Assembly: GCF_916619195.1 (NCBI RefSeq)
Contig: NZ_CAKAKL010000004.1
Coordinates: 319,501 to 383,500 of the forward strand
DNA from: Inquilinus sp. Marseille-Q2685
GTDB lineage: Bacteria > Pseudomonadota > Alphaproteobacteria > DSM-16000 > Inquilinaceae
Direction: 5' to 3'
Length of the DNA stretch: 64,000 nt
The notes beneath the pieces were generated by a model. It was not told where the DNA came from. It saw only the letters and a program-made list of their open reading frames with translations, and made no database searches. Shown piece after piece: positions 1-64,000 of this stretch (position 1 is its first letter; every line of letters begins with the position of its first letter). Made by a program: the position numbers and the translations under genes.

Positions 1-794
1 TCGCGATAGCCGTCATCCTCGGGCAGGGTCGCCAGCAGGCTCTTGGCGATGTGCGGCATCAGGTCGAGCCCGACCAGGTCGATCAGCCCGAACACGCCGG
101 TCTTCGGCACGCCCATCGGCCGGCCGACGACCGCATCCGCCTCCTCCACCGTCAGGCAAAGGTCGAAGGCGCCGTTGACCGCCGCCTGGATCCAGTAGGT
201 GCCGATCCGGTTGGCGATGAAGCCGGGGGTGTCCTTGCAATCGACGACGCCCTTGCCGAGGCGGAGATCGGCGAAGCCGCGGATGCCGGCGACGAGGCCC
301 GGGTCGGTCTCCGGCCCGGTCACCAGCTCCAGCAGGCGCATGTAGCGCGGCGGGTTGAAGAAATGGGTGATCAGGAAGCCGCGCCGGAACGAATCGGACC
401 GGCCCTCGGTCAGGATCGCCAGCGGGATGGTCGAGGTGTTGGAGGAGACGGCTGCGCCGGGCTTCATCACCTGCTCGATCCGGGCATAGAGGTCCCGCTT
501 GACCGCCGGGTCCTCCAGCACCGCCTCGACGATCCAGTCGCAGCCGGCCAGCTTGTCCAGGTCGTCCTCGGTGTTGCCGGGGGTGACCAGCTTCGCCGCC
601 GCCTTCGACATGAAGGGCGCCGGGTCGGCCTTGGCCATGCGCGCCAGCGCTCCCTCGGCGACGACGTTCCGGTTGGTGGCGTCCTTGGGCACGATATCGA
701 GCAGCAGCACCGGCACGCCGGCATTGGCGAAATGCGCCGCGATGCCGCTGCCCATCACGCCGGCGCCGATCACCGCGACTTGCTTGATGTCCAT
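1..794 (-). CDS. 3-hydroxyacyl-CoA dehydrogenase, N-terminal part (runs off the window)
   Basis: This gene encodes an NAD-dependent 3-hydroxyacyl-CoA dehydrogenase, the third step of beta-oxidation. The protein opens with a dinucleotide-binding fold, VAVIGAGVMGSGIA at residues 6-19, followed by the SSNTSTIP and THFFNPP segments typical of the family. About 264 residues are visible and the frame is still open at base 1, so the C-terminal part (often fused to an enoyl-CoA hydratase domain in FadN/FadB-like proteins) lies outside. The ATG at 794 directly precedes the Rossmann fold. It sits 79 bp downstream of the thiolase on the same strand, so the two are probably co-transcribed. Whether it is FadN-like or a single-domain enzyme cannot be decided here. 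Confidence 0.93.
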   Translation of the reverse strand, partial: MDIKQVAVIGAGVMGSGIAAHFANAGVPVLLLDIVPKDATNRNVVAEGALARMAKADPAPFMSKAAAKLVTPGNTEDDLDKLAGCDWIVEAVLEDPAVKRDLYARIEQVMKPGAAVSSNTSTIPLAILTEGRSDSFRRGFLITHFFNPPRYMRLLELVTGPETDPGLVAGIRGFADLRLGKGVVDCKDTPGFIANRIGTYWIQAAVNGAFDLCLTVEEADAVVGRPMGVPKTGVFGLIDLVGLDLMPHIAKSLLATLPEDDGYR

Positions 795-820
795 GGTTCA
801 GCTCCCTGAGGTCGCAGCCT

Positions 821-848
821 GCCCCTCACCCGGTTGCGGATGAGGGGC
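821..848. repeat. GC-rich inverted repeat between thiolase and dehydrogenase
   Basis: GCCCCTCA at 821-828 pairs with TGAGGGGC at 841-848 around a 12-base loop. There is no T-run, so it is not a classical intrinsic terminator. The CCTCACCCGGT core resembles the palindrome near 50.16-50.21 kb. It probably forms an intercistronic hairpin that affects mRNA stability. Confidence 0.5.
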
Positions 849-873
849 GGCGCTGACGTCGTGTCGGGTTGGG

Positions 874-2013
<1,140 letters not shown>

Positions 2014-2074
2014 GGTGGTCTCAGGCTCCTCAGATTTTCTTGTCGCGGGCCGTGCCCGCGGATTGGGTGGCGGC

Positions 2075-2500
2075 TCAGCCTTCCGGCAGCGCGCCTTCCC
2101 GCTTCAGGAAAGCGACGATCTCGTCCTCGATGCCCTTCAGATCAGCGATCGTCTGCTGCACGTCGACCAGCTGGGCCTCGAGGGCGGCGCGGCGCGCCCG
2201 GGCGCGGCCGAGGAAATAGGACATCTGCCCGACCTGGCCGTGATCGCGGTCGTAGAGGTCGAGGAACTCCTTGATCTCGGCCAGGGAGAAGCCGAGCCGC
2301 TTGCCGCGGCAGATCAGGGCCAGGCGGGCCCGGTCGCGATGGCTGTAGATGCGGGTCAGCCCGGCTCGCTCGGGCGACAGCAGGCCCTCATCCTCATAGA
2401 ACCGGATGCTGCGCGGGGTGATGTCGAACGCCGCGGCGAGATCGCCGATCGAATAGCTGCGCGTCTCGACCTCCGCCTTCTCCCTGGTGTCCGCCTCCAT
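2075..2500 (-). CDS. MerR-family regulator of acyl-CoA degradation (LiuR-like)
   Basis: This 141-residue DNA-binding protein has an N-terminal MerR winged helix (YSIGDLAAAFDITPRSIRFYE, about residues 15-35) and a C-terminal coiled coil (about 90-135). It has no cysteine cluster, which argues against a metal sensor. MerR proteins embedded in acyl-CoA degradation operons are known as LiuR-type regulators of branched-chain amino-acid or fatty-acid catabolism. The position between the acyl-CoA ligase and the thiolase fits that role. A perfect 12-bp palindrome 35 bp upstream of its start suggests autoregulation. The assignment as LiuR-like is inferred from context and length. Confidence 0.85.
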   Translation of the reverse strand: MEADTREKAEVETRSYSIGDLAAAFDITPRSIRFYEDEGLLSPERAGLTRIYSHRDRARLALICRGKRLGFSLAEIKEFLDLYDRDHGQVGQMSYFLGRARARRAALEAQLVDVQQTIADLKGIEDEIVAFLKREGALPEG

Positions 2501-2534
2501 GGCGCCCGAGCCTCCGACCGCGTTGCTGCATGCC

Positions 2535-2551
2535 GTTTACGTAAACGTAAA
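2535..2551 (-). promoter_or_regulatory. Palindromic operator upstream of the MerR gene
   Basis: GTTTACGTAAAC (2535-2546) is a perfect palindrome. It overlaps a second reading TTTACGTAAACGTAAA (2536-2551), giving three phased ACGTAAA/TTTACGT half sites. It lies 35-50 bp upstream of the MerR start, where a MerR activator would bind between -35 and -10. The short AT-rich patch stands out in a 70% GC background. Confidence 0.6.
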
Positions 2552-2587
2552 GTACCGCAGCCGGAAACCCGGGTCAATCAGAAGCGC

Positions 2588-4315
2588 TCAGGTGCCGGTG
2601 CGCGCCTCCTGCGGGGTCGCGGCCGCCTTCGCCGCCTCCTCCTCCAGCACCGCCTTGCGCGACAGCTTGCCGATCAGGGTCTTGGGCAGCGGCGCGTCGC
2701 GGAACTCGATCTGCTTCGGCATCTCGATCGGCGACAGCTTGTCCTTGAGGAATTCGGTCAATCCCTCGGCGGTCAGGCTCTGCCCGGCGCGCAGCTTGAT
2801 GTAGGCCTTGACCGTCTGGCCGCGATACGGGTCCGGCAGGCCGGCGACGATGCATTCCTCGACCGCCGGGTGCAGGTAGATCGCCTCCTCGACATTGCGC
2901 GGATAGACGTTGAAGCCGGAGCACAGGATCATGTCCTTGATCCGGTCGACGATGAAGGTGTAGCCGTCCTCGTCCATGGTGCCGACGTCGCCGGTGTGCA
3001 GGCGGCCGTTGCGCAGCACCTCCGCCGTGTCCTCCGGCCGGTTCCAGTAGCCCTTCATCACCTGCGGCCCGCGGATGCAGACCTCGCCGCGCTCGCCGGT
3101 CGGCACCACCGTCGTGCGGTCGTCCAGCGACACGATCTCGACGACCGTCTGCGGCAGCGGGATGCCGATCGAGCCGGTCTTGTTGACGCCGAACAGCGGG
3201 TTGCAGGTCGCGATCGGCGAGGCCTCGGACAGGCCGTAGCCCTCGACCAGCTTGCAGCCGGTCGCCGCCTCGAAGGCGTGCTTGACCTCGACCGGCAGCG
3301 GCGCCCCGCCGGAGATGCAGCGCTTCAGCGAGGACAGGTCGTATTTCGCGCGCTCGGGGAAGTTGGCGATCGCGGTGTAGATGGTCGGCACCGCCGGGAA
3401 CAGCGTCGGCTTCTTGTCGTGGATCGTCTTCATGACGGTCTCGAGCTCGAAGCGCGGCAGCATGATGATCTCCGCCCCCGCCCAGATCGCCAGGTTCATC
3501 GCCACGGTCATGGCGAAGACGTGGAAGAAGGGCAGCACCGCCAGCATCCGGTCCTGGCCCGGCACCATGCCCTCGAACCAGCAGCCGGCCTGCACCGCAT
3601 TGGCGTAGAGGTTGGCGTGGGTCAGCATCGCCCCCTTGGGCGTGCCGGTGGTGCCGCCGGTGTATTGCAGCACCGCCAAGTCCTCCTCCGGCGCGATCGG
3701 CACCGGGGCGAAGCGCCCGTCGTTGCGCACCAGATCGGCCCAGCGCAGGTGCCGCTCGTCCTTCGGCACCTTGGCCACCTCCCGCCGCTTGACGATCGGG
3801 AACAGCAGGTTCTTCGGGAAGGGCAGCACGCCCGCCATCGGGCAGACCAGGATCCGCTTCAGCGCGGTGCGGCCGATCAGCGGCAGCAGCTTGCCGTGCA
3901 GCTGCGCCAGGTCCAGCGTCACCATCAGCTCGGTGCCGCTGTCGTCGATCTTGGTGATCAGCTCGCGCTCGGCATAGAGCGGGTTGAAGTTGACCACCAC
4001 CGCGCCGCATTTCAGCAGCGCGAAGTAGCAGATCACGTAATAGGGACAGTTCGGCAGGAACAGGCCCACCCGGGTGCCCTTGCCGATCCCGGCCGACTGG
4101 AACCCCTTGGCGGCGCGGGCGACCAGGTCGCCGATCCGGCCGTAGCTGAGGGTCTTGTCCATGAAGGTGGCGCAGGGACGGTCGGCGAACTTCGCCACCG
4201 CGTCGTCGAGGATGGCGTAGAGCGGCCGCGGCTCGATCGGCCGGCTCCAGTCGATCTTGGGCGGGTACAGCTTGGCCCAGGCATTCGGGCGTTCCGAGGC
4301 AAGCGCCTCCGTCAT
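2588..4315 (-). CDS. fadD: Long-chain fatty-acid--CoA ligase (AMP-binding)
   Basis: This acyl-CoA synthetase activates fatty acids to acyl-CoA through an acyl-adenylate. The 575-residue protein carries the AMP-binding P-loop YTGGTTGTPKGAMLTH at residues 218-233, then YGLSEASP, and the TGDVG/DRIKDMI hinge region. Near the C-terminus is PKTLIGKLSRK with the catalytic lysine. The length is typical of FadD. It is the first gene of the minus-strand run into the MerR regulator, thiolase and hydroxyacyl-CoA dehydrogenase, and feeds them substrate. Chain-length preference cannot be read from the sequence. Confidence 0.92.
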   Translation of the reverse strand: MTEALASERPNAWAKLYPPKIDWSRPIEPRPLYAILDDAVAKFADRPCATFMDKTLSYGRIGDLVARAAKGFQSAGIGKGTRVGLFLPNCPYYVICYFALLKCGAVVVNFNPLYAERELITKIDDSGTELMVTLDLAQLHGKLLPLIGRTALKRILVCPMAGVLPFPKNLLFPIVKRREVAKVPKDERHLRWADLVRNDGRFAPVPIAPEEDLAVLQYTGGTTGTPKGAMLTHANLYANAVQAGCWFEGMVPGQDRMLAVLPFFHVFAMTVAMNLAIWAGAEIIMLPRFELETVMKTIHDKKPTLFPAVPTIYTAIANFPERAKYDLSSLKRCISGGAPLPVEVKHAFEAATGCKLVEGYGLSEASPIATCNPLFGVNKTGSIGIPLPQTVVEIVSLDDRTTVVPTGERGEVCIRGPQVMKGYWNRPEDTAEVLRNGRLHTGDVGTMDEDGYTFIVDRIKDMILCSGFNVYPRNVEEAIYLHPAVEECIVAGLPDPYRGQTVKAYIKLRAGQSLTAEGLTEFLKDKLSPIEMPKQIEFRDAPLPKTLIGKLSRKAVLEEEAAKAAATPQEARTGT

Positions 4316-4362
4316 ATCGGTCTCCCCAAGGTCTTTCTCGGGCCGCAGCGCGGCCTTATCGC

Positions 4363-6264
4363 ATGATGGTGCCGATCAGCGGAACCGGCCGCAAGGTTGA
4401 AGCGGAGCCGGGGCCGTGGTTTAAACAGCGCGCCCGATACTGGATCCGGAAAACCTTGGCCAAGCACAAGGACAAGAAGCCGCAGCCGCGGCGGATGAGC
4501 GACCGCGAGATCGCCCAACGGCTGCTGCGCAACTATATCCGGCCGCATTGGCCGAAGGTGGCGCTGGCGCTGTTCTGCATGGCGCTGACCGCGGCCTCCA
4601 CCGCCGCCTCGGCCTATGTGATGAAGCCGGTCATCGACGGCATCTTCACGGACAGGAACGCCGCCCTGCTGTGGCCGCTGGCCACTGCGGTGATGGTGAT
4701 CTTCGTGGTCAAGGGCGTCGCCGGCTACTTTCAGGGCGTGATCCTGAACAATGTCGGCCGGCTGATCATCGCCGAGCTGCAGGTGCGGATGTTCCGCAAC
4801 CGGGTGCGGGCCGACCTGGCCACGTTCCACGAGACCACCTCGGGCCGGATGGTCAGCCATTTCACCAACGACGTGCAGTCGATGTACGGCGCGGTGGCCA
4901 CCGGCATAACCGGCTTCGGCCGCGACCTGCTGTCGCTGGTCGCGCTGATCGTGGTGATGTTCTACACCGATGTCGAGCTGGCCGCGGTCACCTTCGTGAT
5001 CTTCCCGCTGACCGTGATCCCGGTGCTGCAGATCGGCAAGCGCATCCGCAAGATCACCGGCAAGACCTTCACCCAGTACGGCTCGCTGAACAACCATCTC
5101 GGCCAGGTCTTCCAGGGCATCCGCCACGTCAAGGCCTACAACGCCGAGGAACGCGAGACCGGCCGCGCCGCCAAGATCATCAACGAGGTGTCGCGGCTGC
5201 GGCAGAAGGCGATGCGGGTCAGCTCGGCCACCAACCCGATCCTGGAGATCCTGTCGGGCGTGGCCATCGTCATCGTCATCCTCTACGGCGGCAACGAGGT
5301 CATCACCGGATCGCGCACCACCGGCTCCTTCTTCGCCTTCATCGCCGCCCTGCTGATGGTGTACGAGCCGCTGAAGCGCCTGGCGAACCTGCACAACACC
5401 CTGTCCTCCGGCTTCGCCGCGGCCGAGCGGGTGTTCGAGACGATCGACGCGGTGCCGACGATCCGCGACGCGCCGGACGCGATGGCGCTGACCCGGTGCC
5501 AGGGCCGCATCACCCTGGCCGATGTGCATTTCGCCTACAGCCCGAAGATCCCGGCGCTGCGCGGCGTCACGATCGAGGTGCCGGCCGGCAGGACGGCGGC
5601 GCTGGTCGGACCGTCCGGCGCCGGCAAGTCGACCATCCTGAACCTGATCCCGCGCTTCTACGACGCGACCCAGGGCACGGTCGCGATCGACGGCCACGAT
5701 GTCCGCAGCCTGACCCTGCATTCGCTGCGCGACCACATGGCGCTGGTCAGCCAGGAAGTGACCCTGTTCGACGACACGGTCCGCGCCAACATCGCCTATT
5801 CCCGCCCCTCGGCGACCCAGGAGGAGGTCGAGGCCGCGGCCAAGGCGGCGGCGGCGCACGACTTCATCCAGCGCCTGCCCAAAGGCTACGACACCATGGT
5901 CGGAGAGCAGGGGGTGAAGCTGTCGGGCGGGCAGCGCCAGCGCCTGTCGATCGCCCGCGCGATGCTGAAGAACGCGCCGATCCTGCTGCTGGACGAGGCG
6001 ACTTCGGCGCTCGACACCGAGAGCGAGCGGCAGGTGCAGGCGGCGCTAACCCAGCTGATGGCCGGGCGCACCACGCTGATGATCGCGCACCGCCTGTCGA
6101 CCGTGCGCAACGCCGATCTGATCTACGTGCTGGACCATGGCCGCGTGGCCGAGGTCGGCAGCCATGCGGAGCTGATCGCGAGCGGCGGCCTGTATGCCCG
6201 GCTGTGGGCGATGCAGACCGCCGATGACGAGGATCTGGCCGCGATGGCGGCTGAGCCGATGTGA
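4363..6264 (+). CDS. ABC transporter, fused permease/ATPase (MsbA-like)
   Basis: This is an exporter half-transporter that works as a homodimer in the inner membrane. It has about six membrane segments followed by an ATPase domain. Walker A (GPSGAGKST) lies near residue 416, the signature LSGGQRQRLS near 519, and the Walker B run ILLLDEATSALD near 542. The family includes MsbA lipid A flippase and drug exporters. The first ATG at 4363 leaves only 47 bp to the divergent fadD start. An internal ATG at 4495 would put the first membrane helix 17 residues from the N-terminus and leave room for promoters, so it may be the real start. A 53-residue membrane protein follows 8 bp downstream. Confidence 0.88.
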   Translation: MMVPISGTGRKVEAEPGPWFKQRARYWIRKTLAKHKDKKPQPRRMSDREIAQRLLRNYIRPHWPKVALALFCMALTAASTAASAYVMKPVIDGIFTDRNAALLWPLATAVMVIFVVKGVAGYFQGVILNNVGRLIIAELQVRMFRNRVRADLATFHETTSGRMVSHFTNDVQSMYGAVATGITGFGRDLLSLVALIVVMFYTDVELAAVTFVIFPLTVIPVLQIGKRIRKITGKTFTQYGSLNNHLGQVFQGIRHVKAYNAEERETGRAAKIINEVSRLRQKAMRVSSATNPILEILSGVAIVIVILYGGNEVITGSRTTGSFFAFIAALLMVYEPLKRLANLHNTLSSGFAAAERVFETIDAVPTIRDAPDAMALTRCQGRITLADVHFAYSPKIPALRGVTIEVPAGRTAALVGPSGAGKSTILNLIPRFYDATQGTVAIDGHDVRSLTLHSLRDHMALVSQEVTLFDDTVRANIAYSRPSATQEEVEAAAKAAAAHDFIQRLPKGYDTMVGEQGVKLSGGQRQRLSIARAMLKNAPILLLDEATSALDTESERQVQAALTQLMAGRTTLMIAHRLSTVRNADLIYVLDHGRVAEVGSHAELIASGGLYARLWAMQTADDEDLAAMAAEPM

Positions 6265-6272
6265 GGGGACCG

Positions 6273-6434
6273 ATGGACGAGACCGAAACGCTGCGGCAGC
6301 GCCTGCGCGGGATGCGCTGGTTCGCCGTCTGGGCGCTGATCTTCGGCCTCGGCATCGGCTTCTACGCCGGCTTCACCCTCGGCGTCGACACCGCCCGCGA
6401 CGCCGCCGCGGTGGCGGCGCCGAAGGCGGGTTAG
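6273..6434 (+). CDS. Small single-pass membrane protein
   Basis: This is a 53-residue reading frame starting 8 bp after the ABC exporter stop, so it is almost certainly translated from the same mRNA. A basic, amphipathic N-terminus (ETLRQRLRGMRW) is followed by one hydrophobic helix, WFAVWALIFGLGIGFYAGF at about residues 16-34. It ends with a short polar, alanine-rich tail. I do not recognise a family. It may be a small accessory subunit of the exporter. Its stop is one base from the converging Old Yellow Enzyme stop. Confidence 0.6.
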   Translation: MDETETLRQRLRGMRWFAVWALIFGLGIGFYAGFTLGVDTARDAAAVAAPKAG

Positions 6435-6435
6435 C

Positions 6436-7533
6436 TCAGGCCGCCGCCTTTTCCAGCGTCGGATAATCGGTGTAGCCGCGGGCGTCGCCGCCGTAGAAGG
6501 TCGCCTGGTCCGGCGTGTTCAGCGGCGCGTCGCGGCGCAGCCGTTCGACCAGGTCCGGATTGGCGATGAACAGCTTGCCGAAGGCGATGAGATCGGCGCG
6601 GCCGTTCTCCACCGCCTCGATCGCCAGGCCGCGGTCGTAGCCGTTGTTGGCGATATAGCTGCCGCGGAACAGCCGGCGCAGGGCCTGGAGGTCGGCGCCG
6701 GGCGGCAGCTCGCGGGTGCCGCCGGTCTGGCCCTCGACCAGGTGCAGGAAGCCGAGGCCGAGCCCGCTCAGCCCCTCGATGGCGTGGCCGAAGGTCGCCA
6801 TCGGGTCGCTGTCGGCGATGTCGCCGAAATGGGAGAAGGGCGACAGCCGCACGCCGACCCGGCCGGGCGTCCAGACCTCGGCCACCGCCTCCGCCACCTC
6901 GAGCAGCAGCCGGGCGCGGTTGGCGGCCGGGCCGCCATAGGCGTCGGTCCGCTTGTTGGTGCCGTCGGCCAGGAACTGGTGCAGCAGGTAGCCGTTGGCG
7001 GCGTGGATCTCGACCGCGTCGAAGCCGGCTTCCCGGGCATTGCGCGCCGCCTGGGCGTAGTCGCGGACGATGCGCGGCAGCTCTTCCGTCTCCAGCGCCC
7101 GCGGCGCCGAGGCCGGGACGAAGCCCTCGCCGTCATAGACCCGGGTCTCGGCCGCGATCGCGGACGGCCCGACCGGCGCCGCGCCGCCCGGCTGCAGCAC
7201 GGTGTGCGAGATCCGGCCGACATGCCAGAGCTGCGCCGCGATCCGGCCGCCGGCCTTGTGCACGGCATCGGTCACCAGCCGCCAGCCGGCCACCTGCTCC
7301 GGGCTGTGGATGCCCGGGGTCCACGCATAGCCCTTGCCCTCCGGCGAGATCTGGGTGCCTTCGGAGATCAGCAGGCCGGCCGTGGCGCGCTGGGCGTAGT
7401 ATTCGGCGTTCAGCGCGTGCGGCACGTCGCCGTCAGGGTTCGCCCGGTTGCGCGTCAGCGGCGCCATCACGATCCGGTTCGGCAGCTCCAGGTCGCCGAT
7501 CCGGGTCGGCGTGAACAGCTTCGGGACAGTCAT
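6436..7533 (-). CDS. Old Yellow Enzyme family FMN oxidoreductase (NemA-like)
   Basis: This FMN- and NADPH-dependent ene-reductase reduces electrophilic alkenes such as N-ethylmaleimide, and nitro compounds. The TIM-barrel protein has the APLTRNRA start, the LWHVGR segment, and EIHAANGYLLHQFL with the family H-x2-N substrate-anion motif. A GGAGAG ribosome site sits 6 bp before the second ATG (7533), which is preferred over the one three bases earlier. The upstream TetR gene and the operator between them reproduce the known nemR-nemA layout of electrophile-inducible operons. The native substrate is unknown. Confidence 0.9.
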   Translation of the reverse strand: MTVPKLFTPTRIGDLELPNRIVMAPLTRNRANPDGDVPHALNAEYYAQRATAGLLISEGTQISPEGKGYAWTPGIHSPEQVAGWRLVTDAVHKAGGRIAAQLWHVGRISHTVLQPGGAAPVGPSAIAAETRVYDGEGFVPASAPRALETEELPRIVRDYAQAARNAREAGFDAVEIHAANGYLLHQFLADGTNKRTDAYGGPAANRARLLLEVAEAVAEVWTPGRVGVRLSPFSHFGDIADSDPMATFGHAIEGLSGLGLGFLHLVEGQTGGTRELPPGADLQALRRLFRGSYIANNGYDRGLAIEAVENGRADLIAFGKLFIANPDLVERLRRDAPLNTPDQATFYGGDARGYTDYPTLEKAAA

Positions 7534-7561
7534 CATTCTCTCCGGTTGGATGCTCGCTTCA

Positions 7562-7575
7562 GGACCATTCGGTCC
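7562..7575 (-). promoter_or_regulatory. TetR/NemR-type operator
   Basis: GGACC-ATTC-GGTCC is an inverted repeat with 5-bp arms lying 29 bp upstream of the Old Yellow Enzyme start. The GACC-N4-GGTC core resembles the described NemR box. It is likely the binding site of the TetR regulator encoded just upstream. Confidence 0.55.
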
Positions 7576-7615
7576 AAAATTGAGCTTAGGAACACGGCAA
7601 CAGGTTCGGCCGGCC

Positions 7616-8188
7616 TCAGCGCATCAGCGGCTCCGCGGCGGCCAGGAGGTCGTCGATCGCGGCGGGCGCTGTGCCCGCCTTGTGCATCACTGAGGCGCCG
7701 ACCGCGATGGCCAGAAGGCCGCGCGCCCGGGCCGCCTCTTTCGCCGCTTCAGTGCCGGAACGGCGGGCCAGCAGCCCGGCCAGCAGCGTCTCCAGCCGCT
7801 CCAGATGGCGGCGGCCCAGCGTCTCGACCTCGGGGTCATGCGGCGCCAGCTCGACCGTGCAATTGATCAGGAAGCATCCGTCGCGGGTGCCGCCGCCATT
7901 GGCGATGGCGGCGACCGCGAGGCGCAGGGCGCGGCCGGGGTCCGGCTCGGCCGCGACCCGCCTCTCCAACTCGGCGAAGCGCTGGTCGCCGTAGCGCCGG
8001 ATCGCCGCCACCAGCGTGTCGCGCTTGGAGCCGAAGCAGCCGTAGAAGCTGCTGCGGCTGAGATCCATCGCCCGCGTCAGGTCGTCCAGCGACGTCGCCT
8101 CGTAGCCCTTGTGCCAGAACAGGGCCATCGCCGCGTCGAGCGCGGTGTCCTTGTCGAATTCGCGGGGACGGCCGGGATGGGAAACCAT
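7616..8188 (-). CDS. TetR-family repressor, NemR-like
   Basis: A 190-residue TetR regulator. Its N-terminal helix-turn-helix is at about residues 33-52 (SLDDLTRAMDLSRSSFYGCF), followed by a helical ligand domain. The start at 8188 is chosen because MVSHPGRPREFD matches family N-termini; the longer upstream frame is proline-rich and improbable. Cys105 and Cys110 in DGCFLINC sit where electrophile-sensing NemR has its redox cysteine (Cys106 in E. coli), so thiol modification could be the signal; that is inference. It precedes the ene-reductase in the same direction with the operator between them. Confidence 0.85.
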   Translation of the reverse strand: MVSHPGRPREFDKDTALDAAMALFWHKGYEATSLDDLTRAMDLSRSSFYGCFGSKRDTLVAAIRRYGDQRFAELERRVAAEPDPGRALRLAVAAIANGGGTRDGCFLINCTVELAPHDPEVETLGRRHLERLETLLAGLLARRSGTEAAKEAARARGLLAIAVGASVMHKAGTAPAAIDDLLAAAEPLMR

Positions 8189-8304
8189 GGCCGAGATATG
8201 GACCGCCCGTTCCGGAATGCAAGTCGCTGCCGCGTCGCTTCGCGCCCTCGCCTGGAACTTGGGGTCGTGCGACGCGATATGAGAGAGGGGTGGTGGAGGC
8301 ACGG

Positions 8305-8685
8305 ATGAGCGGTCCGCGATACCTGTTCGACCCGGCAGCACTGGAGCGCAACCTGTCCGGGTTCGACGACGCCGCCCGCCGGGCGATGGTCGACGACCTG
8401 ATCGAGGAGCTGCGCGAACGCGCCGATGCGATCGCCGCCGCAGCCGGCGCCGGCGACCGCGAGGCCCTGGCGCTGGAGGCCTACGCCCTGCGCTCCTGCG
8501 CCGCGATCTGCGGCGCCCGGGCCTTGATCGACCTGGCCGAGTCGCTCGGCGACAAGGGCGGGAACCGGCCCGGCCGCCCCCAGGAGTTGGCCAAGGTCGC
8601 CAGGGCCCGGGTGGGCGAGACCGTCAGGGCGCTGGAGCTGTGGCGGAGCGGCGAGACGGAGCGGAGACAGGAGGAGGAGTGCTAG
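8305..8685 (+). CDS. Hpt-domain-like protein lacking the phosphoacceptor histidine
   Basis: This 126-residue helical protein resembles histidine-phosphotransfer (Hpt) domains. The core LALEAYALRSCAAICGARALIDLA (given in part) follows the Hpt pattern A-H-x-L-K-G-x-x-x-x-x-G. Tyr60 stands where the phosphorylated histidine should be, and the usual Lys-Gly is Arg-Ser. The ATG at 8305 is chosen because GGAGG ends 6 bp before it; an upstream GTG lacks that. No kinase or response regulator adjoins it. Its last 62 bp overlap the converging PhnD-like gene. A role in phosphotransfer is unlikely without the histidine. Confidence 0.6.
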   Translation: MSGPRYLFDPAALERNLSGFDDAARRAMVDDLIEELRERADAIAAAAGAGDREALALEAYALRSCAAICGARALIDLAESLGDKGGNRPGRPQELAKVARARVGETVRALELWRSGETERRQEEEC

Positions 8686-9457
8686 CGGGCTGGGCCGGGA
8701 TCGCGTCGTAATCGGCCTCGCCGAGGACCTCGACGCCCTCGATCAGCAGCGCCGCGCGGGCCTCGGCCAGGGCCGGGTCGGCCAGGGCGCCGCTCAGGGC
8801 CGACCGCAGCGCCTCGACCGTTGCCTCCGCCGCATCCCGGCGGGTCACGAAAGGCAGGCCCGGCGCCGGCGCGGTCCGGCCGATCACCCGCAGCCCGGCC
8901 GTCGCGGCGGGGCGGTGCCGCTGCAGCAGCGCGTAGGTGACGCAGTCGATCGCGGCGATATCGGCCTCTCCCGCCGCCACCGCGGCCATGCTGTCGGCAT
9001 GGGCGCCGGTGATCAGCGCGGCGCGGAAGAATCGCGGCTCCGGCAGCGCCGCAGCCAGGGCCACCCAGCCGGACAGGCTGCCCCACTCGTTGACGGCGCA
9101 GACGGCATCGCGGAAATCGGCCAGGCTTTCCCCCGGCCCATCCGCGCGCACCACCAGCAGGCTGCAATAACGCGGGCCGTCGCAGCCCGCGGCGGCGTAG
9201 CGGGGCGTCGCCACCAGCCGCAGCCGGTCTCGGTAGGTCCGGACATAGGGGTTGCCGCAGGTCTGGCTGAGCAGCAGCGCCGGGTCGGTCCAGAGATCGG
9301 GCAGGCTGGAGCTGTGGTCGAGGACCGGCGCCGCCGCGACGCCCGCGGCCGACAGGCGCGCGGCGACCGCGGACCACAGCGCATCGGTGGCCCACCGCAC
9401 TTCGGGCAGGTCGTACATCGGAAGGCTGGCGGTGCCCGGCACCGCGGCGGCCGTCAC
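8624..9457 (-). CDS. PhnD-like periplasmic substrate-binding protein
   Basis: A 277-residue member of the phosphate/phosphonate-binding (PhnD/SsuA/transferrin) superfamily. Recognisable parts are an N-terminal LPMYDLPEVRWATDALW strand-helix, the SQTCGNPY turn, the NEWGSLSGW segment and GEADIAAIDCVTYALL. No clear signal peptide precedes the domain, which is unusual for this fold. The C-terminal 20 residues are proline- and alanine-rich. The GTG start overlaps the desaturase stop (GTGA), so the two are translationally coupled. No permease or ATPase genes are adjacent, so it is an orphan binding protein. Confidence 0.75.
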   Translation of the reverse strand: MTAAAVPGTASLPMYDLPEVRWATDALWSAVAARLSAAGVAAAPVLDHSSSLPDLWTDPALLLSQTCGNPYVRTYRDRLRLVATPRYAAAGCDGPRYCSLLVVRADGPGESLADFRDAVCAVNEWGSLSGWVALAAALPEPRFFRAALITGAHADSMAAVAAGEADIAAIDCVTYALLQRHRPAATAGLRVIGRTAPAPGLPFVTRRDAAEATVEALRSALSGALADPALAEARAALLIEGVEVLGEADYDAIPAQPASTPPPVSAPSRRSATAPAP

Positions 9458-10365
9458 TTGACGCGCCGTTCGGTGTCGAAATCGGGATGCACCGGCGCGT
9501 CGACCGGCCGCAGCAGGAAGCGCCGCACGATCTCGCCATAGCCGTGATAGAGCCCGGCGCCGCGCGCGGCGACGGCGGCGGAATCATTGGCGGCGGCGAA
9601 GCGCGGCAGCCGGTACCAGGCGAGGCCCGGCCGAGCGTGATGCGCCACGTGCAGGTTGTTGTTCAGGAACAGGAGCGAGAAGAACGGCCCGGACGCCACC
9701 ACGGCGGTGCGCAGCCCTTCCGGCCCGGCGCGATGCTCGGCGAAGGACCGCAGCAGCGACAGCGAGGTGCCGGCGTAGCAGGTGACGACATAGAGGATCG
9801 GCGAGACGCCGAACCCGACGGTGACCACGGCCAGCACGGCGGCGGCCCCGGCCAGATGCGTCGCCCAGACGATGCGCGCCCTGCGGTCGTGCCGCAGCGC
9901 CGGCAGCTCTTCCGCCCACAGCCCGTACCAGGCCAGGGCCGGTCCGATCAGGAAGCGGCCCAGCAGCGTGCGGTTGAAGCGCAGCACCGCCCGCCCGGCC
10001 GGGCTCAGCGCCGACCATCGGTCGCCGGTGATGTAATAGCTCTCGGGGTCCTCGACCGGCGAGGTCAGGTGGGCGTCGCGATGATGGCGCAGATGCAGGT
10101 CGCGATAGCTGGCATAGGGCAGCCACAGCGACAGGGGCGGCCAGCCGACCGCCGTGTTGATCCGGCGCGACCGGGTCGGATGGCCGTGGATCGTCTCGTG
10201 CTGCAGCGACCCGTGCCAGGCCAGCAGCACCGCGCCGGCCGCGACGAAGAGCGGCGCCGGGATCGCCGCATGGAACCACAGTAGCGCCGCCCAGCCGCCA
10301 TAGACCGCGGCGGCCACCGCCCAGGTCGGTCCTTCGAAATTCGCTCGCTTCGTCGTCTCGGCCAT
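9454..10365 (-). CDS. Membrane fatty-acid desaturase
   Basis: A di-iron membrane desaturase of about 303 residues. The three histidine boxes are visible: HETIHGH at residues 56-62, HLRHH at 91-95 and HVAHH near residue 237. Hydrophobic segments flank the boxes. The start at 10365 is preferred because GGAGAGGA precedes it; the frame is open further upstream into the divergent regulator promoter. The stop overlaps the start of the PhnD-like gene. The divergent XRE regulator probably controls it. The acyl substrate and bond position are unknown. Confidence 0.88.
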   Translation of the reverse strand: MAETTKRANFEGPTWAVAAAVYGGWAALLWFHAAIPAPLFVAAGAVLLAWHGSLQHETIHGHPTRSRRINTAVGWPPLSLWLPYASYRDLHLRHHRDAHLTSPVEDPESYYITGDRWSALSPAGRAVLRFNRTLLGRFLIGPALAWYGLWAEELPALRHDRRARIVWATHLAGAAAVLAVVTVGFGVSPILYVVTCYAGTSLSLLRSFAEHRAGPEGLRTAVVASGPFFSLLFLNNNLHVAHHARPGLAWYRLPRFAAANDSAAVAARGAGLYHGYGEIVRRFLLRPVDAPVHPDFDTERRVK

Positions 10366-10466
10366 AGACCCGTCCTCTCCGGATCCAGGCTGTCGCGAAT
10401 CGGTCATGTCGGACAATGCGATAATGCGCACAAAGCGATGCGATTGGTGTACTTTCATCCAGACCG

Positions 10467-10482
10467 TTGTGAATCCGCACAA
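10467..10482. promoter_or_regulatory. Inverted repeat in the divergent desaturase/regulator region
   Basis: TTGTG-AATCCG-CACAA forms a 5-bp inverted repeat 20 bp upstream of the XRE gene, within the 137-bp region shared with the desaturase. A further GCGCACAA half site lies at about 10427-10434. It is a candidate operator for the XRE regulator. Confidence 0.4.
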
Positions 10483-10502
10483 CTTGCTTCGGAAACTCCG
10501 CA

Positions 10503-11357
10503 ATGGCGCAGTCCCGCCACGAGATGATCGAGACCTTCCGCGCCCGGCTGGAGGAGATCATCGCCGCCTCCGGCCAGAGCCGCAGCGCCTTCGCCGCCGC
10601 GGCCGGGATGGACCGGTCGACCCTGTCGCAGATCCTGTCGCCGGCGAATGACCGGCTGCCGCGGGCCGAGACCCTGGCGGCGATCGCGGCCTCCCGCCAG
10701 GTCAGCATCGACTGGCTGCTGGGGCTGAGCCAGCGCGGGCCCCTCTCCGCCGACATCCTGCCAGAGCGGATGGCGATCGAGCGCGACGCGCAATGGACCG
10801 ACGACGAGCGGCTGATCGCCTGGCACCGGGAGGCGATCGGCTACAAGATCCGCCACGTCCCGACCACCCTGCCCGACATCCTCAAGAACCGCGACGTGAT
10901 CCGGCACGAGCTGGAGCATTTCGCCGGGGCGGGGCCGGAGCAGCGGATCGAGACCGCGGCCGCCCGCCTGGCCTATCAGCGCCGGCCGGAGACCGACATG
11001 GAGGTCTGCAACTCGATCCAGGCGATCGAGGGCTTCGCCCGCGGCGAGGGCATCTGGCACGACCTCGACAGCTCGGTCCGGGCCCGTCAGCTGGACCACA
11101 TGATCGCGCTGGTGGAGGAGCTGTACCCGACCTTCCGCTGGTTCTTCTACGACGGCCGCCAGCATTATTCGGTGCCGGTGACGGTGTTCGGGCCGCTGCG
11201 GGCGGTGCTCTATCTCGGCGGCATGTACTTCCTGTTCAACTCGACCGAGCACATCCGCGCCCTGTCGGAGCATTTCGACAGCCTGATCCGCGGCGCCATC
11301 GTCCAGCCGCCCGACGTCCCCAAGCTGCTGCGCCGGCTGCGGGCGCGGCTGGGGTAG
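10503..11357 (+). CDS. XRE-family regulator with large C-terminal domain
   Basis: The 284-residue protein has a Cro/CI-type helix-turn-helix at about residues 23-80 (SRSAFAAAAGMDRSTLSQIL). It is followed by a 200-residue C-terminal domain that I do not recognise, containing TFRWFFYDGRQHYSVPVTVF and an LGGMYFLFNS segment. The C-terminal part looks like a ligand-sensing fold rather than a second DNA-binding unit. Being divergent from the desaturase with 137 bp between them, it likely senses a lipid or cofactor and controls desaturation. The effector is unknown. Confidence 0.8.
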   Translation: MAQSRHEMIETFRARLEEIIAASGQSRSAFAAAAGMDRSTLSQILSPANDRLPRAETLAAIAASRQVSIDWLLGLSQRGPLSADILPERMAIERDAQWTDDERLIAWHREAIGYKIRHVPTTLPDILKNRDVIRHELEHFAGAGPEQRIETAAARLAYQRRPETDMEVCNSIQAIEGFARGEGIWHDLDSSVRARQLDHMIALVEELYPTFRWFFYDGRQHYSVPVTVFGPLRAVLYLGGMYFLFNSTEHIRALSEHFDSLIRGAIVQPPDVPKLLRRLRARLG

Positions 11358-11476
11358 CGCCGGCCGCGGCAGCCGCGCCGAAGCCTCAACGCTGCCATGT
11401 CGGACTTTTGTGCGCTGCAGCGGCGCCCTATATTCGATCCTCTTCTGACCGATTCCGCTGCCGAAGAGGCGTCGCC

Positions 11477-12685
11477 ATGGGCGAGCGCGCGCATCCTGCC
11501 GTCCCGGCGATCACGCCGGCGATGATGTTCCTGATGGCCGTCGCCTGCGGCGCCATCGTCGCCAACCTGTACTACGCCCAACCGCTGATCGCGCTGATCG
11601 CGCCCTCGGTCGGGCTCGGCGCCGTGGCCGCCAGCCTGGTCGTCACCCTGACCCAGATCGGCTACGGCGTCGGGCTGATCCTGCTGGTGCCGCTGGCCGA
11701 CATGGTCGAGAACCGGCGCCTCGTCGTGCTGACCCTGTCGGGCACGGTGGTCGCGCTGCTGGTCGCCGCCCTGGCGCCGACCGCCGGCGTCTTCCTGTTC
11801 GCGGCGCTGCTGATCGGCCTCAGCTCGGTGGCGGCGCAGATCCTGATCCCGATGGCGGCGCATATGGCGCCCGACGCGATCCGCGGCCGGGTGGTCGGCA
11901 ACATCATGAGCGGCCTGCTGCTGGGCATCCTGCTGGCCCGGCCCTTCGCCAGCGTGGTGGCCGAGCTGTTCGGCTGGCGCGCCATCTTTTTCCTCTCCAC
12001 CCTCCTGATGGCCGGCCTGCTGGCGGTGCTGGCCTGGCGCCTGCCGCAGTACCGGCCGGCCCCGGGCCCCAGCTACGGCCAGGTGCTGCGCTCGCTCGCC
12101 ACCCTGTTCCGCCGCACGCCGATCCTGCAGCGCCGTGCCGCCTACCAGGCCGCGCTGTTCGCCGGGTTCAGCCTGTTCTGGACCGCGGTGCCGCTGGAGC
12201 TGGCCAGCCCGCGCTTCGGCTACAGCCAGGCCGGCATCGCCGTCTTCGCCCTGGTCGGCGCCGCCGGCGCCCTGGCTGCGCCCCTGGCCGGACGCATCGC
12301 CGACCGCGGCTGGACCCGGCCGGCCACCTTCGGCGCCCTGGCCTCGGTCGCCGCCGCCTTCGCCATGGCCTGGGCCGGCGGCGCCGCCGGATCGGTGGTG
12401 CTGCTGGCCGCCGCCGGCATCCTCCTGGACTTCGGGGTGCAGGCCAACATGGTGCTGGGCCAGCGCGCCATCTATGCCCTGGCGCCGGAGGCGCGCGGCC
12501 GGATGAACGGCCTCTATGTCGCCAGCGCCTTCGCCGGCGGCGCCGTCGGCTCCGCCATCGCCAGCGGCACGTTCAGCGCCGGCGGCTGGTCGCTGGTCAG
12601 CTGGGTCGGCCTCGCCTTCCCCGCCGCGGCGCTGCTGCTGTATACGACCGAGTTGTTCTGCCGGCCGGTGCCGCGCCGCGCCTGA
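11477..12685 (+). CDS. MFS transporter
   Basis: A 402-residue Major Facilitator Superfamily permease with about 12 hydrophobic segments. The N-terminus ITPAMMFLMAVACGAIVANLYY and the LYYAQPL segment are typical of the YnfM/YgaY-like drug-proton antiporter branch. The loop between helices 2 and 3 reads PLADMVENRR. The ATG at 11477 follows GAAGAGG. It lies 120 bp after the XRE gene and 28 bp before the ASCH gene, all in one direction. The substrate is unknown. Confidence 0.85.
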   Translation: MGERAHPAVPAITPAMMFLMAVACGAIVANLYYAQPLIALIAPSVGLGAVAASLVVTLTQIGYGVGLILLVPLADMVENRRLVVLTLSGTVVALLVAALAPTAGVFLFAALLIGLSSVAAQILIPMAAHMAPDAIRGRVVGNIMSGLLLGILLARPFASVVAELFGWRAIFFLSTLLMAGLLAVLAWRLPQYRPAPGPSYGQVLRSLATLFRRTPILQRRAAYQAALFAGFSLFWTAVPLELASPRFGYSQAGIAVFALVGAAGALAAPLAGRIADRGWTRPATFGALASVAAAFAMAWAGGAAGSVVLLAAAGILLDFGVQANMVLGQRAIYALAPEARGRMNGLYVASAFAGGAVGSAIASGTFSAGGWSLVSWVGLAFPAAALLLYTTELFCRPVPRRA

Positions 12686-12713
12686 CGGCCGGCCCGCACG
12701 AGGGGAGCCGACC

Positions 12714-13174
12714 GTGAGCGACATCGCCGAGGCCTGGTGGCAGGATCTTCGCCGCACGCGGCCGGATCTCGGCCTGCCCGACCGCTACGACCTCTGGCAT
12801 TTCGGCGACAGCGAGGAACTGGCGCGGGAGCTGCTGGACCTGGTGCTGGCCGGCACCAAGACCGCGACCGCCGGGCTGGTCTGGGGCGCCGACGAGGCCG
12901 GCACGCCGAAGCCGGGCGGCTACAGCCTGATCACCGATTTCGCCGGCATGCCGCATTGCGTGCTGCAGACGGTGGAGGTGCGCGTGCTGCCCTTCGACCA
13001 GGTCGACGCCGCCTTCGCTTACGACGAGGGCGAGGGCGACCGCTCACTGGACTTCTGGCGTGACGCGCATTGGCGCTATTTCGGCCGCCGCTGCGCCGAG
13101 ATCGGCCGCGAGCCGGCGGTCGACATGCCGGTGTTCTGCGAACGCTTCCGCCTGGTCTATCCGGAGCCCCGGGG

Positions 13175-13178
<4 letters not shown>
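12714..13178 (+). CDS. ASCH-domain protein
   Basis: This 154-residue protein belongs to the ASCH domain superfamily, beta-barrel proteins related to PUA domains and associated with RNA or nucleotide binding. The pattern LVLAGTKTATAGL followed by KPGGYSLITDFAG matches the family's K-x-A-T-x-G and nucleic-acid groove segments. The GTG start at 12714 is chosen from the GGGGAG site 8 bp before it. Its TAG stop overlaps the stop of the converging response regulator in a CTAG tetranucleotide. A specific role is not known; related proteins include N4-acetylcytidine amidohydrolase (YqfB). Confidence 0.8.
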
Positions 13179-14629
<1,451 letters not shown>

Positions 14630-14725
14630 CTTCAACAATAGCTCGCAACAAGAATTCGTCTTAAACGCAACGACGTGCCGAGCCTGCCCCATCACGACGA
14701 ACGGTCCGGAGACAGAAAGAGTATC

Positions 14726-16171
14726 ATGATAGGTCCGAAAACGATTCTGATCGATGGAATTTGGAACGGCGCGGAGGATGGCCGCACCATTCCGGTGATC
14801 GACCCGTCCACCGGGGCCGGGTTCGACAGCCTGGCGCGAGGGGGCGCGGCCGAGATCGACGCCGCTGTGCGGGCCGCGCGCCGCGCCTTCGACGAGGGGC
14901 CCTGGGGCCGGATGCCGGCGGTCGAGCGCGGCCGCATCCTGACCCGGATCGGCCGGGCCATCGAGGCGGATTTCGAGACCCTGTGGCGGCTCGAGGCGGC
15001 CGATGCCGGCAAGCCGGTCAAGCAGGCCAAGGCCGACATCACCGCCTGCGCCCGCTATTTCGAGTTCTACGGCGGCGCCTGCGACAAGCACCACGGCACC
15101 AGCATCCCCTATCTCGACGGCTACACCGTGCTGACGGTGAAGGAGCCCTACGGCGTCACCGGGCACGTCATCCCGTGGAACTATCCGGCGCAGATCTTCG
15201 GCCGCACCATCGGCGGCGCCCTGGCCGCCGGCAACGCCTGCGTGCTGAAGCCGGCGGAGGACGCCTGCCTGACGCCGCTGCGCATCGCCCAACTGGCGCT
15301 GGAGGCCGGGCTGCCGCCGGGCGCGCTGAACGTCGTCACCGGCCTGGGCGCCGAGGCCGGCGCGGCGCTGGCGTCGCATCCCGGCATCGACCACATCAGC
15401 TTCACCGGGTCGCCCGCCACCGGCGCCGCGATCCAGGCCGCGGCGGCGCAGTTCAACCGGCCGGTGACGATGGAACTGGGCGGCAAGTCGCCGCAGCTGG
15501 TGTTCGACGACGCCGATGCCGAGGCCGCCCTGCCCTTCGTCACCGCCGCGATCGTGCAGAATGCCGGCCAGACCTGCTCCGCCGGCAGCCGCCTGCTGCT
15601 GCAGGACGGCATCGCCGACGAGTTCCTCTCGGCCCTGGGCGAGCGCTTCAGGGCGCTGGAGACCGGCCCCTGGGACCGCGACCCGGATTGCGGCCCGCTG
15701 ATCAGCGCCCGGCAGCAGGAGCGGGTGCGCGGCCATCTCGACCGCGCCCGGGCCGACGGGCTGCCGGTGCTGGCCGAGGGGCGCCTGTCCCCGAACGCCC
15801 CGGCCGGCGGCTTCTACCAGGTGCCGACGCTGATCGGCGACGTGCCGCCCGGCCACCCGCTGGCGCAGGAGGAGGTGTTCGGTCCGGTGCTGGCGGTGCT
15901 GCGCTTCCGCGACGAGGAGGAGGCGATCCGCCTGGCCAACGGCACCGAGTTCGGCCTGGTCGCCGGGGTCTGGACCCGCGACGGCGCCCGGCAGCTGCGC
16001 TGCGCCCGCCGGGTCCGGGCCGGGCAGGTCTTCGTCAACAACTACGGCGCCGGCGGCGGCGTCGAGCTGCCCTTCGGCGGCATGAAGCGCTCCGGCTTCG
16101 GCCGCGAGAAAGCGATGGAGGGGCTGGATCATTTCAGCGTGACCAAGACCATCGCGATCAAGCACGGATAG
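14726..16171 (+). CDS. NAD(P)-dependent aldehyde dehydrogenase
   Basis: A 481-residue aldehyde dehydrogenase. The oxyanion Asn152 (PWNYPAQ), general base Glu250 (TMELGGKSP) and nucleophile Cys284 (GQTCSAGSR) are all present, so it should be catalytically competent. The C-terminal PFGGMKRSGFGRE is typical of the betaine/gamma-aminobutyraldehyde branch. The ATG at 14726 is chosen because the protein then begins with the usual IDGIWNGAEDG strand; GAAAGAG precedes it. The response regulator is divergent with 96 bp between starts. The substrate is unknown. Confidence 0.9.
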   Translation: MIGPKTILIDGIWNGAEDGRTIPVIDPSTGAGFDSLARGGAAEIDAAVRAARRAFDEGPWGRMPAVERGRILTRIGRAIEADFETLWRLEAADAGKPVKQAKADITACARYFEFYGGACDKHHGTSIPYLDGYTVLTVKEPYGVTGHVIPWNYPAQIFGRTIGGALAAGNACVLKPAEDACLTPLRIAQLALEAGLPPGALNVVTGLGAEAGAALASHPGIDHISFTGSPATGAAIQAAAAQFNRPVTMELGGKSPQLVFDDADAEAALPFVTAAIVQNAGQTCSAGSRLLLQDGIADEFLSALGERFRALETGPWDRDPDCGPLISARQQERVRGHLDRARADGLPVLAEGRLSPNAPAGGFYQVPTLIGDVPPGHPLAQEEVFGPVLAVLRFRDEEEAIRLANGTEFGLVAGVWTRDGARQLRCARRVRAGQVFVNNYGAGGGVELPFGGMKRSGFGREKAMEGLDHFSVTKTIAIKHG

Positions 16172-16190
16172 CTTCAGCCGAGCACTATTC

Positions 16191-16278
16191 TGTCATCCTC
16201 GGGCTTGACCCGAGGATCCAGGGGCAGCCAGAGCAGCTCTTGGTGGCCTGGATTGCCGGGTCAAGCCCGGCAATGACA
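16191..16278. repeat. Dispersed palindromic repeat, family A, copy 1
   Basis: An 88-bp element. TGTCATCCTCGGGCTTGACC at the left and its partner ending CCCGGCAATGACA at the right bracket a short variable centre, with ATCCAGG and CCTGGAT as inner edges. Both arms contain the self-complementary CGGGCTTGACCCG or CCGGGTCAAGCCCGG. It lies 20 bp after the aldehyde dehydrogenase stop. The remaining gap to the SDR gene (16279-16490) shows no other feature. Confidence 0.85.
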
Positions 16279-16490
16279 GGAAGGGGACTGGCACTCGGCG
16301 GCGAAGATCCGCGCCCGGCTCATACCTCCTCGGCGGACATTCGCCTGCTGCCCCGGCCGCCCTGCCCCTATAGTCCGGCCATTCGACGGTCCGGCACTTC
16401 ACCGGAAGAGATGGCGGGCCGGGCGCCAGGCATCGATCGGCGCCCCTCCCGCGGCGCGACCACCACACGACCAGGACAGAGGGACAGGGC

Positions 16491-17243
16491 ATGCGGCTCG
16501 AAGGCAAGGTGGCCATCGTCACCGGCGCGGCGTCGGGGTTCGGTAAGGGCATCGCCGAGCGCTTCGTGCGGGAAGGCGCCAGCGTGCTGGTCGCCGATCT
16601 GTCGGCCGAGGCCGGCGAGGCTGTGGCCGCGGCGCTGAACCAGGAGCGGCCGGGCGCCGCCCGCTTCGTCCGCACCGACGTGTCGCGCGATGCCGATACC
16701 GCGGTCGCCATCGCCACCGCGGTCGAGGCCTTCGGCGGGCTCGACATCGTCGTCAACAACGCCGGCTACACCCATCGCAACAAGCCGATGGCCGAGGTCA
16801 CCGAGGACGAGTTCGACCGCATCTTCGCGGTCAATGTGAAGGCGATCTTCCTGTCGGTGCGGCACGCCGCGCCGCATCTCTCGGCCAAGGGCGGCTCGAT
16901 CCTCAACATCGCCTCGACCGCGGGCATCCGGCCGCGGCCCGGCCTGACCTGGTACAATGCCTCCAAGGGCGCGGTGGTCACCGCCACCAAGTCGATGGCG
17001 GTCGAGCTGGCGCCGAAGATCCGGGTCAACTGCCTGTGCCCGGTGCTGGGCCAGACCGGCCTGACCTCGACCTTCCTCGGCGACGACACGCCGGAGCGGC
17101 GGGCCCAGTTCCTGGCGACCATCCCGCTCGGCCGCATGAGCACGCCCGAGGACATCGCCAACGCCGCCCTCTACCTGTCCTCCGACGAGGCCTCGATGGT
17201 CACCGGCGTGGCGCTGGAAATCGACGGCGGCCGCTGCATCTGA
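16491..17243 (+). CDS. Short-chain dehydrogenase/reductase
   Basis: A 250-residue classical SDR that reduces or oxidises a carbonyl/alcohol pair with NAD(P). It shows the TGAASGFGKG cofactor loop (residues 11-20), NNAG at 89-92, and the catalytic set Ser142, Tyr155 and Lys159 (YNASK). The C-terminus MVTGVALEIDGGRC is typical of the FabG/glucose-dehydrogenase-like group. Asp36 after the second strand suggests preference for NAD. It stands alone between the repeat and kup. The substrate is unknown. Confidence 0.9.
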   Translation: MRLEGKVAIVTGAASGFGKGIAERFVREGASVLVADLSAEAGEAVAAALNQERPGAARFVRTDVSRDADTAVAIATAVEAFGGLDIVVNNAGYTHRNKPMAEVTEDEFDRIFAVNVKAIFLSVRHAAPHLSAKGGSILNIASTAGIRPRPGLTWYNASKGAVVTATKSMAVELAPKIRVNCLCPVLGQTGLTSTFLGDDTPERRAQFLATIPLGRMSTPEDIANAALYLSSDEASMVTGVALEIDGGRCI

Positions 17244-17380
17244 GAGGCCGGACGCAGCCGGGGCTTGCCTCGGCGCGTCGATCCCCGCACCCTCGGCGCT
17301 CAGGGCAGCGAGGGGGCATAGGCATGCATGCCAGCAACGGCCGGGTTGTCGACGATGCGCCATCCGACTAGGAAGGCGCG

Positions 17381-19267
17381 ATGACGACCCTCGCTACCGA
17401 CTCGCGCGACGGCCAATCGCTCGCCCCCAAGCTGCTCGGCGTCATTGGCGTCGTGTATGGCGACATCGGCACCAGCCCGCTCTACACCATCCGGGAATGC
17501 TTCACCCATCCCGGGGCGCCCGGCGTCTCCGAGGGGGCGGTGCTGGGGGTGCTGTCGCTGATCTTCTGGGCGACGACGCTGATCATCACGGTCAAGTACG
17601 TCTCCTTCGTGATGCGCGCCGACAACCGCGGCGAGGGCGGCGTTCTGGCCTTGACCGCGCTGGCCTTCCGGGCCCGCCGCGGGAAGAGATGGGGCCACTT
17701 CATCGTCCTGCTGGGCATCATCGGCGCGGCGCTGTTCTACGGCGACGGCGTGATCACCCCGGCGATCTCGGTGCTCAGCGCGGTGGAGGGGCTGGGGATC
17801 GCGACCCCGGTCTTCGACCCCTACATCCTGCCGCTGACCCTCGTCATCCTGACCCTGATCTTCATGGTCCAGGCGCATGGCACGGCCAAGGTCGGCTCGG
17901 CCTTCGGCCCGATCATGTGCCTGTGGTTCCTGGTCATCGGCCTGCTGGGTGCCGCCCAGATCGTGAACCGGCCGGACGTGCTGGCGGCGATCTGGCCGAA
18001 CCACGCGGTCGAGCTGTTCTTCACCAGCCCCTGGGCGGCCATCGTCGTGCTCGGCTCGGTCGTGCTGGCCGTCACCGGCGGCGAGGCGCTCTACGCCGAT
18101 ATGGGCCATTTCGGCCGCGGCCCGATCCGCATCGCCTGGGTCAGCTTCGTCTGGCCGGCCCTGCTGCTGAACTATTTCGGCCAGGGCGCGCTCCTGATCG
18201 AGAACCCGGCGGCGATCGAATCGCCCTTCTACCTGCTGACCCCCTCCTGGGGCCTCTACCCGATGGTGATCCTGGCCACCATGGCGACGGTGATCGCCTC
18301 CCAGGCCGTGATCTCCGGCGCCTTCTCGGTCAGCCAGCAGGCGGCCCAGCTCGGCTACATGCCGCGGCTCGAGATCCGCCACACCTCGGCCGAGGAGAAG
18401 GGCCAGATCTACATCTCGCGGATCAACTGGTCGCTCTACGCCGCGGTCGTCATCCTGGTGGTCGGCTTCGGCTCCTCCAGCGCCCTGGCCGGGGCCTACG
18501 GCATCGCCGTCACCGGCACCATGGCGGTGACCAGCGTGCTGGCCTATCTGGTCGCCCGCCACCGCTGGGGCTGGAGCCGCTGGACCGCGCTGCCGCTGTT
18601 CGCGCTGTTCCTGGCCATCGACCTCGCCTTCTTCGGCGCCAACACCATCAAGATCCTGCATGGCGGCTGGTTCCCGCTGGTCCTGGCGGTGGCGCTGACG
18701 ACGCTGATGTGGGTCTGGCGCAAGGGCCGCGAGATCCTGTACCGGCGGCGCTATCGCGACGCCATCCCGCTGGCCACCTTCGTCGACGGCAAGATGTACA
18801 AGCGGGCGCACCGCGTGCCCGGCACCGGCATCTTCATGACCGGCAATGTCGGCGTCGTGCCCTTCGCCCTGCTGCACAACCTGAAGCACAACAAGATCAT
18901 CCACGAGCGCGTGGTGCTGCTGAAGGTCGAGACCACGGACGAGCCGCGGGTCGACGACGACCAGCGCATCGAGATCAAGGATCTCGGCGACGGCTTCTAC
19001 ACGGTGATCGTGCGCTACGGCTTCCAGCAGCAGCCGGACGTCCCGCGGGCGCTGGCCGCCTGCGCCGCCAAGGGCCTCGGCTTCAACATGGCCGACACGT
19101 CGTTCTTCATGAGCCGGGAGTATTTCGTGCCGTCGCCGCGGCCGGAGCTGCCGCCCTGGCAGGAGTGGCTGTTCATCCTGATGTCGAACAACGCGCTGAG
19201 CGCCACGGAGTTCTTCCGCATCCCGGCCAACCGGGCGGTGGAGCTGGGCTCGCATCTGGAGATCTGA
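17381..19267 (+). CDS. kup: Kup potassium uptake permease
   Basis: A 628-residue K+/H+ symporter of the KUP/HAK/KT family (E. coli Kup has 622 residues). It begins LLGVIGVVYGDIGTSPLYTIRE, the family's signature first helix, and contains GGVLALTAL and the FYGDGVITPAIS helix. About 12 membrane segments are followed by a cytoplasmic C-terminal domain (about 460-628). AGGAAG precedes the ATG. A palindromic insertion follows immediately after the stop codon. Confidence 0.95.
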   Translation: MTTLATDSRDGQSLAPKLLGVIGVVYGDIGTSPLYTIRECFTHPGAPGVSEGAVLGVLSLIFWATTLIITVKYVSFVMRADNRGEGGVLALTALAFRARRGKRWGHFIVLLGIIGAALFYGDGVITPAISVLSAVEGLGIATPVFDPYILPLTLVILTLIFMVQAHGTAKVGSAFGPIMCLWFLVIGLLGAAQIVNRPDVLAAIWPNHAVELFFTSPWAAIVVLGSVVLAVTGGEALYADMGHFGRGPIRIAWVSFVWPALLLNYFGQGALLIENPAAIESPFYLLTPSWGLYPMVILATMATVIASQAVISGAFSVSQQAAQLGYMPRLEIRHTSAEEKGQIYISRINWSLYAAVVILVVGFGSSSALAGAYGIAVTGTMAVTSVLAYLVARHRWGWSRWTALPLFALFLAIDLAFFGANTIKILHGGWFPLVLAVALTTLMWVWRKGREILYRRRYRDAIPLATFVDGKMYKRAHRVPGTGIFMTGNVGVVPFALLHNLKHNKIIHERVVLLKVETTDEPRVDDDQRIEIKDLGDGFYTVIVRYGFQQQPDVPRALAACAAKGLGFNMADTSFFMSREYFVPSPRPELPPWQEWLFILMSNNALSATEFFRIPANRAVELGSHLEI

Positions 19268-19408
19268 GAGACCGTTCGGAAATGCTACTGGCGCGGCCGT
19301 CTGACGGCGGTTTCTCCGCTTCCGGTGCTCACGCACCTATGTGCGCTGCGCTCCGGTTCTCGAAACCACCGCCAGCCGACTCGCGCCAGCGCATTTCCGA
19401 ACGGTCTC
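19268..19408. mobile_element. MITE-like palindromic insertion with 5-bp target duplication
   Basis: A 141-bp element whose ends GAGACCGTTCGGAAATGC (19268-19285) and GCATTTCCGAACGGTCTC (19391-19408) are perfect inverted repeats. CTGGCGCG (19288-19295) pairs with CGCGCCAG (19382-19389), and most of the interior is also complementary. TCTGA occurs directly on both sides (19263-19267 and 19409-19413), as expected for a target-site duplication. It encodes nothing. It lies between the convergent kup and dctM genes and may also act as a bidirectional transcription stop. Confidence 0.75.
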
Positions 19409-19418
19409 TCTGAGCCCC

Positions 19419-21173
19419 TCAATTCCCGTACAGGTACTCCGGCAGCCACAGCGTGATGCCGGGCCAGATGTACATCAGCACCATGCACAGGATCACCACC
19501 AGCATGTACGGCATCATGCCGGCGAAGATCTGGTTGATGGTGACGTGCGGCGGCGCCACGCCCTTCAGATAGAAGGCCGACATCGCCACCGGCGGCGACA
19601 GGAACGCCGCCTGCAGGTTGACGAAGACCAGCACGCCCCACAGCACCGGGTCGATGCTGAAATGCTTCAGCAGCGGCAGGAAGATCGGCACGAAGATGAT
19701 GATGATCTCGGTCCATTCCAGCGGCCAGCCGAGCAGGAAGATGATCGCCTGCGACAGGATCATGAACTGGACCGGCGACAGGTCGAGCGACAGCACCCAG
19801 CGCTCGATCAGCGCCTGGCCGCCCAGGAGCGCGAAGACGGCGGAGAACAGGGCCGAGCCGACGAACAGCCAGCACACCATGGCGGTGGTCTTGGCGGTCA
19901 GGAACACCGCCTCCTTGGTCCGCTTCCAGTTCAGGGTGCGGGCCTGGAACGCCAGCAGGAAGGCGCCGGCGGCGCCGACCGCGGCGGATTCGGTGGCGGT
20001 GGTGATGCCGAACAGGATCACCGCCAGCACCACCACGGTGAGGATGGCGAGCGGCATGACCGACGAGGCCAGCAGCTTCAGCATCTCGAAGCGCTCGGCG
20101 GTCATGCGCCGGTAGTAGCGGAACAGCACCACCGCCGCGGCCGCGGCGACCAGGGCGAAGGCGACATGGAAGCCGGTGCCCACGCCCGCCGCCGCGCCGG
20201 TCGCCGGCGCCTCGGTGGCGACCGGCGCGCCCAGCTGCTCCAGCCCCTCCGGCACCGCCTCCGCCTCGGCCGATCCTTGCGGGTAGATCACCACGTACCA
20301 CCAGACCGCCGCGAGGGTCAGCGCCGTCAGCGCCAGCGGCACCAGCGCGGTGCCGAAGTTGCCGGCCAGCCTGGCATAGGTGAGTCGGCCGGCGCCGGTG
20401 TCGAGCGCCGCCGCCCGGGACGGCGAGACCAGCGCCTTGGCCAGCCCGACCAGCATGTTGCGCGAATAGGCGTCCTGGAACGCCCGCATCCAGCCCGGCA
20501 CCGGCACCTTCGTCTGCTCCTCCGGCAGCCGCGGCGCGACCTTCGGCTGCAGCAGCGCCCAGCCGACGATGTAGAGGAGGTACAGGAGGGCCAGGAAGAA
20601 TCCCGGGAACATCGCCGCGGCGTAGAGCTTGACCACCGACTGCCCCGCCACCGCGGCATAGACGATGATCATCACCGAGGGCGGGATCAGGATGCCCAGC
20701 GTGCCGCCGGCGGTGATCACGCCGGAGGCGAGCCGGACGTCGTAGCCGGCGCGCAGCATCGGGTTCAGCGCGATCACCCCCATCAGCACCACCACGGCGC
20801 CGACCAGCCCGCTGGCGATGCCCCAGAAGGTGCAGACGATCAGGGTGGCGACGGCCAGCGAGGCCGGCACCCGGCGGGCCGAGAGCTGGATGCTGTAGAA
20901 CATCTTGTCCACCAGCGCCCCGCGCTCCATCACATAGCCCATCAGCACGAACAGCGGGATCGAGACCAGCACGTCGTTGGTCATCGCCCCGTAGGTGCGC
21001 TGGACCATCAGGTCGAACACCCGGTTGTCCCACCACGGCTCGGCCGGATCGTAGAAGGCGTAGAAGCCGAAGAACATGCCGAGGCCCATCAGCGTGAAGG
21101 CCGTCGGAAAGCCCATCATGATCACGACCACGATGAGCCCCAGCATCGTGAGTCCGAGCGCCCCGTCGCTCAT
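19419..21173 (-). CDS. dctM: TRAP transporter large permease (DctM), with a long internal insert
   Basis: This is the 12-TM ion-coupled subunit of a tripartite periplasmic transporter. The 584-residue protein is about 150 residues longer than most DctM proteins. Family hallmarks are MGFPTAFTLMGLG at 20-32, GGTLGILIPPSVM at 156-168 and TTATESAAVGA near 391-401. An extra region at roughly 213-365 holds a charged linker, two additional hydrophobic segments (about 276-297 and 334-351) and an Ala/Pro/Glu-rich stretch. The ATG at 21173 overlaps the DctQ stop (ATGA). Confidence 0.9.
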   Translation of the reverse strand: MSDGALGLTMLGLIVVVIMMGFPTAFTLMGLGMFFGFYAFYDPAEPWWDNRVFDLMVQRTYGAMTNDVLVSIPLFVLMGYVMERGALVDKMFYSIQLSARRVPASLAVATLIVCTFWGIASGLVGAVVVLMGVIALNPMLRAGYDVRLASGVITAGGTLGILIPPSVMIIVYAAVAGQSVVKLYAAAMFPGFFLALLYLLYIVGWALLQPKVAPRLPEEQTKVPVPGWMRAFQDAYSRNMLVGLAKALVSPSRAAALDTGAGRLTYARLAGNFGTALVPLALTALTLAAVWWYVVIYPQGSAEAEAVPEGLEQLGAPVATEAPATGAAAGVGTGFHVAFALVAAAAAVVLFRYYRRMTAERFEMLKLLASSVMPLAILTVVVLAVILFGITTATESAAVGAAGAFLLAFQARTLNWKRTKEAVFLTAKTTAMVCWLFVGSALFSAVFALLGGQALIERWVLSLDLSPVQFMILSQAIIFLLGWPLEWTEIIIIFVPIFLPLLKHFSIDPVLWGVLVFVNLQAAFLSPPVAMSAFYLKGVAPPHVTINQIFAGMMPYMLVVILCMVLMYIWPGITLWLPEYLYGN

Positions 21174-21877
21174 GTCTGCAGATCTCCCCCCGCCCCGCGC
21201 TGGCGCGCCGCCTCGTCGATCTTCTGCGCCCGCGCGATCGCGTCCCGCCGGGCCGCCTCGTCCACATGCTCGCTGTGGGCCAGCTGCTCCTCGACCACGT
21301 CGATCTCGGTGACGTCCCTGAGCCGGCTCGGCCATTCCCCGGTCCGCAGGCAGGCGATGCAGCGCAGGATCTCGGCCAGGCCCTGCAGCAGCACCAGCGC
21401 CCCGGCGATCGGGATCACCGCCTTGAAGTGGTAGATCGGCGGCCCTTCCGCGGTGACGGTCGAATGCTCGTCGATCCGCCAGGACAGCTCCGCATAGCTG
21501 TATCCGGCATAGACCAGGGCGGCGATGCCGGGCAGGAAGAACAGGATGTAGAGCACCAGGTCGAACGCCGCCTGGGTCCGCGGCCGCATCGACCCGTACA
21601 GGAAGTCGCCGCGGACATGGCCGTTCTGGGCCAGGGTGTAGGCGCCGGCCAGCATGAACAGGGTGCCGTAGAACATGTTGCTGGCGTCGAAGATCCAGGC
21701 CGTCGGCATGTTCAGCAGGTATCGCTTCACCACCTCGACGCAGATCAGGGCCATCAGCCCGATGATCAGCCACGCCGCGGCCTTGCCAACCCAGGTGCTG
21801 ACGCCGTCGACCAGATGCAGGAATCGCTGGAGTCTCATGCGCTGCAGCCCGCTGCCGGAGGGTTCGGACGGGGCCAC
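21170..21877 (-). CDS. dctQ: TRAP transporter small permease (DctQ)
   Basis: A 235-residue four-helix DctQ subunit that partners DctM in the inner membrane. Helices begin at about residues 31 (AAAWLIIGLMALICVEVV), 70, 105 and 150. Family residues such as VKRYLLN and NGHVRGDF are visible. The C-terminal 60 residues are charged and extend beyond the usual length. An alternative start at Met14 (21838) is possible. It overlaps dctM by four bases and follows dctP by 43 bp, so all three are one operon. Confidence 0.9.
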   Translation of the reverse strand: MAPSEPSGSGLQRMRLQRFLHLVDGVSTWVGKAAAWLIIGLMALICVEVVKRYLLNMPTAWIFDASNMFYGTLFMLAGAYTLAQNGHVRGDFLYGSMRPRTQAAFDLVLYILFFLPGIAALVYAGYSYAELSWRIDEHSTVTAEGPPIYHFKAVIPIAGALVLLQGLAEILRCIACLRTGEWPSRLRDVTEIDVVEEQLAHSEHVDEAARRDAIARAQKIDEAARQRGAGGDLQT

Positions 21878-21920
21878 GGCGCCGCCGGACCAGCCCGACG
21901 GCGCCGGCTCCGCTGCGGGA

Positions 21921-23081
21921 TCAGAGCTTGCTGGCGGCCGCGTTGGCTCCGAAATAATGGTCGAAGGCCAGGCGCCGGTTCACGACGGTGTCCTGCTCCC
22001 ACCGCGTCGCCCGCTGGGCGAAGGCGATCTGCGATTGCAGGATCTCCTTGAACAGCGGGTTCTCCCCGGCCTTCTTCTTCACCACCTCGTCATAGACCTC
22101 GAGCTGCCGCTTCAGGATCGCCTCCGGCGTCTTGTAGAACTTGACGCCGTCCTTGCTCTGCAGCTCGCCGTAATCCTTCGAATAGCGGTCGATCGCCTTC
22201 CACTGCATGTCCTGCGATGCCGCCTCGGTCGCGTTGGCGATGATGGCTTTGATCTTGTCGGGCAGCGCGTCGTACTTGGCCTTGTTGAACAGGACCTCGA
22301 ACTGCTCGGCATTCTGGTGGTAGCTCTGCAGCATGCAGATCTTCGACACGTCCGGGAAGCCGAGCACGCGGTCGGAGGAGGCGTTGTTGAACTCGGCGGC
22401 GTCGAGCAGCCCGCGGTCCAGCGCCGAGACGATCTCGCCGCCCGGCAATGCATTGACCGCGGCGCCGAGGGCGGTGAAGACGTCGATCGAGATGCCGACG
22501 GTGCGGAACTTCAGGCCCTGCAGGTCCTCGACCTTGGCGACCGGCTTCTTGAACCAGCCCAGCGGCTGGGTCGGCATCGGCCCGTAAGGGAAGGAGACGA
22601 CATTGGCGCCGATCGAGGCGTAGAGCTTCTCCAGCAGCTCCTTGCCGCCGCCGTATTTGTGCCAGGCCAGCAGCGTGTTGGCGTCCATCGCGAAGCCGGG
22701 GCCGGATCCCCAGAGCGCCAGCGCCGTCTGCTTGCCGTAATGGTAGACCATCACGCCGTGGCCGCCGTCGAGCGTGCCCTGCGACACCGCGTCGAGCAGG
22801 CCGAAGGCGGGCACCACGGCGCCGGCCGGCAGCACCTCGATGGCCAGATCGCCGCCGGTCATGTCGTTGACCTTCTTGGCGAAGTCCTGGGCGAATTCGT
22901 GGAAGATGTCCTTCGACGGCCAGGTGCTCTGCCAGCGCATATGCACCGGCCCCTGGGCCCTGACGATGGCCGGCGCGGCGACGGTCGCCGCGGCGGCCAC
23001 GGCCGCGCCGCCCAGGAACCGGCGGCGCGACCCTTTCGATGCCGCGACGGGCGGCGTGGAATCCCGGTCATGGATGGTCAT
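21921..23081 (-). CDS. dctP: TRAP transporter substrate-binding protein, TakP/DctP-like, Tat-exported
   Basis: A 386-residue periplasmic receptor. The N-terminus has a twin-arginine signal (SRRRFLGG at about 18-25) followed by an alanine-rich core ending AIVRAQ. The mature part has WFKKPVAKVEDLQGLKFR, LPGGEIVSALDRGLLDAAE and LGFPDVSK, the layout of the 2-oxoacid-binding TakP group. A monocarboxylic 2-oxoacid or a similar organic acid is the likely ligand; this is inferred from family resemblance. It is the first gene of the dctPQM operon, with repeated GTCACAG motifs upstream. Confidence 0.9.
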   Translation of the reverse strand: MTIHDRDSTPPVAASKGSRRRFLGGAAVAAAATVAAPAIVRAQGPVHMRWQSTWPSKDIFHEFAQDFAKKVNDMTGGDLAIEVLPAGAVVPAFGLLDAVSQGTLDGGHGVMVYHYGKQTALALWGSGPGFAMDANTLLAWHKYGGGKELLEKLYASIGANVVSFPYGPMPTQPLGWFKKPVAKVEDLQGLKFRTVGISIDVFTALGAAVNALPGGEIVSALDRGLLDAAEFNNASSDRVLGFPDVSKICMLQSYHQNAEQFEVLFNKAKYDALPDKIKAIIANATEAASQDMQWKAIDRYSKDYGELQSKDGVKFYKTPEAILKRQLEVYDEVVKKKAGENPLFKEILQSQIAFAQRATRWEQDTVVNRRLAFDHYFGANAAASKL

Positions 23082-23142
23082 GGAAGCCTCCCCCTGCTGG
23101 GCGCGCGGGACGCTTCGGCCGGCGTCCTTCGATGCGCAACAA

Positions 23143-23198
23143 AGTCACAGCTTGTCACAGATGATCGCAAGAATCATCCGGCAGGATCGGTGTCACAG
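23143..23198. promoter_or_regulatory. Direct and inverted repeats in the dctP / CoA-transferase intergenic region
   Basis: GTCACAG occurs at 23144-23150, 23154-23160 and 23192-23198, the first two exactly 10 bp apart, on the same face of the helix. GATGAT (23160-23165) and ATCATC (23173-23178) form an inverted repeat between them. The region lies between divergent starts (23081 and 23340) and is the obvious control region for both operons. No regulator gene is adjacent. Confidence 0.4.
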
Positions 23199-23339
23199 AT
23201 ACGACCTTCGTCGCAGTCGCGGGGCGGCCGCGGGCCCTGCCGCAAACCGGCCGGGGTGCGGCGCGGCCTCGATTGACACCCGCCCGCCGCCCCGCTTTAG
23301 TCCCTTCGCGCCCAGTGATGCCTGACGGGGAGTGACGGG

Positions 23340-24044
23340 ATGAAGAAGGTCTATCCGGATGCGACGGCGGCGCTGGCCGGCGTGCTCCGCGACGGGATGA
23401 TGGTGATGGCCGGCGGCTTCGGCCTGTGCGGCATCCCGGAGAAGCTGATCGACGCCATCGCGCTCAGCGGCGTCACCGGCCTGACCGTGATCTCGAACAA
23501 TTGCGGCATCGACGGCGTCGGCCTCGGCAAGCTGCTCGAGCGCGGCCAGATCAAGAAGATGATCTCGTCCTATGTCGGCGAGAACAAGCTGTTCGCCCAG
23601 CAGTACCTGTCCGGCCAGCTGGAGCTGGAGTTCAATCCGCAGGGCACGCTGGCCGAGCGCATCCGCGCCGGCGGCGCCGGCATCCCGGCCTTCTTCACCA
23701 AGACCGGCGTCGGCACCATCGTCGCCGAGGGCAAGGAGGTGCGCGAGTTCGACGGCGCCGAATACGTCATGGAGCGCGGGCTGTTCGCCGACCTGGCCAT
23801 CGTCAAGGCCTGGAAGGGCGACACCGAAGGCAACCTGATCTACCGGAAGACGGCGCGGAACTTCAATCCGATGATGGCCACCGCGGCCAAAGTGACGGTG
23901 GCCGAGGTCGAGGAGCTGGTCGATGTCGGCGGGCTGGACCCGAACCAGATCCACACCCCGGGCATCTATGTGAAGCGCATCCTTCAGGGCAAGGACTACG
24001 AGAAGCGCATCGAGCAGCGCACCACCCGGCCGCGGGCCGCCTGA
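23340..24044 (+). CDS. scoA: 3-oxoacid CoA-transferase subunit A
   Basis: This is the alpha subunit of a family I CoA-transferase that moves CoA between succinyl-CoA and acetoacetate or a related 3-oxoacid. The 234 residues include [17 protein letters not shown] (about 22-38), [13 protein letters not shown] and FFTKTGVGT, all typical of SCOT alpha chains. It starts with a GGGGAGTGACGGG leader and is followed 16 bp later by the beta subunit. The divergent TRAP system for organic acids may supply substrate; that link is inferred from position. Confidence 0.93.
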
Positions 24045-24060
24045 GGAGAGGGAGAGCACC

Positions 24061-24705
24061 ATGGCCTGGACCCGTGAGCAGATGGCCGCCCGCGCCGCGA
24101 AGGAGCTGCAGGACGGCTTCTACGTCAATCTCGGCATCGGCATCCCGACGCTGGTGGCGAACTACATCCCCGACGGCATCACCGTGGCGCTGCAGAGCGA
24201 GAACGGCATGCTGGGCATGGGCCCCTTCCCCTATGAGGGCGAGGAGGACCCCGACCTGATCAACGCCGGCAAGCAGACGATCACCGAGCTGCCGCAGTCG
24301 AGCTATTTCAGCTCGGCCGACTCGTTCGCCATGATCCGCGGCGGCCACATCGACCTGTCGATCCTCGGCGCCATGCAGGTGTCGAAGGACGGCGACCTCG
24401 CCAACTGGATGATCCCCGGCAAGATGGTGAAGGGGATGGGCGGGGCGATGGACCTGGTCGCCGGTGTCAAGCGCGTCGTCGTGATCATGGAGCACAACGC
24501 CAAGGACGGCACGCCGAAGCTGCTGGACGCCTGCGACCTGCCGCTGACCGGCAAGGGCGTGGTCGACCTGGTGATCACCGAGCTCGGCGTGTTCGAGATC
24601 GGGCCGCAGGGCCTGACCCTGATCGAGGTCGCCGACGGCGTCACGGTCGAGGAGATCAGGGCCAAGACCGAGGCCCCCTTCGCCACCCGCCCCGGCCTCG
24701 CCTGA
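24061..24705 (+). CDS. scoB: 3-oxoacid CoA-transferase subunit B
   Basis: The beta subunit of the CoA-transferase, 214 residues. The catalytic glutamate is Glu47 in [10 protein letters not shown], which forms the enzyme-CoA thioester. [13 protein letters not shown] at 23-35 and [14 protein letters not shown] are family hallmarks. GGAGAGGGAGAG precedes the ATG. It is co-transcribed with subunit A and probably with the deacetylase starting 10 bp downstream. Confidence 0.94.
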
Positions 24706-24715
24706 TCCCGCCCCG

Positions 24716-25618
24716 ATGACGGGGACGCCGCTGGCGGGGCATGACCGCTACGGCTACAGCGCGATCACCCGCCGGCCGGGCACGGTCTGGCCGGACGGGA
24801 CGCGCCTCGCCGTCTATCTCGGCCTCAATCTCGAGCACTTCGCCTTCGGCGAGGGGCTGGGGGCGGAGCTGGCGCCGGGCGGGCCGCAGCCGGACGTGCT
24901 GAATTACGCCTGGCGCGACTACGGCAACCGGGTCGGCGCCTGGCGCCTGCTGGAGCTGTTCGACAGCCTAGCCCTGCCCTGCTCCGCCATCGTCAACGCC
25001 TCGATCTACGACCATTGCCCGGAGCTGCCGGCCGCCTTCCAGGCCCGCGGCGACGAGATCGTCGGCCATGGCCACAGCAACTCCGAACGCCAGGGCGTGC
25101 TGCCGGAGGCCGAGGAGGCGGCGCTGATCCGCCGCGCCACGGAGACCATCGCCCGCCACGCCGGGGCGCCGCCGAAGGGCTGGCTCGGCCCCTGGATCTC
25201 GCAGAGCCACCGCACCCCCGACCTGCTGCAGGAGGCGGGCTACGACTACCTGCTGGACTGGTGCCATGACGACCAGCCGGTGTGGATGCGCACCCGCGGC
25301 GGCCGCATCCTGTCGGTGCCGTACCCGCAGGAGCTGAACGACATCCCGGCGATCGTGGCGCGGAAGATGAACGCCGACGCCTTCGCCGACATGGTGATCG
25401 GCCAGTTCGACGAGATGCTGGAGCAGCAGGCACATGGCCAGGCCCTGGTGATGGGTGTGGCGCTGCACCCTTACATCGTCGGCCAGCCCTACCGGCTGCG
25501 CCAGCTGCGCCGCGCTTTGGCCCATATCGCCGCCCGGCGCGATTCGGTCTGGATCACCACCGCCGGCGCCATCGCCGCCCATGCCGCCGCGCTGCCGCCC
25601 GGGGTGGTGCCGGACTGA
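24716..25618 (+). CDS. Polysaccharide deacetylase-fold amidohydrolase (PuuE-like)
   Basis: A 300-residue NodB-homology protein. It resembles the cofactor-independent allantoinase PuuE/polysaccharide deacetylase group: an NLEHFAFGEG segment near 38-47, DYGNRVGAWR, and the metal-box-like GHGHSNSERQG near 117-127. The second arginine-containing motif appears as GPWISQSHRTPDLL. Start ATG at 24716 lies 10 bp after scoB. The substrate could be an N-acyl compound or an allantoin-like ring rather than a polysaccharide, because no signal peptide is seen. The link to CoA transfer is not obvious. Confidence 0.8.
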   Translation: MTGTPLAGHDRYGYSAITRRPGTVWPDGTRLAVYLGLNLEHFAFGEGLGAELAPGGPQPDVLNYAWRDYGNRVGAWRLLELFDSLALPCSAIVNASIYDHCPELPAAFQARGDEIVGHGHSNSERQGVLPEAEEAALIRRATETIARHAGAPPKGWLGPWISQSHRTPDLLQEAGYDYLLDWCHDDQPVWMRTRGGRILSVPYPQELNDIPAIVARKMNADAFADMVIGQFDEMLEQQAHGQALVMGVALHPYIVGQPYRLRQLRRALAHIAARRDSVWITTAGAIAAHAAALPPGVVPD

Positions 25619-25682
25619 GAGCCGGCGCAAGCCGCGACGCTTGCCCCTGCCCAGTTCCAAGCCCAGATTAGAGCTTTCGCAC

Positions 25683-26864
25683 ATGCGAGAGACCGGCCCC
25701 ATGCCCGACGGCACTCCCGAGGCAAGCCTCAAGCTCGTCGCCGACATCACCGCCATCGACCCCGCCGCCTGGGACGCCTGCGCCGGGCCGGACAACCCGT
25801 TCCTGTCCCACGCCTTCCTGGCGGCGCTGGAGCAGAGCGGGTCGGCCACCGCCGAGGCCGGCTGGCTGCCGCAGCATCTGGTGCTGGAGGAGTCGGACGG
25901 CCGGCTGCTCGGCGCCGTGCCGCTGTACCTCAAGGGCCATTCCTACGGCGAATACGTCTTCGACCACAGCTGGGCCCGCGCCTATGAGCAGGCGGGCGGG
26001 CATTATTATCCGAAGCTGCAATCGGCCGTGCCCTTCACCCCGGTCACCGGCCCGCGCCTCCTGGTCCGTCCCGGCGCGCCGGCGCAAACCGCCGACCTGC
26101 TGATCCATGGGCTGGAGCAGGCGGCGCTGGCGCACAAGGTCTCCTCCGTCCACGTCACCTTCCCGACCGAGGCCGACTGGTCGCGCCTCGGCGCAGCCGG
26201 CTGGCTGCAGCGGGTCGGCGAGCAGTACCATTGGGATAATGAAGGCTACGCCAGCTTCGACGACTTCCTGGCGACGCTGAACAGCCGCCGGCGCAAGGAC
26301 ATCCGCAAGGAGCGGCAGCGCGCAGTCGAAGGCGGCATCCGCCTGACCGTGCTGACCGGCAGTGACCTGAAGCCGCAGCACTGGGACGCGTTCTTCCGCT
26401 TCTACCGCAACACCAGCGACCGCAAATGGGGCGACCCGTACCTGACCCGGGAGTTCTTCGCCCGGATCGGCGAGACCATGGCCGACCGCATCGCCCTGGT
26501 GATGGCGGAGAAGGACGGCCGCTGGATCGCCGGCGCCCTGAACCTGATCGGCAGCGACACGATCTACGGCCGCAACTGGGGCTGCGACGGCCGCGACTAT
26601 CCCTTCCTGCATTTCGAGGCCTGCTACTACCAGGCGATCGACTTCGCCATCGCCCGCGGGCTGAAGCGGGTCGAGGCCGGGGCGCAGGGCGAGCACAAGG
26701 TGATGCGCGGCTACCGCCCGGTGCGGACCTACAGCGCCCACTGGATCCGCGATCCCGGCTTCCGCCGCGCCGTGGCCGATTTCCTGGCCCGCGAGACCCG
26801 CGCGGTCGAGGCCGGCATCGAAGACCTCGCCGAACACCTCCCCTTCCGGCAGACTTGCTCCTAG
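25683..26864 (+). CDS. DUF482 / GNAT-fold acyltransferase
   Basis: This protein of about 393 residues belongs to the DUF482 family, which has a GNAT-like fold related to FemX/peptidoglycan aminoacyl transferases. Recognisable parts are NPFLSHAFLAALEQSG, GAVPLYLKGHSYGEYVFDHSW, LNSRRRKDIRKERQ and the C-terminal AGAQGEHKVMRGYRPV. The start may be 25683 or 25701; the latter has GAGAG seven bases upstream. The family is widespread in proteobacteria and its acyl donor and acceptor are not established. It precedes the DUF533 gene in the same direction. Confidence 0.85.
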   Translation: MRETGPMPDGTPEASLKLVADITAIDPAAWDACAGPDNPFLSHAFLAALEQSGSATAEAGWLPQHLVLEESDGRLLGAVPLYLKGHSYGEYVFDHSWARAYEQAGGHYYPKLQSAVPFTPVTGPRLLVRPGAPAQTADLLIHGLEQAALAHKVSSVHVTFPTEADWSRLGAAGWLQRVGEQYHWDNEGYASFDDFLATLNSRRRKDIRKERQRAVEGGIRLTVLTGSDLKPQHWDAFFRFYRNTSDRKWGDPYLTREFFARIGETMADRIALVMAEKDGRWIAGALNLIGSDTIYGRNWGCDGRDYPFLHFEACYYQAIDFAIARGLKRVEAGAQGEHKVMRGYRPVRTYSAHWIRDPGFRRAVADFLARETRAVEAGIEDLAEHLPFRQTCS

Positions 26865-26944
26865 CCGCATCCCGCGGCCGGCATTACGACACGACGGCCG
26901 CAGAAACTGATGGGGCGGCCGCCGGGAACCGAGGGAGAGGGACG

Positions 26945-27814
26945 ATGGATCTCGACAAGCTCTTGGGTGCGTTGGCGCAGAGCGGCATGGGCCGCGCTTC
27001 CGGCGGCGGCGGGGCCGGCGGCCTCGACCTCGGCGGCATCCTCAGCCAGGTGCTGGGCGGGGGCGGCGCGCCCTCCGGCGGGCTCGGCGGATCGGGCGGC
27101 GGCCTGGGCGGTCTCGGCGGGCTGCTGCAGGGCCTGGGCGCCGGCGGTGCCGGAGGCGGCGGGCTGGGCGGCCTGGGCAGCATCCTCGGAGGCCTTTCCG
27201 GCGGCCAGAGCCGCAGCGGTGGCCTCGGTGGAGGCCTGGGCGGCGGGCTGATGGCGATCATCGCCACGATCGCCATGCAGGCGCTGCAGAACCGTGGCGG
27301 AGGCGGCGGGCTGCTGGGCGGCCTCGGCGGCCAGGACGATGCGCCGCAGGCGGCTCCGGCCGGCCCGGCGGCAACCCCGGCTCCAGGCGCGAGCGGAGGC
27401 GCGGGCGGCGGCTTCCTCGATATGGCCGATTCGGTCGGCGGCGGCGGGGCCCAGGCAGCACCGCTGATCGGGCAGGACACGGCGCACCGCATCATCCGCA
27501 CGATGATCGCCGCGGCGGCCGCCGACGGCACCATCGACCAGAACGAGGCGGCGGCGATCCAGGGCCAGCTCGGCGAGGAGGATGCGGAGGAGCGCGCGTT
27601 CATCGAGCAGGAGCTGAGCAACCCGGCGACGCCGGAGCAGCTGGCGGCCGGGGTCGGCGGCCCGCAGGAGGCGGCGCAGATCTACACCGCGGCGCTGCTG
27701 ACCGTGACCATGGATTCGCCGGAGGAAAGCCGCTTCCTGAAGCAGCTGGCCCTGGCGCTGCGCCTGGACGCCCAGACCATCGCCGCGCTGCACCAGACGG
27801 TGAAGCAGGGCTGA
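26945..27814 (+). CDS. DUF533 protein with glycine-rich N-terminal half
   Basis: A 289-residue protein. The C-terminal half (about 170-289) is a DUF533/TerB-like helical domain with RTMIAAAAADGTIDQNEAAAI, an acidic helix-loop-helix common to the family. The N-terminal half is low complexity: repeated GGLGG, GGLL and GGILS units, interrupted by one hydrophobic segment, GGGLMAIIATIAMQALQN near 99-116. The family includes inner-membrane protein YebE. GGGAGAGGG precedes the ATG. Function is unknown; a membrane-linked stress protein is plausible. Confidence 0.8.
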   Translation: MDLDKLLGALAQSGMGRASGGGGAGGLDLGGILSQVLGGGGAPSGGLGGSGGGLGGLGGLLQGLGAGGAGGGGLGGLGSILGGLSGGQSRSGGLGGGLGGGLMAIIATIAMQALQNRGGGGGLLGGLGGQDDAPQAAPAGPAATPAPGASGGAGGGFLDMADSVGGGGAQAAPLIGQDTAHRIIRTMIAAAAADGTIDQNEAAAIQGQLGEEDAEERAFIEQELSNPATPEQLAAGVGGPQEAAQIYTAALLTVTMDSPEESRFLKQLALALRLDAQTIAALHQTVKQG

Positions 27815-27830
27815 GGTACTCCCCTCTTTC

Positions 27831-27908
27831 TGTCATGCCCGGGCTTGACCCGGGCATCCAGAAGGTCTCGACGCCCTCTGGATTGCCGGGTCAAGCCCGG
27901 CAATGACA
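27831..27908. repeat. Dispersed palindromic repeat, family A, copy 2
   Basis: A 78-bp element, TGTCATGCCCGGGCTTGACC at the left and a mirror end CCCGGCAATGACA at the right, with ATCCAG and CTGGAT as inner edges. Outer arms match copy 1; the centre differs. It sits between the convergent DUF533 and hydroxyacid dehydrogenase genes. Confidence 0.85.
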
Positions 27909-27931
27909 GTTGGAGGGAACGGCTCTCTCTC

Positions 27932-28921
27932 CTAAAACTCCGTCTCCAGCACCCGGTCCGGCGGCACATGGCCGTCGACGAAGCTGCGGATGTTGACGAT
28001 CACCTTCTGGCCCATGTCGATCCGGCCCTCGAGGGTCGCCGAGCCCATATGCGGCAGCAGCACGACGTTGGGCAGCTTGAGCAGCTTCGGGTTGACGTTC
28101 GGCTCGCGCTCGAACACGTCGAGCCCGGCCCCTGCCAGCTCGCCCTGCTTCAGCATCTGGGCCAGCGCCGTCTCGTCGATCACCTCGCCGCGCGAGGTGT
28201 TCACGATCAGCGCGTCGCGGCGCAGCAGCTTCAGCCGCCGGGCCGACAGCAGGTGGAAGGTCGCCGGGGTGCGCGGGCAGTTGACCGAGACGATGTCCAT
28301 CCGCGACAGCATCTGGTCCAGGCTGGGCCAGTAGGTGGCGTCCAGCTCGGCCTCCACCTCCGGATGCACGCGGTTCCGGTTGTGGTAGTGCACCGACAGG
28401 CCGAAGGCGCGGGCGCGGCGCGCCACCGCCTGGCCGATCCGGCCCATGCCGATGATGCCGAGCCGCTTGCCGCCCAGCCGGGCGCCGAGCATGCCGGTCG
28501 GGCTCCAGCCGGTCCATTGCCCGCCGCGGACCAGCCGCTCGCCCTCCGCCAGCCGGCGGGCCACGGCCAGGATCAGGGCCATGGTCATGTCGGCCGTGTC
28601 CTCGGTCAGGACGCCGGGGGTGTTGGTCACGGTCAGCCCGCGCGCCTTGGCGGCGCCGAGGTCGATGTGGTCCACGCCGGTGCCGAAGCTGGCGACCAGC
28701 TTCAGCTGCGGCCCGGACTTGGCCAGCAGCTCGGCGTCGATCCGGTCGGTCACCGTCGGCACCAGCACGTCGGCCTCGCCCATCGCGGCCGCCAGCTGGT
28801 CGCGGTCCATGGCCACGTCGTCATGGTTCAGCCGAGTCTCGAACAGCTCCATCATCCGGGTCTCGATGACATCCGGCAGCTTGCGCGTGACGATGACGAG
28901 CGGACGTTTTCTCTCGGCCAT
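27932..28921 (-). CDS. D-2-hydroxyacid dehydrogenase (glyoxylate/hydroxypyruvate reductase type)
   Basis: A 329-residue NAD(P)-dependent D-2-hydroxyacid dehydrogenase. Parts in order: the substrate-binding VASFGTGVDHIDL, the dinucleotide loop GIIGMGRIGQAVARRA, the catalytic arginine region NTSRGEVIDE, the glutamate in LDVFEREP and the histidine in LLPHMGSAT. The start at 28921 (MAERKRPLVIVT) is preferred to one 36 bp upstream, because family proteins begin at this strand. The set of residues fits GyaR-like glyoxylate or glycerate dehydrogenases. Exact substrate is unproven. Confidence 0.9.
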   Translation of the reverse strand: MAERKRPLVIVTRKLPDVIETRMMELFETRLNHDDVAMDRDQLAAAMGEADVLVPTVTDRIDAELLAKSGPQLKLVASFGTGVDHIDLGAAKARGLTVTNTPGVLTEDTADMTMALILAVARRLAEGERLVRGGQWTGWSPTGMLGARLGGKRLGIIGMGRIGQAVARRARAFGLSVHYHNRNRVHPEVEAELDATYWPSLDQMLSRMDIVSVNCPRTPATFHLLSARRLKLLRRDALIVNTSRGEVIDETALAQMLKQGELAGAGLDVFEREPNVNPKLLKLPNVVLLPHMGSATLEGRIDMGQKVIVNIRSFVDGHVPPDRVLETEF

Positions 28922-29057
28922 GGCGGAACCAGTCCCGGCAACCCCGTTTGCGCCCATAGAGCAAGCCGGGCGGGCGGTTGTCCAGCCGGACTGTGACCGA
29001 GGTCACCGTCCGGCCGAAGAGTCGCGTAGGATGATGGCATCGACCGGCGGAAGGATC

Positions 29058-29795
29058 ATGCGGGACGAAACCGATTTTCGCGGCACGTTGCAGCGGCAGG
29101 CGCGGTGGCCGCTCGCGGTGGGGGCGCTGGCGCTCGCCGCCCTGGCGGTGCCGCTCGCCGTCGATCCCGCGCTCGGCGCCGCCTTCGTGGCGCGGGCCGA
29201 GCTGCTGTATGGCGGCATCGCCACGCTGATCCTGGCCGGCCTCGCCGCCCACGCCCCGCATCGCCGCTTCGGCCCGGCCAACATGGTGACGCTGTCGCGC
29301 ATCGTGCTGATCTGCCTCCTGGCCGCGCTGATGGGTACGGCGGCGCCGGACGAGGACTGCCTGTGGCTGATCGCCGGATTCGCCGCGCTGGCCCTGGCGC
29401 TGGACGGGGTCGACGGCTGGGCGGCACGGCGCAGCGGCCTGACCTCCCGCTTCGGCGCCCGATTCGACATGGAGGCCGACGCCTTCTTCGTCCTGGTCCT
29501 GTCGGTGCTGGCCTGGCAGTGGGGCAAGGTCGGGGTCTGGGTGCTGCTGATCGGGGCGATGCGCTATCTCTATGTCCTGGCCGGTGCCCCTTGGCCCTGG
29601 CTGCGCGCGCCGGTGCCGGAGAGCTTCGCCCGCAAGGCGGTGTGCGTGGTCCAGATCCTGGCGCTGATCGCCTGCCTGGCACCGCCGGTGCCGCATGCGC
29701 TGGCCACGACGCTGGCGGCGGGTGCGCTGGCGCTGCTGGTCTGGTCCTTCGGCCGCGACGTGGCCTGGCTGTGGCGGCGGCGCCTGCCGGCATGA
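29058..29795 (+). CDS. CDP-alcohol phosphatidyltransferase family enzyme
   Basis: A 245-residue membrane enzyme that would transfer a phospho-alcohol from a CDP-activated donor. The complete motif D-G-x2-A-R-x8-G-x3-D-x3-D is visible at residues 119-141, with a further Asp116 before it. Six or so hydrophobic segments surround the motif. AAGGA precedes the ATG. Its stop overlaps the start of the FkbM gene (ATGA). It belongs to a three-gene operon with an FkbM methyltransferase and a RibD-type reductase, which is unusual company for a phospholipid enzyme. The acceptor is unknown. Confidence 0.85.
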   Translation: MRDETDFRGTLQRQARWPLAVGALALAALAVPLAVDPALGAAFVARAELLYGGIATLILAGLAAHAPHRRFGPANMVTLSRIVLICLLAALMGTAAPDEDCLWLIAGFAALALALDGVDGWAARRSGLTSRFGARFDMEADAFFVLVLSVLAWQWGKVGVWVLLIGAMRYLYVLAGAPWPWLRAPVPESFARKAVCVVQILALIACLAPPVPHALATTLAAGALALLVWSFGRDVAWLWRRRLPA

Positions 29796-30538
29796 ACGCC
29801 ATCACCCGCGCCGCCGGCATCGCCCGCTCCCTCGCCATCTATCGCGGCATCCCCGGGCGCTCCGCCCGCTTCCGGCGCTTCTTCTCGGCCCTGATCCGTC
29901 CCGGCGACCTGTGCTTCGACATCGGCGCCCATGTCGGCAACCGCAGCCTGTGCTGGGCCGGGCTCGGCGCCCGGGTGGTGGCGGTCGAGCCGCAGCCCGA
30001 TCTCGCCCGGCTGCTCCGCCGCAGCTTCCGCGGCCATCCCGGCATCACCCTGGTCGAGAGCGCGGTCGGCGCCGGTCCCGGCACCGCGGTGCTGCATCTC
30101 AGCAGCCGCACGCCCACGGTCGCCAGCCTGTCGCCGGACTGGATCGAGACGGTGTCGCGGACCGACGGCTTCGCCTCGATCCGCTGGGACCGGAAGGTCG
30201 AGGTGCCGGTGACGACCTTGGACGCGCTGATCGGCCGCTTCGGCGTCCCCGCCTTCTGCAAGATCGATGTCGAGGGCTTCGAGGCCGAGGTGCTGGCCGG
30301 GCTGTCCCGTCCCCTGCCCTGCCTGTCGGTCGAATACGTCCCGGCGGCGCTGCCGGCCACCCTGGCAGCGCTCGACCGGATCGAGGCGCTGGGCCGCTAT
30401 CGGTTCCAGGCCTCGCTCGGCGAAACCGGGCGCTTCCTGTGGCCGAACTGGCGAAGCGGGCACGAAGTGCGGGCCTGGCTGTTGACTCTCTCGCCGGAGG
30501 ACCGCTCCGGCGACCTCTATGCGCGGGCCGAGGCTTGA
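29792..30538 (+). CDS. FkbM-family SAM-dependent methyltransferase
   Basis: A 248-residue methyltransferase with the FkbM layout. The SAM-binding loop is LCFDIGAHVGNRSL near residues 40-53, followed by VVAVEPQPDLARLL, and the later KIDVEGFEAEVLAGL segment that defines the family. FkbM enzymes usually O-methylate sugars or secondary-metabolite hydroxyls. It overlaps both neighbours by one to four bases (ATGA at the start, TGATG at the end), so translation of the operon is coupled. A natural-product tailoring role is inferred. Confidence 0.88.
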   Translation: MNAITRAAGIARSLAIYRGIPGRSARFRRFFSALIRPGDLCFDIGAHVGNRSLCWAGLGARVVAVEPQPDLARLLRRSFRGHPGITLVESAVGAGPGTAVLHLSSRTPTVASLSPDWIETVSRTDGFASIRWDRKVEVPVTTLDALIGRFGVPAFCKIDVEGFEAEVLAGLSRPLPCLSVEYVPAALPATLAALDRIEALGRYRFQASLGETGRFLWPNWRSGHEVRAWLLTLSPEDRSGDLYARAEA

Positions 30539-31287
30539 TGGACACCGCCTGGATCTGGCTGCTCGACCGCCGCGCCGGCCGGCCGGAGGCGCCGCTGCCC
30601 TCCGAGGCCGAGGCCCGCGACCGGATCGCGCTGCTGCGCCCCTTCGCCGAGGCCGAGGGCCGCTATGCCCTGGCCCATCTCGGCCAGAGCATCGACGGCC
30701 ACATCGCCACCGGCTGCGGCCAGTCGCAATACGTCACCGGCCCCTGCAACCTCGACCATCTGCACCGGCTGCGGGCCCTGGCCGACGCCGTGCTGGTCGG
30801 CGCCGGCACCGTCGCGCATGACGATCCGCGGCTGACCACCCGCCGGGTCGAAGGCCCGAGCCCGGTGCGGGTGGTGCTGGACCCCGACCGCCGGCTCGAC
30901 GACCGGCATGGCGTGTTCACCGACGGCGCCGCGCCGACGCTGCTGCTCTGCGCCGCCCGCCGCGCCGACCGTCCGGCCGGCGCGGCCGAGGTGATCGGCC
31001 TCGACGACCTGTCGCCGGCCGCGGTGCTGGCGGCGCTAGCGGCGCGGGGCCTGCGGCGGGTGCTGATCGAGGGCGGCGGCACCACGGTGTCGCGCTTCCT
31101 CGCCGCCGGGGTGCTGGACCGGCTGCATGTCGCGGTGGCGCCGTTGATCATCGGCTCCGGCAAGGGCGGGCTGCGACTGCCGGAGATCGCCCATCTCGAC
31201 CAGGCCCTGCGCCCGCCCTGCCGCACCTATGCCATGGGCGGCGACGTGCTGTTCGACTTCGACCTGCGGGGGACGACGTCGCCCTGA
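30538..31287 (+). CDS. RibD C-terminal-type pyrimidine/pteridine reductase
   Basis: A 249-residue protein of the RibD reductase/dihydrofolate reductase-like family without a deaminase domain. It shows YALAHLGQSIDGHIAT, QYVTGPCNLDHLHRLRALAD, VGAGTVAHDDPRLTTR and VLIEGGGTTVSRFL, matching the riboflavin-type ribosyl reductase fold that uses NADPH. The first 35 residues are extra. It ends an operon of three overlapping genes and faces the PTPS-like gene cluster. A stand-alone RibD reductase near a PTPS-like protein suggests a modified pteridine product rather than riboflavin. Confidence 0.87.
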   Translation: MDTAWIWLLDRRAGRPEAPLPSEAEARDRIALLRPFAEAEGRYALAHLGQSIDGHIATGCGQSQYVTGPCNLDHLHRLRALADAVLVGAGTVAHDDPRLTTRRVEGPSPVRVVLDPDRRLDDRHGVFTDGAAPTLLLCAARRADRPAGAAEVIGLDDLSPAAVLAALAARGLRRVLIEGGGTTVSRFLAAGVLDRLHVAVAPLIIGSGKGGLRLPEIAHLDQALRPPCRTYAMGGDVLFDFDLRGTTSP

Positions 31288-31313
31288 AGAGACCGACTTG
31301 CCCTTACCCGAAC

Positions 31314-31407
31314 TGTCATCCTCGGGCTTGACCCGAGGATCCAGGGGCAGTCGATGCCGCTCTGGGTGCCCCCTGGATCGCCGGGTCAAGCCCGGCGATC
31401 CAGGGGG
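31314..31407. repeat. Dispersed palindromic repeat, family A, copy 3 (rearranged end)
   Basis: The left arm TGTCATCCTCGGGCTTGACC matches copy 1, but the right end reads CCCGGCGATCCAGGGGG instead of ending ATGACA. As a result 31369-31407 is itself a perfect hairpin with 17-bp arms (CCCCCTGGATCGCCGGG) and a five-base TCAAG loop. It separates two convergent operons and could act as a terminator for both. Confidence 0.8.
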
Positions 31408-31438
31408 CGGTGTCTCGAAACGGCAGTCGCCGCCTGCC

Positions 31439-32482
31439 TCACCCCACCAGATCCAGCTCATGCGCGAAGGCGGCCGCCTGGGCGGGCCAGCCGGGCAGCC
31501 GGGCGCGCGCCGCCAGCCCGGCCTCGCGCAGCCGCAGCCGCGCGCCCGGATCGGTCAGGAGGCGGCGCAGCGCTTCGGTCAGGGCGTCGACAGCACCCGG
31601 CGGCACCAGGATGCCGGCGTCGGGCGGCACCGTGTCCGGGATGGCGCCGCCGGTGGTGCTGACGATCGGCAGGCCGCGCGCCGAAGCCTCGGCCAGGGCC
31701 ATGCCGTAGCCCTCGTGATGCGAGGGCAGCACGAACAGGTCGGACCGGTCGTAGTGCCGCAGCAGCGTCGGCTCATCGATCTCGCCGAGGAAGCGGATGC
31801 GGCCGGCAAGGCCGGCGCGGTCCACCGCCGCGAGCACTTCACGGGCGTGGCCGGCGTCGCGCTCCAGGCTGCCGGCGCAGACCAGCCGCCAGGGCAGGCC
31901 GGCCAGGCGCTGCAGCGCCGCGACGAGGTCGAGATAGCCCTTGCGCGGCGTCAGCGTGGCGACGCAGAGCAGCACCGGCGCCGCCTCGCCCGAGCCCTGG
32001 GCCGGCGGCGTCGGGTCGGTGCCCGGCAGCACCACGCCGATCCGCCCTGTCTCCACGCCGTAGCCGAACAGATCGCGGGCGGTGCCGGGGCTGGTGACGA
32101 TCACCCGCCGCGCCGCCGCCAGCGCCTGCCGCTCGCTGGCCTCCAGCGCCTGGTGCTGCGCCGGGCTCAAGCCCTGCTCGAAGGCCAAGGGGTGGTGAAT
32201 CAGCGCCACCAGCCGCAGCCGCGCGGCCTCGGCCGCCATCGGCCGCGGCAGCACGCTGAAGGCCAGCCCGTCCACCACTGTCAGGGTGTTGTCGGGCAGG
32301 TCCCGCAGCACCGCGGCGGCCTCCGCCGCCTCGGCCTCGCTGGGAAAGGGAAACCCGTCCCCCAGCCGGCGCAGCGTCACCCGCCGGCCGAGCCCCCGCA
32401 GACCTTCGATGATGCGCTTGTCGTAGATATAGCCGCCGGTGCGCGACTCCGGGTCGCCCGGCAGCAGGAAGGCGATGCTCAT
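31439..32482 (-). CDS. Glycosyltransferase family 4
   Basis: A 347-residue GT-B glycosyltransferase. The N-terminal lobe starts [23 protein letters not shown]; the C-terminal lobe carries [14 protein letters not shown] and the donor-binding [18 protein letters not shown], with the E-x7-E pair. It likely uses a nucleotide sugar. Its start overlaps the stop of the PTPS-like gene by four bases (ATGA), so it is last in a three-gene coupled operon. The acceptor could be the small molecule made by the neighbours. Confidence 0.88.
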
Positions 32483-32889
32483 CGCGCCAGCCGGCCCTCA
32501 TAGGAGGCCCAGGCGACATGCGATTCGTGCAGGGTCACGGCCAGGCTTTCGATCGCCGCCGCGCCGGGCCCCAGCTCGCCCGCCGCGATCCGCGCGGCGA
32601 TGCGGTCGAAGATGGTGCGGGCCAGCACCTCGGTCGTGGTGTTGCGCCCGGCGAAGGCCGGCTCGTCGTCCAGGTTGCGGTAGTTCAGCTCGCCCATCAC
32701 CGCCTTCAGCGCGTCCGAGGCCAGGCCGATGTCGACGACGATGCCGTCGGCATCCAGCTCCGCCCGACGGAAAGCCAGGTCGACCACGTAGGTGGCGCCG
32801 TGCAGCTTCTGCGCCGGGCCGAACACGGCGCCGCGGAAGCTGTGGGCGATCATGAAGTGATCGCGGACCGAAACCGTGTACATGTTCAT
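32479..32889 (-). CDS. 6-pyruvoyl-tetrahydropterin synthase-fold protein with altered active site
   Basis: This 136-residue protein has the PTPS/QueD fold. Zinc ligands His16 (IAHSF) and His30 (KLHGATY) remain, but the third (H-x-H) is Ala32 and the catalytic cysteine four residues before His30 is Ala26. The usual LDHxxLND motif reads LNYRNLDD, losing the Asp-His pair. The pterin-anchoring glutamate (LHESHVAW, Glu122) is kept. It could bind a pteridine without normal PTPS or QueD chemistry. It overlaps both flanking genes by four bases. Confidence 0.85.
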
Positions 32890-33860
32890 TCCTCTGGGTA
32901 GCGGATGCGCTGGCACAGCGCGCCGGCGGGGTCGGCCGCCAGCCGGGCCAGCACCTCGGGCAGGTCGTCGAAACCGCACTCGCCGCTGACCAGCGCGTCC
33001 AGCGCCGGGTCGAGCAGCAGTTCCAGCGCCTTCCTCATGCGCCGGGCATGGTCCCAGCGCGGCCGCTGCGCCGTCGCCACCATCCCGACCTGGGAGGAGC
33101 GCAGGGTCAGGCGCTTCGAATGGAAGGCCTCGCCCAGCGGCAGCAGCACCGGCGTGTCGCCGTACCAGCTGGCCTCCACCACCGTCGCCTCGACCCCGGC
33201 GAGGCCGAGCGCGGTCGCCGCCCCCTTCGGGCTGCCGCTGGCATGGATCACGAGGTCCTGGTCGCCCGGCGCGTCCTGCGGCAGGGCGAAGCCGACGCCG
33301 AGCGCCGCGGCGACCGTCTGTCGGCCGGGATCGGTGTCGACCAGGGTCACGGCGCAGCCCGGGATCCGCCCGGCCAGGCGGGCGACGAGGCACCCGACGA
33401 CCCCGGCGCCGACCACCGCGATCCGGTCGCCCGGCCGCGCCGCCGAATCCCAGACCACGTTCAGCGCCGTTTCCATGTTCGCGGCCAGCACCGCCCGCTC
33501 CGGCGGCAGCCCCTCGGGCAGCGGCGTCACCGCCGATGCCGGCACCACATAGCGGGTCTGGTGCGGGTAAAGGCAGAACACGTCGCGGCCCAGCAGCGGC
33601 TCCGGCCCGGCCTCGACCGTGCCGACATTGACGTAGCCGTACTTCAGCGGCCCGGGGAACGCGCCGGCCTGGAACGGCGCCCGCATTGCCTGGTGCTGGC
33701 TGCGCGGCACCTTGCCCTGGAACACCAGCGCCTCGGTGCCGCGGCTGAGGGCGCCGAAGCGGGCCCGCACCAGCACCTCGCCGGGGCCCGGCTCGGGCAG
33801 GGTCTCGGTGCCGATCCGGGCCTGACCCGGCTTGAGGATCCAGAGGGCGCGCGCATCCAT
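32886..33860 (-). CDS. Medium-chain dehydrogenase, BchC-like, without zinc ligands
   Basis: A 324-residue MDR-superfamily oxidoreductase. The N-terminal lobe has [17 protein letters not shown] in the place of the zinc-containing G-x2-C-S-G segment, and lacks the G-H-E motif. The same pattern is seen in BchC-type dehydrogenases. The Rossmann fold is clear as [18 protein letters not shown]. The start at 33860 leaves 78 bp to the divergent xylulokinase. It is the first gene of the operon with the PTPS-like and glycosyltransferase genes and probably oxidises or reduces their intermediate. Confidence 0.83.
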
Positions 33861-33938
33861 AGGCCCATGGATAAGCCGGCGCATTGTCTCCGGCCAGTGG
33901 GTTCCGTAGCTTGGGGGGCCGCAATCGGGAGGATGGGC

Positions 33939-35399
<1,461 letters not shown>

Positions 35400-36263
35400 C
35401 TACTCCCCCGCCACCGCGCCGAGGCTGGCGATGACGACGAGCGCGATGCCGGCCAGCTGGGCCGGGCTGAGGGCCTGGCCGAGCACGACGAAGCCGATCA
35501 GCGTGCCCAGCGCCGGCTCCGCGCTCATCAGGATGCCGAAGGCCCGGGTCGGCATCCGCCGCAGGGCCATCATCTCCAGCGCATAGGGGAGGAGCGGCAC
35601 CAGGATGGCGAGGCCGATGGTGATGCCCAGCACCGGCAGCGGGATGTGGCCGCCATTCTCCGCCAGCCCCCAGGGCGCGGCCACCAGCGCGGCGACGAGC
35701 AGGGACATGGTCAGCCCCTGCAGCCCCTCGAACACCTGGCCGACCCGCTTCATCAGCACGATATACGCCGCCCAGCCGCAGGCGGCGCCGAGGGCGAAGA
35801 GGGCGCCGACCGGGTCGACCGTCCAGTCCGACCCGTCATGCACCAGCAGCACCACCCCGGCCAGCGCCAGCACCGGCCAGACCGCGTGCCAGGCCCGGCG
35901 CATGCCGAAGGCGGCGACGCCGAGCGGCCCGAGGAAATCGATCGCCGTGGCCAGGCCCAGCGGGATGCGGATCACGGCCTGGAAGTAGCACAGCGTCATG
36001 CCGGCCATCGCCGCGCCCAGCAGGATCGCCCCGCGCCACTGCACCCGGCTGTAGGAGAAGAGAGTCGGCCGGGTGATCAGCGCCAGCAGCAGCGCCGCCC
36101 AGGCGAGCCGAAGCCAGGTCGTGCCCATGGGGCCGAAGCTCTCCAGCGTCGGCGTCGCCAGGGCGGCGCCGAGCTGGACCGAGGTCATCGAGCCGACCGC
36201 CATCAGGGCGGCGACGGCGACGCCCGCGGTCAGGCCCGCTCTGGTCTCGGAATTGCTCGTCAT
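35400..36263 (-). CDS. EamA/DMT-family transporter (RhtA-like)
   Basis: A 287-residue drug/metabolite transporter with two EamA repeats and ten predicted membrane helices. The first repeat starts TAGVAVAALMAVGSMTSVQLG, and RMPTRAFGILMSAEPALGTLIGF near the end is typical of threonine/homoserine exporter RhtA. It precedes a LysE-family exporter in the same cluster, which supports amino-acid export. Its stop touches that of xylB. Confidence 0.85.
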   Translation of the reverse strand: MTSNSETRAGLTAGVAVAALMAVGSMTSVQLGAALATPTLESFGPMGTTWLRLAWAALLLALITRPTLFSYSRVQWRGAILLGAAMAGMTLCYFQAVIRIPLGLATAIDFLGPLGVAAFGMRRAWHAVWPVLALAGVVLLVHDGSDWTVDPVGALFALGAACGWAAYIVLMKRVGQVFEGLQGLTMSLLVAALVAAPWGLAENGGHIPLPVLGITIGLAILVPLLPYALEMMALRRMPTRAFGILMSAEPALGTLIGFVVLGQALSPAQLAGIALVVIASLGAVAGE

Positions 36264-36332
36264 TCTTCCTGGATCCGGCTGTCCGGTCGGGGCGGCAGTA
36301 TAGCGGCGGCGGCGCCGGTGTCGCCCTCCGGC

Positions 36333-36974
36333 TCAGACCGGGCGCTTGTCGAAGGCCATCCGCACCGCGAAGCCGGCCAGCAGGCTGCCCATCACCCAGC
36401 GCTGCACCTGCAGCCAGGTCGGCCGCGCCGCGAACCAGGCGGCGATGCCGCCGGCCGCCAGCACGATCAGCAGGTTGACGGTGAAGCTGATCGCCACCTG
36501 GGTGGCGCCCAGCACCAGGCTCTGCAGCAGCACCCGGCCGCGCTCCGTGTCGATGAACTGCGGCAGCAGCGAGACGTAGAAGATGGCGATCTTCGGGTTC
36601 AGCAGGCTGGTCAGGAAGCCCATGGCGAACAGCTTGCCCGGGCGGTCGGCCTCGAGGTCGCGCCGCGGCTGCAGCGCCGAGCCGGCGCCGGGGCGCACCG
36701 AATTCCAGGCCATCCACAAGAGGTACAGCGCGCCGGCCCATTTCACCGCCTCATAGGCCAGCGGCACGGCCAGCATCAGCGCGGTGAGACCGAGCGCGGT
36801 CGCCAGCATGTAGCAGAGGAAGCCGAGCACAACCCCGGCCAGCGAGATCACCCCGGCCAGCCGGCCCTGCAGGATCGAGCGCGACAGCAGGTAGATCATG
36901 TTCGGCCCGGGGGTGCAGACCATGCCGAGCGCGATCAGGGCGAGGCCGGCCAGGCCGGTAGGGCTGACGATCAT
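36333..36974 (-). CDS. LysE/RhtB-family amino-acid exporter
   Basis: A 213-residue membrane exporter. It shows the family core CTPGPNMIYLLSRSILQGR, about residues 20-38, and FLTSLLNPKIAIFYVSLLPQF, about 115-135, with six hydrophobic segments. The start at 36974 follows GAGGA by eight bases; the longer upstream frame is not hydrophobic and is improbable. Together with the EamA transporter it probably exports amino acids or analogues. The substrate is not identifiable. Confidence 0.87.
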   Translation of the reverse strand: MIVSPTGLAGLALIALGMVCTPGPNMIYLLSRSILQGRLAGVISLAGVVLGFLCYMLATALGLTALMLAVPLAYEAVKWAGALYLLWMAWNSVRPGAGSALQPRRDLEADRPGKLFAMGFLTSLLNPKIAIFYVSLLPQFIDTERGRVLLQSLVLGATQVAISFTVNLLIVLAAGGIAAWFAARPTWLQVQRWVMGSLLAGFAVRMAFDKRPV

Positions 36975-37100
36975 CGACGGAGTCCTCGGGTTGACGCCGC
37001 CGAGCATTGCGGCCCGCCTCGCCGCCGGGCAACCGGAACATTGCTCCGAGCGCAAGATTCACCCGCCCCTGCGCGCCCGCTCCGCCCCGGCCGTCGTCCC

Positions 37101-38306
37101 TCAGCCCTTCACCAGCGGGCAGCCGCCCTCGGCCTCGGGCCGGAAGGCCTGGTCGGCCGGGATGGTGGCGCGCAGGGTGTACAGGTCCCAGTCGCCCTTG
37201 GATTCGCCCGGCGCCTTGACCTGGAACAGGTACATCGGATGGATGTGGCGGCCGTCGGCGCGGATCCGGCCCTGGCCGAACAGCGGGTCGTCGCTGGGGT
37301 TGGCCTTCATCCAGGCCATCACCGCGGCGGGATCCTTGCCCTTGGTCGCCGAGACCGCCTTCAGATAATGGGTCAGCGCGGCATAGACGCCGGCCTGGAT
37401 CATGCTGGGCGGGTTGCCGCCCATGCGTTCGGCGAAGCGCTTGGAGAAGGCGCGGGTGCCGTCGTTCATGTCCCAGTAGAAGCCTTCGGTGAACAGCAGC
37501 CCCTGCGCCGCCGGCAGGCCCAGCGTCTTGACGTCGCGGATCGTGGTCAGGAGGCCGGCCAGCTTCTGCCCGCCGGCCTGCAGGCCGAACTCCGCCGCCT
37601 GCTTGATCGCGTTGATGGTGTCGCCGCCGGCATTGGCGAAGGCCACCACCTTGGCGCCCGAGGCCTGCGCCTGCAGCAGGAAGGAGGCGAAGTCCTGGCC
37701 CGGGAACGGATGGCGGACCGAGCCGGCGACGGTGCCTCCCTGGGCCTTGACCAAGGCGGAGGCGTCGCGCTCCAGCGCATGGCCGAAGGCGTAGTCGGCG
37801 GTGATGAAGAACCAGGTGTCGTCGCCCTGCCCCACCAGCGCGCTGGCGGTGCCGTGCGCCAGGGCCCAGGTGTCGTAGGTCCAGTGCACGGTGTTGGGCG
37901 AGCATTGCGCCCCGGTCAGGTCCGAGGTGCCGGCGCCGGAGTTGAGGAAGATCCTGTTCTTGTCGCGGGTGATCTGGTTGACCGCCAGCGCGACCGAGGA
38001 GGTCGGCACGTCGAGGATGGCGTCGACGCCGTCCTGGTCGTACCACTGCCGGGCGATGTTCGAGCCGATATCGGGCTTGTTCTGGTGGTCGGCCGAGACG
38101 ATCTCGACCGTCACCGTCTTGTCGACCGCGGCAAAATCCTCCGCCGCCATCCGGGCCGCGACCACCGAGCCCTCGCCGGTGATGTCGGCATAGACGCCGG
38201 ACCGGTCGTTCATCACCCCGACCTTGACCGCGGTCTGGGCCCCGGCCCCGCCGGCGGCCAGAAGGCCGGCCGTCAGCAGGCCCAGCGCCAGGACGTGAAG
38301 CTTCAT
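37101..38306 (-). CDS. Branched-chain-type ABC substrate-binding protein
   Basis: A 401-residue periplasmic binding protein of the LivJ/leucine-isoleucine-valine receptor class. It has a Sec signal (MKLHVLALGLLTAGLLAAGG, ending AGAQ), then KVGVMNDRSGVYADITGEGS and the IFLNSGAGTSDLTG hinge. GGGGGGAG precedes the ATG. No LivFGHM permease or ATPase genes adjoin, so it relies on components elsewhere or is an orphan sensor protein. Ligand is unknown; related orphan receptors bind varied amides and aromatic acids. Confidence 0.88.
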   Translation of the reverse strand: MKLHVLALGLLTAGLLAAGGAGAQTAVKVGVMNDRSGVYADITGEGSVVAARMAAEDFAAVDKTVTVEIVSADHQNKPDIGSNIARQWYDQDGVDAILDVPTSSVALAVNQITRDKNRIFLNSGAGTSDLTGAQCSPNTVHWTYDTWALAHGTASALVGQGDDTWFFITADYAFGHALERDASALVKAQGGTVAGSVRHPFPGQDFASFLLQAQASGAKVVAFANAGGDTINAIKQAAEFGLQAGGQKLAGLLTTIRDVKTLGLPAAQGLLFTEGFYWDMNDGTRAFSKRFAERMGGNPPSMIQAGVYAALTHYLKAVSATKGKDPAAVMAWMKANPSDDPLFGQGRIRADGRHIHPMYLFQVKAPGESKGDWDLYTLRATIPADQAFRPEAEGGCPLVKG

Positions 38307-38409
38307 CGTCTCCCCCCATCGCATGTTCTCGTTGCCGGGGATGATGACAGCAAGTCCGTCGGATCGACAAGCGAGGCCGGCCGGCGCTTCGCGCCCGGAG
38401 CGGCGCGGG

Positions 38410-39060
38410 TCAGCCGGCCGATGCGGCGGTGAACACCGCCAGCTGGGCGGCGAAGGCGCGCTTGTAGGCGGGCCGCGCTTCGCCGCGGGCGACATAGGCG
38501 GAGAGGTTCGGATGGTCTTCCAGCAGGTCCGATCCCTGCAGCCGGCGCAGCACGGTCACCATCAGCAGGTCGCCGGCGCTGAACGCGCCGTCCAGCCACT
38601 CGGCATCGCCGAGGCGGCGGGACAGGTGGCCCAGCCGTGTCCGGATGCTGTCCTCGAGGAAGCGCAGGCGCTGCTCGTACCAGGGCTCGTCACGCTCGAG
38701 GATCCTGGCGAGGGCGCGGTCGAAGATCGGCGGCTCCACCGTGTCGAGCGCGGCGAACATCCACGCGATCGCGCGCGCCCGGGCATTCGCGTCGTCCGGC
38801 AGCAGGCCCCCGTAACGCTCGGCGATATGGAGCACGATCGCCCCCGACTCGAACAGGGCGAGGTCGCCGTCCTCATAGGTCGGGATCTGCCCGAACGGAT
38901 GCAGCGCCAGATGCGCGGGCTCCTTCATCGCCTCGAACGACAGCAGGCGGACGTCGTAGGGCTGGCCCACCTCTTCCAGGGCCCAGCGGACGCGCATGTC
39001 GCGCGCCAGCCCCTTGCCGCGGTCGGGCGAGCGTTCAAAGGCGGTGATGATGGCCGTCAT
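38410..39060 (-). CDS. Glutathione S-transferase family protein
   Basis: A 216-residue GST-like protein with an N-terminal thioredoxin fold (about 1-85) and a helical C-terminal domain. The IPTYEDGDLALFESGAIVLHIAE segment with cis-proline and the glutathione-binding E-S pair is clear. The first helix lacks an obvious Ser/Cys/Tyr at the classical place, as in several beta/nu-like groups. It precedes no obvious partner. It may conjugate or isomerise electrophiles. Confidence 0.86.
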   Translation of the reverse strand: MTAIITAFERSPDRGKGLARDMRVRWALEEVGQPYDVRLLSFEAMKEPAHLALHPFGQIPTYEDGDLALFESGAIVLHIAERYGGLLPDDANARARAIAWMFAALDTVEPPIFDRALARILERDEPWYEQRLRFLEDSIRTRLGHLSRRLGDAEWLDGAFSAGDLLMVTVLRRLQGSDLLEDHPNLSAYVARGEARPAYKRAFAAQLAVFTAASAG

Positions 39061-39155
39061 CGTCGGTCTCCAATGCCTGTCTGCCTTGAAGACGATCGGC
39101 CGGACGGGAATCCGACACCGTTGGGAAGCGGCGCCGGAGCCGCCGGCGCGTCCGA

Positions 39156-40568
39156 TCAGCCGCACCGTGCCGGGTCGTTCTTCGGATCCCGCCGCGTCTC
39201 GGGCATCGCCGCCGCGAAGGCCAGGGCGGCGGCCGCGGCGACCAGGCCCAGGGTGAGGAAGGCGGCATCGAAGCCGAAGGCGTCGACCACCACCCCGGCG
39301 ACGAGGCCGCTGAGCGAGGCGCCGATCCCCGTCATCGTCGCCACCGCGCCCAGGGCCATGTTGTAGTGGCCGGTGCCGCGCATCAGGTCGGCGACGACCA
39401 GCGGCGTCAGGGCGGCATAGATGCCGAACCCGATCCCGTCCAGGAGTTGCACGGCGATCAGCCAGCCGGTGTCGTGCGAGAGGGTGAACAGCACCGCGCG
39501 CACCGGCAGGCCGGCGAAGCCGATCAGGAAGAGCGGCTTGCGGCCCCAACGGTCCGCCCTGTGGCCGACCAGGATCGAGATCGGCAGCATCACCGCCTGG
39601 GCCGCCACGATGCAGACGGACATCATCGCCGTCGCCCAGGCGGGATGGGCGAAGGCGAGCACCTGCCCGACCAGCGGCAGCAGCGGTGCGTTGGCGAAGT
39701 GGAACAGGAAGGCGCAGATCCCGAACACCACCAGCGGCCGGCGCCGGAGCAGCACCTTCCAGCCGGGCCGGGCGGCCCTCCTCCCCGCCCGATCTCCCGC
39801 GTCGGCGGCGCGGGCGCGATCGTGATCGATCGCCTGCGCCGGGATGGACAGCGTCGCCGCGGCCGCCAGCAGGGCGAAGACCGGCACCAGCAGGAACACC
39901 GCGCGTTGCGAGAACCACCAGCCGACGGCGGCGGCCATCACGGCGATCACCACGTTGCCGGCATGGTCGAACGCCGCGTTGCGCCCCGTCCGCTGCGCCA
40001 GCCGGCGACGCCCGATCAGCCCGAGGGTCAGGGCCGCGACGGCGGGGTAGAAGATGTCGCCGACCACCGCGATCATCACGGACGCGACCAGGATCCACCA
40101 GAAATCCGTGCGCAGGAAGATGGCGACCGCGCCCACCGCCATGACCGCCAGGGCCAGCACGATCGCACCGCGCTTGAAGCGCGTGCGGTCGATCGCCGCG
40201 CCGATCGGGGTCTGCAGCGCCAGGGCCGCGACCCCGCTGACCAGGGTGACGACGCCGAGGGCCGACAGGCTCCAGCCCCGCTCGGTGACGAGATAGACGT
40301 TCAGATACGGGCCGACGGCGCCGCGCGCATCGGCCAGCAGGAAGTTGACGGCGTCCAGCGAGCCCGGATCGAAGCGGGCCCGGGACGCCGCAGGCGCGGC
40401 GGATGTCCGGTCGCCGCTCACCGAGGCGGCGGCATGCCGGCCGGTTGCGGAAGACGCGCCGTCAGCCGGGCGGCCCGAACCGGCCAGGCCATGGGCGGCG
40501 ATGCCCGGTCCCCCGGACTCTGCAGGGCCGGCTGGATCCTGGGATCGGCTGGACGAAGCTGGCGGCAT
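39156..40568 (-). CDS. MFS transporter with long hydrophilic N-terminus
   Basis: A Major Facilitator protein of up to 470 residues. Its first helix does not begin until about residue 70 (LDAVNFLLADARGAVGPYLNVYL). The preceding Ala/Ser/Pro-rich stretch may be untranslated if a later start is used. The segments LVSGVAALALQTPIGAAIDRT and VGHRADRWGRKPLFL show two MFS loop motifs. About 12 helices are evident. Substrate is unknown. The gap to the terminase gene (40569-40796) holds nothing I can identify. Confidence 0.8.
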   Translation of the reverse strand: MPPASSSRSQDPAGPAESGGPGIAAHGLAGSGRPADGASSATGRHAAASVSGDRTSAAPAASRARFDPGSLDAVNFLLADARGAVGPYLNVYLVTERGWSLSALGVVTLVSGVAALALQTPIGAAIDRTRFKRGAIVLALAVMAVGAVAIFLRTDFWWILVASVMIAVVGDIFYPAVAALTLGLIGRRRLAQRTGRNAAFDHAGNVVIAVMAAAVGWWFSQRAVFLLVPVFALLAAAATLSIPAQAIDHDRARAADAGDRAGRRAARPGWKVLLRRRPLVVFGICAFLFHFANAPLLPLVGQVLAFAHPAWATAMMSVCIVAAQAVMLPISILVGHRADRWGRKPLFLIGFAGLPVRAVLFTLSHDTGWLIAVQLLDGIGFGIYAALTPLVVADLMRGTGHYNMALGAVATMTGIGASLSGLVAGVVVDAFGFDAAFLTLGLVAAAAALAFAAAMPETRRDPKNDPARCG

Positions 40569-40796
40569 CGGCGATCAAGGCACAGACAAAGACGTTGAGG
40601 AGTGGCGCGGCCCGCCCGCCGATGCGCAAAGGACGGGGGACCCTGTCACCCGCTCGCATCGTCCGGCGACCGGAGGTCACGGCGATGCCAGCAACATGGA
40701 TCAACGCGAAGACCGGCCCGGGCGATCCCCGGCTTGGCGGAAACCGTCTCTCATGCCCGGCGCGGGAATCGGGCCGCAACCCGTACCTCCACCCGA

Positions 40797-42479
40797 TCAC
40801 CCCAGCCCCGGCCCCACCCAGCGCATGCTGGTGTCGTAGGTGCTGCCGCTCCTCTGCCCTTCGAGCGCGTAGCGCAGGGCGTCGATGGCATGGTTCTCGC
40901 GGTCCTCCAGCTCGGGCAGGATGTCGCCGGTGCGCGGGTCGGTGCGCCAGCTGTACAGCGCCAGCTCGTCGATCAGGTGCCGGCAGCGCGGATGCACCAG
41001 GATGTCGCAGCTCTTCAGGAACTCGACGCCCTCCTTGACCGACCCCGCCCCCTTCGCCGCCGCCCGCAGCTTCGGGAAGCCGTGGTGCTGCATGTAGCTG
41101 ATCGTCTCCGGCCGGGCGCCGTCGGCCACGATCGGCCAGCGCCGCGCCTCCGGCACCGTGTCGAACAGGGCCGGCGTGCGGTCGATCTCGCAGCCGACCC
41201 GGTAGGCCTCGTGGTCGACATGCAGCGTCCGGCCGGCGAGGAAGCAGCGCACCAGCACCGTCGGGTCGCGGGCGAAGCCCCAGTCGGCGCCGAACAGGAA
41301 GCGGGCTCCGGCCGGGGCCTCGAACGCCTCCACCCGCCAGTTCGTGAACACCCGCGCCTCGCTGCTGCGCTGATAGCCGCCCAGCCAGACATGCTGGTAC
41401 TTGTCCGGGTCGCGCTCGCGGTCCCATTCCATCTCGGCCTTCAGCACCTTCGGGAAATGCGGGTTCGCGGTCCAGTTGGCCTCGATCAGTGTGGTGCGCG
41501 GCGGCGCCGGGCCGCCGCGGAACAGCTGGTCGACCGGGTCGTCCGGCCGGGTCGGGTTCCAGGAGAACCACAGCTCGGAGTCCGGCCTGCGGATGGTCGG
41601 GCGCAGCAGCTCCAGGCTCCGCTTCGACAGCGACTGGGCCTCCTCGACCCAGGCGATGTCGTAGCCCTCCAGCGACTTGATCGACTCCGCCGTGTGGGTC
41701 TGCATGCCCTGGAAGATGATCCGCCCCTCCCCCGGGCCCAGGATCCGGTCGGCCTGGACGGTGAAGGCGGCGCCGAGGCCGAGCGCCTGGATCTTGTCCT
41801 CCAGCAGCCGCTTGACCGACTGGTCCAGCGACCGCTGCACCTCGCGGATGCACACCGCCCGGGTCGGCGTCTCGAAGCAGCGCCGCACCAGCAGCTCGGC
41901 GAAGACATGCGACTTGCCCGAGCCGCGCCCGCCATGCAGCGCCTTGTAGCGCGACGGCTTCGCCAGGCGCTTGAACTTGCGCGGCAGCCTGAGCGGCGGC
42001 GGGGCCAGCGGCGCCCGCGGCGCCGGCCTGGCTGCCGCCGCTGGAGCGGCCGCGGCCTCCGCCCCGTCCGGCATCGTCCCGGTCCCATCCGGTGCCGGCC
42101 TCGGCAGGGCCGGCATGGGCAGCGGCATCATCCTGTGTTGGTCCAGCCCCAGGGCGAGGCAGAACTGCCGGAACGCCTCCTCGACCGGCGGCAGGCCGGC
42201 GAAATCATGCTCGTTCAGGCCCTTCCCGAGGCGGTCCGGGACGATCTCGTACAGCTGGCGCACCGCCCGCCCGTCCGGCTCCTGCCCTTCGGCGCGCATC
42301 GCGATCGCCTGCATGAGGCAGCCGGCCAGGATCTCCGGCCTGTGCAGCAGGTTGCAGCCGATGGTCCTGGGGTTCTTCTTCGAGTAGCCGGCCCCCAAGG
42401 CCGCCTGGGACGCGACGCCGTGGCCGAGAAAACACGCGATGAAATGCCAATGGCTCTTCTTCAGCTGCTTCAGCTCCAT
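40797..42479 (-). CDS. Phage terminase: small-subunit domain fused to large subunit
   Basis: A 560-residue protein. Residues 1-60 match the terminase small-subunit helix-turn-helix (FIACFLGHGVASQAALGAGY, then SKKNPRTIGCNLLHRPEI). After a Pro/Ala-rich linker (about 118-165) comes a complete large subunit: Walker A GGRGSGKS at 183-190, Walker B YDIAWVEEA at 273-281, and nuclease aspartates Asp399 (FGADWGF) and Asp533 (NHAIDALRYAL). Large subunits package DNA into capsids by ATP hydrolysis and cut it. GAGGGCGGG precedes the ATG. No portal, capsid or tail gene adjoins it. Confidence 0.88.
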   Translation of the reverse strand: MELKQLKKSHWHFIACFLGHGVASQAALGAGYSKKNPRTIGCNLLHRPEILAGCLMQAIAMRAEGQEPDGRAVRQLYEIVPDRLGKGLNEHDFAGLPPVEEAFRQFCLALGLDQHRMMPLPMPALPRPAPDGTGTMPDGAEAAAAPAAAARPAPRAPLAPPPLRLPRKFKRLAKPSRYKALHGGRGSGKSHVFAELLVRRCFETPTRAVCIREVQRSLDQSVKRLLEDKIQALGLGAAFTVQADRILGPGEGRIIFQGMQTHTAESIKSLEGYDIAWVEEAQSLSKRSLELLRPTIRRPDSELWFSWNPTRPDDPVDQLFRGGPAPPRTTLIEANWTANPHFPKVLKAEMEWDRERDPDKYQHVWLGGYQRSSEARVFTNWRVEAFEAPAGARFLFGADWGFARDPTVLVRCFLAGRTLHVDHEAYRVGCEIDRTPALFDTVPEARRWPIVADGARPETISYMQHHGFPKLRAAAKGAGSVKEGVEFLKSCDILVHPRCRHLIDELALYSWRTDPRTGDILPELEDRENHAIDALRYALEGQRSGSTYDTSMRWVGPGLG

Positions 42480-42493
42480 CCCGCCCTCGCATG

Positions 42494-42524
42494 AAAAAGC
42501 CCGCCGCGGCAGGGCCGGGCGGGC
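42494..42524 (-). terminator. Intrinsic terminator ahead of the terminase gene
   Basis: Read on the minus strand, GCCCGCC (42524-42518) pairs with GGCGGGC (42505-42499) around a 12-base loop and is followed by five T residues (42498-42494). This is a standard rho-independent terminator placed 15 bp before the terminase start, so it acts in the leader rather than at a gene end. Confidence 0.75.
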
Positions 42525-42546
42525 GCAACTCTTCGACTGTGCCTGG

Positions 42547-42576
42547 ATTATGCCGTGCGATGCGGCATCACGTCAA
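42547..42576 (-). promoter_or_regulatory. Near-consensus sigma-70 promoter toward the terminase
   Basis: On the minus strand TTGACG (42576-42571) is followed by 18 bp and CATAAT (42552-42547), each one mismatch from consensus. The spacer contains the inverted repeat ATGCCG / CGGCAT. Transcription would begin near 42540 and meet the terminator about 16 bases later. Confidence 0.65.
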
Positions 42577-42591
42577 GAACAAAAAGAGAAC
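42577..42591 (-). promoter_or_regulatory. LexA (SOS) box, alphaproteobacterial type
   Basis: Minus-strand GTTC-TCTTTTT-GTTC matches the GTTC-N7-GTTC operator bound by alphaproteobacterial LexA. It directly abuts the -35 element of the promoter at 42547-42576, so LexA binding would block RNA polymerase. The AT-rich stretch contrasts with the surrounding sequence. Confidence 0.75.
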
Positions 42592-42615
42592 ACAAAGCGC
42601 GACCTGGCTCCCGAC

Positions 42616-42653
42616 ACCGTCATGGCGAGCTCCGAAGGGGCGTGGCCATCCAG
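42616..42653. repeat. Half copy of palindromic repeat family C
   Basis: ACCGTCATGGCGAGC followed by GGGGCGTGGCCATCCAGG corresponds to one arm of the complete element at 60.2 kb; the second arm is missing. Between it and the dioxygenase start (42841) I see no other feature. Confidence 0.65.
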
Positions 42654-42840
42654 GCTGCACCGACACCGACCGGATTGAGCCCGTCCCCGCAGCGCCGAGG
42701 TCGAACAAGATCAAAGGCGGCCGCCTGCCGGCAAGGAGGGGCAGCTTGCGCGCTGCCCCTCTGGCTTGCCGTTTGGTCCGACAGCGCGATGATGTGCGGG
42801 CGTCGACTGGTCAGCCTTGAAGGCACAGGAGGATTCGACA

Positions 42841-43440
42841 GTGGTCACGCGAGCCGAGCCGCCGACGCGGCGCACCGTTATCACCGCATGTCTCGCCGTG
42901 CCGGCCCTGCAGGCAGCCGGGCTCGGCCTCGCCGCAGCCCAGCCGGCGGAGCTGGCGCCCACGCCGGCCTGCGACGACGGCGATCATCCGACCCCGGCCC
43001 AGACGGAAGGCCCCTTTTTCAAGCCGGATGCGCCGCTGCGGCGGGACCTCGCCGCCGACGCGCCGAACGGGGACAGAATCATCGTCGCCGGCTTCGTGCT
43101 GGACACCCGCTGCCGCCCGCTTCCGGGGGCGATCGTGCAGATCTGGCACGCCGACGACATGGGCCGGTACGACACGGCGGGCTATCGCCTCCGCGGCCAT
43201 CAATTCACCGACCGGAGCGGCCGGTGGTGGTTCACCACGATTGTCCCGGCGCTCTACCCCGGCCGGACCCGGCACTATCACCTGAAGGCCCAGAAGCCGT
43301 CGGGGCCGATCCTCACCACCCAGCTTTATTTTCCCGGCGAGCCGCGGAATGCCCGCGATCGCCTGTTCGATGAGCGCCTGCTGCTGCGCATCGGCGAGAC
43401 GGCCGATGGGCGGTTTGGGCGATTCGACATCGTGCTGTAG
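42841..43440 (+). CDS. Exported intradiol ring-cleavage dioxygenase-like protein
   Basis: A 199-residue protein of the intradiol dioxygenase family. A twin-arginine signal (RRTVITACLAVPALQAAG) precedes the domain. Family features are TEGPFFKPDAPLR, GAIVQIWHADDMGRYD, and the iron-ligand region TRHYHLKAQ with H-x-H; two upstream tyrosines (in YDTAGYR) complete the site. GTG at 42841 is chosen because AGGAGG lies eight bases before it. Exported intradiol-like proteins are widespread; the aromatic substrate is not known. Confidence 0.8.
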   Translation: MVTRAEPPTRRTVITACLAVPALQAAGLGLAAAQPAELAPTPACDDGDHPTPAQTEGPFFKPDAPLRRDLAADAPNGDRIIVAGFVLDTRCRPLPGAIVQIWHADDMGRYDTAGYRLRGHQFTDRSGRWWFTTIVPALYPGRTRHYHLKAQKPSGPILTTQLYFPGEPRNARDRLFDERLLLRIGETADGRFGRFDIVL

Positions 43441-43535
43441 GCCGTGCTCATTCTGTATACGACGGCAATGCGCGAATCGGCCGCTCGCCCAGCCCCAGTT
43501 GCACTGCCATCAACCCTGCAATCGCCGGCGGACGC

Positions 43536-44552
43536 TCAGACCATCCCCGGCGCCGCGAAGATGTGCACCGCGTCGCGCAGCATCGAGGCCGCGGTGGGCG
43601 TGGGCTCGCGCTCCCACAGCTTGTGATAGGTGATGCCGTAGATGTCGGTGTGCATCTCGACCGCCATCTCCCAGCCGCGGCACTGGGCCAGGAAGTCGGC
43701 GGCGGGCAGGGCGGCCGGCGCCACGGCGTAGCGCCCGGCCTCGGCGCTCGCGACCAGCCGGATGACGTTGCCGCGCGCCGCCTCGGCCGCGATCCGCTCC
43801 GCCGTCACGCCGGCGATGCCCGTCACCTCGATATCGGCGAGCGAGATGCCGGCGCCGAGCAGGCTGTTGGCGATGATCAGCAGCTTGTTGGCGGTGTCCC
43901 AGCCGTCGACGTCGAGCGACGGGTCGGCCTCGGCGATGCCGCGGCGCTGGGCCTCGGCCAGCGCGTCGCCATAGGACACGCCGGTGGCCATCTGGTCGAG
44001 GATGAAGTTGGTGGTGGCGTTGAACACGCCGCGCAGCCGCAGGATCTCGCCCGCGATCATGTCGCGCCGCCTGATGTTGAGCACGGGCAGCCCGCCGCAG
44101 ACCGTGGCGCTGTATTTCAGCCGCGCCCCGCTGCGCGCGGCGGTCTCGTGCAGCTCGCGAAAGGCCAGCACCACCGGGCCCTTGTTGGCCAGCACGACGG
44201 AGATGCCCCGCCCCAGCGCCGCCCGTGCCAGCGCCAGCCCCGGCCCACCGGTGCGCAGGTCGACCGGCGACGCCTCGAACACCAGGTCGATTCCGTCCAG
44301 CAGGCTCTCCACCGGAACGGCGCCGCGAGAGCCGGACAGGTCCGCAGTCGAGCCCCCGGCCGCCTTGTGGGCGACGAGCTTGGCGGGATCGAAGCCGTCG
44401 GGATCCACCGCGACGCCCCGGCTGTCGGCGACCAGGACGATGCGGAAGCCGATGCCGTGGTCGCGCCGCAGCACCTCCGCCTTGTCGGCCAGGATCGCCA
44501 GCAGGTTCCGGTTGACGCTGCCGAGCCCGATCAGGGCGGCGTTGATCAGCAT
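43536..44552 (-). CDS. Homoserine dehydrogenase-like oxidoreductase without ACT domain
   Basis: A 338-residue protein resembling the catalytic part of homoserine dehydrogenase. The NAD(P) loop is ALIGLGSVNRNLL at 6-18, with SVVLANKGPVVLAF and the GVFNATTNFILDQM and DVDGWDTANKLLI segments of the family. The feedback ACT domain is absent. The start at 44552 is chosen from the Rossmann strand and the GAGGACC site. It may be a paralogue acting on a related substrate rather than the threonine-pathway enzyme. Confidence 0.83.
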   Translation of the reverse strand: MLINAALIGLGSVNRNLLAILADKAEVLRRDHGIGFRIVLVADSRGVAVDPDGFDPAKLVAHKAAGGSTADLSGSRGAVPVESLLDGIDLVFEASPVDLRTGGPGLALARAALGRGISVVLANKGPVVLAFRELHETAARSGARLKYSATVCGGLPVLNIRRRDMIAGEILRLRGVFNATTNFILDQMATGVSYGDALAEAQRRGIAEADPSLDVDGWDTANKLLIIANSLLGAGISLADIEVTGIAGVTAERIAAEAARGNVIRLVASAEAGRYAVAPAALPAADFLAQCRGWEMAVEMHTDIYGITYHKLWEREPTPTAASMLRDAVHIFAAPGMV

Positions 44553-44603
44553 GGGTGGTCCTCGGTTCGGAGCAGAATCGCCCCTGCAGTTTCCAGGTCC
44601 CGG

Positions 44604-44658
44604 CCCGTCATGGCGAGCCCAGCCCCTTATCCCCATTGGGAGGTGTGGCCATCCAGGG
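44604..44658. repeat. Diverged half copy of repeat family C
   Basis: CCCGTCATGGCGAGCCC leads, through a 20-bp altered centre, to GGTGTGGCCATCCAGGG. It matches one arm of the 60.2-kb element with an internal difference. It lies upstream of the homoserine dehydrogenase-like gene. Confidence 0.55.
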
Positions 44659-44741
44659 CTGTCGCCGCGGCTGCGATCATGATATAGGGGCCGGATAGTC
44701 ATCGATGTCCACTACACGCCGGACAGGCGAAATCATGAGAC

Positions 44742-45437
44742 ATGAAACATGACCCATCTGCATTCCCAACGGATGAACTCGTAAAGCAGATCCAGATTCT
44801 CGGAAAGGACGACGCCGACTTCGTATACGAGTCGGAGCAACTTCTTTTCAAGAGATGGCGGCGCGGAAAAGATCTGGGACCCCTGATCGGCCTGTTGAGT
44901 TCCGAAAATACTTACGATCGGCTCCTCGGAGCATACTATCTGGGTGAACTCGGCGAGAGAGTCGAAGATCTGAAAGCTCCGGTGAGGCGGCTTTTGGATG
45001 ACCCAATTTCCGACTGCCGCCGCGCCTTCGTCCTATACATGTCAAACTACTATGACGATGACATTGGGAAGGCGTTTGCAAAATGTCTATTGGATCTGGA
45101 TCTCCACGTAAGGCTTACCGTGATAAGATGGGGGATCCGGACATCGGCCGAGCAGTTCGAACATTTTTCCCGATTGGTTGAGACGGGAGCCGGCAGACGG
45201 GAATCGACATTCTCCAATCCGCTCGACCGCGATTATTGGAATGAATCCGAACTGAAGCGCGGAATCCGTGGGCTGAACATCATTCGCCGCATCCGGGCGG
45301 GAGAGGAAATCCCACGGATCCGGGAAGAATTCCCCGAGGAGGATGGCTTCGTCTTCGATAGCATCGATTTTTTGAGGACATTCGGACAGCGCCAGGCGAA
45401 GTGGAGAGAGATGAAAAGGCGCCGTGCGGATTCCTAG
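44742..45437 (+). CDS. Hypothetical protein, HEAT-like helical repeats, lower GC
   Basis: A 231-residue protein that I do not recognise by family. The middle (about 45-130) is a series of short helical hairpins (LIGLLSSENTYDRLLGAYYL and later repeats) resembling HEAT or ARM repeats. The C-terminal third is charged. One sampled 60-base line (44881-44940) has 31 G+C, about 52%, far below the neighbouring core genes. It sits just before the ParS/ParT pair and is probably horizontally acquired. No catalytic motif is seen. Confidence 0.6.
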   Translation: MKHDPSAFPTDELVKQIQILGKDDADFVYESEQLLFKRWRRGKDLGPLIGLLSSENTYDRLLGAYYLGELGERVEDLKAPVRRLLDDPISDCRRAFVLYMSNYYDDDIGKAFAKCLLDLDLHVRLTVIRWGIRTSAEQFEHFSRLVETGAGRRESTFSNPLDRDYWNESELKRGIRGLNIIRRIRAGEEIPRIREEFPEEDGFVFDSIDFLRTFGQRQAKWREMKRRRADS

Positions 45438-45528
45438 CGGAATTCGGCGACAGTGCACGAATGGAGATGGCGGAGCGGATCGGCCGGTCGCGATGCCCTG
45501 CACCAGGCTTGGAAAGTTCAGCTCCAAA

Positions 45529-45545
45529 GAGCATATTGATTGCTC
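45529..45545. promoter_or_regulatory. Inverted repeat upstream of parS
   Basis: GAGCA-TATTGAT-TGCTC has 5-bp arms and overlaps the region just before the ribosome-binding site of the antitoxin gene. It is a candidate site for autoregulation by the Xre-type antitoxin. Confidence 0.4.
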
Positions 45546-45559
45546 AAAGGAGCCGACGC

Positions 45560-46051
45560 ATGCCTCGGATCAGCCGTTCGACCAAGCCTGACTCCCCCGG
45601 TTCCGTGCGACGCCGGAGGGCGGGCCTCTCCTATCTGGCGGTCTTCCACGCCTCGCCGCTCGAGCGGATCGACATGATCAAGCATGGCGTCCGCGCTGTC
45701 GAAGCGAAGCGGATCCTGGCCGACCTGGCGATCGGGCAGGGCGCCGGGCTGCGGGCGCTCAATCTCTCTCCCGCCACGGTCAACAAGAAGGCGAAGCAGG
45801 ACCAGACGCTGTCGCCGGAGGACAGCGAGCGTGTCATCGGCATGGCCAGGCTGGTGGGCCAGATCGAGGCGATGGTCCAGGAATCGGGCGATCCGGCGGG
45901 GTTCGACGCGACCGCCTGGATGGCCCGCTGGCTCAACGACCCCTTGCCGGCCCTCGGCGGCGCCCGCCCGATCAACCTGATGGACACGATGGAGGGGCAG
46001 GCCCTGGTGTCCACGGTGCTGGCGCAGCTGCAGAGCGGCGCCTACGCGTGA
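45560..46051 (+). CDS. parS: Antitoxin of the Xre/ParS (DUF2384) family
   Basis: A 163-residue antitoxin. The C-terminal DUF2384 domain (about 95-163) reads FDATAWMARWLNDPLPALGG, then PINLMDTMEGQALVSTVL, the segment that normally blocks the RES toxin active site. The N-terminal half carries a degenerate helix-turn-helix (LRALNLSPATVNKKAK). AAAGGAG lies seven bases before the ATG at 45560. Its stop overlaps the toxin's GTG start. These proteins also repress their own promoter. Confidence 0.88.
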   Translation: MPRISRSTKPDSPGSVRRRRAGLSYLAVFHASPLERIDMIKHGVRAVEAKRILADLAIGQGAGLRALNLSPATVNKKAKQDQTLSPEDSERVIGMARLVGQIEAMVQESGDPAGFDATAWMARWLNDPLPALGGARPINLMDTMEGQALVSTVLAQLQSGAYA

Positions 46052-46533
46052 GCCGGCCGGTCTGGCGCATCGCCACCGACACCCCGTCCTACGAGGCGGA
46101 CGATCTCACCGGCGCGGGCGCCAAGGCGACCGGCGGCCGCTGGAACAGCCCCGGTGTGCCGGTCGTCTACACGTCCCAGACCCGGGCGCTGGCCTGCCTG
46201 GAGACGGTGGTCCATCTCGGCGCCGGCGGGCTGCCGCTCAACCGCTATCTCGTCCGGATCGACATCCCCGACACGGTCTGGGCCGCCGCGCGGCAGGAGA
46301 CCGCCGCCAGCCTGCCGGTCGGCTGGGATGCCGAGCCGGCGGGACGGGCGAGCATCACCTTCGGCACGGCCTGGGTCCGGTCGGGCTCGTCCGCCCTGCT
46401 CATCGTCCCGTCTGTGATCGTGCCGGAGGAGTGCAACGTGCTGGTCAATCCGCTGCACCCCGACAGCGCGAGGATCAGCGCCACGAAGGTGCGGCGGTGG
46501 CTCTACGATCCGCGGTTGGCCAGATCCGTTTGA
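46048..46533 (+). CDS. parT: RES-domain toxin (ParT-type)
   Basis: A 161-residue RES-domain protein. The signature GGRWNSPGVPVVYTSQTRAL carries Arg31, Tyr41 and Ser43, and Glu52 follows in CLETVVHL, the residues that form the active site. RES toxins degrade NAD or ADP-ribosylate proteins, lowering metabolism. The GTG start overlaps the antitoxin stop (GTGA). Next to a probable anti-phage NACHT gene, it may belong to a defence island. All family residues are present, so it is likely active. Confidence 0.9.
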   Translation: MSRPVWRIATDTPSYEADDLTGAGAKATGGRWNSPGVPVVYTSQTRALACLETVVHLGAGGLPLNRYLVRIDIPDTVWAAARQETAASLPVGWDAEPAGRASITFGTAWVRSGSSALLIVPSVIVPEECNVLVNPLHPDSARISATKVRRWLYDPRLARSV

Positions 46534-46570
46534 GGACGGACTGTCATCGTCCATGCCGGCTCTCAGCCCT

Positions 46571-46601
46571 TCACGACGAGCCCAAAGGGGTGTGGCCATC
46601 C
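46571..46601. repeat. Degenerate half copy of repeat family C in the parT-NACHT gap
   Basis: ACGAGCCCAAAGGGGTGTGG then CCATCC resembles the arm at 42616-42653. The whole gap 46534-46831 holds no gene; towards 46.7 kb its base composition drops toward that of the NACHT gene. Confidence 0.4.
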
Positions 46602-46831
46602 GGCGTCTCCCACTCGAACGCGGCCGGGTGATCACCTCTGTCAGACGCGGGCTGAAGCCCGGTGAAGGTGCACTGTCACCGTATTCACCGTAATTCCTTA
46701 TTTATGAGCCCGTGGACCTGTGGAACCGAGCCCAGCTTGCAACCCTGCCAAGCAGGGGAGGGGAGCCGGTCAACGTGCTTGCGTACGGGAAATTCTCTGA
46801 TTTACGGACTGCGCCTACGTCATTAAGTGAC

Positions 46832-48676
46832 TTATGTGATCCCCAAAAGCTTGTCTAAACTCCTAGAAGCAGACGCTCGCCGTTTGTTTATTTCAACCAG
46901 GAGGCCCTCCAGTTTTTTTACTATATTGCTAATCCACAGAGAGAATCCACATTCGGCAACCCATTCTGGTTTGCCATAGAATGATTCAGGATTCAAAGTA
47001 ATCCCATTCTCTTCATCAAAGCAGTTTATCCTAATTTGCTTGTATTTTTTGCCTTGCGATAATTCCGGGACCTCCTCCTTTATCTTTTGTATTACCTTCT
47101 TGTCCGCCTCGGACCAATTTAAGTATTCTATTGATCCTCTTCTGGGGAAATACATATCAGACAGAAGCATAAGGAACGCATGATCCGGCCCACCGGCTCT
47201 TATCATAAAACCTTCATATTTGTCTTTCAAGCGATACATGAAAGCATACTTGAAAAATCTAAGGCATTTTTCTTTATCCTCTAAAGCGCCAAAATTCCTA
47301 AGCCTGATTATCAAGTTTTCCAGATTTGGTATTATAAATGTCCGCTCGACTTTGTCTTTATTCATCTCAAAAAGCATTCTTACCGTATTATCAGACAGTC
47401 TATTATAGACATGATTCAGTACGGCTCCACAGTGGGTATCACTTAAATAGTCAGAAAGACATACTGCAGTAAAATATTCTTGAAAGCTGCGATGAGTAAA
47501 CTGTATATCTAGCCCATTTTTTTGCATAACGCATATAGATTCTATTAAATCCTTGCGATACTCATCAGTTCTTAGCTTTATAGAGGTAGCCTTTGACGCT
47601 TTGGCTATGTATTCGGCCAACTCACTTTCACTAAATTCGAACATTTCAGCATGATACGTGAAAAGGCAAAAGTATGCAAAGCACTTTCTGAATAAATCTA
47701 AAGTTAGATCTGTAAACCTCTGTCTCTGAAAACCCTCTTTTGCTGCGTCGTGCTTAAGAAATAAGGTTTCAAATGCCTGCCCGTAGAATAGATGTATTTT
47801 ATCTGGAATCTCTGCGTACTGATCAAACGTCAATAGCATAATTGTAGTTAAAAGAGGGTTCGACAGAAAACTTTGATGCTTATCATACAATTCTCGTTTT
47901 ACCTTATTATAGAATTTTTTCTTTATCACAGGTTCATAGTGTATTTTACTGATAAGCGCAAGAGTCTGTGATTTTGTAAAAGGAAGGATCGTATAAACGG
48001 AAAATTGCTGCCACGCTTCAAATCTATCCTCAGGTCGGCCGGACACCACTATTATTATATCTTTATACTGAGCAGAAATATCCAATATCTGTCTTTCTAT
48101 ACTAGACCTCTTATCTATATTGATTTCATCAAATCCATCTAATATAAAAATAAATGTTCCTCTTCTCATTTCCTTAATAAATCGATCTTCTGTTATCTTT
48201 GACCCACTACCCGTCGTAGATTTAAAAACATAGGAAAGCAGGTTTTCAGAATGAAGATCATTCATACGGCGCAATTCTATATAAATTGGTATTCTTCCTT
48301 TAGGGTCTGTGAACAAACTCAACCATAAATACTTCATAAAAACGGTTTTCCCACCACCCCCCGTTCCCGTTATGATAGTTCTTGATCTAGATTCAATAGA
48401 ACCTATAAATGCCAAGTCTCCTATTTCTACCTTGTGACATTTAAATTTCAGGTTTGTGTATATTGATAGTATGTTGTTAGGTTTTTCACGACTGATTATG
48501 GTCTTTATCTGTTGGCATCGGTCGAAATTTTCGCTTAGATGAGACTCAAAATTTGCCGTTAGACTCGCAATAGAGCTCGATATAGTTTCTCCGATCCTTG
48601 TAGAAATACCTTCGGTTAGCCGCTGCAGTGATGCCTGAAACCCGCCAACTAGTGCTGCCTCTAAAATGCTAGTCAT
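46832..48676 (-). CDS. NACHT-domain NTPase (STAND family), probable anti-phage protein
   Basis: A 614-residue protein. After a helical N-terminal region (1-95) comes a NACHT module: Walker A GTGGGGKT at 104-111, Walker B FIFILDGFDE at 175-184, the VVSGRPED sensor at 210-217, and the winged-helix end marked FTHRSFQEYFTAVCL. The C-terminal 200 residues are an unrecognised sensor-like region. Standalone bacterial NACHT proteins are known to defend against phage. A 60-base sample (47521-47580) has 19 G+C (32%), so the gene is foreign. No nuclease domain is fused. Confidence 0.88.
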   Translation of the reverse strand: MTSILEAALVGGFQASLQRLTEGISTRIGETISSSIASLTANFESHLSENFDRCQQIKTIISREKPNNILSIYTNLKFKCHKVEIGDLAFIGSIESRSRTIITGTGGGGKTVFMKYLWLSLFTDPKGRIPIYIELRRMNDLHSENLLSYVFKSTTGSGSKITEDRFIKEMRRGTFIFILDGFDEINIDKRSSIERQILDISAQYKDIIIVVSGRPEDRFEAWQQFSVYTILPFTKSQTLALISKIHYEPVIKKKFYNKVKRELYDKHQSFLSNPLLTTIMLLTFDQYAEIPDKIHLFYGQAFETLFLKHDAAKEGFQRQRFTDLTLDLFRKCFAYFCLFTYHAEMFEFSESELAEYIAKASKATSIKLRTDEYRKDLIESICVMQKNGLDIQFTHRSFQEYFTAVCLSDYLSDTHCGAVLNHVYNRLSDNTVRMLFEMNKDKVERTFIIPNLENLIIRLRNFGALEDKEKCLRFFKYAFMYRLKDKYEGFMIRAGGPDHAFLMLLSDMYFPRRGSIEYLNWSEADKKVIQKIKEEVPELSQGKKYKQIRINCFDEENGITLNPESFYGKPEWVAECGFSLWISNIVKKLEGLLVEINKRRASASRSLDKLLGIT

Positions 48677-48933
48677 GCTTTATCTCTCACAATTATTATA
48701 GAGCGCAGTGACCTCACTCTCTTCCTCACAGTAAATTGGTTGGGTAGGCACCAGTCCGAGTATAGAGAGCAGGCTCAAAGAAGCAGAGTACGCCTCTATG
48801 GTTGTGAAGTGTCAAGTGGGAGAGAGGATAGGTGGCATGTTCTCGGAAGTATGCGGCTCTGCCTAAAACCCTGAATGCCCGAGTCGAACAACGTTTCCCC
48901 ATTACAAATCGCCGTCACGGATGACTGTGCACG

Positions 48934-49383
48934 TCACACCACATCCCTGAGCATCGCCACCAGCGGCTTGTCGGCCGGCGGCATCGGGTAGTCCCGCAGC
49001 CGGTTCGGCGCCACCCAGGCCAGGGTCTGGCCCTCGCGCGGCTGCGGCGTGCCCTGCCAGCGGCGGCAGAGATAGAGCGGCATCAAGAGGTGGAAGCGCT
49101 CGTAGCGGTGGCTGGCGAAGGTGAAGGGGGCCAGGCAGCTCTCCTCCGTGTCGATCGCCAGCTCCTCGCGCAGCTCGCGGATCAGCGCCGCCTCCGGCGT
49201 CTCGCCCGGGTCGACCTTGCCGCCCGGGAACTCCCACAGCCCGGCCATCGACTTGCCTTCGGGCCGCTGCGCGATCAGCACGCGGCCGTCGGCGTCGACC
49301 AGGGCGACGGCCACCACCAGCACCATCGGCAGGGATGGCAGCGCGGGAGCGGGAACGGCAGGGGCGGGGGCGTCAGGCGGCAT
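48934..49383 (-). CDS. mutT: 8-oxo-dGTP diphosphatase (Nudix)
   Basis: A 149-residue Nudix hydrolase. The Nudix box GGKVDPGETPEAALIRELRE continues with ELAI, matching G-x5-E-x7-R-E-U-x-E-E-x-G-U. The upstream LVDADGRVLIAQRP strand is typical of MutT, which removes oxidised dGTP. The first 19 residues are Pro/Ala-rich, and Met20 (49326) could be the true start. It overlaps the preceding GNAT gene by 11 bp. The mutT-argJ vicinity is common in alphaproteobacteria. Confidence 0.9.
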   Translation of the reverse strand: MPPDAPAPAVPAPALPSLPMVLVVAVALVDADGRVLIAQRPEGKSMAGLWEFPGGKVDPGETPEAALIRELREELAIDTEESCLAPFTFASHRYERFHLLMPLYLCRRWQGTPQPREGQTLAWVAPNRLRDYPMPPADKPLVAMLRDVV

Positions 49384-49933
49384 AGATCTTCAGATAGTCC
49401 TGGCGGCTGAGGGCGAAGAGCGGGCAGGGCACCGCCTGCCCCAGCGCCTTGAACTCGATGGTCTTGATCCCGTCGGTCATCAGCCCGGCCTTGACCAGGA
49501 CATGGCCGGACGGGCCGTTGTCGGGGTGGTAGGCCGCCTGGATCCGCTCCAGCCGCAGGTCGAGGAAGCCGAAGGCGATCACCGCCTGCGCCGCCTCCGT
49601 CGCATAGCCCTGGCCCCAGTAGCGCCGGCCGAACCAGTAGCCGAAGCTGCCGACCCGGCCGTTGGTCGCGATCGCCAGCCCCATATGGCCGATCACGGCG
49701 CCGCTGTCGGCCAGCGTCGCCACGAACTGGTACTCGCGCCCCGCGATCCAGCGCTTCTCCGCCGTCCGGATCCAGTCCTCGGCATCGGCGAAGCGGTAGG
49801 GGAAGGGCACGTCCGACAGCCAGCGCACCACCTCCCAGTCGTCGAGCAGATGCGTGATCTCCCCGGCATCGGAGGGCCGGTGCCGGCGCAGCCGCAGCCG
49901 CTCGGTCTCCAGCTCCTCCGGCAGCTCGGTCAT
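49373..49933 (-). CDS. GNAT N-acetyltransferase (RimJ-like)
   Basis: A 186-residue acetyltransferase. It begins TERLRLRRHRPSDAGEI, the RimJ/RimL-type strand, with GYWFGRRYWGQGYATEAAQA as the acetyl-CoA-binding loop. The start at 49933 is chosen because a further 93 residues of open frame upstream is the translation of a palindromic repeat and not protein. It overlaps mutT at its 3' end. Such enzymes acetylate protein N-termini or amino-sugar-like antibiotics; the substrate is unknown. Confidence 0.88.
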   Translation of the reverse strand: MTELPEELETERLRLRRHRPSDAGEITHLLDDWEVVRWLSDVPFPYRFADAEDWIRTAEKRWIAGREYQFVATLADSGAVIGHMGLAIATNGRVGSFGYWFGRRYWGQGYATEAAQAVIAFGFLDLRLERIQAAYHPDNGPSGHVLVKAGLMTDGIKTIEFKALGQAVPCPLFALSRQDYLKIYAA

Positions 49934-49983
49934 GACGCCGCGGGCTCTCGGCGGGAGCGGGATGGGCCACAACGCCCATCCCT

Positions 49984-50070
49984 CGTCATTGCGGGGAGGC
50001 GAAGCCGACGAAGCAATCCAGGGGCCGGTGCGAGCGGCCCCTGGATTGCTTCGCTGCGCTCGCAATGACG
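49984..50070. repeat. Dispersed palindromic repeat, family B
   Basis: An 87-bp element from CGTCATTGCGGGGAGGCGAA to CTTCGCTGCGCTCGCAATGACG, with CAATCCAGG and CCTGGATTG as inner edges. It is upstream of the GNAT gene. The wider gap 49934-50303 contains this element, the hairpin at 50187-50209 and nothing else I can identify. Translation of this repeat family gives the well-known spurious AQRSNP peptide. Confidence 0.85.
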
Positions 50071-50186
50071 ATGCCTGGAATTCCGGGAAAGTCTCGTCGG
50101 CGGGCGAGGCCGGAGATCCGAAGCAGTTGAGACGAATGTGTCGAAGGCGGGACCAGCCCTCACCCGGTCTCGCTGCGCGAGCCCGA

Positions 50187-50209
50187 CCTCTCCCGCCAGG
50201 CGGGAGAGG
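50187..50209. repeat. Perfect hairpin downstream of argJ
   Basis: CCTCTCCCGCC (50187-50197) and GGCGGGAGAGG (50199-50209) are fully complementary. The preceding CCTCACCCGGT resembles the element near 821-848. It lies in the argJ-GNAT gap, about 100 bp past the argJ stop. Confidence 0.6.
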
Positions 50210-50303
50210 CAACGCGAGAAGACGCTCGATATCTTGCCCTTGCCGCGATGCACTGGCTTGACCCGACCCTAATCGTTCCGCGCCAGCCCTGCTTCAGTCC
50301 GGG

Positions 50304-51533
50304 CTAGCTGCGATAATCCGCATTGATCGAGATATACCCATGCGTGAGGTCGCAGGTCCAGACCGTGGCCTGGCCGCGGCCGATGCCGATGTCGACCTCG
50401 ATCTCGATCGACCGGGTCTTCATGTGGGCCGCCACCGGCGCCTCGTCATAGCCGTCCACCACCATGCCGTCGCGCGCCACCTGCACGCCGCCGATGGCGA
50501 TGCCGAGCCTGTCGCGGTCCGCCGGCTCGCCCGACTTGCCGACCGCCATGACGATGCGGCCCCAGTTGGCGTCCTCGCCCGCCACCGCGGTCTTCAAGAG
50601 CGGCGAATTGGCGATGGCCAGGCCGATGCGCCGGGCCGAGCGGTCGGAGATCGCGCCCTTCACGGCGATGGTGATCAGCTTCTGCGCGCCCTCGCCGTCG
50701 CACACCACCTGGCGCGCCAGGTCGGCGGTCAGGTCCTCCAGCGCGCGCTGGAAATCGGCCAGCTCCGCCGCCCCGCTCGGCACCGGGTTGCCGGCCTTGC
50801 CGGTGGCGAACAGCATCAGCGTGTCGCTGGTCGAGGTGTCGCCGTCCACCGTGATGGCGTTGAACGACTGGTCCACCGCCGCGGCCAGCGCCTTCTGCAG
50901 CAGCGGCGCCGGGATGGCGGCGTCGGTGAACACGAAGGACAGCATCGTCGCCATGTCCGGCGCGATCATGCCCGACCCCTTGGCGATGCCGGTGATCGTG
51001 ACCTTGGTGCCGCCGATCGTGGCGGTGCGCGTCGCGCCCTTGGCGAAGGTGTCGGTGGTGCGGATCGCCTCCGCCGCCCCCGCCCAGTCCTCGCCGAGAG
51101 CCTCGGCGAGATCCGGCAGGTGCCGGGCGATGCGGTCCTCCGGCAGGGGCTGGCCGATCACGCCGGTGGAGGCGACGAACACCTCCTCCCAGTCGCAGCC
51201 GACCAGCTTGGCCGCGGCCACAACGGTCGACGCCACCGTCTTCACCCCGGCCTGGCCGGTGAAGGCGTTGGCGTTGCCGGCATTCACCACCACCGCCCGG
51301 GCCGAGCCCCCGGGCAGCGCCCGGCGGCACCAGTCCACCGGGGCCGAGGGGCAGCGCGAGCGGGTGTAGACGCCCGCCGCCGTGGTGCCGGGGTCGAGGG
51401 CGACGAACAGCACGTCCGGCGCCCCCGTCTTCTTCAGCCCGCAGGCGGCGGCGGCCAGCTTCACGCCGGCGATCGGCGCCAGCTCCGGCAGCCGCTCGGG
51501 CGCGAGCGGCGAACGCGGCAATGCTCCGGCCAT
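50304..51533 (-). CDS. argJ: Bifunctional ornithine acetyltransferase/N-acetylglutamate synthase
   Basis: ArgJ recycles acetyl groups in arginine synthesis, from N-acetylornithine to glutamate. The 409-residue precursor self-cleaves before Thr196 in KGSGMIAPDMATMLSF, which is intact. STGVIGQPLP and NAGNANAFTGQAG are family landmarks. The C-terminus TCDLTHGYISINADYRS is typical. It follows the parvulin gene by 28 bp on the same strand, an arrangement frequent in Rhodospirillales. Confidence 0.96.
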   Translation of the reverse strand: MAGALPRSPLAPERLPELAPIAGVKLAAAACGLKKTGAPDVLFVALDPGTTAAGVYTRSRCPSAPVDWCRRALPGGSARAVVVNAGNANAFTGQAGVKTVASTVVAAAKLVGCDWEEVFVASTGVIGQPLPEDRIARHLPDLAEALGEDWAGAAEAIRTTDTFAKGATRTATIGGTKVTITGIAKGSGMIAPDMATMLSFVFTDAAIPAPLLQKALAAAVDQSFNAITVDGDTSTSDTLMLFATGKAGNPVPSGAAELADFQRALEDLTADLARQVVCDGEGAQKLITIAVKGAISDRSARRIGLAIANSPLLKTAVAGEDANWGRIVMAVGKSGEPADRDRLGIAIGGVQVARDGMVVDGYDEAPVAAHMKTRSIEIEVDIGIGRGQATVWTCDLTHGYISINADYRS

Positions 51534-51561
51534 GGTCCCCTCCCCCGTCTCGCCGCGCCGG

Positions 51562-52551
51562 CTACTTGCTCGGCGCGGGCTGCTGGTCGCCGCCCTGCGG
51601 CGCCGGCTGCTGCTGGTCGCCGCCGGCCGGCGCGCCCCCCGGAGCGTCCGTGCTGGGCGGCGGCAGCGGCTTGCCGTCCTGGCCCATCACCACGATCTGG
51701 GCGCCCTGCTTCACCTCGGCGATGATCTGCGGCACCAGCTGCTGCGACAGCTGCTCCTCCAGCTGCGGCTTGACCTCGTCGAGCGTCGGCTGCGGCCGGG
51801 TGCGCTTGTCCTCGACCAGGATGACGTGCCAGCCGAACTGGGTCTTCACCGGGGCGGTGGTGAACTTGCCCTTCTCCAGCTTGAAGGCGGCGTCGGCGAA
51901 TTCCGGCACCATCTGCTCCTTGGAGAACCAGCCCAGGTCGCCGCCCGAATCCTTGCCCGACGGGTCGGTGGTGTTGGCGTTGGCCAGCTCCTCGAACTTG
52001 GCGCCGCCCTCCAGCTTCTTGATCAGGTCCTTGGCCTTGTCCTCGGTGTCGACCAGGATGTGGCGGGCCTTGACCTGGTCCTGCGGCGGGTTGTCGGCCA
52101 GGTACTTCTTGTAGGCGTCCTGGATCGCCTGGTCGGTGATCTTGGCCTTCAGCTGCCGCTGCAGCCAGACGTCCTGGATGATGCGGCGCTCGGCGGTCGC
52201 CAGGCGCTCCTTCACCTCCGGATCGGTCTGCAGCCCGGCGTCGACGCCCTTCTGCGCCACCAGGCGGGCGGTGGCCACCTGCTCGGCCATCAGCGGCACC
52301 AGCATCTCGACCGGCATCTGGCGGTACTGCTGCGGCAGGCTGTTGATCGCCTCCAGCACCTCGGAGCGCAGGATCGGCTGGCCGTTCACCGTGGCCGCGA
52401 CCGGGTCGTCGGCCTTGCCGGCCTGGTCCCCGGCGGCCGGGGCGGCGGCCGGCGCCTCGGCGGGCTTCGCCGCATCCTGGGCCAGGACCGGACCGGCCAG
52501 GAACGTCAGGGCGGCCGCGCCGGCGAGCAGGCGGAGGGCGAGGGAAGACAT
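51562..52551 (-). CDS. Secreted parvulin-type peptidyl-prolyl isomerase
   Basis: A 329-residue SurA/PrsA-like protein. It begins with a signal sequence (LALRLLAGAAALTFLAGPVLA), has an N-terminal chaperone region (about 45-155), then the parvulin domain VKARHILVDTEDKAKDLIKK to FGWHVILVEDKR (about 160-255), and a Gln/Pro/Gly-rich tail. It helps fold outer-membrane proteins in the periplasm. The ATG at 52551 is used; a TTG lies one codon earlier. The tail PAGGDQQQPAPQGGDQQPAP is low complexity. Confidence 0.92.
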   Translation of the reverse strand: MSSLALRLLAGAAALTFLAGPVLAQDAAKPAEAPAAAPAAGDQAGKADDPVAATVNGQPILRSEVLEAINSLPQQYRQMPVEMLVPLMAEQVATARLVAQKGVDAGLQTDPEVKERLATAERRIIQDVWLQRQLKAKITDQAIQDAYKKYLADNPPQDQVKARHILVDTEDKAKDLIKKLEGGAKFEELANANTTDPSGKDSGGDLGWFSKEQMVPEFADAAFKLEKGKFTTAPVKTQFGWHVILVEDKRTRPQPTLDEVKPQLEEQLSQQLVPQIIAEVKQGAQIVVMGQDGKPLPPPSTDAPGGAPAGGDQQQPAPQGGDQQPAPSK

Positions 52552-52850
52552 CAAACGCGTCCTTTCAGCACTGTGGGACGAGCGGCGCCTCGGCGGAGAC
52601 GTGCCGGCATCCGGTCATGGGATCGCGGCGGCGCCGACTGCGCGACGTGGCGGACAGGTAAAGCACAGGCCGGAAGCAGGCACAAGCGGACCAAGGGCCG
52701 CCGCCGGCCGGGCCGAAGCCGCTGTCATCAAAGCTTAACATGACCGTCACCGGCGCGACACGCGGCAAATCCTAGAAGGACGGAGGATTTCCGGCCGGCG
52801 GCGCCGCGCGTGCGCCCGGCCCCGGGTGACAAAGAATTAAGGAGGGGTTC
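52552..52850. other. Intergenic region between divergent parvulin and phytase-like genes
   Basis: This 299-bp gap must hold promoters for both genes, but I see no clear -35/-10 pair or repeat in it. A GGAGGGG ribosome site immediately precedes the plus-strand start. Confidence 0.5.
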
Positions 52851-54161
52851 ATGGCATTCCGTCCCGCGGTTGCGGTCCTGCTGCTCTCGGTCGCGATCCT
52901 GCCGGCCGCGCAGGCGGCCGAGACCATCACCAGCTACACCAGCAGCGACCCGAAGCTGGCGCTCGGCAGCATCTCGGTGCCCGGCGGCAAGACCCGCGAG
53001 CTGAATGTCGGCATCGGCAGCGGCGCCGCCCGCCGCGCCGGCGACCCGCCGATGACCTTCTGGACCATCTCGGACCGCGGCCCGAACTTCACCTGCGGCG
53101 ATGTCGAGGACGTGTTCGGGGTCGACGGCAAGACCATCTGCGGCGACCTCAAGGGCGCCCGCATCTATCCGCTGCCCGACTATTCGCCGACGATCTACCG
53201 GATCACGCTGCAGGACGGCGGCCGCTTCACGGTCGACGCCGTGCTGCCGCTCAGGGACGGCAGCGGCAAGCCGGTCAACGGCCTCCTCAACCCGCTGACC
53301 CACGCCTCGACCGAGCAGCCGATCGACCTGTCCGGCAGGAAGCTCGAGCAGAACCCCGACGCGGTCGACGCCGAATCGGTGGTGCCGATGGCCGACGGCA
53401 GCTTCTGGGTGTCGGAGGAGAACGGCCCGTCGCTGCTGCATGTCGCGGCCGACGGCAAGATCCTGCGCCGGATCGTGCCGCAGGGCACCGAGGACGACTT
53501 CAAGGGCGCGCACTACCCGGTCGACGGCGGCCTGCCGGCGGTGCTGGCCAGGCGCTTCCTCAACCGCGGCCTGGAATCGCTCGCCGTCACCCCGGACGGC
53601 AAGCGCTTCGCCACCATCATCCAGAACCCGCTGGCCAACCCGGACGCCGACACCTATCGCGGCTCGAAGAACGCCCGGCTGTGGACCCTCGACCCGGCCA
53701 CCCTCGCGGTCACCGGCGAATACGTCTACACGCTGGACGACCCGCAGAGCTTCCGGCTGGACCCGTCGAAGAAGCAGAGCGACCCGCGCATCAGCGAGAT
53801 CATGGGCCTCGGCCCCGACCGCTTCCTGGTGCTGGAGCGCACCGACGGCACCACCAAGCTCTATGAGATCTCGCTGGCCGGCGCCACCGACATCCACGGC
53901 ACCGCCTGGGACGAGCTGCAGACCTCGCCGAGCCTCGAAGCGAGCAAGGACCTCGCGGCCGCGAAGATCGTGCCGGTGAAGAAGACGCTGCGCTTCGACA
54001 GCGCCGACCATCCGGAGGTGCCGGTCAAGATCGAGGGGCTGGCGCTGACCGGCGACGGGTCGCTGATGATGATCAACGACAGCGATTTCGGCATCACCGG
54101 CGAGACCACCCGCCCGGTCGTGCTGAAGGGCAGCGCCATCGCCGCCGACCCGGCGAGCTGA
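52851..54161 (+). CDS. Exported esterase-like activity of phytase family protein
   Basis: A 436-residue secreted protein with a Sec signal ([20 protein letters not shown], cut after AQA). The body is a beta-propeller of the phytase-like/esterase-like family: [46 protein letters not shown] and the terminal [10 protein letters not shown]. Members act on phosphoesters or phytate-like compounds, or remain uncharacterised. It lies upstream of secA but a strong hairpin separates them, so it is probably its own transcription unit. Confidence 0.88.
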
Positions 54162-54201
54162 GCGGAAAGGCCCGGCCATTGGCAGGGCCGGGCCCTTCCG
54201 C
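54162..54201 (+). terminator. Strong hairpin after the phytase-like gene
   Basis: GGCCCGGCC (54169-54177) pairs with GGCCGGGCC (54186-54194), extended outward by GCGGAA and TTCCGC. The stem starts one base after the stop codon. The U-run is absent, so termination may be partial. Confidence 0.6.
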
Positions 54202-54295
54202 TATGGTGCCGCGCCGCGTTGAAAGCTGGATGGCGCGGCCCCAATTCCAGGGGGAGTGCTGCCACGTGCTCTCCCTGCCCAAGTCGAGGTTTTCG

Positions 54296-57019
<2,724 letters not shown>

Positions 57020-57041
57020 GCACCACGATACCGGTGATCGG

Positions 57042-57084
57042 AAAGGCCGGCCGGCGAATCCTATCGCCGCCGGCCTTTGCTTTT
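57042..57084 (+). terminator. Intrinsic terminator of secA
   Basis: AAAGGCCGGC (57042-57051) pairs with GCCGGCCTTT (57069-57078), strengthened by an inner GGCG/CGCC pair, and is followed by the T-rich GCTTTTG. It lies 22 bp after the secA stop codon and isolates it from the next gene. Confidence 0.78.
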
Positions 57085-57136
57085 GCCAAGCTGCCGCACC
57101 GGGGGCGTCGCACGCCTAAGGCGGGAGCGGATTCCG

Positions 57137-58597
57137 ATGACACTGGCCCTGACCAGGAGAGCCGACATCACCCTGGACGCGGTGCACCGCGTCGCCTGGC
57201 GGGGCGAGGGCGTGCGCATCACCGAGGCGGCGCTGGCCCGGATCGCAGACTGCCGCGCCGCCTTCCTGCGGCTGATCGACACCGACCCGGACCTAGTGAT
57301 CTACGGCGTGACCACGGCGATGGGCGAGCTGGCCGACCGGCGGCTGCGGCCGGAGGAGCGCGACCGCCACGCCCGAATCAAAGCCTTCGCCGCCGCCACC
57401 GCCTTCGGCGACAAGCTGCCGGAGCGGGTGGTACGCGGCATCGTGCTGGCGCGCCTCGCGAATTTCCTGGAAGGCCACGCCGCCACCACGCCGCGGATCG
57501 CGCTGGCCGTCGCCGCCATGCTGGACGGCGGCCTGCTGCCGGCGGTGCCCGCCTCCGGCCAGGGCGGGGCCGGGGAGATCCTGGCCCTCTACCCGCTGTT
57601 CGCCGCGCTCAGCGCCCGCTTCGACCTCGAGGTCAAGGAGCGCGGCTCGCTGATTAACGGGTCGCCCTGCGCCGCGGCGCTGGTGGCCGATTCGGCCCTG
57701 GCGGCGCGCAACCGGATCCGGCTGGCGGAGGGCGTCTTCGCCCTGTCGATCGAAGCCTTCCGCGCGCCGCTGGAGCATTATGACGCCGCGCTGGACACGC
57801 TGTGGGGCGATGCGCATGACGCCGCGGCGCTGCGCCACCTGCGCGCCCTGCTGGACGGCGCCGGCGACGGGCGGCGCGGCTACCAGGCGCCGGTCAGCTA
57901 CCGCATCGTGCCGCGCCTCCTGGGCCAGGCGCACCGGGCCCTGGCGGCCGCCGAGCGCGCAGCCACGGTGTCGCTGGCGGCGGCCTCGGACAACCCGGTC
58001 TACATTCCGCCGGACGAGGCGGGCCCGGGCCATCCGGACGGCCGTTGCATCAGTACCGGCGGCTACCACAACGCCATGGCGGCGCCGGCGCTGGACGACC
58101 TGGCGGCGATCTGGGCCGACCTCTGCCTGCTGTGCGACCGCCACAGCTCGAAGCTGCTCGCCGGCCGGGTGTCGCACCTGCCCGACCTGCTGATGGTCGG
58201 CCGCGATCCCAGCGACAGCGACGGCCATGGCAGCCTGGGCTATGTGCCGATGGCGGTGACCGGCTACCTGGAGCAGGCCAAGGCGGCGGCCCAGCGCACC
58301 TTCCTGCCCGGCACCGAGGCCGCAGGCGCCGGCCAGGACGACGTCGCCGCCCCGGCCTTCCTGGCCTGGGCCAAGGAGGAGCGCGCCGGCCGCTGCCTGG
58401 ACGCGGCGCTGGCGATGCTGGCGGTGATCGCCTCCCAGGCGCTGCACGTCACCGGCCGGTCAGCCACGCCGGCGCTGCGAGACCTGGTCGACGAGGTGCG
58501 TGGCGTGGTTCCGCCGGTGGCGGAGGATCGCGTCCTGGGCCCCGAACTAGGCCGCCTGGCCGAGAGGTTCACGCAGCGGGTGTTCGCGGTGGAGTGA
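57137..58597 (+). CDS. Aromatic amino-acid lyase family protein lacking the MIO triad
   Basis: A 486-residue protein with the fold of histidine/phenylalanine ammonia-lyases. YGVTTAMGELAD (56-67), SLINGSPCAA, AAASDNPVYIPPDE and STGGYHNAMAAP match family segments. The residues that normally cyclise into the MIO electrophile, Ala-Ser-Gly, align with Gly144-Ala145-Gly146 in SGQGGAGEI, so no MIO can form. The Gln/His-rich Q-x-N-L-x2-S-H segment is also missing. The reaction must differ. GGGAGCGGA precedes the ATG, and a RimK-like ligase follows. Confidence 0.8.
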   Translation: MTLALTRRADITLDAVHRVAWRGEGVRITEAALARIADCRAAFLRLIDTDPDLVIYGVTTAMGELADRRLRPEERDRHARIKAFAAATAFGDKLPERVVRGIVLARLANFLEGHAATTPRIALAVAAMLDGGLLPAVPASGQGGAGEILALYPLFAALSARFDLEVKERGSLINGSPCAAALVADSALAARNRIRLAEGVFALSIEAFRAPLEHYDAALDTLWGDAHDAAALRHLRALLDGAGDGRRGYQAPVSYRIVPRLLGQAHRALAAAERAATVSLAAASDNPVYIPPDEAGPGHPDGRCISTGGYHNAMAAPALDDLAAIWADLCLLCDRHSSKLLAGRVSHLPDLLMVGRDPSDSDGHGSLGYVPMAVTGYLEQAKAAAQRTFLPGTEAAGAGQDDVAAPAFLAWAKEERAGRCLDAALAMLAVIASQALHVTGRSATPALRDLVDEVRGVVPPVAEDRVLGPELGRLAERFTQRVFAVE

Positions 58598-58675
58598 CGC
58601 GCCCGCAAATCCGAATGGCGAATTTATCCGGATCGGCGGGACGCTGAAGGCCATTGCCACATCACGCATGGACCC

Positions 58676-60211
58676 ATGGCCATCACATTGATCGTCGCCG
58701 ACGAGCCCGAAGGGCTGGCCGCCGACCTGCCTCCCCAATGCCGCGTCGTCGCCCCTGACGACCTGCTGGACGGGCACCAACTGCCGGAGCCGGCTGCGGC
58801 GCCCGGCGTCACCGTGGTCAATCTATGCCGCGACCAGCGGCCTCTCTCCTTCGGCTACTACGTCTCGCTGATCGCCGAGGCGCGCGGCTATGCCGCCATC
58901 CCGACCGCGACGGATCTCGCCGACCAGGCCGACGGCCGGCTGCTCCGCAGCCGCCATGCGCCGGTCGACCGCGCCCTGGCCGCGCTGCGCCGCCAGGGCG
59001 AGCGCCTGATCCTGCCGCGCCGCCTGTTCGTGGCGCTGGGCCGCTGCAACAAGCCGCATCTGCAGGAGGTGGCCGAGGCGGCCTATCAGGCGTTCGGCCT
59101 GCCGCTGATGACCCTGCAGATCGATCCGGTCCGCCCGCAGCTGCTGCAGGTGATGGCGGAGCCGCTGGCCGGCCTCGACCCGCGCCAGCAGCGCCTGCTG
59201 CGCGCCGCGCTGGAGCGGCTGGCCGGCCCGCCGCCGACGCCGCGGCCGTTTCGTCGCGCCCCCCGCCTGGCCGTGCTGGTGAACCCGGACGACCCGCTGC
59301 CGCCGTCCAGGCCCGGTACCATCGCCCGGCTGCGCGACGTCGCGTCGTCGATGGGTGTCGACACCGAATGCCTCGGCCACCGCGACCTGCCGCGGCTCGG
59401 CGGCTTCGACGCGCTGCTGATCCGCGAGACCACGGCGCTGCAATCGCCCAGCTACGCCTTCGCCGAGACCGCGGCGCAGCTGGGCCTGCCGGTGATCGAC
59501 GACCCGGTGTCGATCCTGCGCTGCTGCAACAAGGTGTTCCTGCATGAGCGCCTCAAGGCCGAAGGCGTGCCGCAGCCGCGCACCCTGGCGGTGCGGGCCG
59601 ACACGCTGGCGGCGGCCGGCGAGGCGCTGGGCTTCCCGCTGGTGCTGAAGGTGCCGGACGGCGCCTGCTCCCGCGGCGTCGTACGGGTCGACACCCCGGC
59701 CGAGCTGCCGGTGGCGGGCCGCCGGCTGCTGCGCCGGTCGCGCCTGATCCTGGCGCAGGAATACCTCTACACCGAGTTCGACTGGCGCATCGGCGTGCTG
59801 GCCGGCCGGCCGCTCTTCGCATGCCGCTATCGCATGGTGCGCGGCCACTGGCAGATCTTCCGCCACGGCGGGGACGGCCGCAGCGAGGAGGGCGCGACCG
59901 AGCCGGTGCCGCTGGACGCCGTGCCGCCGGCGGTGCTGTCCGCCGCGCTGGCCGCCGCCGCGCTGATCGGCGCCGGCCTCTACGGCGTCGACCTGAAGGA
60001 GACGCCGCAGGGCCCGGTGGTGATCGAGGTCAACGACAACCCGAACATCGATGTCGGGCTGGAGGATGCCTGCCTGGGCGACGCGCTGTACGAGCGGCTG
60101 CTCGGCCATTTCCTGGAGCGGATCGAGGCCGGCGAGGATCGGGCGCCGGTCCGGCTCCGGCGGCGGGGTCGATCTGGTAGTCGGGCTATTCCCTACCTGA
60201 AACCGTCATAG
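58676..60211 (+). CDS. RimK-type ATP-grasp ligase with RLAN-like N-terminal domain
   Basis: A 511-residue ATP-grasp protein that would join an amino acid or amine to a carboxylate via an acyl phosphate. The N-terminal 190 residues form a RimK-associated domain (VNLCRDQRPLSFGYYVSLIA). The ATP-grasp core runs from VLVNPDD to the end, with NKVFLHERL, VLKVPDGACSRGV and the metal-binding VVIEVNDNPNIDVGLED. It starts 78 bp after the MIO-less lyase homologue. The last residues and stop codon come from a palindromic repeat. Confidence 0.85.
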   Translation: MAITLIVADEPEGLAADLPPQCRVVAPDDLLDGHQLPEPAAAPGVTVVNLCRDQRPLSFGYYVSLIAEARGYAAIPTATDLADQADGRLLRSRHAPVDRALAALRRQGERLILPRRLFVALGRCNKPHLQEVAEAAYQAFGLPLMTLQIDPVRPQLLQVMAEPLAGLDPRQQRLLRAALERLAGPPPTPRPFRRAPRLAVLVNPDDPLPPSRPGTIARLRDVASSMGVDTECLGHRDLPRLGGFDALLIRETTALQSPSYAFAETAAQLGLPVIDDPVSILRCCNKVFLHERLKAEGVPQPRTLAVRADTLAAAGEALGFPLVLKVPDGACSRGVVRVDTPAELPVAGRRLLRRSRLILAQEYLYTEFDWRIGVLAGRPLFACRYRMVRGHWQIFRHGGDGRSEEGATEPVPLDAVPPAVLSAALAAAALIGAGLYGVDLKETPQGPVVIEVNDNPNIDVGLEDACLGDALYERLLGHFLERIEAGEDRAPVRLRRRGRSGSRAIPYLKPS

Positions 60212-60293
60212 CGAGCCGGCGAAGCCGGCGTGGCCATCCAGGGGACCTGTGCCGCTGGATGGCCACGCCCCTTCGGGGCTCGCCATGACGGTT
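60201..60293. repeat. Dispersed palindromic repeat, family C, complete copy
   Basis: AACCGTCAT (60201-60209) and ATGACGGTT (60285-60293) close a 93-bp element whose inner edges are GGCCATCCAG and CTGGATGGCC; the arms carry GGCGTGGCCA and TGGCCACGCC. It lies between convergent genes and overlaps the last 11 bp of the ATP-grasp gene, supplying its stop codon. Confidence 0.85.
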
Positions 60294-60314
60294 TGAGTCT
60301 TCGGTAGAGCGGGC

Positions 60315-61268
60315 TCAGCCCAGGTTCTGGCCGATCGCCAGGAACTTCTCGCGGCGCTTGCTGCGCAGGGTCTTGCCGTCGAGGTCGACCAGCCCGGCCA
60401 GCGCCGAGCCGATCGCGTCGCCGACCGCGTCGAACGCCTGCTGCGGGAAGCGGTGGGCGCCGCCGACCGGCTCCTCGATCACGCCGTCGATGACGCCCAG
60501 CTGCTTCAGGTCCTGCGCCGTCAGCTTCAGCGCCGCCGCGGCCTCCTGGCTCTGCGCGCTGCTGCGCCACAGGATCGAGGCGCAGCCTTCCGGCGAGATC
60601 ACCGAATAGATCGAGTGCTCCAGCATCAGCACCCGGTCGGCCACGGCGATGCCGATGGCGCCGCCCGAGCCGCCCTCGCCGATCACCACCGAGACCAGCG
60701 GCACTTGCACCTTGAGGCAGGATTCGATCGACTTGGCGATGGCCTCGGCCACGCCACGCTCCTCCGACGCCACGCCAGGATAGGCGCCGGCGGTGTCGAC
60801 GAAGGTGATCACCGGCAGGCGGAAGCGATCGGCCAGGTCCAGCAGGCGCTGCGCCTTGCGGTAGCCCTCGGGCTTGGCCATGCCGAAATTGTGCCGGATG
60901 CGGCTTTCGGTGTCGTTGCCCTTCTCCTGCCCGATCACCACCACCGAGCGGCCCTGGAACTGCCCCAGGCCGCCGACGATGGCGCGGTCCTCGGCGAAGA
61001 CGCGGTCGCCGGCCAGGGGCTGGAACTCGGTGACCAGCGCCTGGATGTAGTCCAGCGCATGCGGCCGATTCGGATGCCGCGCGACCTGCACCTTCTGCGC
61101 CGGCGTCAGCCCGCGATAGGTGTCCCGCAGCAGCTTGTCGACCTTGGTCTGAAGCCGGGAGACCTCGTCGGCGATGTTGAGCTCGCCGGCGTCGGTGATG
61201 TGCCGAAGCTCCTCGATCTTGCCTTCGATCTCGGCGATCGGCTTTTCGAATTCGAGAAAGGTCTTCAT
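60315..61268 (-). CDS. accA: Acetyl-CoA carboxylase carboxyltransferase, alpha subunit
   Basis: A 317-residue AccA, which with AccD transfers CO2 from carboxybiotin to acetyl-CoA in fatty-acid synthesis. It starts [21 protein letters not shown] and has [30 protein letters not shown] and the oxyanion-hole [16 protein letters not shown]. The length is the family norm. The accA-xerD-aroK vicinity is conserved in Rhodospirillales. Confidence 0.96.
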
Positions 61269-61304
61269 TCCGCGTTGAGACTGGCCCTCGGGATCGGGGG
61301 CTGT

Positions 61305-61859
61305 CTAACACAGGGCCGCGCGCATTGAGACCGAAATCTGCGCAGGGCTGACCGCGGCGTCGGCCCGCAGCAGCGTGCCGCCCGGAACATCCTCCAGTGC
61401 GCCGAGCCGAAGCTCCGCCACCAGCAGCCGGTGTGGCTGTTCGTCCGGCATCGCGAAGCCCAGCGGGGCCGCGGGCTGGAAGCCGAAGCGGGCGTAGTAG
61501 GCGAGGTCGCCGACCAGCAGCACCAGCCGGTGGCCCATATCGGCCGCCCGCTTCATGCTGCCGCGCATCAGCGCGGCCCCGACGCCGGCGCCGCGCAGCT
61601 CCGGCTGCACCGCCAGGGGCCCGAGCAGCAACACCGGCCGGCCGGAGTCGAGCAGCATCGGCCAGTAGCGGATCGAGCCGAGGATCCGGCCGCTGGGCCG
61701 CCCGTCCTCGCGCACCACGAAGCACAGGCTGCGCACAGGCGCGATGCCGTCGCGATAGCGGTAGGAGACCTTGGTCTGCCGGTTCGGGCCGAAGGCGAGG
61801 TCGAGCAGGGCGTCGACTTCGGCCGCATCCCGCGGCCGTTCGGTCTTCAGGAGATACAC
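61305..61859 (-). CDS. GNAT acetyltransferase (YhbS-like)
   Basis: A GNAT protein with the YhbS layout. It has LLLGPLAVQPELRGAGVGAALM as the acetyl-CoA loop and LVLLVGDLAYYARFGFQPA as the following strand. A GTG start at 61859 is preferred because an AAGGA site precedes it and the fold begins there; an ATG at 61928 would add 23 polar residues. It is transcribed in the same direction as accA, 36 bp upstream. The substrate is unknown. Confidence 0.82.
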   Translation of the reverse strand: MYLLKTERPRDAAEVDALLDLAFGPNRQTKVSYRYRDGIAPVRSLCFVVREDGRPSGRILGSIRYWPMLLDSGRPVLLLGPLAVQPELRGAGVGAALMRGSMKRAADMGHRLVLLVGDLAYYARFGFQPAAPLGFAMPDEQPHRLLVAELRLGALEDVPGGTLLRADAAVSPAQISVSMRAALC

Positions 61860-62162
61860 TGGAGAAGGATCCTTGGAACGGAGAGCGTCGGTTCGCGCGC
61901 CGACCGGCTTCCGTCCCGCCCGCATCATGGTGTCGCAGGCACCCCGGAACGCCTCAGGCCGCCGCGCCGCGAAGGGCGGGCTGCAGGCGTCGTCGTCGCA
62001 GCGTCGGGGGCAGGAAGATCACGTCGTTCCGTTCCAGGAGGACTCAAGCGGCAACAGCGAAACCGCAACCGGGCCTTGCTGTCAATGCAAATGCGATCCG
62101 GCCGGCCTTCGCTTACGGCGATGACATGTGACGCCGGGCCGCCGCTGTGCCAACACAGCCGC
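61860..62162. other. Intergenic region between divergent GNAT and gtrA genes
   Basis: About 300 bp (less if the GNAT starts at 61928) with no feature that I can identify. It should contain promoters for both flanking genes. Confidence 0.4.
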
Positions 62163-62567
62163 ATGCGGGCCTTTGCGGTCCCCGCCATATCCCTTCAGTT
62201 CGCCCGCTACGCCGGCGTCGGCGCGGTCGCGACCGCGATCCACTACGCTCTGCTGATCGCGCTGGTCGAATCGGGCGGCGCCGCGCCGCTGCCGGCGGCT
62301 CTGGCCGGCTATGTCGCCGGCGGCCTCGTCTCCTATGCGCTCAACCGGCGGCTGACCTTCGCCGGCGGCCGGCCGCATCGCGAGGCTGCCTGGCGATTCG
62401 CCCTGGTCGCCGCCGGCGGCTTCGCCTGGACCGGCCTGCTGATGGCGCTCTTCGCCAGCCGGCTCGGTGTGCCCTATCTGCCGGCCCAAGCCGCGGCCAC
62501 GCTGGCCGTGCTGGTCTGGGGCTTTCTGGCGAATCGGCTGTGGAGCTTCGCCCAGCCGGCCCTCTGA
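62163..62567 (+). CDS. GtrA-family membrane protein
   Basis: A 134-residue four-helix membrane protein of the GtrA/DPMS family. It begins FARYAGVGAVATAIHYALLI and contains GGLVSYALNRRLTFAGG, the family's N-R-x-x-T-F signature. Members flip polyprenyl-linked sugars or modify teichoic and O-antigen glycans. No glycosyltransferase adjoins, so its partner must be elsewhere. Its stop lies one base before the converging xerD gene. Confidence 0.85.
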   Translation: MRAFAVPAISLQFARYAGVGAVATAIHYALLIALVESGGAAPLPAALAGYVAGGLVSYALNRRLTFAGGRPHREAAWRFALVAAGGFAWTGLLMALFASRLGVPYLPAQAAATLAVLVWGFLANRLWSFAQPAL

Positions 62568-62568
62568 A

Positions 62569-63573
62569 TTACGGCCGCCTGGCCTTGGCCAGCGGATGGG
62601 CGGATGTCACCAGGCTCTGCAGCCGGTCGCCCAGCACATGGGTGTAGATCTGGGTCGTGGCGATGTCGGCATGGCCGAGCATGGTCTGGACCGAGCGCAG
62701 ATCGGCGCCGTGCGACAGCAGATGGGTGGCGAAGGCATGGCGCAGCACATGGGGGCTGACGCGGCTGGGCTCGATCCCTGCCTCGACCGCCAGATCCTTC
62801 AGCAACTGGCCGAATCGCTGCCGGGTCAGGCAGCCGCCGCGGGCGATGCGCGACGGAAACAGGAAGCCCCGGTCGCGGCCCTTGACGGAGAACATGCCGC
62901 GATACGGGAGATAAGCGGCGATGGCGTCGCGCGCGGGCTCCGACAGCGGCACCAGCCGCTCCTTGTCGCCCTTGCCGCGCACGATCAGCGCCCGCCCGTC
63001 CCGCGCCAGGGCCGAGAGCGGAAGCCCGACCAGCTCGGACACCCGCAGCCCCCCGCCATAGAGGATCTCGAGCAGGGCCATCAGGCGCAGCCCCTCGGCC
63101 AGCCGCTCCGGGTCGGCGAACAGACCCGAGACCGCGCCGATCAGCGCCTCGACCTCGTCCTCGGACAAGAGCTTCGGCAGCGGCCGGCCGAGCGCCGGGG
63201 AATCGAGCGCGGCGGACGGGTCGTCCTGCCGCCGGCCCTCCGACACCAGGAAACGGTAGAACTGCCGCATCGCCGACAGGCGGCGGGCCGCGGTGCGCGC
63301 GGCGGTCCTGCCGCCCTTCGCCCCTTCGCGCCGCGCCAGATCGCCGAGATAGGCGCGCAGATCGTCGGTGCCGGCCCGGTCGATGCCGCCGCCACGGGCC
63401 TCGAGGAAGCGGTTCAGGTCGAGCAGGTCGCGGCCATAGGCCTCGCGGGTGTTGGCGGCCGCGCCGCGCTCCGCCACCAGCATGTCGAGGAAGGCCTCGA
63501 CCGCGGGCGGCGGCAGGAGGCGCGGCGCCGGCGGCCGGCCGCGCCGGCGCTTCGGGGCTGCGGCCTCGGACAC
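62569..63573 (-). CDS. xerD: Tyrosine site-specific recombinase XerD
   Basis: A 334-residue recombinase that resolves chromosome dimers at dif with XerC. The catalytic set is present: Arg in GGLRVSEL, Lys in GKGDKERLV, H-x2-R in SPHVLRHAFATHL, His in MLGHADIATTQ and the nucleophile Tyr in QIYTHV. The position divergent from aroK and next to accA is the conserved location of xerD, so it is housekeeping rather than an integrase of a mobile element. Confidence 0.94.
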   Translation of the reverse strand: MSEAAAPKRRRGRPPAPRLLPPPAVEAFLDMLVAERGAAANTREAYGRDLLDLNRFLEARGGGIDRAGTDDLRAYLGDLARREGAKGGRTAARTAARRLSAMRQFYRFLVSEGRRQDDPSAALDSPALGRPLPKLLSEDEVEALIGAVSGLFADPERLAEGLRLMALLEILYGGGLRVSELVGLPLSALARDGRALIVRGKGDKERLVPLSEPARDAIAAYLPYRGMFSVKGRDRGFLFPSRIARGGCLTRQRFGQLLKDLAVEAGIEPSRVSPHVLRHAFATHLLSHGADLRSVQTMLGHADIATTQIYTHVLGDRLQSLVTSAHPLAKARRP

Positions 63574-63574
63574 C

Positions 63575-63769
63575 CTACTGCTTGAACTGGGTGTTCGGGA
63601 TCACCTTCTCGACCGTCTGGGTCGGCGGCCGGAAGTCGATCACCGCGAGCGCCACGCCGCCGCCGACGATGACCAGCAGCACGGCGATCGCCAGCACCCG
63701 GCCGAGGCCGCCGCCCCCGCCGCCACCGGAACTCTGCGAAAAGCGGGACTTCGAACGACGACGAGCCAA
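63575..63769 (-). CDS. Small single-pass membrane protein upstream of xerD
   Basis: A 64-residue protein with a basic, glycine-rich N-terminus (RRRSKSRFSQSS then seven glycines), one hydrophobic helix (VLAIAVLLVIVGGGVALAVI, about 25-44) and a short polar tail. Its stop is one base before the xerD start, so it is co-transcribed. It is typical of short conserved proteins between xerD and aroK in this order; the function is unknown. Confidence 0.7.
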   Translation of the reverse strand: MARRRSKSRFSQSSGGGGGGGLGRVLAIAVLLVIVGGGVALAVIDFRPPTQTVEKVIPNTQFKQ

Positions 63770-63941
63770 GACGGACCCCTGACAGGTGTGAAACCAGGCC
63801 GATGCGCGGGCCGGGGCCGGAGAAAGCAGATGCGGCCGGCCCGGCGCAACCCTATCTTAGGCGGTCGGCAGGGCGGCGGCAAACCGCCCGGCCGCCAATG
63901 AGCCCCCCAAGATGGATTGGGTCGGGTCTGGAAGAGGATCG

Positions 63942-64000
63942 ATGATCACCACGCTGCACCGCCCCTTGCCCCGCACCCTGGTTCTGGTCGGCCTGATGGG
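63942..64000 (+). CDS. aroK: Shikimate kinase, N-terminal fragment (runs off the window)
   Basis: Only 19 codons are visible. They end TLVLVGLMG, the start of the shikimate kinase P-loop (normally GLMGAGKS/T). GAAGAGGA precedes the ATG. The divergent placement relative to xerD matches the conserved xerD/aroK arrangement. The enzyme phosphorylates shikimate in aromatic amino-acid synthesis. Confidence 0.8.
   Translation, partial: MITTLHRPLPRTLVLVGLM

Follow-up and report, generated by a model that had tools for sequence, protein, structure and literature searches.

A ~100-bp module, in which a LexA-type operator, a promoter with a dyad in its spacer and a putative intrinsic terminator follow one another, precedes a solitary terminase gene in the window analysed here (the whole stretch of 64,000 nucleotides, from the 7.3-Mb genome G000 of the genus that contains Inquilinus limosus) and is found in 28 copies in six Inquilinus genomes. 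That the module is a real regulatory unit is very probable. We propose that it works as a switch with two keys: release of LexA and then antitermination, most likely through a DUF6456 protein at the dyad, would lead to expression of the terminase. The probability of this whole chain is about 0.5, and antitermination in some form is somewhat better supported. At the level of sequence, what can be read is the module as such, with its box, predicted promoter, dyad and hairpin, its retained terminase and its conservation in many copies.

The module in the window

The initial annotation had described a LexA-controlled promoter followed at once by a terminator in the terminase leader. Its layout of box, TTGACG, 18 bp, CATAAT, hairpin with T5 and terminase was matched base for base (Table 1), and the RNA predicted to run from 42540 to near 42494 would be ~46 nt long, in agreement with the length given there. 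The hairpin has 11 pairs and one bulge and begins ~16 nt past the expected start, and the fold of the 53-nt leader is calculated at -25.6 kcal/mol. Comparison of the leader with known RNA families gave no Rfam match. The dyad was also considered as an RNA structure; it is positioned upstream of the expected start and is taken as a symmetry of the DNA. Assignment of the box to the divergent dioxygenase gene (42817+) was discarded, as the module persists at loci whose neighbours differ.

Table 1 Parts of the module and the adjoining terminase gene in the window
Feature	Position	Strand	Remarks
LexA-type box GTTCTCTTTTTGTTC (GTTC-N7-GTTC)	42591-42577	(-)	All eight GTTC bases invariant (n=28); N7 variable except TTT
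-35 hexamer TTGACG, directly after the box	42576-42571	(-)	TTGAC invariant (n=28)
Promoter spacer, 18 bp, between TTGACG and CATAAT		(-)	
Spacer dyad GATGC-C-GCATC, candidate antiterminator loading site	42559..42569	(-)	Identity and symmetry across copies
-10 hexamer CATAAT	42552-42547	(-)	
Predicted start of transcription (~42540), with conserved first bases	42525..42540	(-)	Start inferred from the -10
Putative intrinsic terminator	42494..42524	(-)	Hairpin 42524-42499, T5 42498-42494; consensus fold in 28 copies
Terminase RBS GAGGG	42484..42488	(-)	Read directly from the sequence
Terminase start codon ATG	42479	(-)	
Solitary terminase, 560 aa	40797..42479	(-)	Small-terminase-like N part fused to a large subunit with Terminase_3 ATPase and Terminase_3C nuclease domains

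Control by LexA, as proposed in that annotation, fits the sequence: the box has the form of the published alpha-proteobacterial LexA motif, GTTC-N7-GTTC (PMC3323433), and abuts the promoter -35, as in the alpha-proteobacterial LexA regulon. The lexA and recA genes of the same genome have upstream boxes, GTTTTTGTTTTGTTC and GTACACGTTTTGTTC, each one mismatch from the motif. A lone GTTC-N7-GTTC is expected by chance about once per 64 kb at the base composition of the window, and the single box found there therefore proves nothing by itself. The module is the sole promoter-like site within positions 40000-45000, where 0.3 were expected from shuffles.

Copies in Inquilinus genomes

The whole genome G000 contains 147 GTTC-N7-GTTC boxes, versus 37 for the reversed control. 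In G000 the box lies directly before the start codon of genes for small proteins of the MDKAQTD...EIQMSIARATQQEALQAPQPGVDY and MVDAAITA... types (for example L179:3762(-), L125:1828(-) and L034:1501(+)), which gave no Pfam match; the GTTCATGATATGTTC class of these recurs many times and accounts for much of the excess. The combination of box and TTGAC was found at 28 sites across the six Inquilinus genomes, six of these being in the genome of the window, and is absent from the reversed control and from seven other genomes of the family. A model built from the sequence of the ~100-bp module recovered the identical 28 copies in the six genomes, with E-values of 3.6e-25 or better, while eleven non-Inquilinus genomes of the same family gave no match to it. 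Homologous terminases in other bacteria and in viral contigs had no module in their vicinity, and the leader had no match among plasmids. The close comparison set consists of five other Inquilinus genomes; the genomes compared are mostly drafts, and contig ends cut several module copies. The record labelled 'Mycobacterium sp. KBS0706' (NZ_VCCH02000001 and related) groups with the genus by kinship and by terminase content, and is probably mislabelled.

A terminase frame or remnant lies directly 3' of the module in 24 of the 28 copies, one of these frames being internally deleted and some being split or ended by contig ends; the remaining four modules precede a portal gene, a tail-spike-like gene, a portal fragment and no clear gene. 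The layout noted in the window is hence present before related Inquilinus terminases, and the alternative raised in the initial annotation, a box belonging to a gene since deleted, is rejected, because box and terminase occur together in these 24 copies. In BLASTN comparisons between copies, homology begins at most ~10 bp from the box in nearly all pairs and stops at the terminase stop codon, and the flanks are unrelated. The terminase of the window is one of many solitary copies, and the neighbours of the nine that were checked include genes for a histidine kinase, a molybdopterin enzyme, a periplasmic binding protein, an ion channel, an MFS transporter and a dioxygenase. For the window copy, the insertion boundaries are unreadable by comparison with an empty site, as the orthologous locus of G003 is rearranged with displaced terminase pieces and G005 is without synteny.

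Conservation is limited to the functional elements of the module. Mean pairwise identity across copies is 1.00 for the eight GTTC bases and 0.74 for the N7 between them, 0.92 for the -35, 0.82 for the -10 and 0.81 for the first ~20 bases past the -10; the 11-bp spacer dyad reaches 0.84 and the remaining spacer 0.63, and the value falls to 0.30 in the 50 nt upstream of the box. Box, -35, dyad, -10 and hairpin follow one another in this order in all 28 copies. Elsewhere the dyad reads GACGC-C-GCGTC or GACGG-C-CCGTC, with its symmetry retained. Across 23 copies, 96.7% of cells in the dyad are paired and compensatory changes lie above most shuffles, and the covariation score of the wider dyad in all 28 copies was equalled in 126 of 500 shuffles. 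This spacer covariation is modest and can be produced by the relatedness of the copies; the dyad symmetry is supported, though the covariation falls short of proof. The hairpin is predicted in 28 of 28 copies. The sequence in solitary copies is GGCGGGCTTTTT or closely similar to it, and most copies within the phage cluster carry GGCGGGCGCTTTCG, which has a longer stem and a poorer U-tract. In the type B copies, which belong to this cluster, the U-tract is GCUUUCG, and because it is poorer the terminator may be weak there, where it matters most.

Terminases and the phage-like cluster

The N part of the terminase contains a weak small-terminase match at residues 12-50 (Terminase_2, E 5.6e-5, under the family cut-off), and Terminase_3 and Terminase_3C correspond to residues 177-367 and 445-540. 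Homologues from phages and other bacteria align from about residue 124, mostly from 150-176, so the matched frames there would be without the small-subunit-like part. Frames of 510 aa or more are present in at least 14 copies. The N part (42059-42479 in the window, and its homologues) diverges much faster than the remaining protein: dN/dS (NG86) is ~0.9-2.2 in the N part versus ~0.1-0.66 in the C part, where the absolute N-part values are unreliable owing to strong GC bias and loose alignment and the contrast between the two parts is robust. The large-subunit (C) part is under purifying selection. Within a genome the C parts can be nearly identical (dS 0.08 for L040/L042 and 0.10 for L048/L049), which suggests gene conversion. 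The intact reading frames and the selection on the large-subunit part also support passage of the terminator at times; judging from this constraint, it must be passed at least sometimes, because the protein could not show such constraint if the terminator always stopped transcription. An improbable extension would make the scattered terminases interchangeable packaging-specificity cassettes for one shared phage- or GTA-like particle, with the same switch, a homogenised motor and nuclease, and a diversifying N-terminal DNA-recognition part; if it were true, a damaged cell would package with several start-site specificities simultaneously.

Several terminases are split near codon ~243-250 by elements of 16-45 kb with TATAG ends (G005:C403:9294/25505, G005:C396:13253/58730, G002:C14 and C70, G003:C32:44946 and L244:8001), with a 5-bp duplication, GCATC, where it is readable. 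The G003 element contains a Mu-type transposase and an S24 repressor; a Mu-type DNA-binding domain adjoins the junction in G005, and in G002 the junction has a Mom gene next to it. Targeting of the terminase by a Mu-like phage family would, if true, be unusual. Genes of the CAP12/Pycsar-TIR and nSTAND3 types lie near or inside terminase insertions (L041:16486-17400, L286:14476-16755 and L287:24-3452), and these loci are possible defence islands. In the window, positions 46832-48676 (-) hold a gene for a 614-aa NACHT-domain protein whose GC3 is 0.36, versus 0.6-0.95 in the surrounding genes; it is a recent acquisition and possibly has a role in defence.

A phage structural cluster occupies an orthologous chromosomal locus in three genomes (G000:C2, ~905-946 kb; G001:C3, ~65-112 kb; G005:C403) and is decayed in a fourth (G003:C7). 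It encodes terminase, portal, head-maturation protease, major head protein, connectors, tape measure, tail proteins and an endolysin-like protein. In I. limosus DSM 16000 it is reduced to the terminase, a tail-spike-like gene and a portal fragment. A scan of a subset of the genes at the cluster locus gave no integrase match. The Inquilinus cluster is a candidate GTA-like element. Modules recur within it, flanking inserted genes (tail-spike-like, GNAT, Tim44; L046:8869 and 6385, L041:9745, L286:7217 and 8530), as if a fresh copy of the switch came after each inserted gene.

On the upstream side of the cluster, all four genomes have a divergent gene, two small genes (one of them missing from the G000 ORF calls) and one DUF6456 gene. 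The divergent gene next to DUF6456 encodes, in its G000 copy, an HTH domain and an S24 peptidase. DUF6456 is a single gene per genome in these four, on the same strand as the cluster module and 0.25-21 kb upstream of it; the distance is 15-21 kb in two of the four, and in G003 the gene lies 0.6 kb before the late promoter, a position that matches that of Q in lambda. Among 14 control genomes the family was matched in Caulobacter only; DUF6456 is likewise present in a second genus of the bacterial family, one without the module, and gave no match in phage records. In its structure model the Inquilinus protein is weakly similar to sigma region 4, with Foldseek E-values above 0.1, and the same resemblance has been reported for GafZ. 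GafA is itself annotated as DUF6456 (PMC9638019, PMC9765227).

The proposed switch, its rivals and its relatives

The first key, strongly suggested by the sequence, would be LexA, which would sit on the box abutting the -35 and hold the promoter shut until DNA damage. The second would be the strong intrinsic terminator, which the polymerase would hit after ~46 nt, giving a short RNA only, unless an antiterminator loaded at the -35/-10 dyad carried it past and into the terminase gene. The likeliest antiterminator would be the DUF6456 protein, a relative of GafA and GafZ encoded beside the S24-type repressor gene. The module would drive the terminase and portal of the cluster itself, and as the solitary terminases, the window copy included, have the same module, all would fire together.

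The strongest rival, which we consider rather unlikely, is passive attenuation or insulation, in which a LexA promoter needs no antiterminator and a fixed minority of polymerases reads through; the terminator would cap the dose of a dangerous nuclease and shield it from neighbouring transcription. A hairpin with T5 would indeed halt most, not all, transcripts, solitary copies lie amid ordinary chromosomal genes, some immediately 3' of a co-oriented gene, and the lack of matches to the lambdoid Q families PF06530 and PF03589 also speaks for it; however, it does not account for the conservation of the spacer dyad and of the first ~20 transcribed bases. It is quite improbable that the product is the RNA itself, a damage-induced ~46-nt species acting on other transcripts with the terminase rarely read. 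The conserved single-stranded 5' part of ~16 nt followed by a hairpin in all copies has the shape of a minimal sRNA, and the leader is without an Rfam family, but a free-standing RNA gene needs neither a terminase behind it in 24 of 28 copies nor intact and constrained frames. Equally doubtful is the view that the modules and solitary terminases are functionless remains of decayed prophages, to which the decay of the I. limosus DSM 16000 cluster and the copies split by inserted elements might point; at least 14 full-length frames, a C-part dN/dS well below 1 and regulatory bases that are invariant despite unrelated flanks argue against it. Phage cos and pac sites often adjoin the small-terminase gene and the module moves together with its terminase, so that it might be mainly a packaging site with secondary promoter-like features, but this is the least probable reading of all: box, hexamers, hairpin and U-tract are exactly promoter and terminator elements, divergence is greatest in the N part, which would have to recognise the site, whereas the leader is among the most conserved stretches, and modules within the cluster stand before portal and tail-spike genes, where additional cuts would be harmful.

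As regards antitermination, Caulobacter GafZ, the counterpart of the C-terminal part of GafA, binds a palindrome in the GTA promoter, between its -10 and -35, and accompanies RNA polymerase, allowing it to pass terminators (PMC11150451). The first gene of the Caulobacter crescentus GTA cluster is the terminase (PMC9632790), and RogA, a LexA-like S24 protein, represses gafYZ (PMC11150451, PMC9632790). Both systems belong to alpha-proteobacteria and share a terminase as first gene, a palindrome between -35 and -10, a terminator to pass, a gene of the GafA/GafZ family and a LexA/CI-like S24 repressor gene, which in Inquilinus is divergent beside DUF6456, like RogA. They differ in that the terminator follows the first gene in Caulobacter and precedes it in Inquilinus, and in that Caulobacter has a degenerate -35 dependent on GafY and IHF, whereas that of Inquilinus is near consensus. 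In addition, the LexA box is directly on the Inquilinus late promoter, while the S24-type RogA acts on gafYZ, and the Inquilinus module, unlike its Caulobacter counterpart, is present in multiple copies per genome and has a different dyad sequence. GafZ is a closer model than lambdoid Q.

Antitermination control of late phage genes is textbook knowledge, and the phage 21 (Q21) leader has the layout of a late promoter with an early terminator. We know of no LexA box on a lambdoid late promoter. The comparison with lambdoid late control made in the initial annotation holds for the layout but not for the protein: PF06530 and PF03589, the lambdoid Q families, gave no match in the six Inquilinus genomes. 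Lambda Q late promoters have a site embedded in the promoter and an early terminator ahead of the late genes (PMC6606751), and a late promoter, a promoter-embedded site and an early terminator are shared with lambda Q and Q21. The AlpA promoters of Pseudomonas aeruginosa, alpBCDE and PA0807, are triggered by DNA damage and have intrinsic terminators that begin 26 or 54 nt past the transcription start (PMC7969949). The trigger (predicted for Inquilinus), the -35/-10 element and the early intrinsic terminator are thus common to both, but the AlpA protein is unrelated and its targets are few, and are lysis genes instead of terminase. Phage genes directly under host LexA are known from the GIL01 and CTX phages (PMC9437464), where the LexA sites serve lytic-switch or early genes, in contrast to packaging genes with a leader terminator in Inquilinus.

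Here a direct LexA box stands on a probable antitermination-type promoter, and the two have been copied, terminator included, to several solitary terminases in each genome. With one promoter module, 28 natural variants and a single candidate antiterminator per genome, Inquilinus may offer a simple test bed. If the proposed switch is true, the SOS response would be tied straight to packaging genes, and many loci would act as one switch.
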